Shown: piece by piece, positions 1 through 57,250 of the stretch
How the letters are laid out: each line of letters begins with the position of its first letter
How positions within the stretch are numbered: the stretch's first letter is position 1
DNA from: Prevotella sp.
Lineage (GTDB): Bacteria; Bacteroidota; Bacteroidia; Bacteroidales; Bacteroidaceae
Reading direction: 5' to 3'
Assembly: GCA_017417465.1 (NCBI GenBank)
Contig: JAFPZD010000265.1
Location: 1-57,250, forward strand
Length of the DNA: 57,250 bases
The notes under the pieces: model-generated
Database searches by the model: none
What the model was told of the DNA's origin: nothing
What the model saw: the letters and a program-made list of their open reading frames with translations, nothing else
Made by a program: the position numbers and the translations under genes

Positions 1-159
1 ATAATATATATATTATATATAGTAATAATAAATTACTACTTCTTCTCTTTCTTTCTCCCTTTTCTTTGCTTATTTTCCATTCATTCCTGTCTCATTCCTG
101 TCTACAAATAATAAACTTATTTTTTCAAATAAGTGCTACTTTTGTGACCCTCAAAAACA

Positions 160-189
160 TTCCTGTCTACAAGTTACTTTCCTACTTTC
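160..189 (+). repeat. Left 30-bp inverted repeat of the island
   Basis: Begins TTCCTGTCTACAAG and ends CCTACTTTC. It is an exact reverse complement of 6397-6426. A partial direct copy precedes it at 94-107. Confidence 0.85.
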
Positions 190-232
190 TGATTAGTGAA
201 AATCCGTTAAAGGTAAGATTCTCCTCTAATTA

Positions 233-264
233 TTTGGTGTTTACAAGAAAAAAGCTTAACTTTG
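233..264 (+). promoter_or_regulatory. Bacteroidetes promoter for mntA-hepT
   Basis: TTTG at 233-236 and TAACTTTG at 257-264 are separated by exactly 20 bases, the consensus for the Bacteroidetes primary sigma factor. Transcription would begin about 10 bases before the ATG at 281, giving a very short leader. The promoter reads into the island from its left end. Confidence 0.8.
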
Positions 265-280
265 CCAACGAATTCAAGAG

Positions 281-589
281 ATGACGAAAAGAATGAACCG
301 CCAAATGATGACACAACTCATCGCTGAGTACTTCAAGACGCAACCCGTCCTGAAGGCATGGCTCTTTGGCTCCTTTGCCCGTGGCGAGGAGCGCGAGGAC
401 AGCGACGTGGACCTCATCGTCGAACTTGACCACTCCCAGCCTTTCGGCCTGAAGTTCTTTGGCATGTGGGGTGAGCTGGAGCGCCTCTTGGGCCGTCCTG
501 TCGATTTGGTCGTCGACCGCTCATTGGCTCCATTTGCCCGCGAAAGTGCTGACGTTGACAAACAACTGATCTATGAGAGAACCGCTTAA
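281..589 (+). CDS. mntA: MntA-type nucleotidyltransferase antitoxin
   Basis: A 102-aa minimal nucleotidyltransferase. The signature GS-x10-DxD is intact (GSFARGEEREDSDVD, about residues 32-46), followed by a strand carrying the usual third acidic residue (VDLVVD, about 72-77). In characterised MntA-HepT systems this protein transfers AMP to the HepT toxin and neutralises it; that role is inferred here from family and partner. The 3' end overlaps hepT by 17 bases, so the two are translationally linked. An in-frame ATG at 293 is an alternative start. The pair sits just inside the left inverted repeat of the island, a usual place for a stabilisation or defence module. Confidence 0.88.
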   Translation: MTKRMNRQMMTQLIAEYFKTQPVLKAWLFGSFARGEEREDSDVDLIVELDHSQPFGLKFFGMWGELERLLGRPVDLVVDRSLAPFARESADVDKQLIYERTA

Positions 590-959
590 AGACAAGAACC
601 GGCTGGAGCACATTCTGGAAGCCATCGAAATCATCATCGAGCGAACGTCGGGAATGAGCTTCGAGGATTTTACGGCTGACAAGGTCGTATATGGTGGCAT
701 CGTGTACTACACAATGATTATTGGCGAAGCCGCCTATAAGCTGAGTCGTGAATTCGTCGCAAGCCATCCGGAAGTTGCCTGGCAAGACATTGCTGACATG
801 CGCCATCATCTCGTACACGGTTATTACCAAGTTGATAGCCGTATCGTATGGGATGTCGTTCAGCACGACATGGCACCCCTATGTAGCCAGATAAAGAAGC
901 TGCTTACCGATACAGACTGGCAGCAGTGGGAAATGAAAGAAGCAAGTGTTGAATCATAA
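573..959 (+). CDS. hepT: HepT-like RNase toxin (DUF86)
   Basis: A 128-aa mostly helical protein of the DUF86/HepT family. It carries the catalytic R-x4-H-x-Y motif as RHHLVHGY (about residues 81-88), with a neighbouring acidic helix (VAWQDIADM) typical of the family. HEPN-fold HepT proteins are metal-independent RNases silenced by AMPylation of the motif tyrosine by MntA. It starts with ATG inside the 3' end of mntA. A terminator-like hairpin follows at 1063-1100, making this a compact two-gene unit. Confidence 0.88.
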   Translation: MREPLKDKNRLEHILEAIEIIIERTSGMSFEDFTADKVVYGGIVYYTMIIGEAAYKLSREFVASHPEVAWQDIADMRHHLVHGYYQVDSRIVWDVVQHDMAPLCSQIKKLLTDTDWQQWEMKEASVES

Positions 960-1062
960 AAACTTAGGTTGGGTGTTTGCCGATACCTGGATAACGTAAG
1001 CGAAGTAATTGCTCACGTTTTCTATTGCTCTATTTGACGAATGAATTCTGCATATAAGTAAT

Positions 1063-1100
1063 CTGCCAACCTGTCAGTCGTGTTGGCAGTTTGTTGTTTT
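1063..1100 (+). terminator. Hairpin terminator after hepT
   Basis: CTGCCAAC at 1063-1070 pairs with GTTGGCAG at 1082-1089 and is followed by the T-rich run TTTGTTGTTTT. It lies 100 bases after hepT and just before the next gene. Confidence 0.7.
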
Positions 1101-1146
1101 GGCGCGATGTTTGCTGTTTCTGTTTTAGGATTATAATTCGTTTTCC

Positions 1147-2352
1147 ATGCGGACATCACCCCATATAGGCCACTCGCATTTGGAGCAGATGAAGTTGATT
1201 TATGAGTTCATCTGCCGTTTTGACGTCTATAACCTTCTTTATGCCATCAATGGCAAGCAGCTTGATGAGGATGAGATTATTAGCCTGACGCTTGGCATTA
1301 AGGATTACAATGCTAAGCTGAGCAGGCAGAAGCACTATTTGTTCAGGTTCTGCAAGTCGTTTGCCAAGGAGTTCGCGCACGAAGACAACAACTTGGTGGA
1401 TTCGTCGGTGAAGGTTACTTGGCGTATGCGCAGTGGGGTGGCATGCGTCAAGAAAGTGTTCAAGCGTTTTTGCAAAGTGTCGCGAAAGCAGTTGCCAGCG
1501 GGCACGCCCGATCCGCAAGCCATAGACCGCTCGCTTATTTGCTCACGGAACTATCAGTGTGAGCTTTACGGGCTGTCGTCCTATCCTGAGTGCGTGAAGG
1601 AATTGTTCTGTGAGATGCTGGAGTTTTACACGAACTTGAACGAATGCCTTGAAGAGGGTCTTCGAGCCTTGAAGGAAGAGCAACAGACGAAGGGCGATGC
1701 GCATAAGTGCTACGAAATCCTGAAGAAGTCATGTGAAAAGAGTAGGGAGGCTCAGTCGCACTTCATCGACGCTATCCAGAGCGACCCTGAGCTGCTGAAA
1801 ATGGTGATGGCCAACAAGACGCTGTCGGGCGATGACGAGAACCCCGTTCTCAAGGACTATAAGCGTAACACTATGAGCAAGGAGCAGTTTGCTCAGCGCT
1901 ATTATCACAATTGCTCGCCTAAGGATGTGGGCAAGATTACCATTTATGATGCCTATTCTGAAGTCTCTGCCGACCCTTCGCTGGGTTTTGCGAAGGTGGT
2001 TTTTGGCAACGACGAGCCGCGCATCCAGCAGATTAATTATGTGATTGAGCACTTTGACGAGCTGCTGCCCGAGAAGTGCAAGCGTGGCAAGATTCCTGCT
2101 GCGAATCTGCTGTTCTTCTACGAGTGGTGCCGTCCGCTTGTAGGTTTCGAGTCGTTCCTGAATTACTTCAACCGGCACTATGTGGAGCATGGTGGTAAAT
2201 GGGGTACGATAGGCAAGTCGGCTCTTTCAGGTGCCCAGACCAAAGACACGGTTTGCAAGGACGGTTCGTTTAAGAAGGAGCGTACCAGGATGCTCGACAA
2301 ACTAGCGTTGCTACTAAGCCAAAAGTTCCCTGAAGCAGGGACAGCTTCATAG
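1147..2352 (+). CDS. Unrecognised 401-aa island protein
   Basis: I do not recognise a family. The protein is soluble in appearance, with no signal peptide or membrane segment, is rich in Cys and Lys, and looks helical in its first half. The second half contains a block around FFYEWCRPLVGFESFLNYFN (about residues 323-342). It starts with an ATG preceded by no clear Shine-Dalgarno site. A perfect hairpin plus T-run overlaps its stop codon. Directly downstream is the iteron-like repeat cluster, so a DNA-binding or replication role is conceivable, but nothing in the sequence proves it. Its place between the toxin-antitoxin pair and the VirE-N/DUF3987 genes suggests it belongs to the island. Confidence 0.75.
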   Translation: MRTSPHIGHSHLEQMKLIYEFICRFDVYNLLYAINGKQLDEDEIISLTLGIKDYNAKLSRQKHYLFRFCKSFAKEFAHEDNNLVDSSVKVTWRMRSGVACVKKVFKRFCKVSRKQLPAGTPDPQAIDRSLICSRNYQCELYGLSSYPECVKELFCEMLEFYTNLNECLEEGLRALKEEQQTKGDAHKCYEILKKSCEKSREAQSHFIDAIQSDPELLKMVMANKTLSGDDENPVLKDYKRNTMSKEQFAQRYYHNCSPKDVGKITIYDAYSEVSADPSLGFAKVVFGNDEPRIQQINYVIEHFDELLPEKCKRGKIPAANLLFFYEWCRPLVGFESFLNYFNRHYVEHGGKWGTIGKSALSGAQTKDTVCKDGSFKKERTRMLDKLALLLSQKFPEAGTAS

Positions 2353-2381
2353 ACACCAGTCGATTTGGTGTCTTTTTTTTT
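2351..2381 (+). terminator. Terminator overlapping the stop codon of the 401-aa gene
   Basis: AGACACCA at 2351-2358 pairs perfectly with TGGTGTCT at 2366-2373 and is followed by a run of T residues. The TAG stop (2350-2352) lies at the foot of the stem. Confidence 0.88.
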
Positions 2382-2394
2382 GCCCTTTTGGCAT

Positions 2395-2572
2395 TTACGT
2401 GTACTTGTCGCTGCAGCCCATGGTGTGGGTAATGCGTACACGTAAGCGTGTTCGTAGGGCGTTCGTGAACGTGACAGGGCGTTCGTGTATGGTTGAAAAC
2501 ACACGAAACGGGCGTTCGTGACCACGTTGCCCTATTACGTGTACGGAGCACGTTTCCGGGCGTACACGAAAC
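2395..2572. repeat. Iteron-like repeat cluster
   Basis: TTACGTGTAC occurs at 2395-2404 and 2535-2544 and as its exact reverse complement at 2436-2445; GTACACG recurs at 2562-2568. GGGCGTTCGTG occurs three times, at 2457-2467, 2477-2487 and 2510-2520. ACACGAAAC occurs at 2501-2509 and 2564-2572. All this lies in the 440-bp gene-free gap of the island. Such spaced repeats are typical of replication origins or operator arrays. Confidence 0.75.
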
Positions 2573-2640
2573 TGTGTGATTTGTCGGTTTATTAGTGTAT
2601 AAGTGCCTTTCTTTTAGCTGTTTAAGAGTCCACCTATTCC

Positions 2641-2672
2641 TTTGGGACTTTGCGAAAACGTTCGTACCTTTG
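2641..2672 (+). promoter_or_regulatory. Bacteroidetes promoter for the replication-like genes
   Basis: TTTG at 2641-2644, 20-base spacer, TACCTTTG at 2665-2672. It gives a leader of about 115 bases before the ATG at 2794 and lies immediately after the iteron-like cluster. Confidence 0.8.
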
Positions 2673-2793
2673 CAGTGCAGTTCCGAAATGTCGGGCTGTG
2701 GTGCTGAATTGTCAATGCGCGCAAATCTGGCTTTTGAGCATCGAGACGCGTCTCATCTTTTATTATTTTATTAACATCAAAAAAAACAAAAAG

Positions 2794-3075
2794 ATGATGA
2801 CTAGCATTCTTCGTGTAGTGTCACAAACTGGTGTGACCTACGTTCCCTCGCAGAAGGCAGAGGGTGGCCAACTGGCCAAGTGTGTGGTCCGACTCAAGGA
2901 GTTGGGCGGTAAGTACGAGAACGAGTTCATTGCGACTCTTCTTGGTAATCTCGCGGGTTGCGTGTTTCACGCTGACGATCTGGTGATAGCCACGCTGCGT
3001 TTCCAGGTTCGTGACGTGAACGGACAGCAGTATCAGGACATCGTTGCCCAGAACCTTATTAAATTAAATATGTAG
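2794..3075 (+). CDS. Small island protein, possible OB-fold ssDNA-binding type
   Basis: A 93-aa protein starting at tandem ATGs (2794, 2797) after an A-rich leader. The frame is open further upstream, but that part lies over the promoter and is unlikely to be translated. The pattern of alternating strands with the segments GKYENEFIATLLGNLAG and LRFQVRDVNGQQYQDIV resembles short OB-fold single-strand-binding proteins of mobile elements; this is a resemblance seen by eye, not a proven homology. It is the first gene of a four-gene run ending with the DUF3987-type protein. Confidence 0.65.
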   Translation: MMTSILRVVSQTGVTYVPSQKAEGGQLAKCVVRLKELGGKYENEFIATLLGNLAGCVFHADDLVIATLRFQVRDVNGQQYQDIVAQNLIKLNM

Positions 3076-3076
3076 T

Positions 3077-3580
3077 ATGGAACAGACGACGATGAACAAC
3101 AAGCCCAAGCCCCGCCGTGTGCGGGGTACGGGCACCTACGTGGGCGATGAGTTTACGTTTACGCCTTACGAGCAGGGTGAGCCTGCACAGCGCAATGTGA
3201 AGGCTTGCCGCGGTGGCAAGACTTACGAGACGAGCAGTGCCAAGTCTCCCTTGCGTGTGGCCTACCTGACGTGTCCGGCCGATGCTGCCGACCCTTGGAG
3301 CGAGTTCACTGGGCAGTTGCAGCGCCTTGGCATCAAGCCTCAGAAGGAGCATGCGTTGCCTGCCAGGCAGCGTCTGGTGTCGGAGGGTGGCATGGAGGTC
3401 TACCTGAACCAGAAGGAGGGTGTGCTGACTTACCAGGGCACCATCGACCTTGGCCACTCGTACAACTGGCAGTCGGAGGTGATGCGCCAGCTGCAGGTGA
3501 TCGTCAGGACACTGCCCGGTGACGAGAAGTTCAAGAAATTTATTAACAAAATCAAAAAGGAGATCCAACAACATGTTTAG
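3077..3580 (+). CDS. Unrecognised 167-aa island protein
   Basis: The family is not recognised. The ATG lies one base after the stop of the preceding gene, so the two are co-transcribed and probably translationally coupled. The N-terminus is basic (KPKPRRVRG) and the C-terminus is a Lys-rich helix (about residues 150-167) that could bind nucleic acid. The 3' end overlaps the start of the VirE-N gene by 8 bases. A role in DNA replication or processing is guessed from the context only. Confidence 0.7.
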   Translation: MEQTTMNNKPKPRRVRGTGTYVGDEFTFTPYEQGEPAQRNVKACRGGKTYETSSAKSPLRVAYLTCPADAADPWSEFTGQLQRLGIKPQKEHALPARQRLVSEGGMEVYLNQKEGVLTYQGTIDLGHSYNWQSEVMRQLQVIVRTLPGDEKFKKFINKIKKEIQQHV

Positions 3581-4304
3581 AATCACTTATCAAGTACGCA
3601 CCTATCTGCCGATGGCGCAGATGGGCCTGGAAGAGTGGCAGCAGTGCCTGCGCAAGGCAGGACCCATCGTGAAGCGCATCAGGGAGGTGCTCAAGGCCAT
3701 TGCCACGGGCAAGACGCAGGGCTGGGAACTGGCGCAGGACTTCCAGCAGTGGCTGGCCGACGAAGAGCTGAAGCTGGAGCGCGATGGCAAGCCCGGGAAA
3801 GCAGTTGCCCTGCGTGACCCTAAGAACATTGCCGAGGCGCTGAAAGGCTTTGCCGCGGGGCTTAAGACGACGCTGCCGGGCGCTTGCTTCCAGGCCTCGG
3901 ACTTCGCCGTGAGCATGGGCACTAAGAAGTACAACAAGGGTCGTCGTGACCGCTGGCGTGAGATGCGCTATGCCTACCTGAACGGTCTGGTGGTCATCGA
4001 TGCCGACCACGTGGGCGATGCCCGCGAGCTGTTCGGGCGCCTCAAGTCGCAGTTCGACCTGAAGGCTGAGGGCATCCTGCTGGTGTATGTCTCGGCGAGT
4101 GGCGATGGCCTGAAGCTTGTGTTCCGTGCTCGCAAGGAGTGGGGCAACCTGATCTGCCAGCAGTACGAGATGGCCTCGCGGCTTGGCATCCTGGACTACG
4201 TGGACGATTCGTGCAAGGACAGTTCACGGCTGAGCTTCCTGACGGGGGCTGACGATGTGCTCTACTGCGATGCCGAAACTTTATTTGAAAGTAGTAAGAA
4301 GTAG
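3573..4304 (+). CDS. VirE-N / BT4734-like domain protein
   Basis: A 243-aa protein. I place the start at ATG 3573, preceded by AAAAAGGAGA, rather than at an upstream in-frame ATG lying inside the previous gene. The middle and C-terminal parts match the VirE N-terminal / BT4734-like family: a DADHVGDARELFGRLK segment, a strand with VSASGDGLKLVF and the closing DSSRLSFLTGADDVLY (about residues 145-235). In Bacteroidetes this domain is found with DUF3987 either fused or as a neighbour and is thought to act in primase/helicase-like replication of mobile DNA. The stop codon lies inside a 10-bp tandem repeat (4291-4330) that also encodes the last residues. Confidence 0.78.
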   Translation: MFRITYQVRTYLPMAQMGLEEWQQCLRKAGPIVKRIREVLKAIATGKTQGWELAQDFQQWLADEELKLERDGKPGKAVALRDPKNIAEALKGFAAGLKTTLPGACFQASDFAVSMGTKKYNKGRRDRWREMRYAYLNGLVVIDADHVGDARELFGRLKSQFDLKAEGILLVYVSASGDGLKLVFRARKEWGNLICQQYEMASRLGILDYVDDSCKDSSRLSFLTGADDVLYCDAETLFESSKK

Positions 4305-4330
4305 TAAGAAGTAGTAAGAAGTAGTTAGAA
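4291..4330 (+). repeat. 10-bp tandem repeat across a stop codon
   Basis: TAGTAAGAAG is repeated three times, then once as TAGTTAGAAG. The first copy supplies the last codons and the stop of the VirE-N gene. Confidence 0.85.
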
Positions 4331-4376
4331 GTCGATAGATTTGATGCTACGACACATTTAAAGGAGTATTTAAATA

Positions 4377-6338
4377 ATGCAAACAGAAATTATTAGGACA
4401 GAGTACGACCTCCAGTATGGAGAGCGTTATCGACAGGCACCAAAGGGCGATTCGTCGCCCTTGGTGCAGAAATGGATTGACTTTGAAGCCCAGCGCAAGG
4501 CGTCACGCCGCATGTCCAACACAGCGACGCCTGTGGCTGACAGTGCCAAGACAACGACGCCTGTGGCTGAAGGTGCCAAGGCAACGACGCCTGACGTGAG
4601 CGATGGGAATGCCGTGGTAGCGGCACCGACGAGCAGCACCGTGACGTTTACTGAGCGCGACGAAGCCCTTATCAAGGCGTTCAACGCGCACTATGGCCCG
4701 TCGCTGCCTTCGGGCAAGCGCCATCCGCGGTTTACCGAGGAGACGTCGCACTGGCTGTGCTGGGTGACCGACAACGACCCTGAGAAGGCTATTGCCATGG
4801 CCCAGCGCCTTGACTGGGTGAAGGACTGGAAACCGAATGCGGGCGAGGTGGAGGACCTGATTGCCACGGCTTCGAAGAAGAAGCTGCTGGCGCGCTGTCC
4901 CAAGGCCCTCAGGGAACTGCTTGAGAAGGTCGACGCCGACAGCGACATGGCGAGCGTTCAGTCGGCAAACCCCGACGAAGACCTGCCCATGAAGGAGTGG
5001 ATCGACAGCATCGAGGGCTTCTTCGACACCTATCCCTGCCTGCGTGAGGTCTGCGAGCCTCACCCCCGGCGCCTGTGGCCGTTCCTGTTCTTCGCGTCGG
5101 CAGCCCTGTTCGGGACGCTGATGACGCTGTGCCACTGGTTCTTCTACGATCGCCCTGAGAAGCGTCGCCGACTGAACTACAACGTGATGGGCATTGGCGA
5201 CCCTGCCAGTGGCAAGGGGGCTCTGGAACGCATTGCTGACCTGCTGACCGAACCCATTGCCCAAGCCGACCAGTTGGCCACTGACGCCCTGAACGCCTGG
5301 AAAGACGAGCAGCAGACGAAGAGCTCGAACAAGGACAAGACGTCGAAGCCTAAGGGCGTGGTTCGCCTGCACGGTGCGCGTACGTCGAACAACGTGTTTA
5401 TCAACGACACGATGAATGCGTGGGCAGAGGTCGACGGCGAGCGCATACAGATGCACATGCTGACGGTTGACACTGAGGCGATCAACTCCATCAAGCTGCA
5501 GAAGGGCGGCTCGTGGATTGACAAGCAGGTGATGGAAATCAAGGCGTGGGCTAACGAGAAGGACTCGCAGCAGTATGGCAATGTTGACTCCGTGACAGGC
5601 TTCTTCCAGGTGTTCTGGAATCAAGTCAGGACCTGCACGCCACCGGCCTTGAAGGTGCTCTGCAACGAGCGGAACTTTGGCACGGGCTATCCCACGCGCC
5701 TGTCGGTGATTCCCGTGCTGGGCACTGGCTTCAAGATGATAGAACTGCGAAGCCAGAGTCCGAAAGCCCTTGAGGCTGACGAGACCCTGCGGCAGTGGGC
5801 CTACAGGATGGACAAGCGTCGTGGTGAGCTGCCCCTGTGGCCGCTTGTGGAGTACTGCTGGCACTGGACGAACGACCACATGGAGATTGCCGCGTTCAAC
5901 AACGACCGTGCCGACGAGCTACTGCTAAAACGCATCTCGCAGACCAGTCTGTGCATTGCCGCGCCTTGGGTCGACATGCGCCACTGGGAGGAGCGCGAGG
6001 CAAAGGGGTCGTATGAGGTCGACGACGTCGACAAGGCGCTGATGGGCCTGGTCATCGACATCCAGTATCGCACGCAGCAGCACTACTTCGGTGAGCTTGC
6101 CCGCAACTACTTTGACGAGCAGATGAAGGATGCCACCCTGTTCCGCAGGCGCACCACCCGTTTTGAGCAGTGCTACCTGAAGCTGCCTGAGGTGTTCACC
6201 ACCGAGCAGTTCACGAAGGTGTTTGGCTACTCCAATCCGCATTCGGCAGCCAAGACCATCGACAGGTTCATCAAGGACAAGTGCATTGAGCGCACCCAGC
6301 GCGGCGAATACCGCAAGCGGGTGCAGAGCATCAGTTGA
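4377..6338 (+). CDS. DUF3987-type P-loop protein (primase/helicase-like)
   Basis: A 653-aa protein starting with ATG after the sequence AAAGGAGT. Residues 1-100 are a disordered linker with a repeated ATPVAxxAK-type motif. A P-loop GDPASGKG lies near residue 275, preceded by the hydrophobic segment FLFFASAALFGTLMTL that is usual in DUF3987 proteins. The C-terminus looks like a winged helix (about residues 600-650, with KVFGYSNPHSAAKTIDRFIK). Proteins of this kind occur with VirE-N partners in Bacteroidetes mobile elements and prophages. The P-loop has Gly where many NTPases have Ser/Thr, so ATP hydrolysis is not certain. A strong terminator follows at 6352-6389. Confidence 0.75.
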   Translation: MQTEIIRTEYDLQYGERYRQAPKGDSSPLVQKWIDFEAQRKASRRMSNTATPVADSAKTTTPVAEGAKATTPDVSDGNAVVAAPTSSTVTFTERDEALIKAFNAHYGPSLPSGKRHPRFTEETSHWLCWVTDNDPEKAIAMAQRLDWVKDWKPNAGEVEDLIATASKKKLLARCPKALRELLEKVDADSDMASVQSANPDEDLPMKEWIDSIEGFFDTYPCLREVCEPHPRRLWPFLFFASAALFGTLMTLCHWFFYDRPEKRRRLNYNVMGIGDPASGKGALERIADLLTEPIAQADQLATDALNAWKDEQQTKSSNKDKTSKPKGVVRLHGARTSNNVFINDTMNAWAEVDGERIQMHMLTVDTEAINSIKLQKGGSWIDKQVMEIKAWANEKDSQQYGNVDSVTGFFQVFWNQVRTCTPPALKVLCNERNFGTGYPTRLSVIPVLGTGFKMIELRSQSPKALEADETLRQWAYRMDKRRGELPLWPLVEYCWHWTNDHMEIAAFNNDRADELLLKRISQTSLCIAAPWVDMRHWEEREAKGSYEVDDVDKALMGLVIDIQYRTQQHYFGELARNYFDEQMKDATLFRRRTTRFEQCYLKLPEVFTTEQFTKVFGYSNPHSAAKTIDRFIKDKCIERTQRGEYRKRVQSIS

Positions 6339-6351
6339 AGTGCATAGAGGT

Positions 6352-6389
6352 GGAGGGGGAGCTGTTTTTACCCCCTCCTCTACTTTTTT
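6352..6389 (+). terminator. Terminator after the DUF3987-type gene
   Basis: GGAGGGGG at 6352-6359 pairs with CCCCCTCC at 6371-6378, followed by TCTACTTTTTT. It lies immediately before the right inverted repeat of the island. Confidence 0.85.
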
Positions 6390-6396
6390 GAAGTAG

Positions 6397-6426
6397 GAAA
6401 GTAGGAAAGTAACTTGTAGACAGGAA
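6397..6426 (-). repeat. Right 30-bp inverted repeat of the island
   Basis: Exact reverse complement of 160-189. It directly follows the terminator of the last island gene. Confidence 0.85.
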
Positions 6427-6436
6427 GGGATTTTGG

Positions 6437-6474
6437 AGTTAGGAGTTAGGAGTTAGAAGTTGGGAGTTAGGAGT
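6437..6474 (+). repeat. Heptamer repeat (AGTTAGG)
   Basis: About five tandem copies of AGTTAGG with one or two changes, in the spacer between the island and ileS. It belongs to the short-period repeat class seen across the window. The rest of the 6339-6646 spacer holds only the island terminator, the right inverted repeat and the ileS promoter. Confidence 0.75.
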
Positions 6475-6569
6475 GACATATAACCCAAAGGCGGACGATA
6501 TAAAAGATGAATGGCAGGATGGCCCCAATGTGAGTAGCTTTCGTGTAGCTTTCAAAAAAGGTTAACAGA

Positions 6570-6601
6570 TTTGGTGGTTTCGGAAATTCTTCGTACCTTT
6601 G
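6570..6601 (+). promoter_or_regulatory. ileS promoter
   Basis: TTTG at 6570-6573, 20-base spacer, TACCTTTG at 6594-6601; leader about 40 bases. No T-box or other leader structure is seen. Confidence 0.85.
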
Positions 6602-6646
6602 CACCCCGATTGAAAATAGAACCGTAAAACAACGATAAAGAAACGT

Positions 6647-9600
6647 ATGGCAAAGCGATTCGCCGAACATAACGGCTTGAACCTGACACAGGTGAACAAA
6701 GAGATTCTGGAGAAGTGGATGGATGAGGACATCTTCCACCGCTCGGTTGATGAGCGTGAGGGCTGTCCGCAATTTATTTTCTACGAGGGTCCTCCCTCTG
6801 CCAACGGTCATCCAGGCATTCACCACGTGCTGGGTCGCGCGCTGAAGGACGCCTTCAACCGCTACAAGACGATGCAGGGCTTCCAGGTGAAGCGCAAGGC
6901 AGGCTGGGACACGCACGGACTGCCCGTTGAGCTGAGCGTGGAGAAGTCGCTGGGCATCACGAAGGCTGACATCGACAACCCTGACTCGCCCCGCTACATC
7001 TCTACCGAGGAGTATAACCAGAAGTGCCGTGAGAACGTGATGGCCTACACGCAGGAGTGGCGTGACCTGACGGAGCGCATGGGCTACTTCGTGGACCTTG
7101 ACCACCCGTATATCACCTACGACAACAAGTACATCGAGACGCTGTGGTGGCTGCTGAAGCAGCTCTACACGAAGGGTCTGCTGTATAAGGGCTACACCAT
7201 TCAGCCCTATAGCCCTGCCGCTGGCACGGGCCTGTCGAGCCACGAGCTGAACCAGCCGGGCTGCTACCGCGACGTGAAGGACACGACGTGCACGGCGCTG
7301 TTCCGGATGAAGAACCCGAAGCCCGAGATGACGGGGTGGGGCACTGCCTACTTCCTGGCATGGACGACGACGCCGTGGACGCTGGCTGCCAACTCGGCGC
7401 TGTGCGTGGGTCCGAAGATTGACTATGTGGCTGTGGAGACTTATAACCCCTATTCGGCCAAGCCTATCACCATCGTGATGGCTGCTGCGCGCCTGGGTGC
7501 CTATCTGGCTCCTGAGGGCGAGATGACTGACGGGGGCGAGATGCCCGAGTACAAGAAGGGCGAGAAGTTCATGCCCTACCGTATCGTGGGCCGCTACAAG
7601 GGTACGGACCTTGTGGGCATGGAGTACGAGCAGCTGATGCCTGCCATCAAACCGATGGGTGAGGCGTTCCGCGTCATCCCCGGCGACTATGTGACGACTG
7701 AGGATGGTGCCGGTATCGTGCACATTGCCCCGAACTTCGGTGCCGACGATGCCTTTGTGGCCAAGCAGGCAGGCATCTGCCCGATCGTGCTCATCGACAA
7801 GAAGGGCAACGAGCGCCCGGTGGTGGACTTGCAGGGCAAGTACTACCCGATTGAGGACCTTGACCCTGACTTTGTGCGCGACTATGTCAACGTGGACGAG
7901 TGGCAGAAGTTTGCCGGGCGCTACGTGAAGAATGCGTACGACGAGCACCTCACCGACAAGGACGAGACGCTCGACATCAGCATCTGCATGGACCTGAAGG
8001 CTCAGGACAAGGTGTACAAGATTGAGAAGCACGTGCACAACTACCCGCACTGCTGGCGCACGGACAAGCCCGTGCTCTACTATCCGCTGGACTCGTGGTT
8101 CATCAGGAGCACGGCGAAGAAGGAGCGCATGTCGGAGCTGAACAAGACCATCGGCTGGCATCCTGAGTCGACGGGCACGGGACGCTTTGGCAACTGGCTT
8201 GAGAACCTGAACGACTGGAACCTGTCGCGCTCGCGCTTCTGGGGCACGCCGCTGCCCATCTGGCGCAGTGAGGAGGGCGAGGAGAAGTGCATCGGCAGCG
8301 TTGAGGAGCTGTACAACGAGATTGAGAAGGCTGTCGCTGCGGGCGTCATGGAGAAGAACCCGCTGAAGGAGAAGGGCTTCGTGCCCGGCGACATGAGCCA
8401 GGAGAACTACGACCGCATTGACCTGCACCGCCCCTATGTCGACTATATTAAATTGGTGAGCGACAGTGGCCAGCCCATGAAGCGTGAGAGCGACCTCATC
8501 GACGTGTGGTTCGACTCGGGCGCCATGCCCTATGCCCAGCAGCACTATCCGTTCGAGAACCGTGAGATGATTGACGAGGGTAAGGCTTTCCCCGCTGACT
8601 TCATCAACGAGGGCGTCGACCAGACGCGTGGCTGGTTCTTCACGCTGCATGCCATCGCCACGATGGTGTTCGACTCGGTGTCGTTCCGCAACGTCATTTC
8701 TACGGGCCTTGTGCTCGATGCGAAGGGCAACAAGATGTCGAAGCGCGTGGGCAACGTGGTGAGCCCGTTCGAGATGATCGATAAGTTTGGCTCGGATGCC
8801 GTGCGCTTCTACATGATGACCAACTCGGAGCCTTGGGACAACCTGAAGTTCGACCCGGAGGGTGTGGACGAGGTGCGCCGCAAGTTCTTCGGAACGCTGT
8901 ATAACACCTATTCCTTCTTTGCGCTCTATGCTAACGTCGATGGCTACGAGCCATCCGTTGAGTCTGTTGCTGTAGTACAGCAACAAACGGAACGGCCTGA
9001 GATTGACCGCTGGATACTGTCGTGCCTGAACACGCTGGTGAAGCGGGTGACTGCCGAGATGGAGAACTACGACCCGACGCGTGCCGGGCGCATGATTGAC
9101 GCCTTCGTCAACGACGACCTGTCGAACTGGTATGTGCGCCTGAACCGTAAGCGCTTCTGGGGCAAGGAGATGGATGCCGACAAGCGTTCGGCCTACGACA
9201 CGCTGTACACGTGCCTGATGACTGTCAGCAAGCTGCTGGCACCGTTCTCGCCGTTCTATGCCGACCAGCTGTATCGTGACCTGGGTGGTGCCTGCGTGAG
9301 CGTGCATCTCGACAGCTTCCCCACATGGGACGAGAGCCTGATTGACAGTGACCTGGAGGCCCGCATGGAGATGGCCCAGAAGATTACGTCGATGGTGCTT
9401 GCCCTGCGCCGCAAGGCTAACCTGAAGGTGCGCCAGCCCCTGAGCCGCATCATGGTGCCTGCCACCGACGAGCAGCGCCGACACATCGATGCCGTGAAGA
9501 AGCTCATCCTGAGCGAGGTGAACGTCAAGGAGCTGGAATTTGTTGAAGGACAAGGTCTTTTGGTGAAAAAGGTAAAGTGTAACTTCCGCACCATGGGTAA

Positions 9601-10078
9601 GAAGTTCGGCAAGCTGATGAAGGCTGTCGCTGCCGCTGTAGACCAGCTCTCGCAGGAGCAGATTGCCGAGCTCGAGCAGAACGGCACGCTTGCCATCAGC
9701 GTCGATGGACAGGAGCTGACCGTTGAGGCTGTCGACGTGGACATCATCAGCGAGGACATCCCCGGATGGCTCGTTGCCAACGAGGGTGCGCTGACTGTGG
9801 CCCTTGACATCGAGCTCACCGACGAGCTGCGCCAGGAGGGCATGGCCCGTGAGCTGATCAACCGCATCCAGAACCTGCGCAAGGACGGTGGCCTGGAAAT
9901 CACCGACCGTGTGAGCATCGTTGTCAGTCCGCAGGCTGAGGTTGACAAGGCAGTCGAAACGTTTGCCGACTACATCAAGACGCAGGTGCTTGCCGACGCC
10001 ATCACCGTGGCTCCCAACGAGGGTGTGGAGGTAGACTTCGACGACTTCAAACTGAACATAACCATAACAAAGAACTGA
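6647..10078 (+). CDS. ileS: Isoleucyl-tRNA synthetase
   Basis: A 1143-aa class I aminoacyl-tRNA synthetase that charges tRNA-Ile with isoleucine in the cytoplasm. The N-terminal signature appears as NGHPGIHHVLGR (about residues 54-65), where the HIGH box takes the clade-specific form GIHH; the second signature is KMSKR, about residue 700. The editing domain lies between them and the anticodon-binding domain follows. The length and the KMSKR plus EGVDEV context are closer to the long, eukaryote-like IleS type than to E. coli IleS (inference); that type is associated with mupirocin resistance in other bacteria. It has its own consensus promoter and leads the conserved run ileS-dksA-lspA-DUF4296. 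Confidence 0.97.
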   Translation: MAKRFAEHNGLNLTQVNKEILEKWMDEDIFHRSVDEREGCPQFIFYEGPPSANGHPGIHHVLGRALKDAFNRYKTMQGFQVKRKAGWDTHGLPVELSVEKSLGITKADIDNPDSPRYISTEEYNQKCRENVMAYTQEWRDLTERMGYFVDLDHPYITYDNKYIETLWWLLKQLYTKGLLYKGYTIQPYSPAAGTGLSSHELNQPGCYRDVKDTTCTALFRMKNPKPEMTGWGTAYFLAWTTTPWTLAANSALCVGPKIDYVAVETYNPYSAKPITIVMAAARLGAYLAPEGEMTDGGEMPEYKKGEKFMPYRIVGRYKGTDLVGMEYEQLMPAIKPMGEAFRVIPGDYVTTEDGAGIVHIAPNFGADDAFVAKQAGICPIVLIDKKGNERPVVDLQGKYYPIEDLDPDFVRDYVNVDEWQKFAGRYVKNAYDEHLTDKDETLDISICMDLKAQDKVYKIEKHVHNYPHCWRTDKPVLYYPLDSWFIRSTAKKERMSELNKTIGWHPESTGTGRFGNWLENLNDWNLSRSRFWGTPLPIWRSEEGEEKCIGSVEELYNEIEKAVAAGVMEKNPLKEKGFVPGDMSQENYDRIDLHRPYVDYIKLVSDSGQPMKRESDLIDVWFDSGAMPYAQQHYPFENREMIDEGKAFPADFINEGVDQTRGWFFTLHAIATMVFDSVSFRNVISTGLVLDAKGNKMSKRVGNVVSPFEMIDKFGSDAVRFYMMTNSEPWDNLKFDPEGVDEVRRKFFGTLYNTYSFFALYANVDGYEPSVESVAVVQQQTERPEIDRWILSCLNTLVKRVTAEMENYDPTRAGRMIDAFVNDDLSNWYVRLNRKRFWGKEMDADKRSAYDTLYTCLMTVSKLLAPFSPFYADQLYRDLGGACVSVHLDSFPTWDESLIDSDLEARMEMAQKITSMVLALRRKANLKVRQPLSRIMVPATDEQRRHIDAVKKLILSEVNVKELEFVEGQGLLVKKVKCNFRTMGKKFGKLMKAVAAAVDQLSQEQIAELEQNGTLAISVDGQELTVEAVDVDIISEDIPGWLVANEGALTVALDIELTDELRQEGMARELINRIQNLRKDGGLEITDRVSIVVSPQAEVDKAVETFADYIKTQVLADAITVAPNEGVEVDFDDFKLNITITKN

Positions 10079-10103
10079 TATTAACTTAATTGGATTACTA
10101 TCT

Positions 10104-10490
10104 ATGGCAGAAAAGACCCGCTATTCTGACGAGGAGCTGGAAGAGTTCCGTCAGATCATTAATGAGAAACTGGCCTTAGCCAAGCGCGACTATGAGATTA
10201 TGATGGCCACGCTCACCAATCAGGACTCAAATGATGTCGATGACACATCGCCAACATACAAGGCTCTTGAGGAAGGCAGTGAGGCCCAGTCGAGAGAAGA
10301 CCTGATGAAGTTTGCCGCTCGTCAGCAGAAGTTCATCCAAGGCTTGCAGGCCGCGCTGGTACGTATCGACAACAAGACGTACGGCATCGACCGCATTACC
10401 GGACAGCTCATTCCCAAGGAGCGTCTGCGCGCCGTGCCACACGCTACGCTGAGCGTCGAGTCGAAACAGCTGGAGAAGCAGAGGAGGTAG
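10104..10490 (+). CDS. dksA: TraR/DksA family protein without zinc-finger cysteines
   Basis: A 128-aa protein with an N-terminal coiled coil (about residues 8-90) and a C-terminal TraR/DksA fold (YGIDRITGQLIPKERLRAVP, about residues 96-115). DksA proteins bind the RNA polymerase secondary channel and modulate transcription with ppGpp. The four zinc-binding cysteines of the classic family are all replaced: YGIC reads YGID and the C-terminal CxxC region reads SVESK. Cys-poor DksA forms are known and keep the fold without zinc. It follows ileS by 25 bases and precedes lspA. Confidence 0.88.
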   Translation: MAEKTRYSDEELEEFRQIINEKLALAKRDYEIMMATLTNQDSNDVDDTSPTYKALEEGSEAQSREDLMKFAARQQKFIQGLQAALVRIDNKTYGIDRITGQLIPKERLRAVPHATLSVESKQLEKQRR

Positions 10491-10503
10491 AAACCCCTCC
10501 CGG

Positions 10504-10520
10504 CCTCCCCGAAGGGGAGG
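10504..10520 (+). terminator. GC-rich hairpin after dksA (REP-like or terminator)
   Basis: CCTCCCC, loop GAA, GGGGAGG. No T-run follows, so it may be a REP-like spacer palindrome or an RNA-stabilising stem rather than a true terminator. Confidence 0.55.
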
Positions 10521-10560
10521 AGATGCCTCACGGGGTACCCAGGAGGAGGGAAGGGGGAGT

Positions 10561-10606
10561 GAATAGTGGATAGTGAATAGTGAATAGTGATAAGTGTGAA
10601 GTGAAG
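10561..10606 (+). repeat. GAATAGT heptamer repeats forming the start of lspA
   Basis: Four or five copies of a (G)AATAGTG unit. The last copies supply the GTG start and first residues of lspA. Confidence 0.75.
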
Positions 10607-11311
10607 AATCAGAAACCTATCATAACACGTGGGTGGATGGCGGTGCTGATAGTCATCGCCGTCCTGCTCATTGACCAGGCCATCAAGATCTGGGTGAAGA
10701 CTGGGATGACGCTGCACGACAGCATCCGCGTCACTAACTGGTTTTACATCTCGTTCATCGAGAACAACGGCATGGCCTACGGCATGCAGTTAGGCTCGAA
10801 GCTGCTGCTGTCGCTCTTCCGTGTGGCTGCCATTGGCGTGCTGGCATGGTACATCTGGCAGCAGGCGCGGCAGAAGGCTCGCTGGGGCTACGTCGTCTGT
10901 CTGGCGTTTATCCTGGCAGGCGCTGCTGGCAACCTGATCGACTGCATGTTCTACGGGCTTTGCTTCGATGCGTCGACGCCTGTCCACGTCAGCTCGTATG
11001 TGGGCTTTGGAAATGGCTATGCCCCCTTCCTGATGGGAAAGGTTGTCGACATGTTCTACTTCCCACTGATTGTCACCACGTTTCCTGACTGGTTCCCCAT
11101 CTGGGGTGGTCAGGAGTTCATATTCTTTAGCCCGGTGTTCAATTTCGCTGACGCTTGCATCAGCGTGGGCGTCGTGGCGCTGATACTGTTCTTCCGAAAG
11201 GAGATTAGCACCATTGGCCGCTCGAAAGACGAGCAGCAGGAGGGTGCAACTGCCGACGAAGCAACAGGCGCACCAATCAATGAGGGGGGGGAAGTGAAGT
11301 GTGAAGTGTGA
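10580..11311 (+). CDS. lspA: Signal peptidase II (prolipoprotein signal peptidase)
   Basis: A 243-aa inner-membrane aspartyl protease that removes signal peptides from lipoproteins. Four membrane segments are visible (about residues 20-37, 72-95, 108-125 and 180-205). The catalytic aspartates lie in GNLIDCMFYG and FNFADACIS. It is longer than E. coli LspA (164 aa), with an extra loop between the active-site motifs and a hydrophilic tail, as usual in Bacteroidetes. The start is uncertain: GTG 10580 lies in the heptamer repeat, and the family normally has about 10 residues before GWMAVL, so a repeat-derived N-terminus is likely. The last residues (VKCEV) also come from a GAAGTG-type repeat. The next gene, a lipoprotein, is a potential substrate. 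Confidence 0.93.
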   Translation: MNSDKCEVKNQKPIITRGWMAVLIVIAVLLIDQAIKIWVKTGMTLHDSIRVTNWFYISFIENNGMAYGMQLGSKLLLSLFRVAAIGVLAWYIWQQARQKARWGYVVCLAFILAGAAGNLIDCMFYGLCFDASTPVHVSSYVGFGNGYAPFLMGKVVDMFYFPLIVTTFPDWFPIWGGQEFIFFSPVFNFADACISVGVVALILFFRKEISTIGRSKDEQQEGATADEATGAPINEGGEVKCEV

Positions 11312-11316
11312 GCACG

Positions 11317-12216
11317 ATGAGAAGGGTCTGTTGTCTGATAAGCCTTGGAGTGCTGCTCTTGGTAGGCTGTAAGCCCGGAACGCCGAAGCAGTACATTCAG
11401 CCCGACGAGATGGAGGACATCCTCGTCGACTACCACTTGGCGCGTGGCCTGGCCCTGCAGGAGGGTACTTCTGACTACAAGCAGGCACTCTACGTTCAGG
11501 CCGTGCTCCATAAGTACGGCATCACGCAGGAGGAGCTCGACTCGTCGCTGGTCTACTACTACAAGCGTGCTGACCGGTTCATCGATGTCTACAAGCGTGT
11601 GGCCGAGCGCCTGGAGAAGCAGGCACTGGTGTCGGGTGCCAGCGAGGGCGAGATTGGCAAGTATGCCGTGCTGAATGCCGAGGGCGACACAGCCAATGTG
11701 TGGCCCCACCGCAGCATGGCAGCACTCATGCCCACGCCGCCCTACAATCGCTGGGATTTTGAGATCGAGGCTGACAGCACCTATCTGCGTGGCGATGCCT
11801 TCCTGCTGCAGTTCATGAGCGACTTTACCTACCAGCAGGGCATGAAGAACGGCTTGGTCTACGTGGCCATCGACTATCCCGACACAACGATTGCCCGCAA
11901 CCTGCACTTCTCGACGTCGGGCATCAGCCAGCTGCGCTTCGAAGGCTACGACAAGGCCGACATCACTGGGATGCGCGGATTCTTCTATCTGGCCGATGGC
12001 GACGAAATGTCGTCGGCATTGCGCCTGCTCTTTCTGAACAACATCCAGCTCATACGTTTCCATCAACAACAAAAACATGAAGAAGGACTTTCGACGGATA
12101 GCCTCTCACGAGATTCTTCTGGAGGACGGCTCACGGATGAAGCAGTCGGTAGTGGAGATTCAATCGGGCGTGGTGACACGCTGGTATCCGCTGACCGAGG
12201 AACTGCCACAAACTGA
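11317..12216 (+). CDS. DUF4296 domain lipoprotein
   Basis: A 299-aa lipoprotein starting at ATG 11317 (GTG 11308 is in frame and overlaps lspA). The signal peptide MRRVCCLISLGVLLLVGC ends in the lipobox LVGC, then KPGTPKQYIQPDEMEDILVDYHLARGL, the typical beginning of DUF4296. This family follows lspA in many Bacteroidetes; function unknown. The last 45 residues are Ser/Gly/Asp-rich and low in complexity and are read in a different frame over the start of the next gene, which suggests that an older stop was lost and the protein extended. Confidence 0.85.
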   Translation: MRRVCCLISLGVLLLVGCKPGTPKQYIQPDEMEDILVDYHLARGLALQEGTSDYKQALYVQAVLHKYGITQEELDSSLVYYYKRADRFIDVYKRVAERLEKQALVSGASEGEIGKYAVLNAEGDTANVWPHRSMAALMPTPPYNRWDFEIEADSTYLRGDAFLLQFMSDFTYQQGMKNGLVYVAIDYPDTTIARNLHFSTSGISQLRFEGYDKADITGMRGFFYLADGDEMSSALRLLFLNNIQLIRFHQQQKHEEGLSTDSLSRDSSGGRLTDEAVGSGDSIGRGDTLVSADRGTATN

Positions 12217-12298
12217 GTGGTTCTCGCAGAGTGTCAGCCTCAGCAGGGACGCCGAAGGACTCTTACGCGCGCGTATAAATAATAAGGTGATTAACTAA
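12077..12298 (+). CDS. Small conserved hypothetical protein overlapping the DUF4296 gene
   Basis: A 73-aa protein with ATG after an A-rich stretch (CAACAACAAAAAC), reading out of frame over the last 140 bases of the preceding gene. The product is a compact beta-rich domain (HEILLEDGSRMKQSVVEIQ, then TRWYPLTEELPQTEWF) that resembles small hypothetical proteins next to DUF4296 genes in related genomes as far as I recall. Its sequence is less low-complexity than the overlapping tail, so I think it is the older, genuine gene. Function unknown; the MFS gene follows 14 bases later. Confidence 0.6.
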   Translation: MKKDFRRIASHEILLEDGSRMKQSVVEIQSGVVTRWYPLTEELPQTEWFSQSVSLSRDAEGLLRARINNKVIN

Positions 12299-12312
12299 AA
12301 ACGAATACGACT

Positions 12313-13620
12313 ATGAATCTGAAAGTACGTCTTTCGGTGATGAACTTTTTGGAGTTCGCCGTGTGGGGAGCCTACCTCACGTGTATGGGAAACTATCTTG
12401 GAACAGCAGGCCTGGGCGCTGAGATCTCCTGGTTCTATGCTATCCAAGGCATTGTCAGCATATTCATGCCCACACTGTTGGGAATTGTCGCCGACCGCTA
12501 CATGCAGCCTCAGCGCGCACTGGGCGTCTGCCACCTGCTGGCAGGTCTCGCCATGCTGTGCTGCTGGTGGATGGGTTTGCAGGCAGGCTTTGGCCAGGAG
12601 TTGCCCAACAAGGGTGCCTTCATTGCCATGTATACGCTGAGCGTGGCCTTCTTCATGCCGACCATCGCGCTTGCCAACACCACGGCGTTCACCATTCTGA
12701 AGAGCAACGGCATGGACACTGTGAAGGACTTCCCGCCCATCCGCGTGCTTGGCACCGTGGGCTTCATTGCCACGATGTGGTTTGTCAACTGTGCTGTGTG
12801 GGAAGACGGCGCTTTCTCGTTCACACTGGCCGAGAATGCCCACAAGTTCCAGTACACCTATATGCAGTTCTTCGTCTCTGGCCTGCTGAGCCTGGTGCTC
12901 TGCGCCTACTGCTTCACGCTGCCTGAGTGCCGCCTGGAGAAGAAGCCCGCACAGTCGCTGGTCGAGACGATGGGCCTGAATGCCTTCCGGCTGTTCAAGC
13001 GTAAGAAGATGGCCCTGTTCTTCATCTTCTCAGCCCTGCTCGGCATGTGCCTGCAGGTGACCAACGGCTACGCCGGACCTTTCATCACCAGCTTCAAGGG
13101 CGACCCTGCCTTTGCTGACACGTTTGCTGCCAACAATGCCACGCTGCTCACGTCGCTGTCGCAGATCAGCGAGGCCCTCTGCATCCTGATGATTCCGTTC
13201 TTCCTGAAGCGCTACGGCATCAAGGTGGTGATGCTCATGTCGATGTTTGCATGGGTGTTCCGCTTTGGATTCTTCGGTGTGGGTAACCCTGCCATGCCGG
13301 GCGTGCTGTTCTTCGTACTGTCGTGCATCGTCTATGGCGTTGCCTTCGACTTCTTCAATGTCTCTGGCGGTATCTTTGTCGACCAGGAGTGTGAGTCCTC
13401 GGTAAAAGCCTCCGCGCAGGGACTGTTCATGATGATGACCAACGGCATTGGTGCTACCGTCGGCACGCTGGTTGCTGGCGAAATCGTGAACCACTACTGT
13501 CAGTGGGAGGGTGGCTATCTGCTCGGCAACTGGCAGACGTGCTGGTTCATCTTTGCCGCATTCGCCCTTGTCGTTGGCGTCTCCTTCGCCCTGATGTTTA
13601 ACCCTGACAAAAAGAAGTGA
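12313..13620 (+). CDS. Nucleoside-type MFS transporter
   Basis: A 435-aa inner-membrane protein with about 12 hydrophobic segments. The N-terminus LSVMNFLEFAVWGAYLTCMG and the first loop GIVADRYMQPQRALG match the NupG/XapB nucleoside:H+ symporter branch of the major facilitator superfamily, where the aromatic/acidic first helix is typical. Nucleoside substrate is inferred from family. A 15-residue hydrophilic insert (GFGQELPNKGAF) between helices 3 and 4 is common in Bacteroidetes members. The stop overlaps a possible GTG start of the next gene. Confidence 0.85.
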   Translation: MNLKVRLSVMNFLEFAVWGAYLTCMGNYLGTAGLGAEISWFYAIQGIVSIFMPTLLGIVADRYMQPQRALGVCHLLAGLAMLCCWWMGLQAGFGQELPNKGAFIAMYTLSVAFFMPTIALANTTAFTILKSNGMDTVKDFPPIRVLGTVGFIATMWFVNCAVWEDGAFSFTLAENAHKFQYTYMQFFVSGLLSLVLCAYCFTLPECRLEKKPAQSLVETMGLNAFRLFKRKKMALFFIFSALLGMCLQVTNGYAGPFITSFKGDPAFADTFAANNATLLTSLSQISEALCILMIPFFLKRYGIKVVMLMSMFAWVFRFGFFGVGNPAMPGVLFFVLSCIVYGVAFDFFNVSGGIFVDQECESSVKASAQGLFMMMTNGIGATVGTLVAGEIVNHYCQWEGGYLLGNWQTCWFIFAAFALVVGVSFALMFNPDKKK

Positions 13621-13658
13621 ACGCATACAATATCACCACAACCCATGACAATCGTTCT

Positions 13659-14192
13659 ATGGAGCGCGTGCAGCTGAAGTATCACGCCTTGCAGAAGTTG
13701 GCTGGAGCCACCGACATGTCGGTCATTCTGCTCACTGACGTGGCGCAGCGACGCCTGATCTCCGTGATTTGCGACGAGACAACGGTGCAGCAGTTCAATG
13801 CCCGCATCAACAACGAGATGAGCCGTATCTTGCTGCCTGAGGCTCTGTTGCAGGTGGCTGATGCAAAGCTCGAAATGCTGGTTGTCGGTCTGTATGATGG
13901 CCAGTACCAGGTGATGCTGAGCAACACGAAAACCGGTGCTTCGACACGTGTGCGCATGAGCGATGCCGTGCTGCTGAGTGCCATTTCCGACACACCGCTC
14001 TACATCGAGGCTCGCCTGATGGAGAAGCAGAGCATGCCCTTCGACGCAAAGTCCGTACAGGTGGCCATCCCCATCAACTCGATGGACAAGAAGAGCCTGC
14101 AAGCTGCCCTGGAGCATGCTGTCGAAGAGGAAAACTACGAGTTGGCATCGCACATCCGTGACGAGATAAACAGTCGGGAGAAGAACGAATGA
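13659..14192 (+). CDS. Bifunctional nuclease (DUF151) with UVR motif
   Basis: A 177-aa protein with an N-terminal BFN/DUF151 domain (about residues 1-130, with LPEALLQ and DAVLLSAISDTPLYI) and a C-terminal UvrB/UvrC-type motif (about 145-175, LQAALEHAVEEENYELASHIRDEI). Plant BFN proteins have DNase and RNase activity; the bacterial role is poorly defined, and a part in DNA repair is suggested by the UVR motif. I prefer ATG 13659; a GTG at 13617 overlapping the previous stop would add 14 residues. It overlaps rsmE by 4 bases (ATGA). Confidence 0.85.
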   Translation: MERVQLKYHALQKLAGATDMSVILLTDVAQRRLISVICDETTVQQFNARINNEMSRILLPEALLQVADAKLEMLVVGLYDGQYQVMLSNTKTGASTRVRMSDAVLLSAISDTPLYIEARLMEKQSMPFDAKSVQVAIPINSMDKKSLQAALEHAVEEENYELASHIRDEINSREKNE

Positions 14193-14953
14193 AGGAGGTG
14201 CGCTTTTTCTATGTGCCACAGGCAGGCTCGAGCAACCTGCTGCCCGACGATGAGGCAGCTCACGCGTTGCGTGTGCTCCGTTTGAAGACGGGCGACGAGC
14301 TGATGCTGATGGACGGTGAGGGAACGTTTTTCCGTGCTACCCTGACCGTCGATGGCAAGCGCTGTCACTACCATATCGACGAGGTGCTGCCCCAGGAGCG
14401 GCAGTGGGCTCGTCACATTCACCTGGCCATTGCGCCTACGAAGATGATGGAGCGCATGGAGTGGCTCGTCGAGAAAGCCACCGAGGTGGGAATCGATGAA
14501 TTGTCGTTCCTCGACTGTCGCTTCTCTGAGCGTCGTGTCATTAAGTTGTCGCGCATTGAGAAGATTGTCGTTGCTGCCGTGAAGCAGAGCCATAAGGCGT
14601 GGATGCCCATCGTCAACGACATGGAGCGTTTCGATGCCTTCGTGGCGCACCATCAGAAGGGTCGGCGCTTCATTGCCCACTGCTATGATGAGGTGCCACG
14701 CGTCAATCTCTTTGAGCAATTGTGTGCCCTGCAAAATAGCCGTGTGGACGATGCGAGCAATGGTGCTGAGGACGACGAAGTGCTGGTGCTCGTAGGGCCC
14801 GAGGGCGACTTCTCTATCGATGAGGTGCGCACTGCCGTTGCGGCAGGCTTCGTCTCTGTCGATTTGGGCAAGAGCCGTCTGCGCACAGAGACAGCAGGGC
14901 TGGCATCTGTCATGATGATGCAACTTTCGACCACGTCTTCCCAACATCCCTAA
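14189..14953 (+). CDS. rsmE: 16S rRNA m3U1498 methyltransferase
   Basis: A 254-aa SPOUT-class methyltransferase that methylates N3 of U1498 in 16S rRNA. An N-terminal PUA-like domain (AHALRVLRLKTGDEL) is followed by the SPOUT knot with LVGPEGDFS and the C-terminal LGKSRLRTETAGLAS motif that binds S-adenosylmethionine. The start overlaps the DUF151 gene by 4 bases, so the two are coupled. An insertion near residue 180-195 (DDASNGAEDD) is acidic and probably a loop. Confidence 0.95.
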   Translation: MKEVRFFYVPQAGSSNLLPDDEAAHALRVLRLKTGDELMLMDGEGTFFRATLTVDGKRCHYHIDEVLPQERQWARHIHLAIAPTKMMERMEWLVEKATEVGIDELSFLDCRFSERRVIKLSRIEKIVVAAVKQSHKAWMPIVNDMERFDAFVAHHQKGRRFIAHCYDEVPRVNLFEQLCALQNSRVDDASNGAEDDEVLVLVGPEGDFSIDEVRTAVAAGFVSVDLGKSRLRTETAGLASVMMMQLSTTSSQHP

Positions 14954-14973
14954 AACCGCTGCACTTTACCGTC

Positions 14974-15420
14974 ATGAAGAAACTACCGATTCTGATTCTT
15001 TGTTGTGCCGCCCTGCCGTTGTGGGGGCAGCAGTTGCACATGGCTGACGTCTTCAAGCAGATGCCTGACTCGCTGATGCCGTATCTCTCGACGAACAATC
15101 GGCTCGACATGATTGACTTCATGGATGCCCACATGAAGGCTGAGGTCACCAACCTGCTCGATGGCAAGAGCGAGATGACGGCCCTTGCCGACGATTCGCT
15201 GACAATACGGATGAGTGCTGCGCTGCAAGTGGACTTGCGCTTTGTGGAGCGTGACAGCATAGTCGTTGCCTTCCGCCAGACCTATACAGTCAGCGAGAGC
15301 CAAAAGGCGATAGTAACACGTTACTATTCAACCTCCTGGCTCCCGCTGCCCATCCCGGCCGAGACGTCGTCGACGCTCACTCGCCGCGATGATAAAGTGT
15401 TTAGTGGATCTCAGTTCTAA
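14974..15420 (+). CDS. DUF3256-like secreted protein
   Basis: A 148-aa protein with a signal peptide (MKKLPILILCCAALPLWGQ) followed by MADVFKQMPDSLMPYLSTNNRLDMIDFM, the pattern of the DUF3256 family of Bacteroidetes. Function unknown; likely periplasmic. It follows rsmE by 20 bases, as in related genomes, and is the last gene of the + strand block before convergent genes. Confidence 0.82.
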   Translation: MKKLPILILCCAALPLWGQQLHMADVFKQMPDSLMPYLSTNNRLDMIDFMDAHMKAEVTNLLDGKSEMTALADDSLTIRMSAALQVDLRFVERDSIVVAFRQTYTVSESQKAIVTRYYSTSWLPLPIPAETSSTLTRRDDKVFSGSQF

Positions 15421-15504
15421 TCTTTTTCCCTGACTTAAGGTGAAAGACCTCCTCACCTCCTTTAGGAAAACTATTGGTGTAAAGGAAATGCTTTATAATG
15501 CTGC

Positions 15505-15999
15505 TCAACGCTGCGGACGCTTGCCGCGGGGAGGGGTGGCATTGTGTTGGTGCTGGCCCCCAGCGCCTCTATGCTGTCCCCAGTTCTTCATCGCTCTGCG
15601 GTGGAAGCGGCTTTCGGCTTTCAGGATGTCGTAGACCTTCGAGGCAGGCAGCACTTCGAGGAAGCGCTTGTGGTAGCTCTGCAGGATACGCTTCAACTCG
15701 ATGTCCATCTCGTCGCGCTGGACGATGGCTTTTCTGCAGCCCTCTTCATCCTTGGGCTTCTCTCTGCCCAACTGGCGCTGTTTGTCGAAGATGGCGCGCT
15801 GCTTCTGCTGCATCTCCTTGTAGAGTGGGAAGAAAGCCGTGGCCTCCTGTTGTGTGAGGTGTGCCTCGGTGGTGATGTACGAGCGCAGCTGGGCTTCGAA
15901 CTGCTCGGGCGAGAATTTCCCGTCGTTGTTCCGGTTGTCTTGTGCCTGTAGGATAAGGGCGAAGATGATAACCGTGATGGTTGTGATAGCTCTTTTCAT
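15505..15999 (-). CDS. Spy/CpxP-like periplasmic protein
   Basis: A 164-aa protein with a signal peptide (MKRAITTITVIIFALILQAQ) and a helical, charged body (EQFEAQLRSYITTEAHLTQQ, then KRILQSYHKRFLEVLPASK) of the kind found in Spy/CpxP and LTXXQ-like envelope stress proteins. The tail is His/Gly/Arg-rich. It ends the - strand operon with an ECF sigma factor and an anti-sigma-like protein, so it may act as a periplasmic sensor or chaperone for that system (inference). Confidence 0.75.
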   Translation of the reverse strand: MKRAITTITVIIFALILQAQDNRNNDGKFSPEQFEAQLRSYITTEAHLTQQEATAFFPLYKEMQQKQRAIFDKQRQLGREKPKDEEGCRKAIVQRDEMDIELKRILQSYHKRFLEVLPASKVYDILKAESRFHRRAMKNWGQHRGAGGQHQHNATPPRGKRPQR

Positions 16000-16019
16000 A
16001 ATTGTTCCTCCTTCAGTGT

Positions 16020-16394
16020 TTACATGTCGGCAAGCAGATAGGCGTAGATGTCTTGATTGTCGACCATGACGTAGTCGGCAGCATCGTCGATGTAAGTGTC
16101 CGAGACATTGGCATCGGCCAGTTCGTCCTGTGGATGTGTGGTGCTGATGCTACGGTTTATATAGACCGTTGTGCCGGCAATGACAGCAGCGACACATGCA
16201 GCGGCGAGCCACGGGCGCAGTCGGCGCATGAGGGTGGGGCGCAGCGGTGTCACCGTTGCCGTGTTGGCATCGGCAGGCGTTTCTGGCAGGCGGCTCATGA
16301 CGCGCTCTGTCAGCTGTTCAAAGTAGCCTTCGGGCACGGTGAAATGGTTCTTTTTCCCGAACCTGTTGCTGATGTACGCTTCTTCGTTTGACAT
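16020..16394 (-). CDS. Anti-sigma-like single-pass membrane protein
   Basis: A 124-aa protein with a cytoplasmic N-terminal part (FTVPEGYFEQLTERVMSRLP, a common opening of small Bacteroidetes membrane proteins encoded after ECF sigma genes), one membrane helix (about residues 62-80, WLAAACVAAVIAGTTVYI) and an acidic outer tail. The position 47 bases after the sigma gene supports an anti-sigma role, but the zinc anti-sigma motif HxxxCxxC is absent. Confidence 0.7.
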   Translation of the reverse strand: MSNEEAYISNRFGKKNHFTVPEGYFEQLTERVMSRLPETPADANTATVTPLRPTLMRRLRPWLAAACVAAVIAGTTVYINRSISTTHPQDELADANVSDTYIDDAADYVMVDNQDIYAYLLADM

Positions 16395-16441
16395 GGGTTT
16401 TGCTTCCTTTTATCGTTTTGACGTCCGCTCAGGCATAAGGT

Positions 16442-16987
16442 TTAATCGTGTTGGCGGAAATACTCAGTAATCTTTTTCACGGCGATGTGATAGCTGGCTT
16501 TCAGGGCCCCCTCGGTAGTGCCTGTGATACGGCTTATCTCGCTGAATTTCATCTCGTCGTAGTAGCGCAGCAGGAACACGTTGCGCTGCACATCGGGCAG
16601 GCGGGCGATGGCTTCCTGCAGACGGGCGTCGGCTTCGTCTCCGTCGAAGTAGTCGTCTGCCAGCAGGCGGTTGGCCAGTCCGATGTCGCCATCGTCGGCA
16701 CTCACCGTTGGCCTGCGTTTGGCACGTCGCTGAAAGTCAAGGGCCTCGTTGATGGCGATGCGTGTGAGCCAGGTGCTCACTTTCGACTCGCCGTGGAATG
16801 TGTCGATGGAGTTCCAAGCCTTCAGCAGGGCGTTCTGCACCACGTCGTCAGCATCTTCGTGGGTCAGCACGATGCGTCGTGCCTGCCAGTAGAGCTGCTG
16901 GCTGAACTGGCGGACAAGTATCTCGAAACCCTTTCGTCGGGTCTCCGGATTTCGCAGAAGGTCGGTAAGTTGCTGTTCGGTGGACAT
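16442..16987 (-). CDS. ECF RNA polymerase sigma factor
   Basis: A 181-aa sigma-70 factor of the extracytoplasmic-function group. Region 2 (about residues 22-90) has EDADDVVQNALLKAW, and region 4 (about 125-178) has LPDVQRNVFLLRYYDEMKFSEI and the helix-turn-helix TGTTEGALKASYHIAVKKI. The ATG overlaps the stop of the L,D-transpeptidase by one base (TAATG), so translation is coupled. It probably controls envelope-stress genes, perhaps its own operon. Confidence 0.93.
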   Translation of the reverse strand: MSTEQQLTDLLRNPETRRKGFEILVRQFSQQLYWQARRIVLTHEDADDVVQNALLKAWNSIDTFHGESKVSTWLTRIAINEALDFQRRAKRRPTVSADDGDIGLANRLLADDYFDGDEADARLQEAIARLPDVQRNVFLLRYYDEMKFSEISRITGTTEGALKASYHIAVKKITEYFRQHD

Positions 16988-18495
16988 TACTGGTAGGCGC
17001 GCAGGGCCTTGGTCATTGGCGGGTCATATTCGTAACGGTCGGGCCATGTCTCAATGATGCCTGTTTGCGGGTTGGGATAGGCCGTGTAGTAGTGCAGGTA
17101 GACGGGGACGTGGAGACTGCACGACTGTGAGTTGATGAGCCGCTTGTTCCCGGAATTCTTCACAAAGTCTTTGCCGCGCTGGCTCTCGGGCTTCATGTCG
17201 ATGGAGATGCGCATGCGGTCGAGTGTCCACTCGTCGGCATCGGGCAGTACGAACTTCACCAGGTCGAACGGGCGCTGCACGCGAACACAACCGTGCGAGA
17301 CTGTGCGCTTCTCATTGTTGAAAGCACTGCGGTTGTTGGTGTCGTGGAGGTAGACCGAGAACTTGTTGGGGAAGCGGAAGATGATGCGTCCCAGAGAGTT
17401 GCCGGCACCGCTGGCTTGCGCTACGCGGTAGGTGCCGCTGCGCATCCCTGCTGCCGAGACGTGGTTGCCACTGACAGTTTTGCCTGTTCGCGTATCTATA
17501 ATACGGTACCGCCTGCGCGTGAAATAAGAGGAGTCGCCGGCATGGGCGCTCACCTCATTGCGCAGGATGCTCATGGGAATGTTCCACTCAGGATTGAGCT
17601 CCACACGCGAGATGCCGCTTGAGAGCGTAGGCGTCTTGGTCTTGAATGCACCGCAGCAGACGCGCATGGAAAACACACTGTCACGGCTGACGGCCCAAAG
17701 CTGTTGCGAGGGGAGGTTGACCATAATGAAGCGCCCGTCAGTTGCCGATGGCTGCGTGTCGCGCCAGCGTCGGCGCTCCATGTTGTTGAGCAGGCGTTGG
17801 CGACTGGCCTTGACAGAGTCTTTGAGCATGGCCTCCTGCAGTCGGTAGTAGACGGTGTCCTGTGGCTCGCAGGCCTGCAGGAACTGTGCGGGCGTGCCGT
17901 CGAGGGCCTGCTCGAAGATGTCGTGGCAGAAGACGCTGTCGGGCTGCTCCATCTTGATGTCGAACAGTCCCTTGTAGGTGCCGCCATCGTTCTTGTCGAG
18001 GCGGTTGTAGATCTTGTTGGGATTAGTGAAGCCGAAGCGCTGGCCTTGGGCGTAGCGCACGTAGGCTTTCGTCAGGTGGTACTCTAAGCGGGCCATGACC
18101 TCGCGCGGCGTGTTCACCTTGTCGAACCACAGCGAGTCAAGGCGCTGCAGGTCGTCAGCGATAAGCTTCAGGTAGAATGCATCCTCGGAGAATCCCGTCT
18201 GTGGCACGTGCTGCCGCAGATAGTCGAGCACCTTATGGCCTTTGCCCAGATGCTTGGGTGTCTCGGCCCACAGCCAGTCGCCATAGTCGCGGTAGTATTG
18301 GTGGGTGAGCTGGTCTGCCTCGATGGAGTCAGAGTTCTCGGCAACAAAATACTCTAAACGACCATGGGCATCCATGACGTTTAGAGCGAATATTTTCTCT
18401 GCCTCTTCCTCGTGCAACTCCTCAGGGGTCTTCTGTACACACGAAGTAAGGGCAAATGCCGAAGTCACCAGCCATGTGGCTGCGAGTGTAATCAT
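16987..18495 (-). CDS. L,D-transpeptidase (YkuD) lipoprotein
   Basis: A 502-aa protein. I place the start at 18495, where ATGA overlaps the stop of the upstream gene; an in-frame ATG at 18543 lies within that gene. A signal peptide with the lipobox LTSC (about residues 15-18) suggests a lipoprotein. An N-terminal scaffold of about 250 residues is followed by the YkuD catalytic domain with HDTNNRS and SHGCVRV (catalytic Cys and His). Such enzymes form 3-3 cross-links in peptidoglycan or attach proteins to it; the long scaffold is like the YcbB group. Co-transcription with an ECF sigma factor links cell-wall repair to envelope stress. Confidence 0.9.
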   Translation of the reverse strand: MITLAATWLVTSAFALTSCVQKTPEELHEEEAEKIFALNVMDAHGRLEYFVAENSDSIEADQLTHQYYRDYGDWLWAETPKHLGKGHKVLDYLRQHVPQTGFSEDAFYLKLIADDLQRLDSLWFDKVNTPREVMARLEYHLTKAYVRYAQGQRFGFTNPNKIYNRLDKNDGGTYKGLFDIKMEQPDSVFCHDIFEQALDGTPAQFLQACEPQDTVYYRLQEAMLKDSVKASRQRLLNNMERRRWRDTQPSATDGRFIMVNLPSQQLWAVSRDSVFSMRVCCGAFKTKTPTLSSGISRVELNPEWNIPMSILRNEVSAHAGDSSYFTRRRYRIIDTRTGKTVSGNHVSAAGMRSGTYRVAQASGAGNSLGRIIFRFPNKFSVYLHDTNNRSAFNNEKRTVSHGCVRVQRPFDLVKFVLPDADEWTLDRMRISIDMKPESQRGKDFVKNSGNKRLINSQSCSLHVPVYLHYYTAYPNPQTGIIETWPDRYEYDPPMTKALRAYQ

Positions 18496-18803
18496 CGCAC
18501 GGTGATTTTCCGCACCACTTTTCCTACTTTCAGAATATAGCAACCTTTGGGAAGATTTAGCTCGAGCCGCTGTGCTGGGCTCTCGATTTTATACTGAGCA
18601 ACAGCCCTTCCTGTGAGCGACACTACTTCGAGCGTCATACCACTGGCCCCTTGTATGCTCACGATGTTACCGTCGACATTGATGGTAGGAGCGCGTTCCT
18701 CCACCTGCTCGGCAACGCCCATCTCCAAAAGCATCGGCATGGCCATGGCTGGTGTGCCTGCCATTAGTAGTGCGGCTGTGAATATCAATAGTTTCTTTCG
18801 CAT
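18492..18803 (-). CDS. Small secreted protein with a T9SS-sorting-like domain
   Basis: A 103-aa protein starting at ATG 18803. After the signal peptide (MRKKLLIFTAALLMAGTPAMA) the body is essentially one beta domain: NVDGNIVSIQGASGMTLEVVS...LPKGCYILKVGKVVRKITVR, which has the pattern of C-terminal type IX secretion sorting domains (xGxYxxxV..G..xxKxxV). Here it stands alone, with no cargo domain. It is the first gene of the transpeptidase-sigma operon. Whether it is secreted by T9SS or is a periplasmic domain is open. Confidence 0.72.
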   Translation of the reverse strand: MRKKLLIFTAALLMAGTPAMAMPMLLEMGVAEQVEERAPTINVDGNIVSIQGASGMTLEVVSLTGRAVAQYKIESPAQRLELNLPKGCYILKVGKVVRKITVR

Positions 18804-18830
18804 AATGCTCGTACGTTTTATATTTCCGTG

Positions 18831-18862
18831 CAAAGTTAGCACTTTTTCCTGAAACCACCAAA
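18831..18862 (-). promoter_or_regulatory. Promoter of the transpeptidase-sigma operon
   Basis: On the - strand, TTTG (18859-18862), 20-base spacer, TAACTTTG (18831-18838); leader about 22 bases. This is a primary-sigma type promoter. Confidence 0.85.
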
Positions 18863-18895
18863 CTTTTTTGTGGAAAAATGTCATTTTTTCTCCTT

Positions 18896-19810
18896 TTACA
18901 CGTCAATGACGTCCATTTCGCTTGTCAGACGGGTGTTTGCGAACACTTTTTGTGCTTCGTGCAGCAACACGCTCTCGTCGGTGTAGCGCGAGCTGAAATG
19001 TCCCAGGAGCAGTTGCCTTACCCCTGCGTCGCGTGCTACGCAGGCAGCCTGTTCGGCGGTGGAATGGCAGTATTTCTCGGCCATCGCCAGGTTGTCGTTG
19101 GCGTAGGTCGACTCATGGTAGAGGGTGGTCACGCCCTTCAGTTCTTCGTGCAGGTGTTGCAGGTAGCGTGTGTCGGTGCAGTAGGCGTAGGCGCGTGGTG
19201 GGTCAGCGGGTGTGGTGAGCTGTGCGTTGGCTATCAGCGTGCCGTCGAGTGCCGTCCAGTCAGCGCCCGACTTGATGTTGCCAATCTGCGAGAGCGGTAT
19301 CTGGTAGGCGTCGATGATGTCACGGCGGATGTGTGGCAGGCCGGGCTTTTCGCGCAGCAGGTAGCCGCAGGTGGGCATGCGGTGCTCCAGCGGGATGGAC
19401 TCCACTTGCAGGGAGCGGTCTTCGTAGACTATCTGGTGGCGGGTGGTGTCGACGGCATGGAACTCCACCGTGTAGCCCAGGTCGCGGCAGAACATCTTCA
19501 TCTGCCGCTCGAGCATGTCCTTCAGAGCCTCTGGCGCATACACGTTAAGCGTTGCTGTGCGCCCTAAGAGCCCGAAGGTGGAGATCATGCCGATGAGCCC
19601 GAAGCAGTGGTCGCCATGCAGATGCGTGATGAACACATGCCCCATCCTGTTGAACGACAGTCCTGAGCGGCGCATCTGTGACTGGGCACCCTCGCCGCAG
19701 TCGAACATAAATAGTTTGCCGCGGCACTCCACGATCTGCATCGAGGGGAAGTGGCGCAGTGTAGGCAGGGCACTGCCACAGCCAAGGATATACACTCTAA
19801 AGGGCTCCAT
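18896..19810 (-). CDS. rnz: Ribonuclease Z
   Basis: A 304-aa metallo-beta-lactamase-fold endonuclease that trims the 3' trailer of tRNA precursors. Metal ligands are seen in THLHGDHCFGL (about residues 63-73) and in GHFSSRY near the C-terminus; the opening LGCGSALPT and FDCGEGAQSQMRRSGLSF are typical for the family. It lies 5 bases after mazG, with which it is co-transcribed. Confidence 0.95.
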   Translation of the reverse strand: MEPFRVYILGCGSALPTLRHFPSMQIVECRGKLFMFDCGEGAQSQMRRSGLSFNRMGHVFITHLHGDHCFGLIGMISTFGLLGRTATLNVYAPEALKDMLERQMKMFCRDLGYTVEFHAVDTTRHQIVYEDRSLQVESIPLEHRMPTCGYLLREKPGLPHIRRDIIDAYQIPLSQIGNIKSGADWTALDGTLIANAQLTTPADPPRAYAYCTDTRYLQHLHEELKGVTTLYHESTYANDNLAMAEKYCHSTAEQAACVARDAGVRQLLLGHFSSRYTDESVLLHEAQKVFANTRLTSEMDVIDV

Positions 19811-19815
19811 TCAGT

Positions 19816-20673
19816 TTACTGTTCTGATTTTTTGGCCTCGTTCCACAAGGCATCCATCTCTTCGAGCGTCATGTCTGTCAGTGGACGCCCGGCGCGAATG
19901 CTGTGCTGCTCGATGTAGTTGAAGCGGTTGATGAACTTCTGGTTCGTACGCTCCAAGGCGTTGTCAGGGTTCAGGTGGTAGAGGCGTGCAGCGTTGATGA
20001 CCGAGAAGAGGAAGTCGCCGAGCTCAGCCTCCGACGCATCCTTGTCTTCACGGGCCAGTTCGTCTTCCAGCTCCTGAAGCTCTTCGTGAACTTTCTGCCA
20101 GACGTCCTCTTTTTTCGCCCAGTCGAAGCCGACGTTGCGGGCCTTGTCCTGTATGCGGTAGGCCTTGATGAGCGAGGGCAGCGACGCGGGCACGCCAGAG
20201 AGCACCGTCTTGTTGCCGTCTTTCTCGCGCAGCTTGATCTGCTCCCAGTTCTTCAGCACCTCGCCACTCGTCTCTGCCTTTGAGAACTCGCCCGGTTCGT
20301 CAGCCCCTTCGGGCACGTAGGGTAGGGGACGTGGGTGCTTGGCACCCACCTGACTGGGATGATAGACGTGCGGATGGCGGAAGAGCAGCTTGTCGGTCTC
20401 GGTGTTCAGCACGTCGGCAATGTCGTAGAGCCCCTCTTCGCGAGCTATCATGGCGTAGAAGCAGGTGTGCATGAGCACGTCGCCCAGCTCTTTCATCATC
20501 TCATGGTGATCGTTCTTCATAATGGCATCGCAGAGCTCGAAGGTCTCTTCGATGGTGTTCGGGCGTAGGCTCTCGTTGGTCTGCTTCTTGTCCCAGGGGC
20601 ACTTCTGGCGCAGCTCGTCGAGCACGTCGAGCAGTCGTCCGAAAGCCTCCATTTGTTCTTCGCGTGTGTGCAT
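19816..20673 (-). CDS. mazG: Nucleoside triphosphate pyrophosphohydrolase MazG with a palindrome-derived insert
   Basis: A 285-aa MazG that hydrolyses NTPs to NMPs and diphosphate. Both MazG repeats are present: CPWDKKQTNESLRPNTIEE with EELGDVLMH-like metal-binding helices (first copy), and EELQELEDE with AELGDFLFSVIN (second copy). Between RHPHVY and EVLKNWEQIK the usual short linker is replaced by about 30 extra residues (HPSQVGAKHPRPLPYVPEG, then ADEPGEFSKAETSG). The DNA for this insert carries two hairpins, at 20303-20314 and 20331-20349, and looks like an in-frame repeat insertion. The insert lies in the hinge between the two domains, so activity is probably kept. Confidence 0.93.
   Translation of the reverse strand: MHTREEQMEAFGRLLDVLDELRQKCPWDKKQTNESLRPNTIEETFELCDAIMKNDHHEMMKELGDVLMHTCFYAMIAREEGLYDIADVLNTETDKLLFRHPHVYHPSQVGAKHPRPLPYVPEGADEPGEFSKAETSGEVLKNWEQIKLREKDGNKTVLSGVPASLPSLIKAYRIQDKARNVGFDWAKKEDVWQKVHEELQELEDELAREDKDASEAELGDFLFSVINAARLYHLNPDNALERTNQKFINRFNYIEQHSIRAGRPLTDMTLEEMDALWNEAKKSEQ
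20303..20349. repeat. GC-rich palindromes inside mazG
   Basis: GTGGGTGC (20331-20338), loop TTG, GCACCCAC (20342-20349); and GCCC (20303-20306), loop CTTC, GGGC (20311-20314). They coincide with the extra residues of MazG. Confidence 0.7.
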
Positions 20674-20704
20674 AGTAAATCTGTTGTTTTCTTGTTTTGA
20701 TGTG

Positions 20705-20712
20705 CAAAGGTA
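20705..20712 (-). promoter_or_regulatory. Probable -7 element for mazG-rnz
   Basis: TACCTTTG on the - strand, about 31 bases before the mazG ATG. I see no good TTTG at the expected distance upstream. Confidence 0.5.
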
Positions 20713-20772
20713 GCGATTTTTTTTGAGACTACTCCCTTTTTAATAAGGCTTAACAAAATTATTTGCCACCAA

Positions 20773-20805
20773 GTTGCGCTGTCTCGAAAAAACTTTGTAC
20801 CTTTG
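20773..20805 (+). promoter_or_regulatory. valS promoter
   Basis: TACCTTTG at 20798-20805, with GTTG at 20773-20776, 21 bases upstream, as a degenerate -33 element. Divergent from mazG. Confidence 0.75.
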
Positions 20806-20836
20806 CACCCCGAAACGGAAAGCATTTTTAAGGAAT

Positions 20837-23533
20837 ATGGAAATAGCAAGTAAGTACGACCCAACAGAGGTCGAAGGTAAATGGTACAAGTATTGGTTGG
20901 ATAACAAGCTCTTCGCGAGCAAGCCCGATGGTCGCGAGCCCTATACAATCGTCATCCCCCCTCCCAATGTGACGGGTGTGCTCCACATGGGGCCCATGCT
21001 CAACAACACGATTCAGGACATCCTGGTGCGTCGTGCCCGCATGGAGGGTAAGAATGCCCTCTGGGTTCCCGGCACCGACCACGCCTCGATTGCTACTGAG
21101 TCGAAGGTGGTGAACAAGCTTGCCGAGCAGGGCATCAAGAAGCACGACCTGACCCGTGAGCAGTTCTTGGAGCATGCCTGGGACTGGACCCACGAGCATG
21201 GTGGCATCATTCTGAAACAGTTACGGCGTCTCGGCGCTTCTTGCGACTGGGACCGTACGGCGTTCACCATGGACGATGTCCGTTCGAAGAGCGTCATCAA
21301 GGTCTTTGTCGACCTCTACCGCAAGGGCTACATCTATCGTGGCCTGCGCATGGTGAACTGGGACCCCAAGGCCCTTACCGCCCTCAGTGACGAGGAGGTA
21401 GAATATAAAGAGGAGCATGGCAAGCTCTATTACCTGAAATATTATGTTGCCGACGCCCCCTCTGAGCCGATCGAGCAGACAGAAGGCGCCGTCATCCACC
21501 GCGATGAACGCGGCTACTATGCCGTGGTGGCCACTACCCGTCCTGAGACCATCATGGGCGACACCGCCATGTGCATCAACCCGAAGGACCCGAAGAACCA
21601 ATGGCTGCGTGGCCGCAAGGTGATTGTTCCCCTTGTGAACCGTGTGATTCCCGTCATCGAAGACCGTTACGTCGAGATAGAGTTCGGTACGGGCTGCCTG
21701 AAGGTGACACCTGCCCACGACAAGAACGACAACATGCTGGGCAAGACCCACAACCTGGAAACCATCGACATCTTCAATCCCGATGGCACCATTTCCGAGC
21801 AGTCGCCACTCTATGTGGGCATGGACCGCTTTGTCTGCCGCAAGCAGATTTCCAAGGACCTCGAGGAAGCCGGTCTGATGGAGAAGGTCGAGGACTACAC
21901 CAACAAGGTGGGCTACTCACAGCGCAACCCCGACACCGCCATTGAGCCTCGTCTGTCGCTGCAGTGGTTCCTCCGCATGAAGCATTTCGCCGACATCGCC
22001 CTTCCCCCAGTGCTCAGTGGCGAGCTGAAATTCTATCCTGAAAAGTATGTTACCACATACCGTAACTGGCTGGAAAACATACAGGATTGGTGCATTTCGC
22101 GCCAGCTTTGGTGGGGACACCGTATTCCTGCCTGGTTCTATGACGAGGAGCACTTCGTCGTCGCCGAGAATGCCGATGAGGCACTCGTGCTGGCACGCAA
22201 GGAGAGTGGCAACGACACGTTGCAGCCTGCCGACCTGCATCAGGACGAGGATGCCCTCGACACCTGGTTCTCATCGTGGCTGTGGCCCGTCTCACTCTTC
22301 GATGGCATCAGCAATCCCGGCAACGAGGAGATCAACTATTATTATCCCACCAACGACCTCGTCACGGGTCCCGACATCATCTTCTTCTGGGTGGCCCGCA
22401 TGATCATGGCTGGCGAGGAGTACATTGGCAAGATACCGTTCAAGAACGTCTACTTTACCGGTATCGTGCGCGACAAGCAGGGACGTAAGATGTCTAAGCA
22501 GTTGGGCAACTCGCCCGACCCCATCAAGCTGATGGACGACTACGGTGCCGACGGTGTGCGTATGGGCATGATGCTCTCGGCTCCTGCCGGTAACGATATC
22601 CTCTTCGACGAGACCCTTTGCGAGCAGGGCCGTAACTTCAACAACAAGATCTGGAACGCCTTCCGTCTTGTCAAGGGCTGGCAGGTGGCCGACGGCTCGG
22701 CATCAGCCACCAATGCGACGGCAGTCCGCTGGATGGAGGCCAAGCTGAAGCAGGCTAACCAGGAGATGCAGGACCACTTCTCGAAATACCGCATCAACGA
22801 TGCCCTGATGACCGTCTACAAGCTGTTCTGGGACGAGTTCTCACAGTGGTACCTGGAGATGGTGAAGCCCGCTTACAAGGACGGCAGTCAGCAGCCCATC
22901 GACCGTGAGACCTACGATGCCACGCTGCGGTTCTTCGAGACGCTGCTTAAGATGCTGCACCCCTTCATGCCCTTCATCACCGAGGAGCTGTGGCAGGCTC
23001 TTTACGACCGTCAGCCTGGCGACAGCATCATGCGCAGCGAGCTGAAGCTGGCAGATCCCACTGCTGACGAAGTGCAGCTCATTAACGATATCGAGGCTGT
23101 GAAGTTGGTCGTCTCTGGTGTGCGTACCGTGCGCAGTCAGAAGAACATCGCACCAAAGGAAAAGCTTCAGCTGCAAGCTGTTAGCCATAACAACTTCGAG
23201 CTTTACAACAGCATCATTTCAAAGATGGCTAACCTCTCGGACATCAGCATTGTGGAGCAGAAAGACACCACTGCCTCAGCGTTTATGGTAGGCACCGACG
23301 AGTTTGCCGTGCCTCTGGGCGACCTGATTGACGTCACGGCCGAGATTGAGAAAATGGAGGCTCAGCTGGCCCATCTCCAAGGCTTCCTTGCTGGTGTGCA
23401 GAAGAAGCTCTCCAACGAGCGCTTCGTGCAGAACGCCCCCGAGGCCGTCGTTGCCTTGGAGCGCAAGAAGCAGAGCGATGCCGAGGAGAAGATTGCGGCC
23501 CTTAAGGAGTCGCTGGCAGCCTTAAAGAAGTAA
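20837..23533 (+). CDS. valS: Valyl-tRNA synthetase with an altered HIGH box
   Basis: An 898-aa class I synthetase that charges tRNA-Val. I place the start at ATG 20837 (AAGGA just upstream); the frame is open further 5' across the promoter. The editing domain has [13 protein letters not shown]; the second signature is [12 protein letters not shown]. The C-terminus is a coiled coil (about residues 835-898) as usual in ValRS. The first signature reads VLHMGPMLN: the last His of the HIGH/HMGH box is Pro (CCC for CAC). This residue contacts ATP in class I enzymes, so the change is surprising in the only valS seen here; a sequencing or assembly error is possible. Confidence 0.96.
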
Positions 23534-23538
23534 GCATT

Positions 23539-25221
23539 ATGGAATGGTTGATTGAGCTGTTTACGTCCACCGACTCCGTGGCCCACATCGCCCTTCTCTA
23601 CGCTGTGGTGATAGCCATTGGCGTCTATCTGGGGAAAATCAAGGTGATGGGTATCTCCTTGGGTGTCACCTTCGTGCTCTTTGCAGGTATTGTGGCGGGT
23701 CATATCGGCTTTACGGCTCCCCTGCCCATCCTCAATTTCGTGCAGGACTTCGGTCTTATTCTCTTCGTCTTCATGATTGGCCTGCAAGTGGGGCCGGGCT
23801 TCTTCGAGGGCTTCGGCAAGTCGAGCATGAAGCTCAACGGGCTGGCCACGGTGGGCATACTGCTCAACGTCGTGGTGATGTTCGCGTGTTACTACATCTT
23901 CTTCGACACTTCCGACCCCTCTGCGCTGCCCATGATGGTGGGTACGCTCTATGGTGCCGTCACCAACACCCCCGGTCTGGGTGCCGCCAACGAAGCCCTG
24001 AACTCAGTGTTTGGCAGCAATGCGCCACAGATCGCCTCGGCTTATGCTTGTGCTTATCCGCTTGGCGTGCTCGGCATTATTGGTGCTACCATTATGGTGC
24101 GCTATCTCTGCAAGGTGCACCTCGACCGTGAGGAAGCGCGCCTGGCCGCCAACGAGGGCGCCAAGGCCACCCAGAAGCCCCACCGCATGCACATCGAGGT
24201 GTCCAACCAGTACTTGGAGGGCCGTACGCTGCTGCAGGTCCACAACTTCCTGAACCGCGACTTCGTCTGCACCCGCATCCTGCACGATGGCCATGTCTCC
24301 ATCCCCAACCGCGATACGGTGTTTCATCTTGGCGACCAGCTGAGCATCGTCAGCTCTGAGGCCGATGCCGAGGCCGTCGTTGCTTTTATTGGCCCCGTCA
24401 TCGAGGTCGACTGGCAGCAGCAGGACCAGCCCATGGTGTCGAAGCGCATCGTTGTCACCAACAGCAGCATCAACGGCAAGACCTTCGGTCAGATGCACTT
24501 CTCGAGCGTCTACGGTGTTAATGTCACCCGCGTCACCCGTCAGGGCATGGACCTTTTCGCTTCGGCTAACCTGCCCCTGCAGGTTGGCGACCGCATCATG
24601 GTCGTGGGGCCCGAGGATGCCGTCGACCGTGTGGCGAGCAAGATGGGCAACTCCGTCAAGCGCCTCGATGCCCCCAACATTGCCACCATCTTCGTCGGCA
24701 TCATCATGGGCATTGTCTTTGGCATGTTGCCATTCTCCATTCCCGGCATGCCCGTTCCCATGCGCCTCGGCATTGCCGGTGGCCCGCTCATCGTCGCCAT
24801 CCTGATTGGTCGCTATGGTTACAAGATGAAGCTTGTCACCTACACCACCACTTCGGCCAACATGATGTTGCGCGAGATAGGCCTGGTGCTGTTCCTTGCC
24901 AGTGTGGGCATCAAGGCTGGTGCCGACTTCTTTGGCACGGTCGTCGAGGGCGACGGTCTGCGCTACGTGCTGACGGGCTTCATCATCACCGTGGTGCCCA
25001 TCCTCGTCATCGGGATCATCGCTCGCCTGCGTTACAATTTCAACTATTTCACCATTGCCGGTATGATTGCCGGTACCTACACCGACCCGCCAGCACTGGC
25101 CTACGCCAACAGCATCTGCTCGAAGGAGGCCCCTGCCCTGGGCTACTCGACGGTCTATCCGTTGGCCATGTTCCTCCGCATCCTGCTGGCACAGGTCATT
25201 GTCCTATTCTTTTGCGTATAA
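23539..25221 (+). CDS. AspT/YidE-type transporter with two RCK_C domains
   Basis: A 560-aa inner-membrane protein. Two homologous membrane halves (about residues 1-190 and 375-560) flank two cytoplasmic TrkA-C (RCK_C) domains (about 210-280 and 295-365, each with RT or KT plus GD-I-VVG-type motifs). This is the layout of the AspT / YidE-YbjL duplication family; AspT exchanges aspartate and alanine, and the substrate here is unknown. The conserved [10 protein letters not shown] and [11 protein letters not shown] motifs in the two halves are visible. It begins 5 bases after valS. Confidence 0.88.
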
Positions 25222-25227
25222 ACCTCT

Positions 25228-26259
25228 ATGTCAAACAATATTTTAGTAACAATGTACAGATTCAGAATTCTGCTCGGGGCGTTGCTCCTTACCTCGCAGA
25301 CGGCAGTCTTTGGCCAGGGTGCCAAGAACATCGTCATCAACGAGGTGATGACCAACAACACCCAGAGCATTGTCGATGAGTTTGGGCGTCGGTTGCCATG
25401 GATAGAGCTGGAGAACACCTCGTTCACCACCTACAATGTGCGTGGCATGTACATCACCACCGACCGCTCGGTACTCGACAAGCAGATGAGTGCCCCTGAA
25501 CGTATCAGCCGCATGAGCATCATCCCCAGCGGCGACGACCGTACCGCCATCGGGGCTCGCAAGCATCTGCTCGTCTTTTGTAATGCAAAGCCTGTCGACG
25601 GTAAGATGCACCTCTCGGTCACCCTTCCCCTGTCCGAGCCCGTGTGGATAGCCCTCTACAACGGTAATGGCGTGGAGCTTATCGACTCCGTGACCGTCCC
25701 GCCGCTGGCTGCCGACGAGAGTTTTGCCCGCACCGGTAAGCTGTGGCAGGTGAAGACTGTCGACTGCGTGACACCCGGCATCGAGAACTTCATTGAAGCC
25801 TCAGAGTCGAAGATCGAAAAGTTCAAGCGCCAGGACCCCCACGGCTTTGCCATGGCTATCATGGCCATGGGCATCGTGTTCTTCTGCCTTGCCCTCCTTT
25901 GGGTCTTCTTCACGCTCTTTGGCAGTGTCATGCGTAAGATCGAGGCCAACAAGCGCCAGTCGCAGAAGCCCGTCCTCAAACCTGTTAGCACAGCCCGCGA
26001 GCAGGGCCAGCGCACTGGCAGTAAGCAGGCAGACGCTGCCACGAAGGCCCTCGACATGGATCTCTACATGGCCGTCATCGGCATGGCCCTTAAGCAGTAC
26101 GAGGACGACGTCCACGACGTTGAGAGCGGCGTCATCACCATCAAGCCCAAGGACACGGAGTGGGACGACGAGTACTCGCAGATGACACAGTTCCGCGAGG
26201 GCATCATCCCCAGCTCACCCAAAGCACCCTCTATTCCCAAGAATCCCGAAATCAAATAA
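25228..26259 (+). CDS. OadG-family decarboxylase gamma chain with an N-terminal extracytoplasmic domain
   Basis: A 343-aa protein. ATG 25228 and ATG 25252 are both possible starts; the second places the signal peptide (MYRFRILLGALLLTSQTAVFG) right at the N-terminus. Residues 35-190 have the pattern of a lamin-tail-like domain (INEVMTNNTQSIVDEFG..LPWIELEN). One membrane helix (about 208-230) and a cytoplasmic tail follow as in OadG. In sodium-pumping decarboxylases the gamma subunit assembles and anchors the complex. The next two genes encode the biotin carrier and the beta subunit. Confidence 0.82.
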   Translation: MSNNILVTMYRFRILLGALLLTSQTAVFGQGAKNIVINEVMTNNTQSIVDEFGRRLPWIELENTSFTTYNVRGMYITTDRSVLDKQMSAPERISRMSIIPSGDDRTAIGARKHLLVFCNAKPVDGKMHLSVTLPLSEPVWIALYNGNGVELIDSVTVPPLAADESFARTGKLWQVKTVDCVTPGIENFIEASESKIEKFKRQDPHGFAMAIMAMGIVFFCLALLWVFFTLFGSVMRKIEANKRQSQKPVLKPVSTAREQGQRTGSKQADAATKALDMDLYMAVIGMALKQYEDDVHDVESGVITIKPKDTEWDDEYSQMTQFREGIIPSSPKAPSIPKNPEIK

Positions 26260-26271
26260 GTATCACGCATC

Positions 26272-26748
26272 ATGAATACATATAAGTATAAAGTGAACGG
26301 CGTTGACTATGTAGTCGAAATCGCCGACGTAGAAGGCCGCATCGCCAAAGTGAACGTCAACGGCATCCCCTTTGAGCTGGAGATGCAGAAACCCATCAAC
26401 GTGGCCAAGCACCCCTCGCTGGCACCCCATCGTCTTCAGAGCGCTCAGCAGGTGGTGCAGCCGGCAGCTCCGGCTGCTGCCGCTCCCGCTGCTGCACCTG
26501 CCGCTGTGCAGCAGCCCGCCGCTCCCGCTGGCGCTGGCAACCCGCAGAAGGCCCCGCTTCCCGGCACCGTCATCGACGTCAAGGTGCAGGTGGGTCAGCA
26601 GGTCAATGCTGGCGACATCGTCGTCGTTCTCGAGGCCATGAAGATGCAGAACAACATCGAGGCCGAGTATAGCGGCAAGGTGACGTCAATATTAGTCAAA
26701 CCGGGCGAGACGGTCATGGAAGGTGCCGTGCTGCTCACTATCGGATAA
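26272..26748 (+). CDS. Biotin carboxyl carrier subunit
   Basis: A 158-aa protein with a C-terminal biotinyl domain (about residues 88-158) containing the biotinylation motif EAMKM (Lys about 133) and an Ala/Pro-rich flexible linker (about 60-88). It carries CO2 from the carboxyltransferase to the membrane beta subunit. A short N-terminal domain (VNGVDYVVEIADVEG) is usual in the methylmalonyl-CoA / oxaloacetate decarboxylase carriers of Bacteroidetes. Confidence 0.92.
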   Translation: MNTYKYKVNGVDYVVEIADVEGRIAKVNVNGIPFELEMQKPINVAKHPSLAPHRLQSAQQVVQPAAPAAAAPAAAPAAVQQPAAPAGAGNPQKAPLPGTVIDVKVQVGQQVNAGDIVVVLEAMKMQNNIEAEYSGKVTSILVKPGETVMEGAVLLTIG

Positions 26749-26769
26749 CCAAGCCCCCCTTAGAGAATT

Positions 26770-27921
26770 ATGTTCGAATTCATAGCTGAAAACTTCAACG
26801 AGTTCCTGACCTACACTGGCTTTGCCAATGCCACGGCCGGCAACCTCATCATGATTCTGGTGGGCGCGCTCTTCATCTATCTTGCCATCAAGAAGGATTT
26901 TGAGCCGCTGCTGCTCGTTCCCATCGGACTCGGTATCATCCTCGGCAACATCCCCTTCCGTGCCGATGCAGGGCTCGAAATTGGTCTCTACGAGGACAAT
27001 TCCGTGCTGAACATCTTCTACCAGGGTGTGCGCCAGGGATGGTACCCACCGCTCATCTTCCTTGGCATCGGAGCCATGACCGACTTCTCGGCCCTGCTGG
27101 CCAATCCCAAGCTGGTGCTCATTGGCGCCGCTGCACAGTTTGGCATCTTCGGTGCTTACATGATTGCCCTGGCACTGGGCTTCGAGCCTAACCAGGCCGC
27201 AGGCATTGCCATCATTGGCGGTGCCGACGGCCCCACGGCCATCTTCCTCTCCAGCAAGCTGTCGCCCAACCTCATGGGTGCCATTGCCGTCTGTGCTTAC
27301 AGCTACATGGCACTTGTGCCCCTCATCCAGCCGCCCCTCATGCGCCTGCTTACCACGCAGAAGGAGCGTCTCATCAAGATGAAGCCCGGCCGTGAGGTGA
27401 GCCAGACGGAGCGCATCCTCTTCCCCATCATCGGCCTGCTGATGACTACGTTCATCGTGCCCTCGGGTCTGCCGCTGCTCGGCATGCTCTTCTTCGGCAA
27501 CCTCCTGAAGGAGAGTGGCAAGACCAGCCGCTTGGCAAAGACCGCAGGTGCCGCCCTGAACGACATCGTCGTCATGCTGCTCGGCCTCACCGTCGGCTGC
27601 TCGACGCAGGCTTCTGAGTTCCTGACGCTCAACACCGTGTTCATCTTCGCCATCGGTGCCTTTGCCTTTGCCATTGCCACCGCTTCCGGCGTCTGCTTCG
27701 TGAAGCTGATGAACCTGTTTCTCTCGAAGGACAAGAAGATCAACCCGCTCATTGGCAATGCCGGCGTCAGCGCCGTGCCGATGGCGGCCCGCATCTCGCA
27801 TAACCTCGGCCTTGAGTACGACCGCCACAACTTCCTCCTCATGCATGCCATGGGGCCGAACGTTGCCGGTGTCATTGGCTCGGCCGTCGCTGCCGGCGCA
27901 CTCCTCGGCTTCCTGTCGTAA
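26770..27921 (+). CDS. oadB: Sodium-pumping decarboxylase beta subunit
   Basis: A 383-aa integral membrane protein with about nine hydrophobic segments. Family motifs are seen: GxGAMTDFSALLANP (about residues 97-111), IGGADGPTAIFLSSKL, and NDIVVMLLGLTVG near the C-terminal half, which holds the Na+ and carboxybiotin sites in OadB/MmdB. It decarboxylates carboxybiotin and exports sodium. The carboxyltransferase alpha subunit is not in this window, so whether the complex uses oxaloacetate or methylmalonyl-CoA cannot be decided. Confidence 0.93.
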   Translation: MFEFIAENFNEFLTYTGFANATAGNLIMILVGALFIYLAIKKDFEPLLLVPIGLGIILGNIPFRADAGLEIGLYEDNSVLNIFYQGVRQGWYPPLIFLGIGAMTDFSALLANPKLVLIGAAAQFGIFGAYMIALALGFEPNQAAGIAIIGGADGPTAIFLSSKLSPNLMGAIAVCAYSYMALVPLIQPPLMRLLTTQKERLIKMKPGREVSQTERILFPIIGLLMTTFIVPSGLPLLGMLFFGNLLKESGKTSRLAKTAGAALNDIVVMLLGLTVGCSTQASEFLTLNTVFIFAIGAFAFAIATASGVCFVKLMNLFLSKDKKINPLIGNAGVSAVPMAARISHNLGLEYDRHNFLLMHAMGPNVAGVIGSAVAAGALLGFLS

Positions 27922-27943
27922 GGCGTTGGGGAACTTGCTCATA

Positions 27944-27980
27944 AACACTAAAGCGGCCACTTGTTGGTCGCTTTAGTGTT
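27944..27980 (+). terminator. Hairpin after the beta-subunit gene
   Basis: AACACTAAAGCG (27944-27955) pairs perfectly with CGCTTTAGTGTT (27969-27980). The T-run after it is poor, so it may act mainly as a 3' end-protecting stem. Confidence 0.75.
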
Positions 27981-28021
27981 ATGAGTAGAAGTTAGTCAAT
28001 TCAAGTTTCATAAGGAAAAAT

Positions 28022-28330
28022 ATGCACAGTATCAAGTATTATCGTGATAGCGTTTGTGCGGGAGACGACTATGTCAATTGCGGCCAGTTGATTAAGATGG
28101 CTGATGATGCCACACTGGAGGACCTGGTGCAGTTCATCATGCACACCCATTATGGACACTACAGCTTTATTCCCTACACGGGTGGCAGAGCATTTTGGGC
28201 CTTGGAATCAGATGCAGGCCGCCTTGCTGTTGTCTGCGACGATGGCAAACAGGTGACGTATTCCAGTTATAGACCCACGACGTCACTAACCGACATCGGC
28301 ATCACCAACATCATGGGTAAACACCTCTAA
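28022..28330 (+). CDS. Unrecognised 102-aa protein
   Basis: The family is not recognised. ATG follows the sequence TAAGGAAAAAT. There is no signal peptide or membrane helix. The sequence is mixed alpha/beta with aromatic-rich stretches (THYGHYSFIPYTGG, about residues 41-54) and looks like a normal folded protein with codon use like its neighbours. The gene stands alone between the decarboxylase genes and a 1.1-kb repeat block. Confidence 0.65.
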   Translation: MHSIKYYRDSVCAGDDYVNCGQLIKMADDATLEDLVQFIMHTHYGHYSFIPYTGGRAFWALESDAGRLAVVCDDGKQVTYSSYRPTTSLTDIGITNIMGKHL

Positions 28331-28340
28331 AAACCACGAG

Positions 28341-28529
28341 TGTCCCATCGTCCCAACGTCCCATCGTCCCATTAAGGTACTCTCATAATGCGGAAAAAGG
28401 GAGAATTGAATTGTACTATATATAATATATCACTATATTTATATATTATATATAGTAACCTTATTTTCTTCTATATTCACCTATTGCCATCTGCTTAATG
28501 GGACGATGGGACGATGGGACGTTGGGACA
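28341..28529. repeat. Nested inverted repeat with central AT hairpin
   Basis: The arms 28341-28376 and 28494-28529 match as reverse complements at 34 of 36 positions; each consists of short GTCCCATC/GTCCCAAC units. Between them, 28415-28430 pairs perfectly with 28441-28456 as an AT-only 16-bp stem. Bases 28440-28458 are identical to 7-25. Confidence 0.88.
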
Positions 28530-28548
28530 TTTTCTATGTTGAGAAGCG

Positions 28549-28659
28549 ATGAAGGATATGAAGGATAAAATAGCAACTTTCCTTATAGAAATTATTTATC
28601 CCCACAGATAAATGTTTTCCTTATAAGTAAGTTAGTATTCTATCCTTCATATCCTTCAT
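28549..28659. repeat. 19-bp perfect inverted repeat
   Basis: 28549-28567 is the exact reverse complement of 28641-28659. Each arm is itself a doubled ATGAAGGAT unit. Confidence 0.88.
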
Positions 28660-28804
28660 AAGTGACAAAGATGACACTCAAAAGGACAACAATTCCGTAT
28701 CGTAAGCTACGAACTAACCAGCTGTGACTGTGATACTTGTCACTCGCAAGCACACCATTCAGCGCCATTCTAAAGATGACATCGCAACAACACACTGAGC
28801 ACTC

Positions 28805-29150
28805 AAAAGTATGGCATTTAGCGCCAAAAACACGACATTTAGCACCAAAAAGGGCCGCATTTCATGTAAAAAGGGGCGCATTTCGTGCACAAAAATGCAA
28901 TTTTCTGCGCTGAAAACGCGTTTTTCTGCAACAACTCGCGCAGCACTTGGCGCAAAAAGTGCCATATTTCGAGCAAAAAATGCCGCATTTAGCACCCAAA
29001 ATGCCGTATTTAGCACACGAAAATGCCGTATTTAGCACCCGAAAATGCCGTATTTAGCACCCGAAAATGCCGCATTTTGCACCCGAAAGTGCCGTATTTA
29101 GCACCCGAAAGTGCCGCATTTAGCACCCGAAAGTGCCGCATTTAGTAACC
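28805..29150. repeat. Tandem array of about 16 units of 21-22 bp
   Basis: The right-hand units, read as CGAAAATGCCG plus TATTTAGCACC, are nearly identical; those on the left are increasingly degenerate, with 21-bp units mixed in. The units abut without spacers, so this is not a CRISPR array. A polarity of divergence from left to right is clear. Confidence 0.9.
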
Positions 29151-29152
29151 GT

Positions 29153-29266
29153 AATTCAAGTTCCGCAAGCTATGGAAACTATGCGCAGCCAGCCCCGTAG
29201 GGGCGAGAGGTAGCCACTGTCTGATGCCTACGGCATCGGTTGCGCAGAACTTGCGGAACTTGAATT
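29153..29266. repeat. REP-like palindromic element
   Basis: AATTCAAGTTCCGCAAG at 29153-29169 is the reverse complement of 29250-29266. Inside are GCCCC-GTA-GGGGC (29192-29204) and GATGCC-TAC-GGCATC (29223-29237). The folded form would be a long stem with two short side hairpins, as in REP/BIME-type elements. Confidence 0.82.
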
Positions 29267-29388
29267 TATAACTTCACCGGACTTTCGGACTGATTCGCTA
29301 AATGCACAACTTTAGTGTTTGTTACAAGAAAAAATTGTGCCGTTGACGTTAAAACGTAAAAATTGTTCGTCCGTACGCATTTTATTTG

Positions 29389-29396
29389 TAATTTTG
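29389..29396 (+). promoter_or_regulatory. Probable -7 element before the SpoIIE-type gene
   Basis: TAATTTTG, 50 bases before the ATG. The -33 position is not a clear TTTG, so strength is uncertain. Confidence 0.5.
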
Positions 29397-29445
29397 CACT
29401 CGTTCTGTGTGACGTACAACAAAGGACGACGCAATTAAAACTAGA

Positions 29446-31725
29446 ATGGACAAGAACAAGATTGCCATATCTCTGAGAAAGTGGAGGGGACTGCTGATCA
29501 TCGTCATGGCAGCCCTCCTCCTGGAGTTGTTGTCGGCCGCGCAGTACTACCTTACGCACCGCATCTTGGACGACGAGCTGGAGAAGCGTGCCGAGAGTGA
29601 GCTGACGCTGAAGGCCATCTTGATTAAGAGCAACCTTAACAGCATTGAGGCCCTGCTGGAACATTCTATGTGGAAGATTCAGGCTCATCTTGACCAACCT
29701 GACTCTGCGTATATCACGATGAGGCGACTGGTGACGATGAGCGAGCATCTGCAGGGTGCCGGCTTGGGATTCGAACCGTATTACTATCCCCAGAAAGGCC
29801 ATTTCTATGAGGTCTATGCCCGCAGGCTGTCCAATGGTGAGGTGGAGACCTCGCAAATTGGTGGCTCGGAGCACGACTATACTCAGTTGGATTTTTATAA
29901 GAGAGTTGTTCAGACTGGTAAAGGCCTATGGACAGAGCCCTATATGGACGATGCGGGCGCCAAGGCACTTATCACGACCTATTTCCAGCCTGTCCGCGAC
30001 AGGAAGGGTGGGGTGGTGGCTGTGGCTGGCGTCGACATGTCACTGGAATGGCTGACTGACACCGTTGACAATCGGCACATCTATCCCTCATCGTTTATCA
30101 TGGTGCTCACCGAGGACGATGTTCCGGTTCTTCAGCCTTTTACGGACCGCATCAGCAGCGATGTGCAACAATACGTCTACCGTCTGATCACCGACAGCAC
30201 CACTGTGGCACGTAAGAAGAGCAAAAGCGGACGGAGCACCGTGCTACATTTTGACACTGACAAGCGCGATGGTACCATCTACTATGCCTTTATGAAAGGG
30301 CAACCGCACTGGAAGATTGCTGTGGTGTGCTATGACGACGAGGTCTTCGCCTCACTGCGGCAGTTGCGCCTGTGGATGCTGGAGCTGATGCTGTTGGCTT
30401 TCTGCATCCTGCTCTATGTAGTCTGGCGTTTTGCACGTGGTGAGAAGAAGATGGTGAGCACCAACCGGCTTCTGGCTGAGAAGACACTTGAAGAAGAGCG
30501 CATGAATGGCGAACTGCGGATAGCCAGTGGCATTCAGCAGGCGCTGCTGCCTTCCGGGGCGTCGGCGCTGAAGGATGCGGGTGAGGCTCAGGTGGAGGGA
30601 CGGCTGATTCCCGCCAAGGCTGTCGGTGGCGACTTATATAATATGTTCGTGCGCGATGACAAGCTGTTTTTCTGCATCGGCGACGTCAGTGGCAAGGGTG
30701 TCCCTGCCGCGCTCATCATGGCCGTCACGCAGACGCTGTTTCACAATGTCACTTCGAGCGAGAGCAATCCTGCGCTGATCATGAACCGACTTAACGCTAC
30801 GGCTTGTCGCAATAATGAGTCGAACATGTTTGCAACATTGTTTGTCGGCGTTCTTGACCTGCCAACAGGTCGCCTGCGCTACTGCAATGCCGGACATGAG
30901 GTGCCCATGCTTTTGAGTGAAAAGTTAAGAGTGAATAGTGAAGAGTTAAGCGTGAAGCCCAACCTTCCTATCGGGCTGTTTAGCGATTTCAATTACGAGA
31001 TGCAGGAGACGGTCATGCCGCCAGGAGCAATACTGTTCCTCTATACCGACGGACTGACTGAGGCCCGACGGGGCTATAGCAACAATGCGACAAGCCAGCG
31101 CGAGGGCCAGGCTGGGAGTAAGCTGTTTGGCAGAAAGCGCGTTAGGGAGATGTTGGAAGGGTGTGGTGACATGAGTCCCAAGCAATTGGTCGACAAGGTC
31201 ATTGCCGAAGTGGCACGTTTCTCTGAGCATACCGAGCAGAGCGACGACCTGACGCTGTTGGCTATCAAATATACGCCTATGGTAGAAAAGATCGTTTTCA
31301 ACGAGGAACTGACGCTGCCTAACGACGTGAAGGAGGTTGAGAAGCTGGGCGTCTTCATCAAAGACGTAACGAGCCGTTTGAACATCGGCAAGCCTTTGGC
31401 ACCAAAGCTGCGGCTGGCCTTGGAAGAGGCAGTGGTCAACGTGATGGAATATGCCTATCCTGCGGGCAGCATGGGCGAAGTGAACATCCGCGCCCTTTCG
31501 GACGGGCAGCGGTTAAGGTTGATCATCACCGACAATGGCATCGCTTTCAATCCCACACAAGCCGCTACTGCCGACACAACGCTCTCGGCAGAAGAGCGCC
31601 CTGTAGGCGGACTGGGCATCCTGCTCATTCGCCAGTTGATGGACTCGATCAACTATGAGCGTATTGACGGGAAGAACGTGCTGACGCTCACGAAAACGTT
31701 GAATACTGAAATCAATAAAACATAA
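29446..31725 (+). CDS. Membrane sensor SpoIIE-type phosphatase with HATPase domain
   Basis: A 759-aa regulator. Membrane helices at about residues 13-34 and 308-328 flank a periplasmic dCache-like sensor (with FYKRVVQTGKGLWTEPYMD and VVAVAGVDMSLEWL). The cytoplasmic part has a PP2C/SpoIIE phosphatase (about 370-605; VGGDLYNMF, GDVSGKGVPAALIM, LYTDGLTEAR, SDDLTLLAIKY) and a C-terminal RsbW-like HATPase_c domain (about 615-755; ALEEAVVNVMEYAYP, GGLGILLIRQLMD). Joining phosphatase and anti-sigma-type kinase in one chain, with a STAS gene next, suggests a self-contained partner-switching module. Codons at 30916-30957 carry a GTGAATAGTGAAG-type repeat as an extra loop (SEKLRVNSEELSVKPN). It may control the following NRPS locus. 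Confidence 0.9.
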   Translation: MDKNKIAISLRKWRGLLIIVMAALLLELLSAAQYYLTHRILDDELEKRAESELTLKAILIKSNLNSIEALLEHSMWKIQAHLDQPDSAYITMRRLVTMSEHLQGAGLGFEPYYYPQKGHFYEVYARRLSNGEVETSQIGGSEHDYTQLDFYKRVVQTGKGLWTEPYMDDAGAKALITTYFQPVRDRKGGVVAVAGVDMSLEWLTDTVDNRHIYPSSFIMVLTEDDVPVLQPFTDRISSDVQQYVYRLITDSTTVARKKSKSGRSTVLHFDTDKRDGTIYYAFMKGQPHWKIAVVCYDDEVFASLRQLRLWMLELMLLAFCILLYVVWRFARGEKKMVSTNRLLAEKTLEEERMNGELRIASGIQQALLPSGASALKDAGEAQVEGRLIPAKAVGGDLYNMFVRDDKLFFCIGDVSGKGVPAALIMAVTQTLFHNVTSSESNPALIMNRLNATACRNNESNMFATLFVGVLDLPTGRLRYCNAGHEVPMLLSEKLRVNSEELSVKPNLPIGLFSDFNYEMQETVMPPGAILFLYTDGLTEARRGYSNNATSQREGQAGSKLFGRKRVREMLEGCGDMSPKQLVDKVIAEVARFSEHTEQSDDLTLLAIKYTPMVEKIVFNEELTLPNDVKEVEKLGVFIKDVTSRLNIGKPLAPKLRLALEEAVVNVMEYAYPAGSMGEVNIRALSDGQRLRLIITDNGIAFNPTQAATADTTLSAEERPVGGLGILLIRQLMDSINYERIDGKNVLTLTKTLNTEINKT
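30916..30957 (+). repeat. Short-period repeat inside the SpoIIE-type gene
   Basis: GAGTGAAAAGTTAAGAGTG and GAATAGTGAAGAGTTAAGCG are related imperfect copies, like the spacer repeat at the lspA start. They encode a loop after the CNAGHEVPMLL strand. Confidence 0.6.
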
Positions 31726-31729
31726 GACA

Positions 31730-32035
31730 ATGAAGACAACGATTGAACAATTAGAGGACAAGTTCCTTGTGACCCTTGAGGGAGAACTCGACACGACAGC
31801 CGCCGCAGAGGTGAGCCAGACACTTGAACCGCTTTATAGCACGAATGGCTTGGATGTCGTCATCGACTGTGAGAAACTGGAATACATCGCTTCAAGCGGC
31901 TTGCGCATTCTCATCAGTATTCTGAAGGGTGCCAAGGCTGGCGGCAGTAAGGTGGTGCTCAAGCACCTGAGCGACGACATCAAGGAAGTCTTTAAACTGA
32001 CAGGCTTCATTAATCTTTTTGAGATTGAGGAGTGA
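31730..32035 (+). CDS. STAS-domain anti-sigma factor antagonist
   Basis: A 101-aa single STAS domain. The phosphorylatable serine lies in LEYIASSGLRILISIL (about residues 46-61), the SpoIIAA/RsbV signature. It starts 4 bases after the SpoIIE-type gene. It is the expected substrate: phosphorylated by the HATPase_c domain and dephosphorylated by the PP2C domain. The sigma or other target regulated by this switch is not evident here. Confidence 0.93.
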   Translation: MKTTIEQLEDKFLVTLEGELDTTAAAEVSQTLEPLYSTNGLDVVIDCEKLEYIASSGLRILISILKGAKAGGSKVVLKHLSDDIKEVFKLTGFINLFEIEE

Positions 32036-32040
32036 GAGGA

Positions 32041-32317
32041 GTTAGGAGTTGAGGAGGTGTGGAGGTAAAGTAGAATAGTTCTGCTGCGGATAGTAAATCG
32101 TCAAATCATAAATAGAAAAGGAGTAGAGGAGGAAAGGAGTAGAGGAGGTAAAGTAGAATAGTTCTGCTGCGGATAGCAAATCGTCAAATAGTCAAATCGT
32201 AAATAAATAGTAAATCGTAAATTGTCAAATAGTAAATAGAAATAAATCGTCAAATCGTAAATAGAAAAGGAGTAGGGGAGGAAAGGAGTAGAGAAGTAAA
32301 AAGTAGTAAGAAATAGC
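32041..32317. repeat. Spacer made of short repeats before the barrel gene
   Basis: The 33 bases at 32061-32093 recur at 32144-32176 (offset 83). Bases 32095-32144 recur with few changes at 32243-32292. Between are AAATCGTCAAATAGT-type 7-8 bp units. The whole spacer consists of such units, and a promoter cannot be picked out. Pieces recur inside the NRPS gene (see 36288-36320 and 40667-40716). Confidence 0.8.
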
Positions 32318-32318
32318 T

Positions 32319-33659
32319 ATGAGAGGACTATTAGCACTGCTGATGCTGCTGCCCGTCAGTAGTTGGGCGCAGGATACACTGTTTACCGCCAATCTGCAGT
32401 TGCTCACGCGTGGTGAGCTGCGCAATGGCGGAATATCATCCGATGTCGAAGAAGCGACAACGGAAGACCGGTCGGCCTTTATCCTCGACCGCGAGCGTCT
32501 GGTACTTGACTATCAGCGCGACTGGTTAGAAGCGAGGACGAGCTTCCAGCATGTGGGTACGTGGGGCCATGAGGGCACTGCCACCACGAGTGTCTATGAG
32601 GCGTGGGCCAAGATGAGCGCCCGTAATGGGCTCTTTGCGCAGATAGGGCGCCTGGCATTGCGGTACGACGATGAGCGTATCGTTGGCTCTGACGACTGGG
32701 TGATGGCTGCCATGACTCACGACGCCCTGCGGCTGGGTTACGAGAGTAGACAGGCAGGCAACGGTCTGTCGGGCGTGGGGCAAGGCCACAAGTTGCACGT
32801 CATTCTGGCCTACAACCAGAACATGCGTGCCATGAGGGAGGCTGGCTCATACTATACCGGCGGAAGCCGCCCTTACAAGACCATGCAGACCGTGTGGTAT
32901 CACTACGACGTTCCGAAGGTACCGTTAGGTGCCTCGCTGCTGCTGATGAACATCGGTATGCAAGCCGGCGATAAGGACGGTCGGCTGGAGAATGCACCTC
33001 ATACCGAGTGGCAGATGCTGTACGGCGGCTACGTCAAGTATGCACCACGCCACTTCTCGTTAGAGGGCTCCTACTATCGCCAGACGGGGCATGATGAGTA
33101 TGCGGCCAAGCTCAGTGCGTGGATGGCCAGTGTGAAGGCCACCTACCAGTTTTCAATCTCCAGTCTTCAGTCGTCAGTCGTCGTAGGCTATGACTACCTG
33201 AGCGGTGACGACTATGTGGCCGTTGTCAACAAGGGTGGCTTGGGCATGCCCCGCCATGAGGTGAACAAAGGCTTCAACCCTGTGTATGGCTCCCATCATA
33301 AGTTCTATGGGGCCATGGACTTCTTCTACCTCAGCACCTATGTCAACGGCTTTACCCCCGGACTTCGTAACGCCTATATTGGTGGCAACTGTCGACCGTT
33401 GAAGAACCTGAATCTGAAGGCGACCTACCACTATCTGGCTACTGGCACCAAACTGGATGAGCTGGATAGGACACTTGGACACGAGATAGAGCTGGAAGTG
33501 GCCTATACACTGGCCAAGGACGTCAAACTCTCAGCTGGTTTCTCGTACATGACAGGCACCGAGACAATGGAGCGCCTAAAACGTGCCAGTGGTGACGGCA
33601 GTCTGCGCTGGGGATGGCTCTCGCTGATTGTCACGCCCCGCCTTTTCACCATAAAATAG
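32319..33659 (+). CDS. Outer-membrane beta-barrel protein (alginate-export/porin-like)
   Basis: A 446-aa protein with a signal peptide (MRGLLALLMLLPVSSWAQ) and amphipathic strands throughout. Elements such as SAFILDRERLVLDYQRDWLEARTSF, VYEAWAKMSARNGLFAQIGR and the final strand resemble alginate-export-like porins of Bacteroidetes. It is placed between the STAS gene and the NRPS gene and could be the outer-membrane exit for the NRPS product, with the MATE protein as the inner-membrane step (inference). A CAGTCGT heptamer repeat (33161-33183) lies in a strand-loop region. Confidence 0.75.
   Translation: MRGLLALLMLLPVSSWAQDTLFTANLQLLTRGELRNGGISSDVEEATTEDRSAFILDRERLVLDYQRDWLEARTSFQHVGTWGHEGTATTSVYEAWAKMSARNGLFAQIGRLALRYDDERIVGSDDWVMAAMTHDALRLGYESRQAGNGLSGVGQGHKLHVILAYNQNMRAMREAGSYYTGGSRPYKTMQTVWYHYDVPKVPLGASLLLMNIGMQAGDKDGRLENAPHTEWQMLYGGYVKYAPRHFSLEGSYYRQTGHDEYAAKLSAWMASVKATYQFSISSLQSSVVVGYDYLSGDDYVAVVNKGGLGMPRHEVNKGFNPVYGSHHKFYGAMDFFYLSTYVNGFTPGLRNAYIGGNCRPLKNLNLKATYHYLATGTKLDELDRTLGHEIELEVAYTLAKDVKLSAGFSYMTGTETMERLKRASGDGSLRWGWLSLIVTPRLFTIK
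33161..33183 (+). repeat. Heptamer repeat in the barrel gene
   Basis: Three CAGTCKT-type units in coding sequence (encoding SLQSSVVV). Confidence 0.55.
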
Positions 33660-33709
33660 GTCTATTCTACTTTACCTCCACAACTCCTCAATTCCTAAAA
33701 CCCAAAGCT

Positions 33710-36700
33710 ATGACAAGTGCAAGTTTGAGCAAATCACAGTATGGCATCTATGCCGAGTGTGTAGGACACAATGGTGAAGTGTGCTACAATCTACCTTATT
33801 TATATATCTTGGATAGAAGCCTGGACGGTGAACGCCTCCGTCAGGCAGTCATGACAGCAGTCAAGGCACATCCGACACTGTTCACCCGCATCGTCCTGAA
33901 CGATGACGGAGAACCGCTGCAAACCATCGATGAGACTGAGACGTTTGAATTGGAAATAGAAGACGTTGAAGGAATCGAGGATGACGTTAAGAACGCCCGG
34001 TTCTCGGAGCTGAATGCTCGGCTAAGGCTTGTCGTGCCCTTCGAGGTGTTCCCGACGGAAAACCGTCGGGCACAGCGGCAAACTCCTAACTCGTCCCTCC
34101 TAACTCCTAACTCGTCCCGGCTGTTCCATATTCGGCTGCTGCGCGATGCCAGTCACTATTATCTGTTCATTGACTATCATCACATCATTGTTGATGGGAC
34201 GTCGATGCAACTGATGCTTGGCGATATCGACAAGGCATATCATGGAGAAACGCTCGACGAGGAGCTGATAAGCATGGCTGAGGTCGCTGACAAGGAGCGT
34301 GAGGAGCGGCAGACAGCAGCCTTCGAAGTGGCAAAGCAATGGTATGGTCAGAACTTTGACTGCGGCGATTGTTTTACCCAGCTGCTGCCCGACCTTGAAA
34401 CAGACGGACGTGCCGAGGCCGCCATGACGCGCTCCCTGCAGGTTAGCCTTGATGCCGTCGAAGTTTTTTGCAAGCGCCATGGCATTTTCAAGAGCACGTT
34501 GTTCACCTCGGCATACGCATTCCTGCTGGCCAAATACAACAACGAGCAGGAATCGCTCTTCACGACGGTGTATAATGGTCGAAAGGACAAGCAGTTGGCC
34601 CGCACGCTGGGAATGTTTGTGAAGACACTGCCCGTGTATGCCAAGTTCGATAATGACACCACCGTGATCGACTTCCTCCGTGCCGGACAGCAGCAGATGA
34701 GTGGCTGTCGTGAGCACGACATCTATTCGTTCACCGACCTGATGGAGGATCTGAAGCTGCAGTCGAACTCGATGTTCGCCTGGCATGCCAATCTCTTTGC
34801 TGATGACAAGATGGGCGACAAGCCGATGAAGGCTGTTCGCATTGGCAACAGCACCCTTGACGCCTCGCTCTATCTGAAAGCCTTTATCCGCGACGGACGC
34901 TGTCAAGTGAAGGCCGAGTACAACGCGAATGAGTATTCCGAGGTGCTGATTGCCGAGTATCGGGGGTGCGGGGGTGCGGGGGTACGAGGTCAGGAGTTCC
35001 TGCGCGATGTTGACATTGCCACTACCTCGCAGGTGGAAATGCTCGACAGCTTTAACCAGACCGACGTGGATTACGACGACACGCAAACCATCGTCTCGCT
35101 GTTCTGCCAGCAGGCTAAGGCTACGCCTGACAATATCGCGGTGGTCTATAAGGATAAGCGGTACACCTATAAAGAAGTGGATGAGATCAGCGACCGCATC
35201 GCCTCATGCATTTGCGGCTTGCTCAAGGGTGGTTACCGTGGGGTGGCGGGTCTTCCCAACGGAGAAGCGCCGGGCACGGCGGCGGATCTTCCCGACGGAG
35301 AAGCGCCGGGCACGGCGGTGGTTTCGGTCTTGATTCCGCGCTGCGAGTGGATGGCCATCGCGTCACTTGGCGTGCTGAAGGCTGGCTGCGCCTACCAACC
35401 GCTTGATCCCAGCTATCCGAAGGAGCGCCTGAACTTCATGATGAAGGATGCCAATGCGAAGCTGCTGATTGCTGATGAGGAGCTTCGCCCCATCGTTGAT
35501 GAGTATCAGGGAGATGTGTTGCTGACGAAGGACTTGATGGGGTTGAGGAATGGTGAAAATGAGGAGTTGAGGAGATGTGGAGTTGAGGAGTTGCGGCGTG
35601 TAAGTCTCAAGCCCCAAGACCTTTTCATCCTTCTCTACACCTCTGGCTCTACGGGCATACCGAAGGGGTGCCAGCTGACACATGGCAACTTGGTGGCATT
35701 CTGCCATTGGTATCAGCGCTTCTACAGCCTGCAGCCAGTGCACAACGTGGCTGCCTACGCCAGCTACGGTTTCGATGCCTGTATGATGGACCTGTATCCG
35801 GCTTTGACTTGTGGTGCCACCGTGCATATCATCCCCGAGGAGCTGCGTCTGGACCTCATCGCCCTCAACGACTACTTTGAGCGAAGCCATATCACCCACT
35901 CGTTTATGACCACACAGGTGGGCTATCAGTTCGCTTCAAATATTGAGAATCACTCGCTGCTGTATCTCTCTACCGGTGGCGAGAAGCTGGCATCGCTCAT
36001 GCCACCCACAGGCTATAAGTTCTACAATGTGTATGGACCTACCGAGTGTACCATTTTCACCACTACTTATCTGGTTGACAGGAAGCTGAAGGACATCCCC
36101 ATCGGTTGCCCGCTCGACAACATGCGCCTCTATATCGTTGACCCGCAGGGCCATCGTCTGCCTGTAGGTGCCGCAGGCGAGCTCTGGGTCAGCGGACCAC
36201 AAGTGAGCCGTGGCTACCTGAACCGTCCCGAAAAGACGACGGAGGTGTATATTGATAACCCGTTCGTTGACCATGATGGCGCAGCCCAAATCGTAAATCG
36301 TAAATTGTCAAATCGTAAATATCAACGCGTTTACCGCACCGGTGACATCGTCCGCTACCTGCCCGATGGCAACATCCAGTTTGTTGGACGCCGCGACGGA
36401 CAGGTGAAGATTCGTGGCTTCCGCATCGAACTGAAAGAGGTGGAGGCCGTCATCCGTGAGTTCCCTGGCATTAAGGACGCTACCGTGCAGGCTTTTGACG
36501 AGGAGGGTGGCAATGGCAAGTTCATTGCAGCCTACATCGTGGCTGACGAGCAGATTGACATTGAGGCACTTGACAATTTCATTCTCGACCAAAAGCCGCC
36601 TTACATGGTGCCTGCCGTGACCATGCAGATAGAACGCATCCCGCTCAACCAAAACCAGAAGGTGAACAAGAAAGCCCTGCCGAAACCCGAGAGAAGCGAA

Positions 36701-39700
36701 AAGCACAAAGCGCAAAGTGAAAAGATAGCCGCACCCCTCAACGTGCTGGAGAAGGCGTTGCACGAGATGATAGCAGGCATTGTGAACAATAGCGATTTCG
36801 ACATCACAACCGTTCTGGGCTATGTGGGCCTGACCTCTATCTCAGCCATCCGTCTGGCCGTGATGGTAAACAAGCGTTTTGGCGTAACCCTCGACTCAAG
36901 AGCCTTGGTGAAGGAGGGCACCGTCCAGAGCATCGAGAACGAGATACTGAAACAGATGCTCATTGACCATTCTTCCATTGACCATTCACCATTGACCATT
37001 GACCATTCTGCTTCGCCCAAGGATGCGGCAGCCAATAATGGTCAATGTTCAATGATCAATGTTCAATGTCCAACGGACAATGTTCAATTAAGCTACGCTC
37101 AGACAGGCGTCTATTTCGAGTGCCTGAAGAATCCTACGTCCACCATCTACAACATCCCGTATTTGCTTACTTTCCCGGCAGGAACTGATGCCGGTCGGTT
37201 GGCTGATGCTGTGAAGGACGTGGTGGCGTGTCATTCTGAGCTGAGTGTGCATTTCTCAGCAGAAGGCGACGCCATTGTGCAGACCACCAAGGACAGCGTG
37301 CCCGTGGAGGTCCCTGTGAGCGAGATGAGCATGGAGGAGCTGGCTACTTACAAGAATGAGTTCGTGCAGCCATTCAACCTTCAGAAAGCACCGCTCTACC
37401 GTTTTGAAGTGGTCAAGACCGACGGTGGCGTGACACTCCTGATGGACGTGCATCATTTGGTGTTTGATGGTGGATCTGCCGACTTGTTCATTCGTCACCT
37501 TTGCAGTGTTCTCGAGGGTGCTGATGTCAAGAGCGAGGACTACACTTACTTCGACTTTGTGACCGACCAGCAGAAGGCCGAGACGTCGGCAACGTTCCAG
37601 GCTTCACAGCAGTTCTTTGCCGAGCGTCTGCAGACTTGCGAGGGTGCCAGCGAGATACCTGCCGACCTGCCAAAGACCGACCAGCAGGGCTACGTTGGTG
37701 AGGCTGTCGTAGAGGTCGACCAGACACGCGTTTCTGCTTTTTGCCGTCAGCAGCAGATCACCCCTGCTCACCTGTTCCTGGCCGCCACGGCCTACGTAGT
37801 GTCCCGCTATACGAACAGCAGGGAGGTTTATCTCAGCACGGTGAGCAGCGGTCGCTCGAACCTGAAGATTGCCGACACTGTGGGCATGTTTGTCAATACC
37901 TTGGCCTTGGGTCTTAGCATTGACGATGTGACTGTCGGTGAGTTCTTGCAGCAGGCTGGTAATACGTTTGATGAGACGTTGCGCCATGAGGACTATCCCT
38001 TTGCCCGCATCGCCTCCGACTATGGCTTCAAGCCAGCTATTGCCTACGCCTATCAAGTAGGTGTGTTGTCGGAATACAAGGTGAACGGCCAGACCATTGG
38101 TCAGGAGCTGCTGGAGTTGAATGTCCCTAAGTTCAAAATCAATATCAAGATAGAGTCGCGCGGCGTTGTGGTTCAGTATGACGATGCCGTTTACTCCCAC
38201 GCTTTGGGAGAGTCGCTGGCAGAGAGCATTGTTACCGTTGTTGAGCGCATGATGGCACAGCCAGACATGAAGGTGCGCCGTCTGTCGATTGTCAGCAAGC
38301 ATCAGGAAGAAGCGTTGGGCCATTTGCGCCAGACGGCTACTGGCGATGCTCCCTTCCGGTTCTTCCACGAGTGTATCAGCCACTTTGCCCAGACGCAACC
38401 AGCCCATGAAGCGCTTGTTGCCATCGACGCGAAGTTTACCTACAAGGAGATGGACGAGGCGACAAACCGCATTGCCAACGCGCTGCGTGAGCGTGGCGTG
38501 AAGCCCCGTGACCGTGTGGCCTTGCTCCTGCCGCGCACCAGTCGGCTCATTCTCTCGCTCTTCGGCGTGCTGAAGTGCGGTGCTGCCTACATTCCCTGCG
38601 ATCCGGACTATCCTGCCGACCGCGTGAAACTGATACTTGAGGACAGCGAAGCCCGCTTTATCATTGGACCCACGCCTCAGCCCATCGCTGAGAAAGAGGG
38701 GAGCGCGTACGCGATACCCGCTGAGAAATGGATTGATGTCGAAACGCTTTTAGCCTCAGAAGTGACCACTCCCGTCTCTTTGGGAGATGACTTTAGTGGC
38801 GAGGAACTGGCGTACCTTATCTACACCTCTGGCTCTACAGGTCGTCCGAAGGGCGTGATGCTGCGTCATGCAGGTATCTGCAACTATCTATACGGTCATC
38901 CTGCCAATGTCTTTGCCAATGGTGTGCTGACCGATGCCGACCGTATTCTCAGTGTGACGACAATCTCGTTCGATGCTGCCCTGCAGGACATCGGCATGGC
39001 CTTCTTCAATGGCAAGACGCTGATTCTCGCCACCGAAGAGCAGGCCAACAATCCGCTTGACTTGTCCCGACTCATTCAGGAGCAACATATTAATATGGTG
39101 TCAGGAACACCCTCGCGGTGGCAGACCTGGTTGACCAGCGATGACTTCTGCAAGGCCATCAGTCAGGTGAAAATCTGTCGTGCGGGTGGTGAGAAGTTCA
39201 GCGATGCCCTTCTGCAGCAGATGCGCAGCGTCACCAAGGCTCGCATCTTCAATTGCTACGGCCCGACGGAGATCACCGTTGCATCGAACAATGCTGAACT
39301 GACCCATGCCACGTTTGTTACTGTCGGCAAACCGCAGTTGAATGTCAAGGAGTTCATTGTCGATGCCGATGGAAACGAACTGCCTGTCGGCGTCGTTGGC
39401 GAATTGTATATCGGAGGCCGAGGGGTGGCTCGTGGCTACAATAACCTTGACGAGATGACCCGTGAGCGCTTCATCGACTACAACCCGTGTGCAAAATCAT
39501 CCAACAGTCAGTCCATAAGGGTCTATAAGTCGGGCGACTATGCCAAGTGGCTCCCCGATGGCAATGTCGTCATCCTTGGTCGTACTGACCACCAGATAAA
39601 GTTGCGTGGCCTGCGTATCGAGCTGGGTGAAATAGAGAATGTGATGCTGTCTGTGGAGGGTATGAAGAAGGTGGTCATTATGATTCGCAAGCTGAACGAG

Positions 39701-41383
39701 AAGGAACACCTCTGCGCCTACTACACCGCAGACCGTGAGATCGCGCCAGATGCCCTGAAGGCTGAAATCTCGAAGCGACTGACGCAGTATATGGTGCCTA
39801 CGGCCTACCTGCAACTGCCGGAAATGCCGATGACGCCCAATGGCAAGACGGATGTGAAGGCGCTGCCCGAGCCGCAGCTCGCCGTGACGTCAGCCTACGA
39901 GGAGCCTGCCAACGACACCGAGCGCACGTTCTGCGACATCTTCGCCGGCATCCTGCAGATGGATCGTGTGGGTGCAACGGATAACTTCTTCGAACTTGGT
40001 GGCACCAGCCTCGTCGTAACTCGTGTCATCATCGAGGCCGACAAGGCCGGACTACACGTGGCCTATGGCGATGTCTTTGCCAATCCGACGCCCCGCCAAC
40101 TCGCCACACTCATCACTGGCTCTTCAGCCGCTGAGGGCTCGTCCGTCGACGAGGTCAGTGGCTATGACTACACCGCCATCAACAACCTTCTCCAGCACAA
40201 CACCCTCGACAACTTCCGCCAGGGTGAGCGCCAGGCTTTAGGCAACGTGCTGCTTACTGGAGCTACTGGCTATCTCGGCATTCATATCTTACGCGAACTG
40301 ATTGACTCGGATGCGCCCCATATCTACTGTCTCGTTCGCAGCAAGACACCAGAGAAGGCTGAGAGCCGTCTGCGCACGCTCCTTTTCTACTATTTTGCCG
40401 ATTCCTTCAAGTCGCTTTTCGGCACGCGTTTGCATGTTATCCTTGGCGATGTCACCAACGACCTTTGTGCCGCGTGTGGCGATACCATTGCCCACAGCAT
40501 CAACACCGTCTTCAACTGCGCTGCCATCGTGAAGCACTTCAGCGAGGGCACTGAAATTGAAGACGTGAATATTGGTGGCGCTCGGCGCTGTGTGGAACTG
40601 TGTATCAAGACTGGTGCAAAGCTCGTGCATATCTCTACTGCCAGCACCCGCGGACTGTGGACTGAGCAAATAGTAAATAGTAAAATGTCGGATAGTAAAT
40701 TGTCCAATAGTAAATCCCTTGATGTTTTCACTGAGCAGCGTTTGTATATGGGCCAGTACCTCGGCAATAAGTACATCTACTCGAAGTTCATGGCCGAACG
40801 GCTCATCCTCGATGCTGTTGCCCTGCACGGACTGAGTGCGAAGATTATGCGTGTGGGCAACCTCGCTGCCCGTTCGACCGATGGTGAGTTCCAGGCAAAC
40901 TTCTCCACCAACTCCTTCATGGGCCGTATCAAGGTTTACAACATGTTGGGCTGCTGTCCTTACGCCATGCGCAATAAACGCGTGGAGTTCTCGCCCATCA
41001 ACGAGGTGGCATGTGCCATCGTGCTCCTTGCCACCACACCCAAGGCGTGTACCGTGTTCCATCCGTACAACATCCACGGACAGTTCCTTGGCGACGTGCT
41101 CATGGGCCTCAGTGCCGTCACCGGTGGTATTCGATTTGTCGAACAGGAGGACTTTGCTGCCGCTATGGAAGCAGCTAAGGACGATCCGCAGAAAGCTCGT
41201 CAGATGGCCTCGCTGCTGGCCTATCAGGACATGGCACATGGCCAGAAGACCACCGACGTTGAGCGCGACAACGACTACACCACACAGGTGCTCTATCGTC
41301 TTGGTTTCTCCTGGTCACCCACTTCGTGGGACTATGTCGAACGCATGCTGACTGCCTTGGGCGGCTTTGGCTTCTTTGAATAG
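33710..41383 (+). CDS. Two-module nonribosomal peptide synthetase C-A-T-C-A-T-R
   Basis: A 2557-aa synthetase; I place the start at ATG 33710 (MTSASLSKSQYGIY), as the open frame before it covers the barrel gene end and a spacer repeat. Domains: C1 (about 1-430; HHIIVDG at 157), A1 (455-960; YTSGSTGIPKG about 643), T1 (1000-1075; Ser 1043 in GLTSIS), C2 (1110-1520; HHLVFDG at 1248), A2 (1540-2045; YTSGSTGRPKG about 1705), T2 (2060-2135; Ser 2100 in GGTSL), terminal NAD(P)H thioester reductase R (2180-2557; GATGYLG, YIYSK at 2355). By-eye specificity codes are D-A-M-F-L-T-V-I-F-K (A1) and D-A-Q-S-C-A-C-V-A-K (A2); I do not assign substrates. Reductive release should give an aldehyde or alcohol; the N-terminal C domain may N-acylate the first residue. 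At least seven short repeats or palindromes are inserted in frame. No phosphopantetheinyl transferase is in the window. Confidence 0.95.
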   Translation: MTSASLSKSQYGIYAECVGHNGEVCYNLPYLYILDRSLDGERLRQAVMTAVKAHPTLFTRIVLNDDGEPLQTIDETETFELEIEDVEGIEDDVKNARFSELNARLRLVVPFEVFPTENRRAQRQTPNSSLLTPNSSRLFHIRLLRDASHYYLFIDYHHIIVDGTSMQLMLGDIDKAYHGETLDEELISMAEVADKEREERQTAAFEVAKQWYGQNFDCGDCFTQLLPDLETDGRAEAAMTRSLQVSLDAVEVFCKRHGIFKSTLFTSAYAFLLAKYNNEQESLFTTVYNGRKDKQLARTLGMFVKTLPVYAKFDNDTTVIDFLRAGQQQMSGCREHDIYSFTDLMEDLKLQSNSMFAWHANLFADDKMGDKPMKAVRIGNSTLDASLYLKAFIRDGRCQVKAEYNANEYSEVLIAEYRGCGGAGVRGQEFLRDVDIATTSQVEMLDSFNQTDVDYDDTQTIVSLFCQQAKATPDNIAVVYKDKRYTYKEVDEISDRIASCICGLLKGGYRGVAGLPNGEAPGTAADLPDGEAPGTAVVSVLIPRCEWMAIASLGVLKAGCAYQPLDPSYPKERLNFMMKDANAKLLIADEELRPIVDEYQGDVLLTKDLMGLRNGENEELRRCGVEELRRVSLKPQDLFILLYTSGSTGIPKGCQLTHGNLVAFCHWYQRFYSLQPVHNVAAYASYGFDACMMDLYPALTCGATVHIIPEELRLDLIALNDYFERSHITHSFMTTQVGYQFASNIENHSLLYLSTGGEKLASLMPPTGYKFYNVYGPTECTIFTTTYLVDRKLKDIPIGCPLDNMRLYIVDPQGHRLPVGAAGELWVSGPQVSRGYLNRPEKTTEVYIDNPFVDHDGAAQIVNRKLSNRKYQRVYRTGDIVRYLPDGNIQFVGRRDGQVKIRGFRIELKEVEAVIREFPGIKDATVQAFDEEGGNGKFIAAYIVADEQIDIEALDNFILDQKPPYMVPAVTMQIERIPLNQNQKVNKKALPKPERSEKHKAQSEKIAAPLNVLEKALHEMIAGIVNNSDFDITTVLGYVGLTSISAIRLAVMVNKRFGVTLDSRALVKEGTVQSIENEILKQMLIDHSSIDHSPLTIDHSASPKDAAANNGQCSMINVQCPTDNVQLSYAQTGVYFECLKNPTSTIYNIPYLLTFPAGTDAGRLADAVKDVVACHSELSVHFSAEGDAIVQTTKDSVPVEVPVSEMSMEELATYKNEFVQPFNLQKAPLYRFEVVKTDGGVTLLMDVHHLVFDGGSADLFIRHLCSVLEGADVKSEDYTYFDFVTDQQKAETSATFQASQQFFAERLQTCEGASEIPADLPKTDQQGYVGEAVVEVDQTRVSAFCRQQQITPAHLFLAATAYVVSRYTNSREVYLSTVSSGRSNLKIADTVGMFVNTLALGLSIDDVTVGEFLQQAGNTFDETLRHEDYPFARIASDYGFKPAIAYAYQVGVLSEYKVNGQTIGQELLELNVPKFKINIKIESRGVVVQYDDAVYSHALGESLAESIVTVVERMMAQPDMKVRRLSIVSKHQEEALGHLRQTATGDAPFRFFHECISHFAQTQPAHEALVAIDAKFTYKEMDEATNRIANALRERGVKPRDRVALLLPRTSRLILSLFGVLKCGAAYIPCDPDYPADRVKLILEDSEARFIIGPTPQPIAEKEGSAYAIPAEKWIDVETLLASEVTTPVSLGDDFSGEELAYLIYTSGSTGRPKGVMLRHAGICNYLYGHPANVFANGVLTDADRILSVTTISFDAALQDIGMAFFNGKTLILATEEQANNPLDLSRLIQEQHINMVSGTPSRWQTWLTSDDFCKAISQVKICRAGGEKFSDALLQQMRSVTKARIFNCYGPTEITVASNNAELTHATFVTVGKPQLNVKEFIVDADGNELPVGVVGELYIGGRGVARGYNNLDEMTRERFIDYNPCAKSSNSQSIRVYKSGDYAKWLPDGNVVILGRTDHQIKLRGLRIELGEIENVMLSVEGMKKVVIMIRKLNEKEHLCAYYTADREIAPDALKAEISKRLTQYMVPTAYLQLPEMPMTPNGKTDVKALPEPQLAVTSAYEEPANDTERTFCDIFAGILQMDRVGATDNFFELGGTSLVVTRVIIEADKAGLHVAYGDVFANPTPRQLATLITGSSAAEGSSVDEVSGYDYTAINNLLQHNTLDNFRQGERQALGNVLLTGATGYLGIHILRELIDSDAPHIYCLVRSKTPEKAESRLRTLLFYYFADSFKSLFGTRLHVILGDVTNDLCAACGDTIAHSINTVFNCAAIVKHFSEGTEIEDVNIGGARRCVELCIKTGAKLVHISTASTRGLWTEQIVNSKMSDSKLSNSKSLDVFTEQRLYMGQYLGNKYIYSKFMAERLILDAVALHGLSAKIMRVGNLAARSTDGEFQANFSTNSFMGRIKVYNMLGCCPYAMRNKRVEFSPINEVACAIVLLATTPKACTVFHPYNIHGQFLGDVLMGLSAVTGGIRFVEQEDFAAAMEAAKDDPQKARQMASLLAYQDMAHGQKTTDVERDNDYTTQVLYRLGFSWSPTSWDYVERMLTALGGFGFFE
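34047..34119. repeat. Palindrome plus heptamers inside C1 of the NRPS
   Basis: CCCGACGG (34051-34058), AAAA, CCGTCGGG (34063-34070), followed by AACTCCT/AACTCGT heptamers up to 34119. They encode about 23 residues in place of the short loop before the strand RLFHIRLL of the condensation domain. Confidence 0.85.
34961..34984 (+). repeat. 8-bp triple repeat in the C1-A1 linker
   Basis: CGGGGGTG twice, then CGGGGGTA; 24 bp, therefore exactly in frame (RGCGGAGV). Confidence 0.85.
35245..35313 (+). repeat. 36-bp tandem duplication of a REP-like unit inside A1
   Basis: Units 35245-35277 and 35281-35313 match at 31 of 33 positions and are 36 bp (12 codons) apart. They encode GLPNGEAPGTAA and DLPDGEAPGTAV. 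A third related copy lies at 34049-34079 (26 of 31 positions). Confidence 0.88.
35560..35596 (+). repeat. GAGTTGAG-type repeat inside A1
   Basis: Bases 35560-35590 are identical over 31 bp to 42801-42831 at the end of the MATE gene. They encode NEELRRCGVEELRR, an extra loop before the A3 motif. Confidence 0.88.
36288..36320 (+). repeat. AAATCGT heptamer repeat inside A1
   Basis: Bases 36293-36313 are identical over 21 bp to 32210-32230 in the spacer before the barrel gene. They encode IVNRKLSNRK between two conserved parts of the adenylation domain. Confidence 0.85.
36961..37088. repeat. Inverted heptamer repeats in the T1-C2 linker
   Basis: CATTGACCATT occurs four times (from 36961, 36976, 36990 and 36997); its reverse complement AATGGTCAATG lies at 37037-37047, followed by GTTCAAT units to 37088. 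The transcript could form a large hairpin; the protein reads as a Ser/His/Asn-rich linker. Confidence 0.85.
40667..40716 (+). repeat. ATAGTAA heptamer repeats inside the reductase domain
   Basis: Five or so units; CAAATAGTAAATAG at 40667-40680 also occurs at 32226-32239. They encode QIVNSKMSDSKLSNSKS after the STAST strand of the reductase. Confidence 0.8.
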
Positions 41384-41440
41384 AAGTCCCCCGATGTCTC
41401 CCTTTTGGGGGAGGGGAGTATTTGGATTTACACTAAGAAA

Positions 41441-42811
41441 ATGAAAGTAGATCATCGTCAGTCAAAAGTGAGCACGCCTCTCACAAATAGGGAGGGGCAG
41501 GGAAGTGGAGCAAGTCTGTTCTACAGTTACCTGTGGGCCTACGTACTGGTAGCACTCTCAGGATGTTTGGGGAACGTGGTCGATGGCATCATCGTGGGCA
41601 ATCTCATCAGTGCCGACGGTGTGAGTGCCATCAACTTGTCAAAGCCCGTCAACCAGTTTATCTTTACCCTCCACCTGCTTATCAATGCAGGTGCGGGTAT
41701 GCTGGTGGGCTATGCTTTGGGACAGAAAAACATCAGTCTCGCCCGTCGCTATTTCTCTTTCTCACTCTCGCTGAGCGTAGGGCTTGGGGTGCTGCTGGCC
41801 CTGTTCGGCGGCGTGCTTTTCCTTGATGAGACTACACGCCTGTTGTGTAACAACGAGCAGATTCTGCCTTTGGCCCGTGACTATATGCAGGTGCTGCTGC
41901 TGGGCAATCCTGCGTTCATCTTGATGTGGGGGCTCTCCGCGATGGTGGGTGTTGACGGACAGCCCAAGTTGGTGTCTTTGGCCGTTATTATCGACAATGC
42001 ACTAAACTTGTTCCTCGACATCGTTTTCATCCAGTGGCTCGGCTGGGGCATCACTGGTTCGTCAGCAGCCACGGTGGTAGGCCATCTGGTGGGTATCGCC
42101 ATCCTGCTGACACATTGGCGAAAGCCAGAGAACCGCAGGCTTCAATTGTCAATGGCCAACTATCAATTCTCAATTACCAGGAAGATCCTCTCCCAAGGTG
42201 CCCCGCTCGCTGTGGCCTCTATCAGCCTCACGCTTTTGCTCCTCTCTGCCAATAGAATCGTGCTCTCAACTCTGGGACAGGCCGGCATCTTCGCCTTTGC
42301 AGTCTGCATGAACCTCTTGCAGGTGTATAATCTCTTCCTCTCTGGCACTTGCCAGACCCTTCAGTCGTTGGGGGCCATCCAGGTGGGACGTCACGATGCC
42401 GAAGGCTTGCGACTTGTGCTGCGTAAGGCTTTCCGTTTCATTACCATTGCGATGGTTGTCACCTGTCTGTTCGTCTGGATAGACCCGCAGGCCATCGCCG
42501 CTTTGTTTGGTGCCAATAATCCGGATTATATCGCTGAGACCGATAGCGCCCTGCGTATCTTCGCCATCAGCTTCATCCCCTTCTGCTACATCTACGTGCT
42601 GATGATTGTCTACAAGTTGCATGGCCATCACCACATGGCTCTGTTCATCTCATTCGCCTTGTCGCTGACAGTCATTCCCGTGATGTGGCTCATTTCGCGA
42701 ACAGCCCCACAATTGTTGTGGTATAGCTATCTGATAGCCTATTTGGTGGAAGCTGTGCTGATTTTCCTCCTACACCGATGGCTTCGCATTCACTTTTTGT
42801 TGAGGAGTTGA
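41441..42811 (+). CDS. MATE-family efflux transporter
   Basis: A 456-aa inner-membrane exporter with about 12 membrane helices, starting at ATG 41441 after AAGAAA. Family features include the duplicated halves, NLISADGVSAINLSKPVN in the first loop and PAFILMWGLSAMVGVDGQPKL in the helix-4/5 region. MATE proteins export drugs or metabolites driven by H+ or Na+. The position 57 bases after the NRPS suggests product export or self-protection. A CAATTGTC-type repeat (42143-42178) lies in the loop before RKILSQGAP, and the last residues (LLRS) come from the GAGTTGAG spacer repeat. Confidence 0.9.
   Translation: MKVDHRQSKVSTPLTNREGQGSGASLFYSYLWAYVLVALSGCLGNVVDGIIVGNLISADGVSAINLSKPVNQFIFTLHLLINAGAGMLVGYALGQKNISLARRYFSFSLSLSVGLGVLLALFGGVLFLDETTRLLCNNEQILPLARDYMQVLLLGNPAFILMWGLSAMVGVDGQPKLVSLAVIIDNALNLFLDIVFIQWLGWGITGSSAATVVGHLVGIAILLTHWRKPENRRLQLSMANYQFSITRKILSQGAPLAVASISLTLLLLSANRIVLSTLGQAGIFAFAVCMNLLQVYNLFLSGTCQTLQSLGAIQVGRHDAEGLRLVLRKAFRFITIAMVVTCLFVWIDPQAIAALFGANNPDYIAETDSALRIFAISFIPFCYIYVLMIVYKLHGHHHMALFISFALSLTVIPVMWLISRTAPQLLWYSYLIAYLVEAVLIFLLHRWLRIHFLLRS
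42143..42178 (+). repeat. CAATTGTC/CAATTCTC repeat inside the MATE gene
   Basis: Imperfect 7-9 bp units encoding QLSMANYQFSIT in a cytoplasmic loop. Confidence 0.6.
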
Positions 42812-42846
42812 GGAGATGTGGAGTTGAGGAGATGTGGAGTTGAGGA
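42801..42846 (+). repeat. GAGTTGAG/GAGATGTG octamer repeat at the MATE gene end
   Basis: A 16-bp unit repeated about 2.5 times, covering the stop codon. 31 bp are identical to a stretch inside NRPS domain A1. Confidence 0.88.
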
Positions 42847-42897
42847 GGTAAAGTAGTAGAGTAGTAAAGTAGTAACAACAAAAAAACTTACGAATTG

Positions 42898-42929
42898 TTT
42901 GCTCGTTCGGCCGAAAATGTGTAATTTTG
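42898..42929 (+). promoter_or_regulatory. leuACD promoter
   Basis: TTTG at 42898-42901, 20-base spacer, TAATTTTG at 42922-42929. Leader about 55 bases; I see no leader peptide rich in Leu codons and no T-box. Confidence 0.85.
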
Positions 42930-42989
42930 CACCCTGAAGTGTAAAAGCGACGCAATTTATAAGTATTTTAAGGTAAAAAGAAAGCGAGT

Positions 42990-44486
42990 ATGACAGACAG
43001 ATTATATATTTTCGACACGACACTACGTGATGGCGAGCAAGTGCCGGGTTGCCAGCTGAACACCGTGGAAAAGATCCAGGTGGCGAAAGCGCTGGAACAG
43101 TTGGGCGTTGACGTCATCGAGGCAGGATTCCCCATTAGCTCGCCCGGCGATTTCAATTCGGTTATTGAGATTTCGAAAGCTGTGACGTGGCCGGTCGTTT
43201 GTGCGCTGACACGGGCTGTCCAGCGCGACATTGATGTGGCTGTTGAGTCGTTGAAGTACGCCAAACACAAGCGCATCCATACTGGTATTGGTACGAGCGA
43301 CGAGCACATTAAGTTCAAGTTTAACTCTACGCGTGAGGATATCATCGAGCGGGCCGTGGCTGCCGTGAAGTATGCACGGCGCTTTGTCGACGATGTGGAG
43401 TTCTATGCCGAAGATGCTGGTCGGACCGACAATGCCTATCTGGCACAGGTCATCGAGGCTGTCATCAAGGCTGGCGCCACGGTGGTGAATATTCCTGATA
43501 CGACGGGCTACTGCACGCCGCAGGAGTTCGGTGCCAAGATTAAGTACCTGGCGGAGCATGTCGATGGCATCGACCGTGCCATCATCTCAACGCATTGCCA
43601 TAACGACCTCGGGCTGGCAACGGCCAACACGCTTGAGGGCGTGCTTAACGGTGCCCGGCAGGTGGAGGTGACCATCAATGGTATTGGTGAGCGTGCCGGC
43701 AATACGTCGTTGGAGGAGATTGCCATGATTTTGAAATGCCGCCGCGACATTGACATTGAGACGAACATTAACACGAAGCACATCTATCCAACGAGCCGCA
43801 TGGTGAGTGGCCTGATGAATATGCCCATCCAGCCTAACAAGGCCATTGTCGGGCGTAATGCTTTCTCTCACAGCAGTGGCATCCATCAGGACGGTGTTCT
43901 GAAGAATGCGCACACCTACGAGATTATGGACCCGAAGGATGTGGGCATCGACGACAATTCAATCGTGCTGACAGCACGCAGTGGACGGGCGGCCTTGAAG
44001 CACCGCCTGCATATCAACGGTGTGGACGTCAGTAACGAGCGCAAGCTCGACACCATCTACGAGAAGTTCCTGCAGCTGGCCGACCAGAAGCGCGAGGTGA
44101 CCGATGCCGACGTGATGATGCTGGCTGGTGCCGATATAGCCGAGCAGCATGCCGTGCGCCTTGACTTCCTTCAGGTGACGACAGGCAAGGGCGTGAAGTC
44201 GGTTGCGAGCATAGGCCTTGACATCAGTGGTCAGAAGTTCGAGGCAGCCAGCAGTGGCAATGGACCTGTCGATGCGGCTATCAAGGCGCTGAAGAAGATC
44301 ATCCTGAAGCAGATGACGCTGAAAGAGTTTACCATTCAAGCCATCTCGAAAGGCTCCGACGATGTGGGCAAGGTCCACATGCAGGTGGAGTACGATGGCC
44401 AGATGTACTACGGCTTTGGCGCTAACACCGACATTGTGACGGCGAGCGTCGAGGCATATATCGACTGTATCAATAAGTTTAAATAG
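42990..44486 (+). CDS. leuA: 2-isopropylmalate synthase
   Basis: A 498-aa enzyme joining acetyl-CoA and 2-oxoisovalerate, the first committed step of leucine synthesis. The TIM barrel begins with [16 protein letters not shown]; metal ligands are in THCHNDLG (about residues 203-210); GGNAFSH-type [15 protein letters not shown] follows. The C-terminal third (about 390-498) is the LeuA dimerisation/allosteric domain, so leucine feedback is expected. First gene of leuA-leuC-leuD with a consensus promoter. Confidence 0.95.
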
Positions 44487-44496
44487 ACCTATCTAC

Positions 44497-45903
44497 ATGC
44501 CGCTTCCTACTACTTTGTTCGATAAGATTTGGGACCGCCACGTCGTGCAGGTGGTTGACGACGGGCCGACACAGCTGTATATCGACCGGCTCTATTGCCA
44601 CGAGGTGACGTCACCGCAGGCTTTTGATGGACTTCGTCGGCGGGGGCTTCAGTGCTACCGTCCGGAACGCATTGTCTGTATGCCTGACCATAACACGCCG
44701 ACACACGACCAGGACAAACCCATCGCTGACCCGGTGTCGCGTAAGCAGGTGGAGGCATTGGCCAGCAACGCCCGTGCGTTCGGACTGACACACTACGGCA
44801 TGATGGACCCCCGTAATGGCATCATCCATGTGGTTGGCCCTGAGCAGGGCCTGTCGCTGCCGGGGATGACGATTGTCTGTGGCGACTCGCACACGTCGAC
44901 ACACGGTGCCATGGGTGCCGTCGCTTTCGGCATCGGCACCAGCGAGGTCGAGATGGTGCTGGCTTCGCAGTGCATCCTTCAGCAGAAGCCACGAACGATG
45001 CGTATCACCATCGACGGGCAGTTCGGCCCGTGCGTGACGGCCAAGGATATGGCCCTCTTTCTCATCGCACAACTGACGACGGGTGGTGCCACGGGCTATT
45101 TCCTGGAATATGCTGGTGAGGCTGTCCGTGCGCTGTCGATGGAGGGACGCCTGACGCTGTGTAACCTGTCGATTGAGATGGGTGCTCGTGGCGGGCTTGT
45201 GGCGCCCGATGATACCACCTTTAATTATATAAAGGGCCGCGAGCATGCTCCGAAGGGTGAGGCGTGGGAGCGGGCTGTTGCCTACTGGCGGACGCTGAAG
45301 AGCGACCCAGATGCGGTGTTCGACAAAGAACTGTCGTTCCGCGCTGAGGACATTGAGCCGCGCATCACATACGGCACGAATCCTGGCATGGGAATAGGTA
45401 TTACCTCATGCATCCCTGAAACGTCCACTGACCCTTCCAAAGGTGGGGAGGCAGGCTACCGGAAAGCGTTGGAGTACATGGGATTCAGGCCGGGTGAGCT
45501 GCAGATAGGTAAGCCAATAGACTATGTTTTTCTCGGAGCCTGCACGAATGGGCGTATTGAGGATTTCCGGGCCTTTGCTTCCGTGGTGAAGGGACGGCAG
45601 AAGGTCGATAGGGTAGTGGCCTGGCTGGTGCCTGGCTCATGGGCCGTCAGTCGGCAGATCCAAGCCGAAGGCCTTGACAAGGTGTTGGCAGAGGCTGGCT
45701 TCGAGCTTCGCCAACCCGGCTGTTCGGCTTGTCTAGGCATGAACGACGACAAGGTGCCTTCAGGCAAGTACTGTCTTTCGACGGGCAACCGTAACTTCGA
45801 GGGGCGTCAGGGGCCCGGTGCCCGCACTTTGCTTTGCTCACCGTATGTGGCTGCTGCCGCTGCCGTCATGGGCGTCATTACCGATCCAAGAGAAATGTTA
45901 TGA
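44497..45903 (+). CDS. leuC: 3-isopropylmalate dehydratase large subunit
   Basis: A 468-aa aconitase-family subunit that, with LeuD, isomerises 2- to 3-isopropylmalate. Iron-sulphur ligands are in LGACTNGR (Cys about 350) and [11 protein letters not shown] (two Cys, about 411-414); [12 protein letters not shown] is also present. It starts 10 bases after leuA and its stop overlaps the leuD start. Confidence 0.96.
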
Positions 45904-46508
45904 AACAGAAGTCCGACATCATCACCTCGACCTGCGTTCCACTGCCGTTGGAGAACGTGGACACCGACCAGATTATTCCGGCACGCTTCCTCAAGACTAC
46001 CGACAAGGAGGGCTTTGGCGAGCACCTCTTCCGCGACTGGCGCTATGCTGCCGACGGTATGCCCGTCACTGACTTCGTGCTGAACAATCCCACCTATAGT
46101 GGATGCATCCTCGTGGTGGGACGGAACTTTGGTTTGGGCAGTAGCCGCGAACATGCCGCATGGGCCATCGCCGGCTATGGCTTCCGCGTGGTCATCAGCT
46201 CATCGTTTGCCGATATCCATCGTCAGAACGACCTTAACAACTTTGTGCTGCCCGTGGAGGTTAGCGAGACGTTCCTCCAGGAACTCTTCCGTAGTATTGG
46301 CGACAACCCGAAGACTGAGGTCGAAGTAAACCTGCCTGCGCAAGTGGTGACAAACCTCGCAACGGGCCATCGCGAACACTTCGCCATCAATGGCTATAAG
46401 AAACACTGCTTGATGAATGGCCTCGACGATATTGACTTCCTGATTTCCAGCATGCCGCTCATAGAACAATGGGAGCGCAATCACGTGGAGCCACATTATC
46501 ATAGGTAA
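45900..46508 (+). CDS. leuD: 3-isopropylmalate dehydratase small subunit
   Basis: A 202-aa swivel-domain subunit. The start is ATG 45900, overlapping the leuC stop by 4 bases. Conserved segments: [12 protein letters not shown] (about residues 21-32) and [17 protein letters not shown] (about 76-92). No leuB or second leuA homologue follows, unlike longer leu clusters in some Bacteroidetes. Confidence 0.95.
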
Positions 46509-46942
46509 CAAGTAACTATCCAATTTCACCCCAACCCATACAAACCATACAAAGCACTTCTTTTGCACTCGTAGAATATAAACTGCTATTTATAGGGGAA
46601 ATCGGTAGTTAGCACAAGAGACCGATCCCGTTAATCCATGTAATCCGTACCTAATGACCGATTGGGGATGAAAGCTATCCGAAGCATGGAACTAGTGTGG
46701 GAAAGCGCATCTGGGCTCAAATTTAAGCTTACATCAGAAGCATCAAGTCAACCTGCGAAAGCGAATGTAGACGCAAAAATGCGCTCACATCGGAAACAGT
46801 GAAAATGCCGCAGGGTGGCGTGAGGATTATGAAAGTGAGAAATGGGGTGGTTACCGTAAATGATAGACAACAGCAAAAGACATCCCGCTTCCACAATTCG
46901 GAATCTGAATTGGGGAAGCGGGATGTCTTTGGGGAGTGTGTG
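46509..46942. other. 434-bp gene-free spacer between leuD and rhaM
   Basis: It contains a degenerate direct repeat starting at GAAAGCG (46701 and 46757, 56 bp apart, roughly 40 bp long) and a strong bidirectional hairpin (46876-46930). Parts resemble the 22-bp array units (GAAAATGCCGCA near 46800). I see no gene. Confidence 0.6.
46876..46930. terminator. Bidirectional terminator between leuD and rhaM
   Basis: AAAGACATCCCGCTTCC (46876-46892) is the exact reverse complement of 46914-46930. The stem has A residues on one side and T residues on the other, as needed for both directions. Confidence 0.88.
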
Positions 46943-47260
46943 TCAGTCCATGTGGAACAGCTCGGGCAGGGGGATGGTGACGGGCGAGTTGTCGGGGTTC
47001 ACCTCCATGATGTCGGCCATCATGTCCCACCAACGCTGTGTGATGGGGTCGACGTTGTCGGTGTCCTGCGAGTTTCCTTCGCCAGAACACTCTTGGTAGG
47101 CAAAGAGGATGTTGGTGTCGCGGTCCCAGTAGATGCTGTAGTTGCCGACGCCTTGGTCCTTGATCATTTGTTTCAGTTCAGGCCAAATGGCGGCATGCCG
47201 CTTGGCGTACTCCTCCTCGAAGCCGGGCTTGAGGTACATTTTGAATGCAAATCGCTTCAT
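46943..47260 (-). CDS. rhaM: L-rhamnose mutarotase
   Basis: A 105-aa protein. The sequence MKRFAFKMYLKPGFEEEYAKRH and YSIYWDRDTNILFAYQE are the family signature; the catalytic His (in KRHAAIWPEL, about residue 22) and the aromatic WWDMMADIM are present. It interconverts alpha and beta L-rhamnose. It overlaps the upstream glycosyltransferase gene by 4 bases; no other rhamnose gene is nearby, so its use here is unclear. Confidence 0.93.
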   Translation of the reverse strand: MKRFAFKMYLKPGFEEEYAKRHAAIWPELKQMIKDQGVGNYSIYWDRDTNILFAYQECSGEGNSQDTDNVDPITQRWWDMMADIMEVNPDNSPVTIPLPELFHMD

Positions 47261-48159
47261 AGGTTGTAGTTTGTTGATGGTTTATTACTAAGTGAAAGAA
47301 AATATCCGAGTTTGTAGAGTTTAAAAAGACGGAGGGTGGGGTGGGGGCCGCAGAGCAGCCGTCGCTCAATGGGACCGGCAAGGCGGTGCCAAAGTCTGAC
47401 AAGGAAGCGGAGCAAGGGGCTGCAACCATCGACGAAGGTGAGCATGTTCGAGTAGCCACGCAGGTCGTCGCGGAAGGTGTGCAGGGTGCGCAGTCCCTCC
47501 TCGGTCTTGCTGACGAAGTGGGCGTTGTCCTCGAAGACGAGGAATCCGGCAGGGTTGTCGATGTGGATGATGGAGACCCCCGCTGCTTGTATCTGCTTGC
47601 CAAATAGCACGTCCTCATAGCCATAGTGTCGGAAACGCTCATCGAAAGGGTGCGCGAGCATGAGGTCGCGTCGCACCAGAAAGTTGCAGGTGTGGAAGTG
47701 GAGGAAGGGATGACGACGGCGCTCGTCAGCACGATGTTGTGGCTCGCAGGCTTTCTCGTAGCGGTAGCGCAGTTTTGAATTGTCGCCAGGTCCCACGACA
47801 TAGCCGCCATAGGCAATGTCAGTAACGTCGCTGTTGAGGTAGTCGCTGAGGAAATGGCATGAGGGGATGGCCATGTCGCAATCGAGGAAGAGCAGCCATT
47901 GGAAGCGTGCCTCGTGAGCCAGGAAGTTTCGAATAGCGGCGCGTCCGTTGTTCACACCACGGTCAATGAAGCGGCAGCTTGATAGCTGTTCCACTTCACG
48001 GCAGAGGTCGACGAAGCGACGATCGGTCGACCCGTCGTCGGCAACGATAATCTCATAGCGGAGACCGTCGATGTCTTCCGCTTGATGATGCAACTCGGTG
48101 ACCATTGCACGGCAGTCACCGTTGTATGTAGGTATCAAAACAGACAGTTCTTGCTTCAT
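47257..48159 (-). CDS. Family 2 glycosyltransferase
   Basis: A 300-aa GT-A fold enzyme. ELSVLIPTYNGDC opens the nucleotide-binding domain, VADDGSTD and FLDCDMAIP (the DxD-type metal site, about residue 94) follow, and HYGYEDVLFGKQI is the acceptor/catalytic region. A hydrophobic region near 255-275 may attach it to the membrane. The sugar and acceptor cannot be told; coupling with rhaM through an ATGA overlap hints at a rhamnose-containing glycan (weak inference). Confidence 0.88.
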   Translation of the reverse strand: MKQELSVLIPTYNGDCRAMVTELHHQAEDIDGLRYEIIVADDGSTDRRFVDLCREVEQLSSCRFIDRGVNNGRAAIRNFLAHEARFQWLLFLDCDMAIPSCHFLSDYLNSDVTDIAYGGYVVGPGDNSKLRYRYEKACEPQHRADERRRHPFLHFHTCNFLVRRDLMLAHPFDERFRHYGYEDVLFGKQIQAAGVSIIHIDNPAGFLVFEDNAHFVSKTEEGLRTLHTFRDDLRGYSNMLTFVDGCSPLLRFLVRLWHRLAGPIERRLLCGPHPTLRLFKLYKLGYFLSLSNKPSTNYNL

Positions 48160-48166
48160 TTCGGCC

Positions 48167-48174
48167 CAAAATTA
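48167..48174 (-). promoter_or_regulatory. -7 element for glycosyltransferase-rhaM, very close to the start codon
   Basis: TAATTTTG on the - strand ends only 7 bases before the ATG at 48159. If used, the mRNA would have almost no leader. A -33 TTTG is not clear. Confidence 0.5.
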
Positions 48175-48214
48175 CACAAAAAACTTTAAACACAAGCATA
48201 AAAGGCGGAAAAAG

Positions 48215-48246
48215 TTTGCCCATGTCGCTAAAAAAGTGTAATTTTG
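48215..48246 (+). promoter_or_regulatory. rpsP promoter
   Basis: TTTG at 48215-48218, 20-base spacer, TAATTTTG at 48239-48246; leader about 55 bases. Divergent from the glycosyltransferase. Confidence 0.85.
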
Positions 48247-48308
48247 CGCCCGCTATTACGAGTTAGTGGCATGAAATTCATCTAAAATCAAAAATTTAAC
48301 AACAAAAC

Positions 48309-48830
48309 ATGGCAACAAAAATCAGATTGCAGCGCGGTGGCCGTAAGGACTATGCTTTCTATAGCATTGTAATCGCCGACGCTCGTGCACCACGTGATGG
48401 TCGTTTCACTGAGAAGATTGGTACTTACAATCCTAACACCAATCCCGCCACGGTAGACATGAATTTCGACCGTGCATTGTATTGGGTAGAGGTTGGCGCA
48501 CAGCCCACTGATACCGTTCGCAACATCCTCAGCCGTGAGGGCGTCTACCTGATGAAGCACCTGCGCAAGGGTATGGCAAAGGGCGCTTTCGATGAGGAGT
48601 CTGCTCAGCGCAAGTTCGATGCATGGAAGGCCGACAAGCAGAGAGGTCTTGAGAAAGTTCGCGAGGCCGAAGCAAAGGCAAAGAAGGACGCTGCCGCCAA
48701 GGCTCTCGACGCCGAGAAAAAGGTGAATGAGGCTATCGCCCAGAAGGTTGCAGAGAAGAAAGCCGCCGCCGTTCAGGAGGCTGCTGCCGAGGCTGCACCC
48801 GCTCAGGAGGAGGCTCCCGCCGAGGCATAA
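48309..48830 (+). CDS. rpsP: Ribosomal protein S16 with a long C-terminal tail
   Basis: A 173-aa S16 of the 30S subunit. The core (about residues 1-95; [26 protein letters not shown]...[13 protein letters not shown]) is standard. The tail, about 75 residues rich in Ala, Glu and Lys, is probably helical then disordered; such tails are common in Bacteroidetes S16, while the E. coli protein has 82 residues. A terminator follows. rimM and trmD, frequent neighbours in other phyla, are absent. Confidence 0.97.
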
Positions 48831-48863
48831 GCACCGACGTGAATCGCCAAGCTTTTCACAAGA

Positions 48864-48904
48864 CCGTTGTCACCAATATGCAGGCGGCAACGGCCTTTTT
48901 TTTA
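48864..48904 (+). terminator. rpsP terminator
   Basis: CCGTTG (48864-48869) pairs with CAACGG (48888-48893), with further partial pairing inside, followed by a T-run of eight or more. Confidence 0.82.
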
Positions 48905-48973
48905 TGAAAGAAACAGCCTTTCAATGAGGCAAAAGAGTAAAAAGACAAAATAGTAAAAAGGAAACGGGTAACA

Positions 48974-51409
48974 GTGGAAAGCGAATTGTTATCACAGCTC
49001 AACGACAGCCAGCGTGAGGCCGTGCTCTACATGGACGGTGCGTCGCTGGTGATTGCCGGCGCCGGCTCAGGCAAGACACGTGTTTTGACCTATAAGATAG
49101 CCTACCTGCTGCAGCAAGGGCTGAAGCCCTGGAACATCCTGGCGCTGACGTTCACCAACAAGGCAGCCCGCGAGATGAAGGAGCGCATAGGGCGACTGGT
49201 GGGTGACGAGCAGGCTCGCTATCTGCAGATGGGTACGTTCCACTCCGTCTTTTCGCGCATCCTCCGTTCGGAAGCCGACAAGGTGGGCTATGCCTCGAAT
49301 TTCACCATCTACGATCAGACCGACGCCCGCTCGCTGGTGAAGAGCATTATTAAGGAAATGGGCCTCGACGACAAGGTCTACAAGCCGTCGAGCGTCAGCG
49401 ACCAGATATCGATGGCCAAAAACCACCTTATCATGCCCACCCAGTTTGTCAATTGTTCGCTGTTCGACACGAAGCGCCCCAAGGTCCACGATGTCTATCT
49501 GCGCTATGTGGAGCGTTGCCGTCAGGCCAACGCCATGGACTTCGACGACTTGTTGGTACAGACGTTCCTGCTCTTCGAGCACCATGAAGAGGTGCGACGC
49601 AAATACGTGGAGAAGTTCCAGTTTGTGCTCGTCGATGAGTATCAGGACACGAACATTGCCCAGCAGCGCATCGTGCTGCAGCTGACTCGCGAACGACAGC
49701 GTGTGTGTGTCGTTGGCGACGATGCACAGAGTATCTATAGCTTCCGTGGCGCCAACATTGATAACATTCTGAATTTCAGAGAATCATACGATAACGCTAA
49801 ACTATTCAAGCTAGAGCAGAACTACCGCTCCACGCAGCGCATTGTGCAGGCGGCCAACAGTCTGATACGCAAGAACGAACGGCAGATTCCAAAGGACGTC
49901 TACAGCCGTAACGACGAGGGCGAGCGCGTCATGCTGAAGGAGGCCTATAGTGACAAGGAGGAGGCAATCATCGTCTGTAAGGACATCAAGCGCCTGCGTC
50001 GTCAGGAGCAGTGCGAATACAGCGACTTCGCCATCCTCTATCGCACCAACTCACAGAGTCGCTCGTTCGAGGAACAGATGCGCAAAGAGGGCATCCCGTA
50101 TCGCATCTATGGTGGGCTGAGCTTCTATCAGCGCAAGGAGATCAAGGACGTCATCGCCTACTTCCGCGTGGTGGCTAACCCCAACGATGAGGAGGCACTG
50201 AAGCGCATCATCAACTACCCTACGCGTGGCATCGGCGACACGACGGTGCAGAAGATTGTCGATGCGGCGACAGCCTACGGCGTGTCGCTGTGGACGGTCA
50301 TCACACAGCCTGCACTCTTCCGACTCGATGTGAACAAGGGAACGGCAGCGAAGCTCGACGCTTTCCGTACGCTGGTGGAAGTGTGGGGGAGCCGCCTTGC
50401 CACTGAGGATGCCTACCAGCTGGGCCATGCTATCATTATGGAGAGTGGCATCTCGAAAGACATCTACAGCAGCCGCAACCCAGAGGACATCTCGCGTCAG
50501 GAGAATCTTGAGGAGTTCCTCGGTGGCATGCAGGACTTCGTGGAAAGCCGCCGTGAGGAGGGCATGGAAGGCCAGACGTCGATTAGCGACTTCTTGCAGG
50601 AGGTGGCTCTGCTGACCGACCTTGACAGCGACACTGACGAGACACAGTCGAAGGTGTCGCTGATGACTATCCACTCGGCCAAGGGTTTGGAGTTTCCCAC
50701 GGTGTTCGTCGTTGGTCTTGAGGAGAACATCTTTCCCTCGCCCATGTGTACCAACTCGGCCCGTGACCTCGAAGAGGAGCGACGCCTGTTCTACGTGGCC
50801 ATCACTCGTGCCGAGCGTCATTGCATACTGACCTGTGCGCAGAACCGTTTTCGTTATGGGCGTATTGAGTACGACTCACCATCACGCTTTCTGCGCGACA
50901 TTGACCCCTCGTTGCTGAAGATAGTGGGCGAGGACGACGACAAGCCCGACTTCGGCAACAGCAACCTGCCCTGGAAGCAGAAGGACTTTGGGGGTGGTAG
51001 TGGCACTTATGGCCGACGCTCGTCGTATAATCAGCAGAACCCTAACCCTGTGGGTACGCAGTTCCGTGCCGATCCCATGCCACGTGCTGTACCTCCACGC
51101 CAGCCCGAAAAGCCGGTCGACCCGTTCTCTGAGAGCTTCAAGCGCCAGCTTAGCCAAGCCTACCACCGTAACTTGCGCCCTGTGACACCACGCTCGTCGG
51201 CTGCCACTACACCACCAACATCCTCACCGACGCCAGCCTCACCCTCGCAACTGAAGGAGGGTAGCGTCATTGAGCACCAGCGGTTTGGCATTGGCACAGT
51301 GCTACGCCTCGAAGGTGCTGGCGAGAACGAGAAAGCCACCGTGGAGTTTCGCAATGCGGGCACGAAGCAGTTGCTGCTTAAATTCGCTAAATACAACATC
51401 ATCAAATAA
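48974..51409 (+). CDS. UvrD/PcrA-type ATP-dependent DNA helicase
   Basis: An 811-aa superfamily 1 3'-5' helicase with a GTG start (no ATG fits: LNDSQREAV must lie near the N-terminus). Motifs in order: GAGSGKT (about residue 29), TFTNKAAREM, DEYQDTN (about 222), GDDAQSIYSFRGA, QNYRS, MTIHSAKGLEFPTV and VAITRAE. The C-terminus has a Pro-rich linker and a Tudor-like end (VIEHQRFGIGTVLRLEG), as in PcrA. It acts in DNA repair and in removing RNA polymerase or recombination intermediates. The PfkB gene follows by 8 bases. Confidence 0.95.
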   Translation: MESELLSQLNDSQREAVLYMDGASLVIAGAGSGKTRVLTYKIAYLLQQGLKPWNILALTFTNKAAREMKERIGRLVGDEQARYLQMGTFHSVFSRILRSEADKVGYASNFTIYDQTDARSLVKSIIKEMGLDDKVYKPSSVSDQISMAKNHLIMPTQFVNCSLFDTKRPKVHDVYLRYVERCRQANAMDFDDLLVQTFLLFEHHEEVRRKYVEKFQFVLVDEYQDTNIAQQRIVLQLTRERQRVCVVGDDAQSIYSFRGANIDNILNFRESYDNAKLFKLEQNYRSTQRIVQAANSLIRKNERQIPKDVYSRNDEGERVMLKEAYSDKEEAIIVCKDIKRLRRQEQCEYSDFAILYRTNSQSRSFEEQMRKEGIPYRIYGGLSFYQRKEIKDVIAYFRVVANPNDEEALKRIINYPTRGIGDTTVQKIVDAATAYGVSLWTVITQPALFRLDVNKGTAAKLDAFRTLVEVWGSRLATEDAYQLGHAIIMESGISKDIYSSRNPEDISRQENLEEFLGGMQDFVESRREEGMEGQTSISDFLQEVALLTDLDSDTDETQSKVSLMTIHSAKGLEFPTVFVVGLEENIFPSPMCTNSARDLEEERRLFYVAITRAERHCILTCAQNRFRYGRIEYDSPSRFLRDIDPSLLKIVGEDDDKPDFGNSNLPWKQKDFGGGSGTYGRRSSYNQQNPNPVGTQFRADPMPRAVPPRQPEKPVDPFSESFKRQLSQAYHRNLRPVTPRSSAATTPPTSSPTPASPSQLKEGSVIEHQRFGIGTVLRLEGAGENEKATVEFRNAGTKQLLLKFAKYNIIK

Positions 51410-51417
51410 AAGTGCTT

Positions 51418-52311
51418 ATGGACAGCAAGAAAGATATTCTTTGTATTGGTCATATCACCCACGACCGTATCATTACGCCCTCTACGCCACAAGGCGTCGA
51501 CTGCGCTGGCGGCACGGCCTACTACGTGGCATGGGCCCTGAACCACCTGCCGAAGGACATCAGCTACGGCATCGTAACCGCCGTTGGCGACGACCTGAAA
51601 CATGAAATTGAAAAGCTGCAGGCAGCAGGTGTCAGTATTCAGGATCTGGGCAGCCCCACGAGCGTGTTCTTTGAGAACAGCTATGGCCGCAACATGAATA
51701 ACCGCCGCCAGAAGGTGATGTCGAAAGCTGCGCCCTTCACCATCGAGCAGCTCAGCGACGTCGAGGCAGACGTGTTTCATCTTGGTACCCTGCTCGTCGA
51801 CGACTTTGCACCCGAGGTAGTGGAATACTTGGCACAGAAGGGGCGTGTCTGCCTCGATGTGCAGGGCTACCTGCGTAAGGTGTGCAACAATCGAGTGTAT
51901 GCCGTAGACTGGACTGACAAACTGCGCGTACTGAAGCATACTGACATCCTGAAGGTTAATGAATACGAAATTGACGTGTTGACCGACGGAGAGCGTGACC
52001 TGCAACGTGGAGCGCGGCTCATCAGCAGCTGGGGCGTGCGCGAGGTACTCGTCACCCTGGGCAGCTATGGCTCGCTCATCTATGACGGCAACCGCTTCTA
52101 CGAGATTCCAAGCTATTCGCCCCGCCAAGTGGTCGATGCCACTGGCTGTGGCGACACCTATGCCGCTGGCTATCTGTATGCGCGTGCCCAGGGTGCCGAT
52201 TGCGAAGAGGCAGGGCGGTTTGCAGCTGCCATGTGTACGCTGAAACTTGAGCACACAGGCCCCTTCGACAGCACAATCGATGATGTGCGTCGTATTATGG
52301 CCTCCAAATAG
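51418..52311 (+). CDS. PfkB-family carbohydrate/nucleoside kinase
   Basis: A 297-aa ribokinase-fold enzyme. The N-terminal GG motif (CAGGTAYYVAWAL) and the C-terminal DATGCGDTYAAGYL (catalytic Asp about residue 245) are intact. I use ATG 51418; a GTG two codons earlier is possible. The substrate is unknown. Related Bacteroidetes genes are annotated loosely as sugar kinases. Confidence 0.88.
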   Translation: MDSKKDILCIGHITHDRIITPSTPQGVDCAGGTAYYVAWALNHLPKDISYGIVTAVGDDLKHEIEKLQAAGVSIQDLGSPTSVFFENSYGRNMNNRRQKVMSKAAPFTIEQLSDVEADVFHLGTLLVDDFAPEVVEYLAQKGRVCLDVQGYLRKVCNNRVYAVDWTDKLRVLKHTDILKVNEYEIDVLTDGERDLQRGARLISSWGVREVLVTLGSYGSLIYDGNRFYEIPSYSPRQVVDATGCGDTYAAGYLYARAQGADCEEAGRFAAAMCTLKLEHTGPFDSTIDDVRRIMASK

Positions 52312-52316
52312 CTATA

Positions 52317-52378
52317 CTCCTCAATTTCTCAACTCCCCAACTCCCCAACTTCTCAACTCCCCAACTCCTCAACTCCCC
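52317..52378 (+). repeat. CAACTCCC octamer repeats before tex
   Basis: Seven or so 8-bp units fill the whole spacer between the PfkB stop and the tex ATG at 52380, leaving no room for a separate ribosome-binding site or promoter. Confidence 0.85.
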
Positions 52379-52379
52379 T

Positions 52380-54524
52380 ATGACTCCAGATATTTTTACA
52401 ACACTGATTGCCCAGAGCCTGAACCTGAACTTGGAGGCTGTGCGCAATACGCTGGCCTTGCTGGCCGAAGGCTGTACCATTCCATTTATCTCACGTTATC
52501 GCAAGGAGCGCACCGGCGCCCTCGACGAAGTGCAGATTGCCGCCATCAGCGACGAGAACGAGCGGCTGCAGGACATTGCGAAGCGCAAAGAGACCGTCGT
52601 CAAGACGATTACTGAACAGGGAAAGATGACGCCTGAGCTGCAACAACGCATTGCCGACTGCTGGGATGCCACAGAGCTGGAAGACATCTACCTGCCATAC
52701 AAGCCACGCCGTCGTACACGTGCGCAGGTGGCTCGTGAGCAGGGGCTTGAGCCGTTGGCCCTCGTCTTGCTACAGCAACACACACGTGACCCTGAGCAAG
52801 CTGCCCTGCCGTTCGTTGTGGGCGATGTTGGCGATGTGGAGACTGCCCTGAAAGGGGCGCAGGACATCATTGCCGAGATGGTCAGTGAGGATGAGCGTTC
52901 ACGCCAACAGCTGCGTGGCAGCTACCGTCGCACGGCCATCATCACATCGAAAGTGGTCAAAGCCAAGGCTGACAGTGACGAGGCCGCTAAGTACAGCGAC
53001 TACTTCGACTGGCAGGAACCACTGCGGCGCTGCTCCAGCCACCGCCTGCTGGCCATGCGTAGAGGCGAGAGCGAGGGCATCCTGCGACTGAGCATCGACC
53101 CTGTCAGTGATGAGGAGTGCATCGATCGTCTGAAGCGTCATTATGTTTATGGCAACACACCCTGTGGGCGCTTGGTCGGTGAGGCCGTGGAGGACGGCTA
53201 CAAACGGCTGCTGAAGCCCAGCATCGAGACCGAGTTCAACAATCTGAGCAAGGAGAAGGCCGACGAGGAGGCCATTCGTGTGTTTGCTGAGAACCTGCGG
53301 CAGCTGCTCCTTGGCGCACCGCTGGGGCAGAAGCGCGTGATGGGCATCGACCCAGGATTCCGTACGGGTTGTAAGGTGGTGTGCCTTGATGCGCAGGGTA
53401 ACCTGTTGCACCATGAGGCCATCTTCCCACACCCTCCAGTGAATAAGCGCATGCAGGCTACCGTTCATCTTCAGCAGATGCTGCGCGACTACCAAGTGGA
53501 GGCTATTGCTATTGGCAATGGCACTGCCAGCCGTGAGACGAAAGCCTTTGTGGAAGACGCCAAAGAAGCTTCTGTGCCAGTCTTTGTGGTCTCTGAGGAC
53601 GGCGCATCGGTCTATTCGGCATCGAAGGTGGCACGCGACGAGTTCCCCGACGAGGATGTCACTGTCCGTGGGGCTGTTTCCATAGGTCGACGACTGATGG
53701 ACCCGCTGGCTGAGCTCGTGAAGATTGACCCAAAGAGCATCGGGGTAGGGCAGTACCAGCACGACGTAGACCAGACAAAGTTGAAGCATCAGCTCGACCA
53801 GACCGTTGAGTTTTGCGTTAATCAGGTGGGCGTCAACCTCAACACGGCTTCGCAGCACTTGTTGCAATATGTCAGTGGTCTGGGACCTGCACTGGCGAAG
53901 AACATTGTGGACTACCGCCGTGAAAACGGGGCGTTCACCTCACGCTCACAGCTGAAGAAGGTGCCCCGACTGGGACCTGCCGCCTTCGAACAGTGTGCAG
54001 GCTTCCTGCGAATACCCAATGCCAAGAACCCGCTCGACAACAGTGCCGTGCATCCTGAGCGCTATGCCGTTGTTGAGCAGATAGCCCACGACAGTGGCTG
54101 TGCTGTCAGCGATCTGGTGGGCACTGGCAAGGAGGCTTCGGAGCTTCGCGCGCGCGTAAATATAAATAGGTATGTTACCGATGAGGTGGGATTGCCCACA
54201 CTGACAGATATCATGCAGGAACTGGAAAAACCAGGGCGTGATCCACGTGAGCAGCTCGAGGAATTCGAGTTCGACAATCGCGTACAGACCATTGACGATC
54301 TGGATGAAGGCATGATACTGCCAGGCATCGTGACAAACATCACCAATTTTGGCGCTTTCGTCGACATCGGTGTCCATCAGGACGGTCTTGTACACATATC
54401 GCAGATAGCCAACCGCCGCATCGCTCATCCTACGGACGTGCTGCGCCTGCACCAGCATGTTGAAGTGAAGGTACTTGAAGTGGATCGTCGGCGCAATCGC
54501 ATCTCGCTCACCATGAAGCTATGA
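52380..54524 (+). CDS. tex: Tex-family RNA-binding transcription accessory protein
   Basis: A 714-aa protein. The N-terminal helical region (about 1-310) is followed by a YqgF-type RNase H-like domain (GIDPGFRTGCKVVCLD, about residue 322), a helix-hairpin-helix region (LNTASQHLLQYVSGLGPALA, about 485-505) and a C-terminal S1 RNA-binding domain (about 640-714; PGIVTNITNFGAFVDIGVHQDGLV). Tex binds nucleic acids and RNA polymerase and affects transcription and stress tolerance. Its start codon touches a spacer repeat. Confidence 0.95.
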   Translation: MTPDIFTTLIAQSLNLNLEAVRNTLALLAEGCTIPFISRYRKERTGALDEVQIAAISDENERLQDIAKRKETVVKTITEQGKMTPELQQRIADCWDATELEDIYLPYKPRRRTRAQVAREQGLEPLALVLLQQHTRDPEQAALPFVVGDVGDVETALKGAQDIIAEMVSEDERSRQQLRGSYRRTAIITSKVVKAKADSDEAAKYSDYFDWQEPLRRCSSHRLLAMRRGESEGILRLSIDPVSDEECIDRLKRHYVYGNTPCGRLVGEAVEDGYKRLLKPSIETEFNNLSKEKADEEAIRVFAENLRQLLLGAPLGQKRVMGIDPGFRTGCKVVCLDAQGNLLHHEAIFPHPPVNKRMQATVHLQQMLRDYQVEAIAIGNGTASRETKAFVEDAKEASVPVFVVSEDGASVYSASKVARDEFPDEDVTVRGAVSIGRRLMDPLAELVKIDPKSIGVGQYQHDVDQTKLKHQLDQTVEFCVNQVGVNLNTASQHLLQYVSGLGPALAKNIVDYRRENGAFTSRSQLKKVPRLGPAAFEQCAGFLRIPNAKNPLDNSAVHPERYAVVEQIAHDSGCAVSDLVGTGKEASELRARVNINRYVTDEVGLPTLTDIMQELEKPGRDPREQLEEFEFDNRVQTIDDLDEGMILPGIVTNITNFGAFVDIGVHQDGLVHISQIANRRIAHPTDVLRLHQHVEVKVLEVDRRRNRISLTMKL

Positions 54525-54526
54525 TT

Positions 54527-54636
54527 CCTCTCGGAGAAGTCCATGGGTCCTCTCGGAGAAGTCTGTGAGTCTTCTCGGAGAAGTCCATGGTTTCTCTCGG
54601 AGAAGTCTGTGAGTCCTCTCCGAGTAGACTATTCGG
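54527..54636 (+). repeat. Five exact 22-bp tandem units after tex
   Basis: Units start at 54527, 54549, 54571, 54593 and 54615. The core TCTCGGAGAAGTC is shared; the following 8 bases alternate between CCATGGGT-like and CTGTGAGT forms, giving a 44-bp higher-order period. Unit 5 is diverged. The period equals that of the 28.8-kb array. Confidence 0.9.
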
Positions 54637-54668
54637 ATATAATAGGGAATAAATCTATTCTACTTTAC

Positions 54669-54705
54669 CTCCTCATCTCCTCATCTCCTCATCTCCTCAC
54701 CTCCC
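54669..54705 (+). repeat. CTCATCTC octamer repeats
   Basis: Four to five units between tex and the convergent gene, preceded by TCTATTCTACTTTACC, which also begins the spacer after the barrel gene at 33661. Confidence 0.8.
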
Positions 54706-54711
54706 AAAAAA

Positions 54712-55350
54712 TCACTCACTGATGGCCTTCAGCAGTTGGAGAAGGCTGCTTTCACTCTGCCAGCTGAAATCGGGCAAACCAATGATGCGCTTCATCATCG
54801 TGCGCTGCTCCTTGCTGATTTTGCGCATCAGTTCGCGTTCGTGCACTTTTACGAACGCTCCATCGAGCAGATAATAATAGTGGCGAAATACAGGCAGCTT
54901 GTAGTCGTCCTCATTGTTGAGGTCGACGGTGGAAGTGCTCAACTGGTCACCCCCAAAAGTGACGCTGCTGATATTCACGTTGTTGCGAAGATTACGCTCG
55001 TAGGTTTCCTGATCGAAAAGCTCGATACAAAACAAGCGGTTCTTGCCAACCGAGTCGATGAGGAATGCCAATTGTCCATTGAGGTTCACGAATGAGCGAT
55101 CGTCGAAGTCAACAGCCACAATGTTCTCCATGTTGGCCTCCATCGTATACTCGCCCTTCAAGTAGAGTAGGGAACTATTCTTCAGGAAGACGTTGGTCAA
55201 CGACTGTTTCAGCGTACGCCCGTCCTTCAGGGTGATGGTTGAGGGCCTGAACTCACGATAGAGGGTTGCCATCGTTGTACGCTTCTGAGCGGTCAGCGAC
55301 AATGAGAGTAGCAGAAACAGGGAGATGCAGAGTGAAAGCCTTTTAGTCAT
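54712..55350 (-). CDS. Secreted hypothetical protein
   Basis: A 212-aa protein with a signal peptide (MTKRLSLCISLFLLLSLSLTAQ). The body is beta-rich in its first half (STITLKDGRTLKQSLTNVFLKNSSLLYLKG) and becomes helical and basic near the end (ELMRKISKEQRTMMKRIIG). I recall similar unannotated proteins in Bacteroidales but no named family. It ends close to the tex repeats (convergent) and starts just downstream of the tRNA-Asp pair. Confidence 0.75.
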   Translation of the reverse strand: MTKRLSLCISLFLLLSLSLTAQKRTTMATLYREFRPSTITLKDGRTLKQSLTNVFLKNSSLLYLKGEYTMEANMENIVAVDFDDRSFVNLNGQLAFLIDSVGKNRLFCIELFDQETYERNLRNNVNISSVTFGGDQLSTSTVDLNNEDDYKLPVFRHYYYLLDGAFVKVHERELMRKISKEQRTMMKRIIGLPDFSWQSESSLLQLLKAISE

Positions 55351-55407
55351 AATCTTATCTACTTAAAAAGCCCATCGATTGCTATGAATCAATGAGCCTT
55401 TAGTTTG

Positions 55408-55481
55408 CGGTGCGTACGAGATTCGAACTCGTGACCTCCTGCGTGACAGGCAGGCATTCTAACCTACTGAACTAACGCACC
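55408..55481 (-). tRNA. tRNA-Asp (GTC), copy 2
   Basis: A 74-base cloverleaf on the - strand. The acceptor stem GGTGCGT pairs with ACGCACC, with discriminator G as expected for Asp. The anticodon stem CCTGC/GCAGG encloses loop CTGTCAC with anticodon GTC; the T arm has GTTCGAATC. CCA is not encoded. Identical to the copy at 55518-55591. Confidence 0.96.
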
Positions 55482-55517
55482 TCCTTCATTTATACCCTTT
55501 GCAATCAGCGAACCGTG

Positions 55518-55591
55518 CGGTGCGTACGAGATTCGAACTCGTGACCTCCTGCGTGACAGGCAGGCATTCTAACCTACTGAACTAACGCACC
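55518..55591 (-). tRNA. tRNA-Asp (GTC), copy 1
   Basis: Identical in sequence to 55408-55481 and 36 bases upstream of it in the direction of transcription, so the two are probably cut from one precursor. Confidence 0.96.
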
Positions 55592-55618
55592 TCGTGGTCG
55601 TTTCGCTGTTTGCGGGTG

Positions 55619-55650
55619 CAAAGGTATAAACTTTTTTTGGATTAGAGAAA
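55619..55650 (-). promoter_or_regulatory. Promoter of the tRNA-Asp pair
   Basis: On the - strand TACCTTTG (55619-55626), with TTTC (55647-55650) at the -33 position, 20 bases apart. The first tRNA begins about 28 bases downstream. Confidence 0.7.
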
Positions 55651-55782
55651 TATTTCCCGATAAAGTTTCAGAGTTTAACATCCTTAAACAGTTCGGGCGT
55701 CGTCTTCGAAGTGCACCCGTCGTAGTTTGGGAAGTGCTTCTTCGAGAGAAAGAAAGTGCAAAATATTAAAAATGCCCTTTTT

Positions 55783-55814
55783 TTTGGCCGTTTCAGTTTT
55801 ATTATGTAACTTTG
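55783..55814 (+). promoter_or_regulatory. Promoter of the BspA-like gene
   Basis: TTTG at 55783-55786, 20-base spacer, TAACTTTG at 55807-55814; ATG at 55843. Confidence 0.82.
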
Positions 55815-55842
55815 CAGACAAATCATTTAATAGATATAAGTT

Positions 55843-57250
55843 ATGAAAAGGATTCTGTTATTTCTGCTCTGCATGTTGACTGGCATGCAGTCGATGAAAG
55901 GTGCAGTTAAAAGTGAGGCGTATGTTGAATTCACGGCTGAGGACTCAACCTTGACATTCCGTTATGACAATAAAAGGGAGTCAAGAACTGGTATCGTCTT
56001 TGATTTGAATAAAGTGAATATAACCCAAGGTGCTTCCTCTGCTACACATGTTTTTAGTGATGAACCAGTTTGGTATTCAACCAAAGTCTCTAAACTTGTT
56101 AAAAAAGTTGTGATCGAACCGATGTTTGCAGCTAATAGTTGGCCCTCGACCACACATAAGTGGTTCGCCGATATGGAAAACCTTGAGAGTATTATCGGAT
56201 TGGAAGGACTCAAAACGGGTGCTGTTCTTGACATGAGTTACATGTTTGCAAACACAAAGTTGCGTGAGCTCAACTTGAGTAACTTTATTGTTTGGAGAGT
56301 ATATTCCATGTTTAATATGTTCAGTGGTTGTTCAAATCTGGAGTCGCTTGATTTGGGTTTTTCTGAAGAAGGAAATGCAAGATTCGAGACGCTATACATG
56401 GATTGCATGTTTAAGGACTGCAGTCGTCTGACGAGTCTCGACCTGAGTCACTTCCATTTCTATAGACTGGAAAACACGACTTCAATGTTCATGGGTTGTT
56501 CGAGTCTTGAAAAGATTTATGTCAACACCGAATGGGACGTCTCAGGCATTACTTCGGCTGATTCTTACAATATGTTCTATGGCTGTAGCAGCCTTATGGG
56601 AGGTTCTGGTACTGTTTACGACGAGAATCATGTTGACGCCCTATACGCCCACATTGACGGGGGCACGTCAAATCCGGGTTACTTGAGATTATGGAAGGAG
56701 GAAAAGGCGTATGTGTCGTTTTCCGCCTTAACGTCAACGCTGTCATTCCACTACGATCGGGACTATGACAACAACATGCCAGGAACCACCTATTATGATT
56801 TGAACAGCGCTACATACGAAAAACCCATGTGGGTCGATGATGGAACAAGTAGAAGGGTTTCCTCTGTGGTGTTCGACCCCTCGTTTGCCGTGGTTACTCC
56901 TACGACTACCTTTGAGTGGTTTTTCAATATGCGGTTGTTGAATTCTATCAAAGGTCTTCAATACCTCAATACCGGACAAGTGACGATCATGCGCGAAATG
57001 TTTTCTCACTGTGAGATGCTGAAGCACCTTGATCTTAGCCTTTTTGACACTCAGAATGTGACTGATATGGCAAAAATGTTCCAGAGTTGTCAAGCCATTA
57101 AAACCCTTGACCTGAAGAGTTTTGACACAGGGCAGGTTACAAACATGGAACAGATGTTCGCCCAGTGCGAGGAACTGCAGTTTATTCTTGTCAGCGACAA
57201 GTGGAGTAGGTCGAGCCTGAGTAAGTCGGACGGCATGTTCACCGACTGCA
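55843..57250 (+). CDS. BspA-like (DUF285) surface protein, partial
   Basis: The frame runs from ATG 55843 to the window end (469 codons, no stop), so the protein is cut. A signal peptide (MKRILLFLLCMLTGMQSMKG) is followed by two similar halves, each beginning with a strand set (YVEFTAEDSTLTFRYDN; YVSFSALTSTLSFHYDR) and continuing with DUF285 leucine-rich units of about 23 residues (MFxxCSxLxxLDLSxFxTxxVTxM, broken by variation). In the related BspA proteins such repeats mediate adhesion to host proteins or other bacteria. The gene is clearly more AT-rich and less codon-biased than the housekeeping genes, which fits horizontal gain or relaxed expression. Confidence 0.9.
   Translation, partial: MKRILLFLLCMLTGMQSMKGAVKSEAYVEFTAEDSTLTFRYDNKRESRTGIVFDLNKVNITQGASSATHVFSDEPVWYSTKVSKLVKKVVIEPMFAANSWPSTTHKWFADMENLESIIGLEGLKTGAVLDMSYMFANTKLRELNLSNFIVWRVYSMFNMFSGCSNLESLDLGFSEEGNARFETLYMDCMFKDCSRLTSLDLSHFHFYRLENTTSMFMGCSSLEKIYVNTEWDVSGITSADSYNMFYGCSSLMGGSGTVYDENHVDALYAHIDGGTSNPGYLRLWKEEKAYVSFSALTSTLSFHYDRDYDNNMPGTTYYDLNSATYEKPMWVDDGTSRRVSSVVFDPSFAVVTPTTTFEWFFNMRLLNSIKGLQYLNTGQVTIMREMFSHCEMLKHLDLSLFDTQNVTDMAKMFQSCQAIKTLDLKSFDTGQVTNMEQMFAQCEELQFILVSDKWSRSSLSKSDGMFTDC

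Follow-up and report, generated by a model that had tools for sequence, protein, structure and literature searches.

Short tandem repeats and palindromes lie in frame in an NRPS gene of a Prevotella sp. and are dispersed through its genome

An NRPS gene of a Prevotella sp. carries several short repeats in frame, and we consider it probable that they are members of short repeats that have spread through the genome and persist in genes where the reading frame is kept, mostly in variable stretches or linkers. The repeats are found throughout the genome, most of the inserts are absent from orthologues, and the gene is open with a codon-position pattern like that of purifying selection. Some of the same sites hold different repeats in other orthologues, and repeat units are common to arrays inside and outside genes. 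Throughout this text, the window is the whole 57,250-nt stretch analyzed, from one Prevotella sp. contig (C154), and its own genome is the draft that carries this contig (4.42 Mb in 278 contigs, 90.8% complete, 5.53% estimated contamination). Relatives in public records are mostly MAGs from the rumen and other gut sites, labeled as Prevotella, Prevotellaceae, or other Bacteroidales.

Pfam identified two Condensation, two AMP-binding, and two PP-binding stretches plus NAD_binding_4 in the NRPS. An earlier note on this DNA had held that the frame is kept through the repeats and that the catalytic motifs are intact, and both statements are borne out: the reading frame runs through 2557 codons, free of the stop codons that would mark a dead gene, and its translation contains HHIIVDG and HHLVFDG in the C domains, YTSGSTG in both A domains, GGTSL in T2, and GATGYLG and YIYSK in R, which we take to be the catalytic motifs of these domains. 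T1 reads GLTSI, which is conserved across 30 aligned sequences. Compared with five orthologues, the gene shows nucleotide differences of 0.17, 0.13-0.14, and 0.50-0.53 at codon positions 1, 2, and 3, respectively, a pattern as expected under purifying selection; from this pattern and the open frame, we infer that the enzyme probably still works. The gene and the repeats in and near it are as follows.

33710..41383, + strand: NRPS gene, C-A-T-C-A-T-R, 2557 aa (Pfam and stop-free translation)
30915..30957, + strand: in-frame heptamer array in the upstream SpoIIE/HATPase gene (29446-31725)
32173..32268, unstranded: intergenic array of ATAGTAA and AAATCGT units (Tandem Repeats Finder, TRF)
34049..34072, - strand: palindromic element P1, TGCCCGACGG-TTTT-CCGTCGGGAA, in C1 (exact pattern found 8 times in the genome; no residue opposite aa 115-134 in 73/73 orthologues)
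34081..34113, + strand: heptamer array AACTCCT adjoining P1, in C1 (TRF)
34961..34983, + strand: octamer array CGGGGGTG at the end of C1, replacing a native stretch, net -3 aa (TRF, orthologue alignment)
35245..35318, + strand: two 36-bp units in A1, each with one P1-type hairpin (TRF, palindrome scan)
35560..35593, + strand: octamer array TGAGGAGT in A1 (TRF; aa 617-627 without an opposite residue in 55/73 orthologues)
36288..36320, + strand: heptamer array AAATCGT in A1, between NPF and YRTGD (TRF; aa 855-867 unmatched in 67/73)
36961..37007, + strand: heptamer array CATTGAC, left arm of an inverted repeat in the T1-C2 linker (TRF)
37037..37088, + strand: heptamer array AATGTTC, right arm of the same inverted repeat (TRF)
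38684..38707, + strand: 8 extra aa in A2, overlapping a palindrome at 38695-38722 (unmatched in 72/73)
39482..39508, + strand: 9 extra aa in A2, a shared insertion spot (unmatched in 70/73; L111, L048, and L081 have other inserts there)
40676..40715, + strand: period-15 array AATAGTAAATTGTCC in the R domain (TRF; aa 2324-2337 unmatched in 70/73)
42799..42875, unstranded: octamer arrays GTTGAGGA and GTAAAGTA between genes, the first starting at the end of ORF 41405-42811

All seven places at which repeats or palindromes had been noted in the NRPS gene do hold them. TRF returned 11 rows for the gene, and the 8 with periods of 7, 8, 14, 16, or 21 merge into six regions amounting to 222 bp; the 36-bp and period-15 sites lie outside those 8 rows. 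Rows of the period-7/8 type averaged 0.09 in 100 synonymous-codon shuffles and 0.03 in 100 codon-order shuffles, never exceeding 1 in either set vs. 8 in the real gene. The two P1-type hairpins of the 36-bp units (35253-35276 and 35289-35312) both lie on the - strand, and the period-15 array looks by eye like degenerate heptamers. In the T1-C2 linker, opposite heptamer arrays form an inverted repeat (36976-37068) of 32 nt, 88% complementary, with arms 29 nt apart. Extra residues at 33986-34018, 38684-38707, and 39482-39508 were missing from the earlier list, and its idea of one repeat family gives way to two classes or more, since palindromes occur beside the 7-8 bp arrays. Elsewhere, the window has tandem arrays with longer periods of 22 and 44 bp (28956-29145 and 54515-54624) and two tandem tRNA matches with equal scores on the - strand (55408-55481 and 55518-55591), besides which Rfam at gathering cut-offs returned nothing from five sources.

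To compare the gene with its relatives, we kept 73 full-length orthologues, dropping sequences of <2380 or >2620 aa, those with 60% identity or less or covering 2400 residues or fewer, and identical sequences. Most orthologue stop-to-stop frames are about 2414-2460 aa long, which makes the NRPS of the window some 100-140 aa longer than the majority. There is no opposite residue at aa 115-134 in any of the 73 orthologues, at aa 93-103 in 71, at aa 617-627 in 55, at aa 855-867 in 67, at aa 1659-1666 in 72, at aa 1925-1933 in 70, and at aa 2324-2337 in 70. The gaps opposite aa 115-134, 855-867, and 2324-2337 support insertion, but there is no clean gap at aa 504-536 or in the T1-C2 linker (aa 1094-1116), unmatched in 0/73 and 2/73 orthologues, respectively, because there the array sits on a shorter native stretch. 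The claim of seven insertions agrees with most sites, where the residues are missing from most orthologues, but those at 34961 and 35245 appear as replacements, two places at which protein alignment alone cannot tell insertion from replacement. At 34961-34984, the end of C1 reads YRGCGGAGVRG instead of about FLESYEAVVEGFLS in the 14 closest orthologues shown, and 35245-35313 falls within a 33-residue stretch (aa 504-536) that faces about 7 residues in relatives (KGLGAED), a net gain of 26. The earlier note had also asked whether orthologues have the same residues with non-repetitive DNA. This is partly so at the R site, where L111 and L048 carry related residues (IVNDKLSNGKTL and IVNSKLSAGMTP) and their DNA is no longer a clear repeat. 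We read these residues as a probable older insert that has eroded, so that not all inserts would be private or recent.

Other repeats occur in the orthologues at the same or other sites. Heptamers are present in L044, L053 (CTCAACT), L087, and L113, the L048 orthologue has a 57-aa insert, an 84-bp palindromic element occurs three times with 95-100% identity in one NRPS gene of L110 (L110:10383-12620), and the orthologues of L066 and L090 have a palindromic element in common. Right after the NRPS stop in the window (41385-41500) there are runs of CTCCC and GGGAG that look similar by eye to the palindromic inserts in the L066 and L090 orthologues; a BLAST search of the pooled sequences gave no second copy of this segment. 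The repeat survey took in 69 of the 73 aligned orthologues, and 12 of these have at least one period-7/8 array in the NRPS gene. None has more than two, against six regions in the window gene, which is therefore an outlier. The comparison had no strain pair with and without an insert; full-length orthologues are at most about 75% identical to the window gene (pieces reach 84%), so the ends of the insertions are unreadable. In the closest long relative, L095 (80% identical over aa 633-2557), two ORFs take the place of the single gene (L095:8061-15427). Homologous pieces detected with tblastn lie in different frames, the first ending at 9740 and the second starting at 9761, and a CTCTCACC heptamer array (9747-9770) sits between or across them. 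Unless it is an assembly error, this split is what a frame-breaking copy would look like. The same locus also carries P2 and P4 elements.

The earlier placement of the inserts in loops received a mixed answer from an AlphaFold2 model of C1-A1-T1 (mean pLDDT 75.2). Twelve stretches of the model score below 50, and the three longest, 118-134, 509-533, and 855-872, coincide with inserts; the other nine lie off the inserts, one spanning conserved positions 645-651 around the YTSGSTG motif, and the low-scoring stretches do not include aa 617-627, also an insert. Low pLDDT also follows from missing aligned residues, so the inserts of C1-A1-T1 may, but need not, lie in loops. At the 855-872 site, the solved LgrA A domain has a 17-residue gap. 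A model of A2-T2-R was too poor for placing inserts (mean pLDDT 61.5).

The heptamer and octamer arrays extend far beyond the NRPS gene. Over 1.71 Mb, made up of the window and 80 related loci, TRF yielded 149 period-7 and 40 period-8 rows vs. none of either in one Markov-simulated set; period-22 rows were in excess as well (26 in the pooled related loci vs. 0 simulated). In a sample of 293.9 kb of the own genome plus the window, most contigs of which were chosen for holding one repeat, period-7/8 arrays reached 10.8 per 100 kb (32 arrays) in ORFs of at least 200 aa, 19.6 (4) in ORFs of 100-199 aa, and 130 (45) outside ORFs, as called by a crude longest-first script that may place ORFs in intergenic DNA. 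Arrays are thus depleted in coding DNA, yet not confined to intergenic DNA: 32 of 81 fall within ORFs of at least 200 aa, where their density is one twelfth of that outside. Besides the SpoIIE/HATPase gene, long ORFs of the own genome with in-frame arrays include a hybrid two-component system (three), an M24 peptidase, FecR (two), and a serpin. Among the related loci, the NRPS family has 31 arrays (5.3 per 100 kb), other long ORFs have 44 (4.9 per 100 kb), and DNA outside ORFs has 88 per 100 kb; as a family, NRPS genes are not special for arrays. One heptamer pattern was present in 140 of 295 genomes of the order and 75 of 100 of the genus (the own genome, with 252 overlapping matches, included in both). 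AACT-type heptamers are themselves common, so a backward-read control is no clean null, and this survey, in which some genus genomes are incomplete, was used for presence only.

Many heptamer units share a T-V-A-A core. Aligned, the 78 distinct units give a motif of 3.95 bits. The value is 3.47 (sd 0.09, maximum 3.64 of 40) after shuffling letters inside each unit, and random genomic heptamers reach 3.39 (maximum 3.67 of 40). The share of units with T[CG]AA is 40%, vs. 16% of shuffled ones, and with T[ACG]A[AC] it is 69% vs. 43%; only such wider patterns exceed expectation, as TCAA alone (21%) stays below the shuffle maximum of 21.8%. Setting aside arrays that were out of register, invariant, or shorter than three units left 159 arrays in register, 106 of which fit T[ACG]AA. 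Mean variability along the unit in these was 0.05, 0.09, 0.05, 0.05, 0.11, 0.08, and 0.15, with T1, A3, and A4 varying least and position 7 most; 0 of 2000 rotations were as uneven. In the TGAA subset (53 arrays), the unevenness was weaker (p 0.016), and the fourth position was not low. Units are shared by 188 of 1607 array pairs within genomes (0.117) vs. 813 of 16303 between genomes (0.050), and none of 500 label shuffles reached the former value (maximum 0.103); leaving out the own genome, the counts are 32/243 within and 433/9042 between. Shared mutation bias could be part of the cause. In the genome sample, 18 of 20 arrays in ORFs of at least 200 aa share their unit with an array outside such ORFs. 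All four heptamer arrays of the NRPS gene are among these 18, and the unit of the one at 34081-34113 is common to 6 outside arrays.

These observations bear on local replication slippage, by which every heptamer or octamer array would have expanded at its own site out of a few native codons, nothing moving between loci. PMC4679880 cites a survey in which heptanucleotides are the most abundant long simple repeats in most genomes, with slippage proposed, and at 35245-35318 the 36-bp unit simply occurs as two tandem copies. Simple slippage at individual sites, however, does not predict the unit bias, the uneven variability along the heptamer, or unit sharing beyond that of the shuffled labels, and by itself it would hardly give the opposite arrays that form the inverted repeat in the T1-C2 linker; the palindromes, moreover, are dispersed. 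We regard slippage as an unlikely source of these arrays.

The palindromes belong to small dispersed families. Two of the exact-pattern copies of P1 in the own genome lie in the NRPS gene, which has a third copy with one change at 35253, and other called ORFs contain P1 as well. Its exact pattern was found once among 59 other genus genomes; allowing one change, it is also present in the NRPS of L079. P4, a second family formed by GGCTACGGGTAGGCG, a hairpin, and CGGGAATG, has no copy in the window. In-frame copies lie in the NRPS genes of L086 (three copies), L094, and L095, and its exact pattern occurs in 40 of 120 genus genomes (the own genome included, with 20 copies), while the backward control occurs in 0/120. 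Its stem covaries: among 36 eleven-base stems, the third pair is GC in 25, CG in 10, and GT in 1, and the fourth is CG in 25, GC in 10, and AG in 1. We followed the frame of P4 in 51 distinct copies from 40 stretches of three genomes and five earlier loci. A clear long frame runs through 31 of them (6/20 in the own genome, 15/17 in G103, 7/11 in G034, and 3/3 in L094), 18 reading the same frame (ERLRVG...SGM) and 8, 4, and 1 reading other stop-free frames; the remaining 20 lack one (14/20, 2/17, 4/11, and 0/3, respectively). Ten of the 17 listed host ORFs were scanned, all ten having Pfam matches. In the CTP synthase of the own genome, P4 lies between the two domains, and hosts in G103 include IF-2, RlmN, and GH115. 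Three of these in-frame hosts are located as follows.

L155:1128-2933: CTP synthase (own genome)
L181:2-2404: IF-2 (G103)
L170:1293-2462: RlmN (G103)

The occurrence of P4 in frame in unrelated genes indicates that in-frame palindromes are general in this group. For the palindromes only, and compatibly with the reading we prefer, one could propose REPs moved by a RAYT/Y1 transposase encoded in the genome. P4 does have GTAG next to its covarying stem, and the own genome gives two Y1_Tnp matches, a domain present in 14 of 14 P4-rich vs. 9 of 16 P4-free genomes, an association confounded by genome choice (the genomes were hand-picked) and completeness. Against this, none of the 14 Y1_Tnp loci fetched (2.5-3.4 kb; 7 from P4-carrying genomes, 2 from the own genome), a minority of all matches, contains P4 or P1, and no GTAG is seen on P1 by reading. 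A RAYT origin of the palindromes is accordingly doubtful.

The explanation we favor, spread through the genome with persistence in genes where the frame is kept, would involve two classes of repeats: the 7-8 bp arrays, whose units often have a T-V-A-A core, and the small palindromes, represented in the window by P1. Copies or templates would move between loci instead of arising afresh, and selection would remove those that break the frame; the frame change in L095 is as expected if some copies break genes. Inside genes, copies would remain where the frame is kept and the protein tolerates them. The earlier proposal of repeated insertion filtered by selection agrees with the open gene and its purifying-selection pattern, but the arrays are genome-wide and not special to the NRPS. 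A stronger version, which we put forward only tentatively, is that the heptamer arrays of Bacteroidales are a mobile or template-copied class, perhaps recognized via the T-V-A-A core by some machinery, that seeds ready-made peptides into the loops of functioning enzymes and drives loop evolution in proteins. That the inserts are adaptive, as length-variable linkers or contingency loci tuning or switching the enzyme, seems very improbable. Slipping non-triplet arrays would turn the gene off, and L095 has a split gene whose homologous frame shifts at the array, but unrelated sequences occupy the same sites in different species, the array density of the NRPS family is like that of other long ORFs, and the arrays are imperfect, which should limit slippage. 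Misassembly or a dead gene, which the number of contigs in the draft and its estimated contamination might suggest, is very unlikely in view of the 2557 open codons, the codon-position pattern, and similar inserts in separately assembled genomes.

If spread with persistence in frame is the true reading, these repeats supply nature's own collection, and a large one, of insertions that known enzymes have tolerated, and they are a source from which new loops arise. They also caution that a peptide in such proteins, NVQCSM or QLSTLNSQ for example, can be repeat DNA. An old puzzle, why bacterial genomes favor 7-bp repeats, becomes testable through the uneven variability of positions within the heptamer.

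Several known systems resemble parts of what we describe. The cyanobacterial STRR are a heptanucleotide repeat system. In PMC4679880 and PMC4692102, heptanucleotide repeats (TAACTGA and GGGNATC arrays) are dispersed, mostly intergenic, and depleted in coding DNA. The arrays described here are likewise 7-bp tandem units dispersed in the genome, mostly intergenic and depleted in coding DNA; unlike those reports, which deal with one or few units, there are 78 distinct units with a common bias, repeatedly in frame in long genes. BrickBuilt of Porphyromonas gingivalis also compares, as a dispersed Bacteroidales repeat with a tandem core, and its tandem unit is not known to be a heptamer. It is a dispersed MITE with a minisatellite (PMC4596501), described as strictly intergenic in PMC10969869. 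A literature search that covered few subscription journals turned up no paper describing either heptamer arrays or palindromes within genes in these bacteria, and among the papers searched, none reports in-frame non-triplet heptamer arrays with a shared unit bias in Bacteroidales genes; an excess of heptamers is known, mainly from intergenic DNA. In-frame palindromes are known as RPEs and intragenic REPs. According to PMC3733652, GTAG- and CGTC-tagged REPs are palindromes of 20-40 bp, sometimes within ORFs and even twice in one; intragenic REPs are suggested there to be neutral in linkers or loops, and CGTC repeats, with stems of 8-9 bp and loops of 4-5, are reported from Bacteroidetes too. 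P1 (stem 8, loop 4) fits the geometry of CGTC REPs, with no unpaired CGTC tag seen by reading, and a GTAG is read beside the hairpin of P4 but is not seen on P1, the family of the window. The Rickettsia palindromic elements (RPEs) are small palindromes that lie in frame within genes of unrelated kinds and are translated into a conserved peptide (PMC10969869), and some of them are short CGTC repeats (PMC3733652). Like RPEs, P4 occurs in frame in several genes, among them those for CTP synthase, IF-2, and RlmN, and P1 in the NRPS. PMC10969869 gives about 150 bp for RPEs, and the cores are of about 24 bp in P1 and 27-35 bp in P4, compared by description; the window also has heptamer arrays, which RPEs are not. 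In-frame repeat insertion is best known from Rickettsia, and the probable case described here comes from a gut group with many sequenced relatives, in which the empty site, the repeat insert, and the eroded insert could be traced gene by gene.
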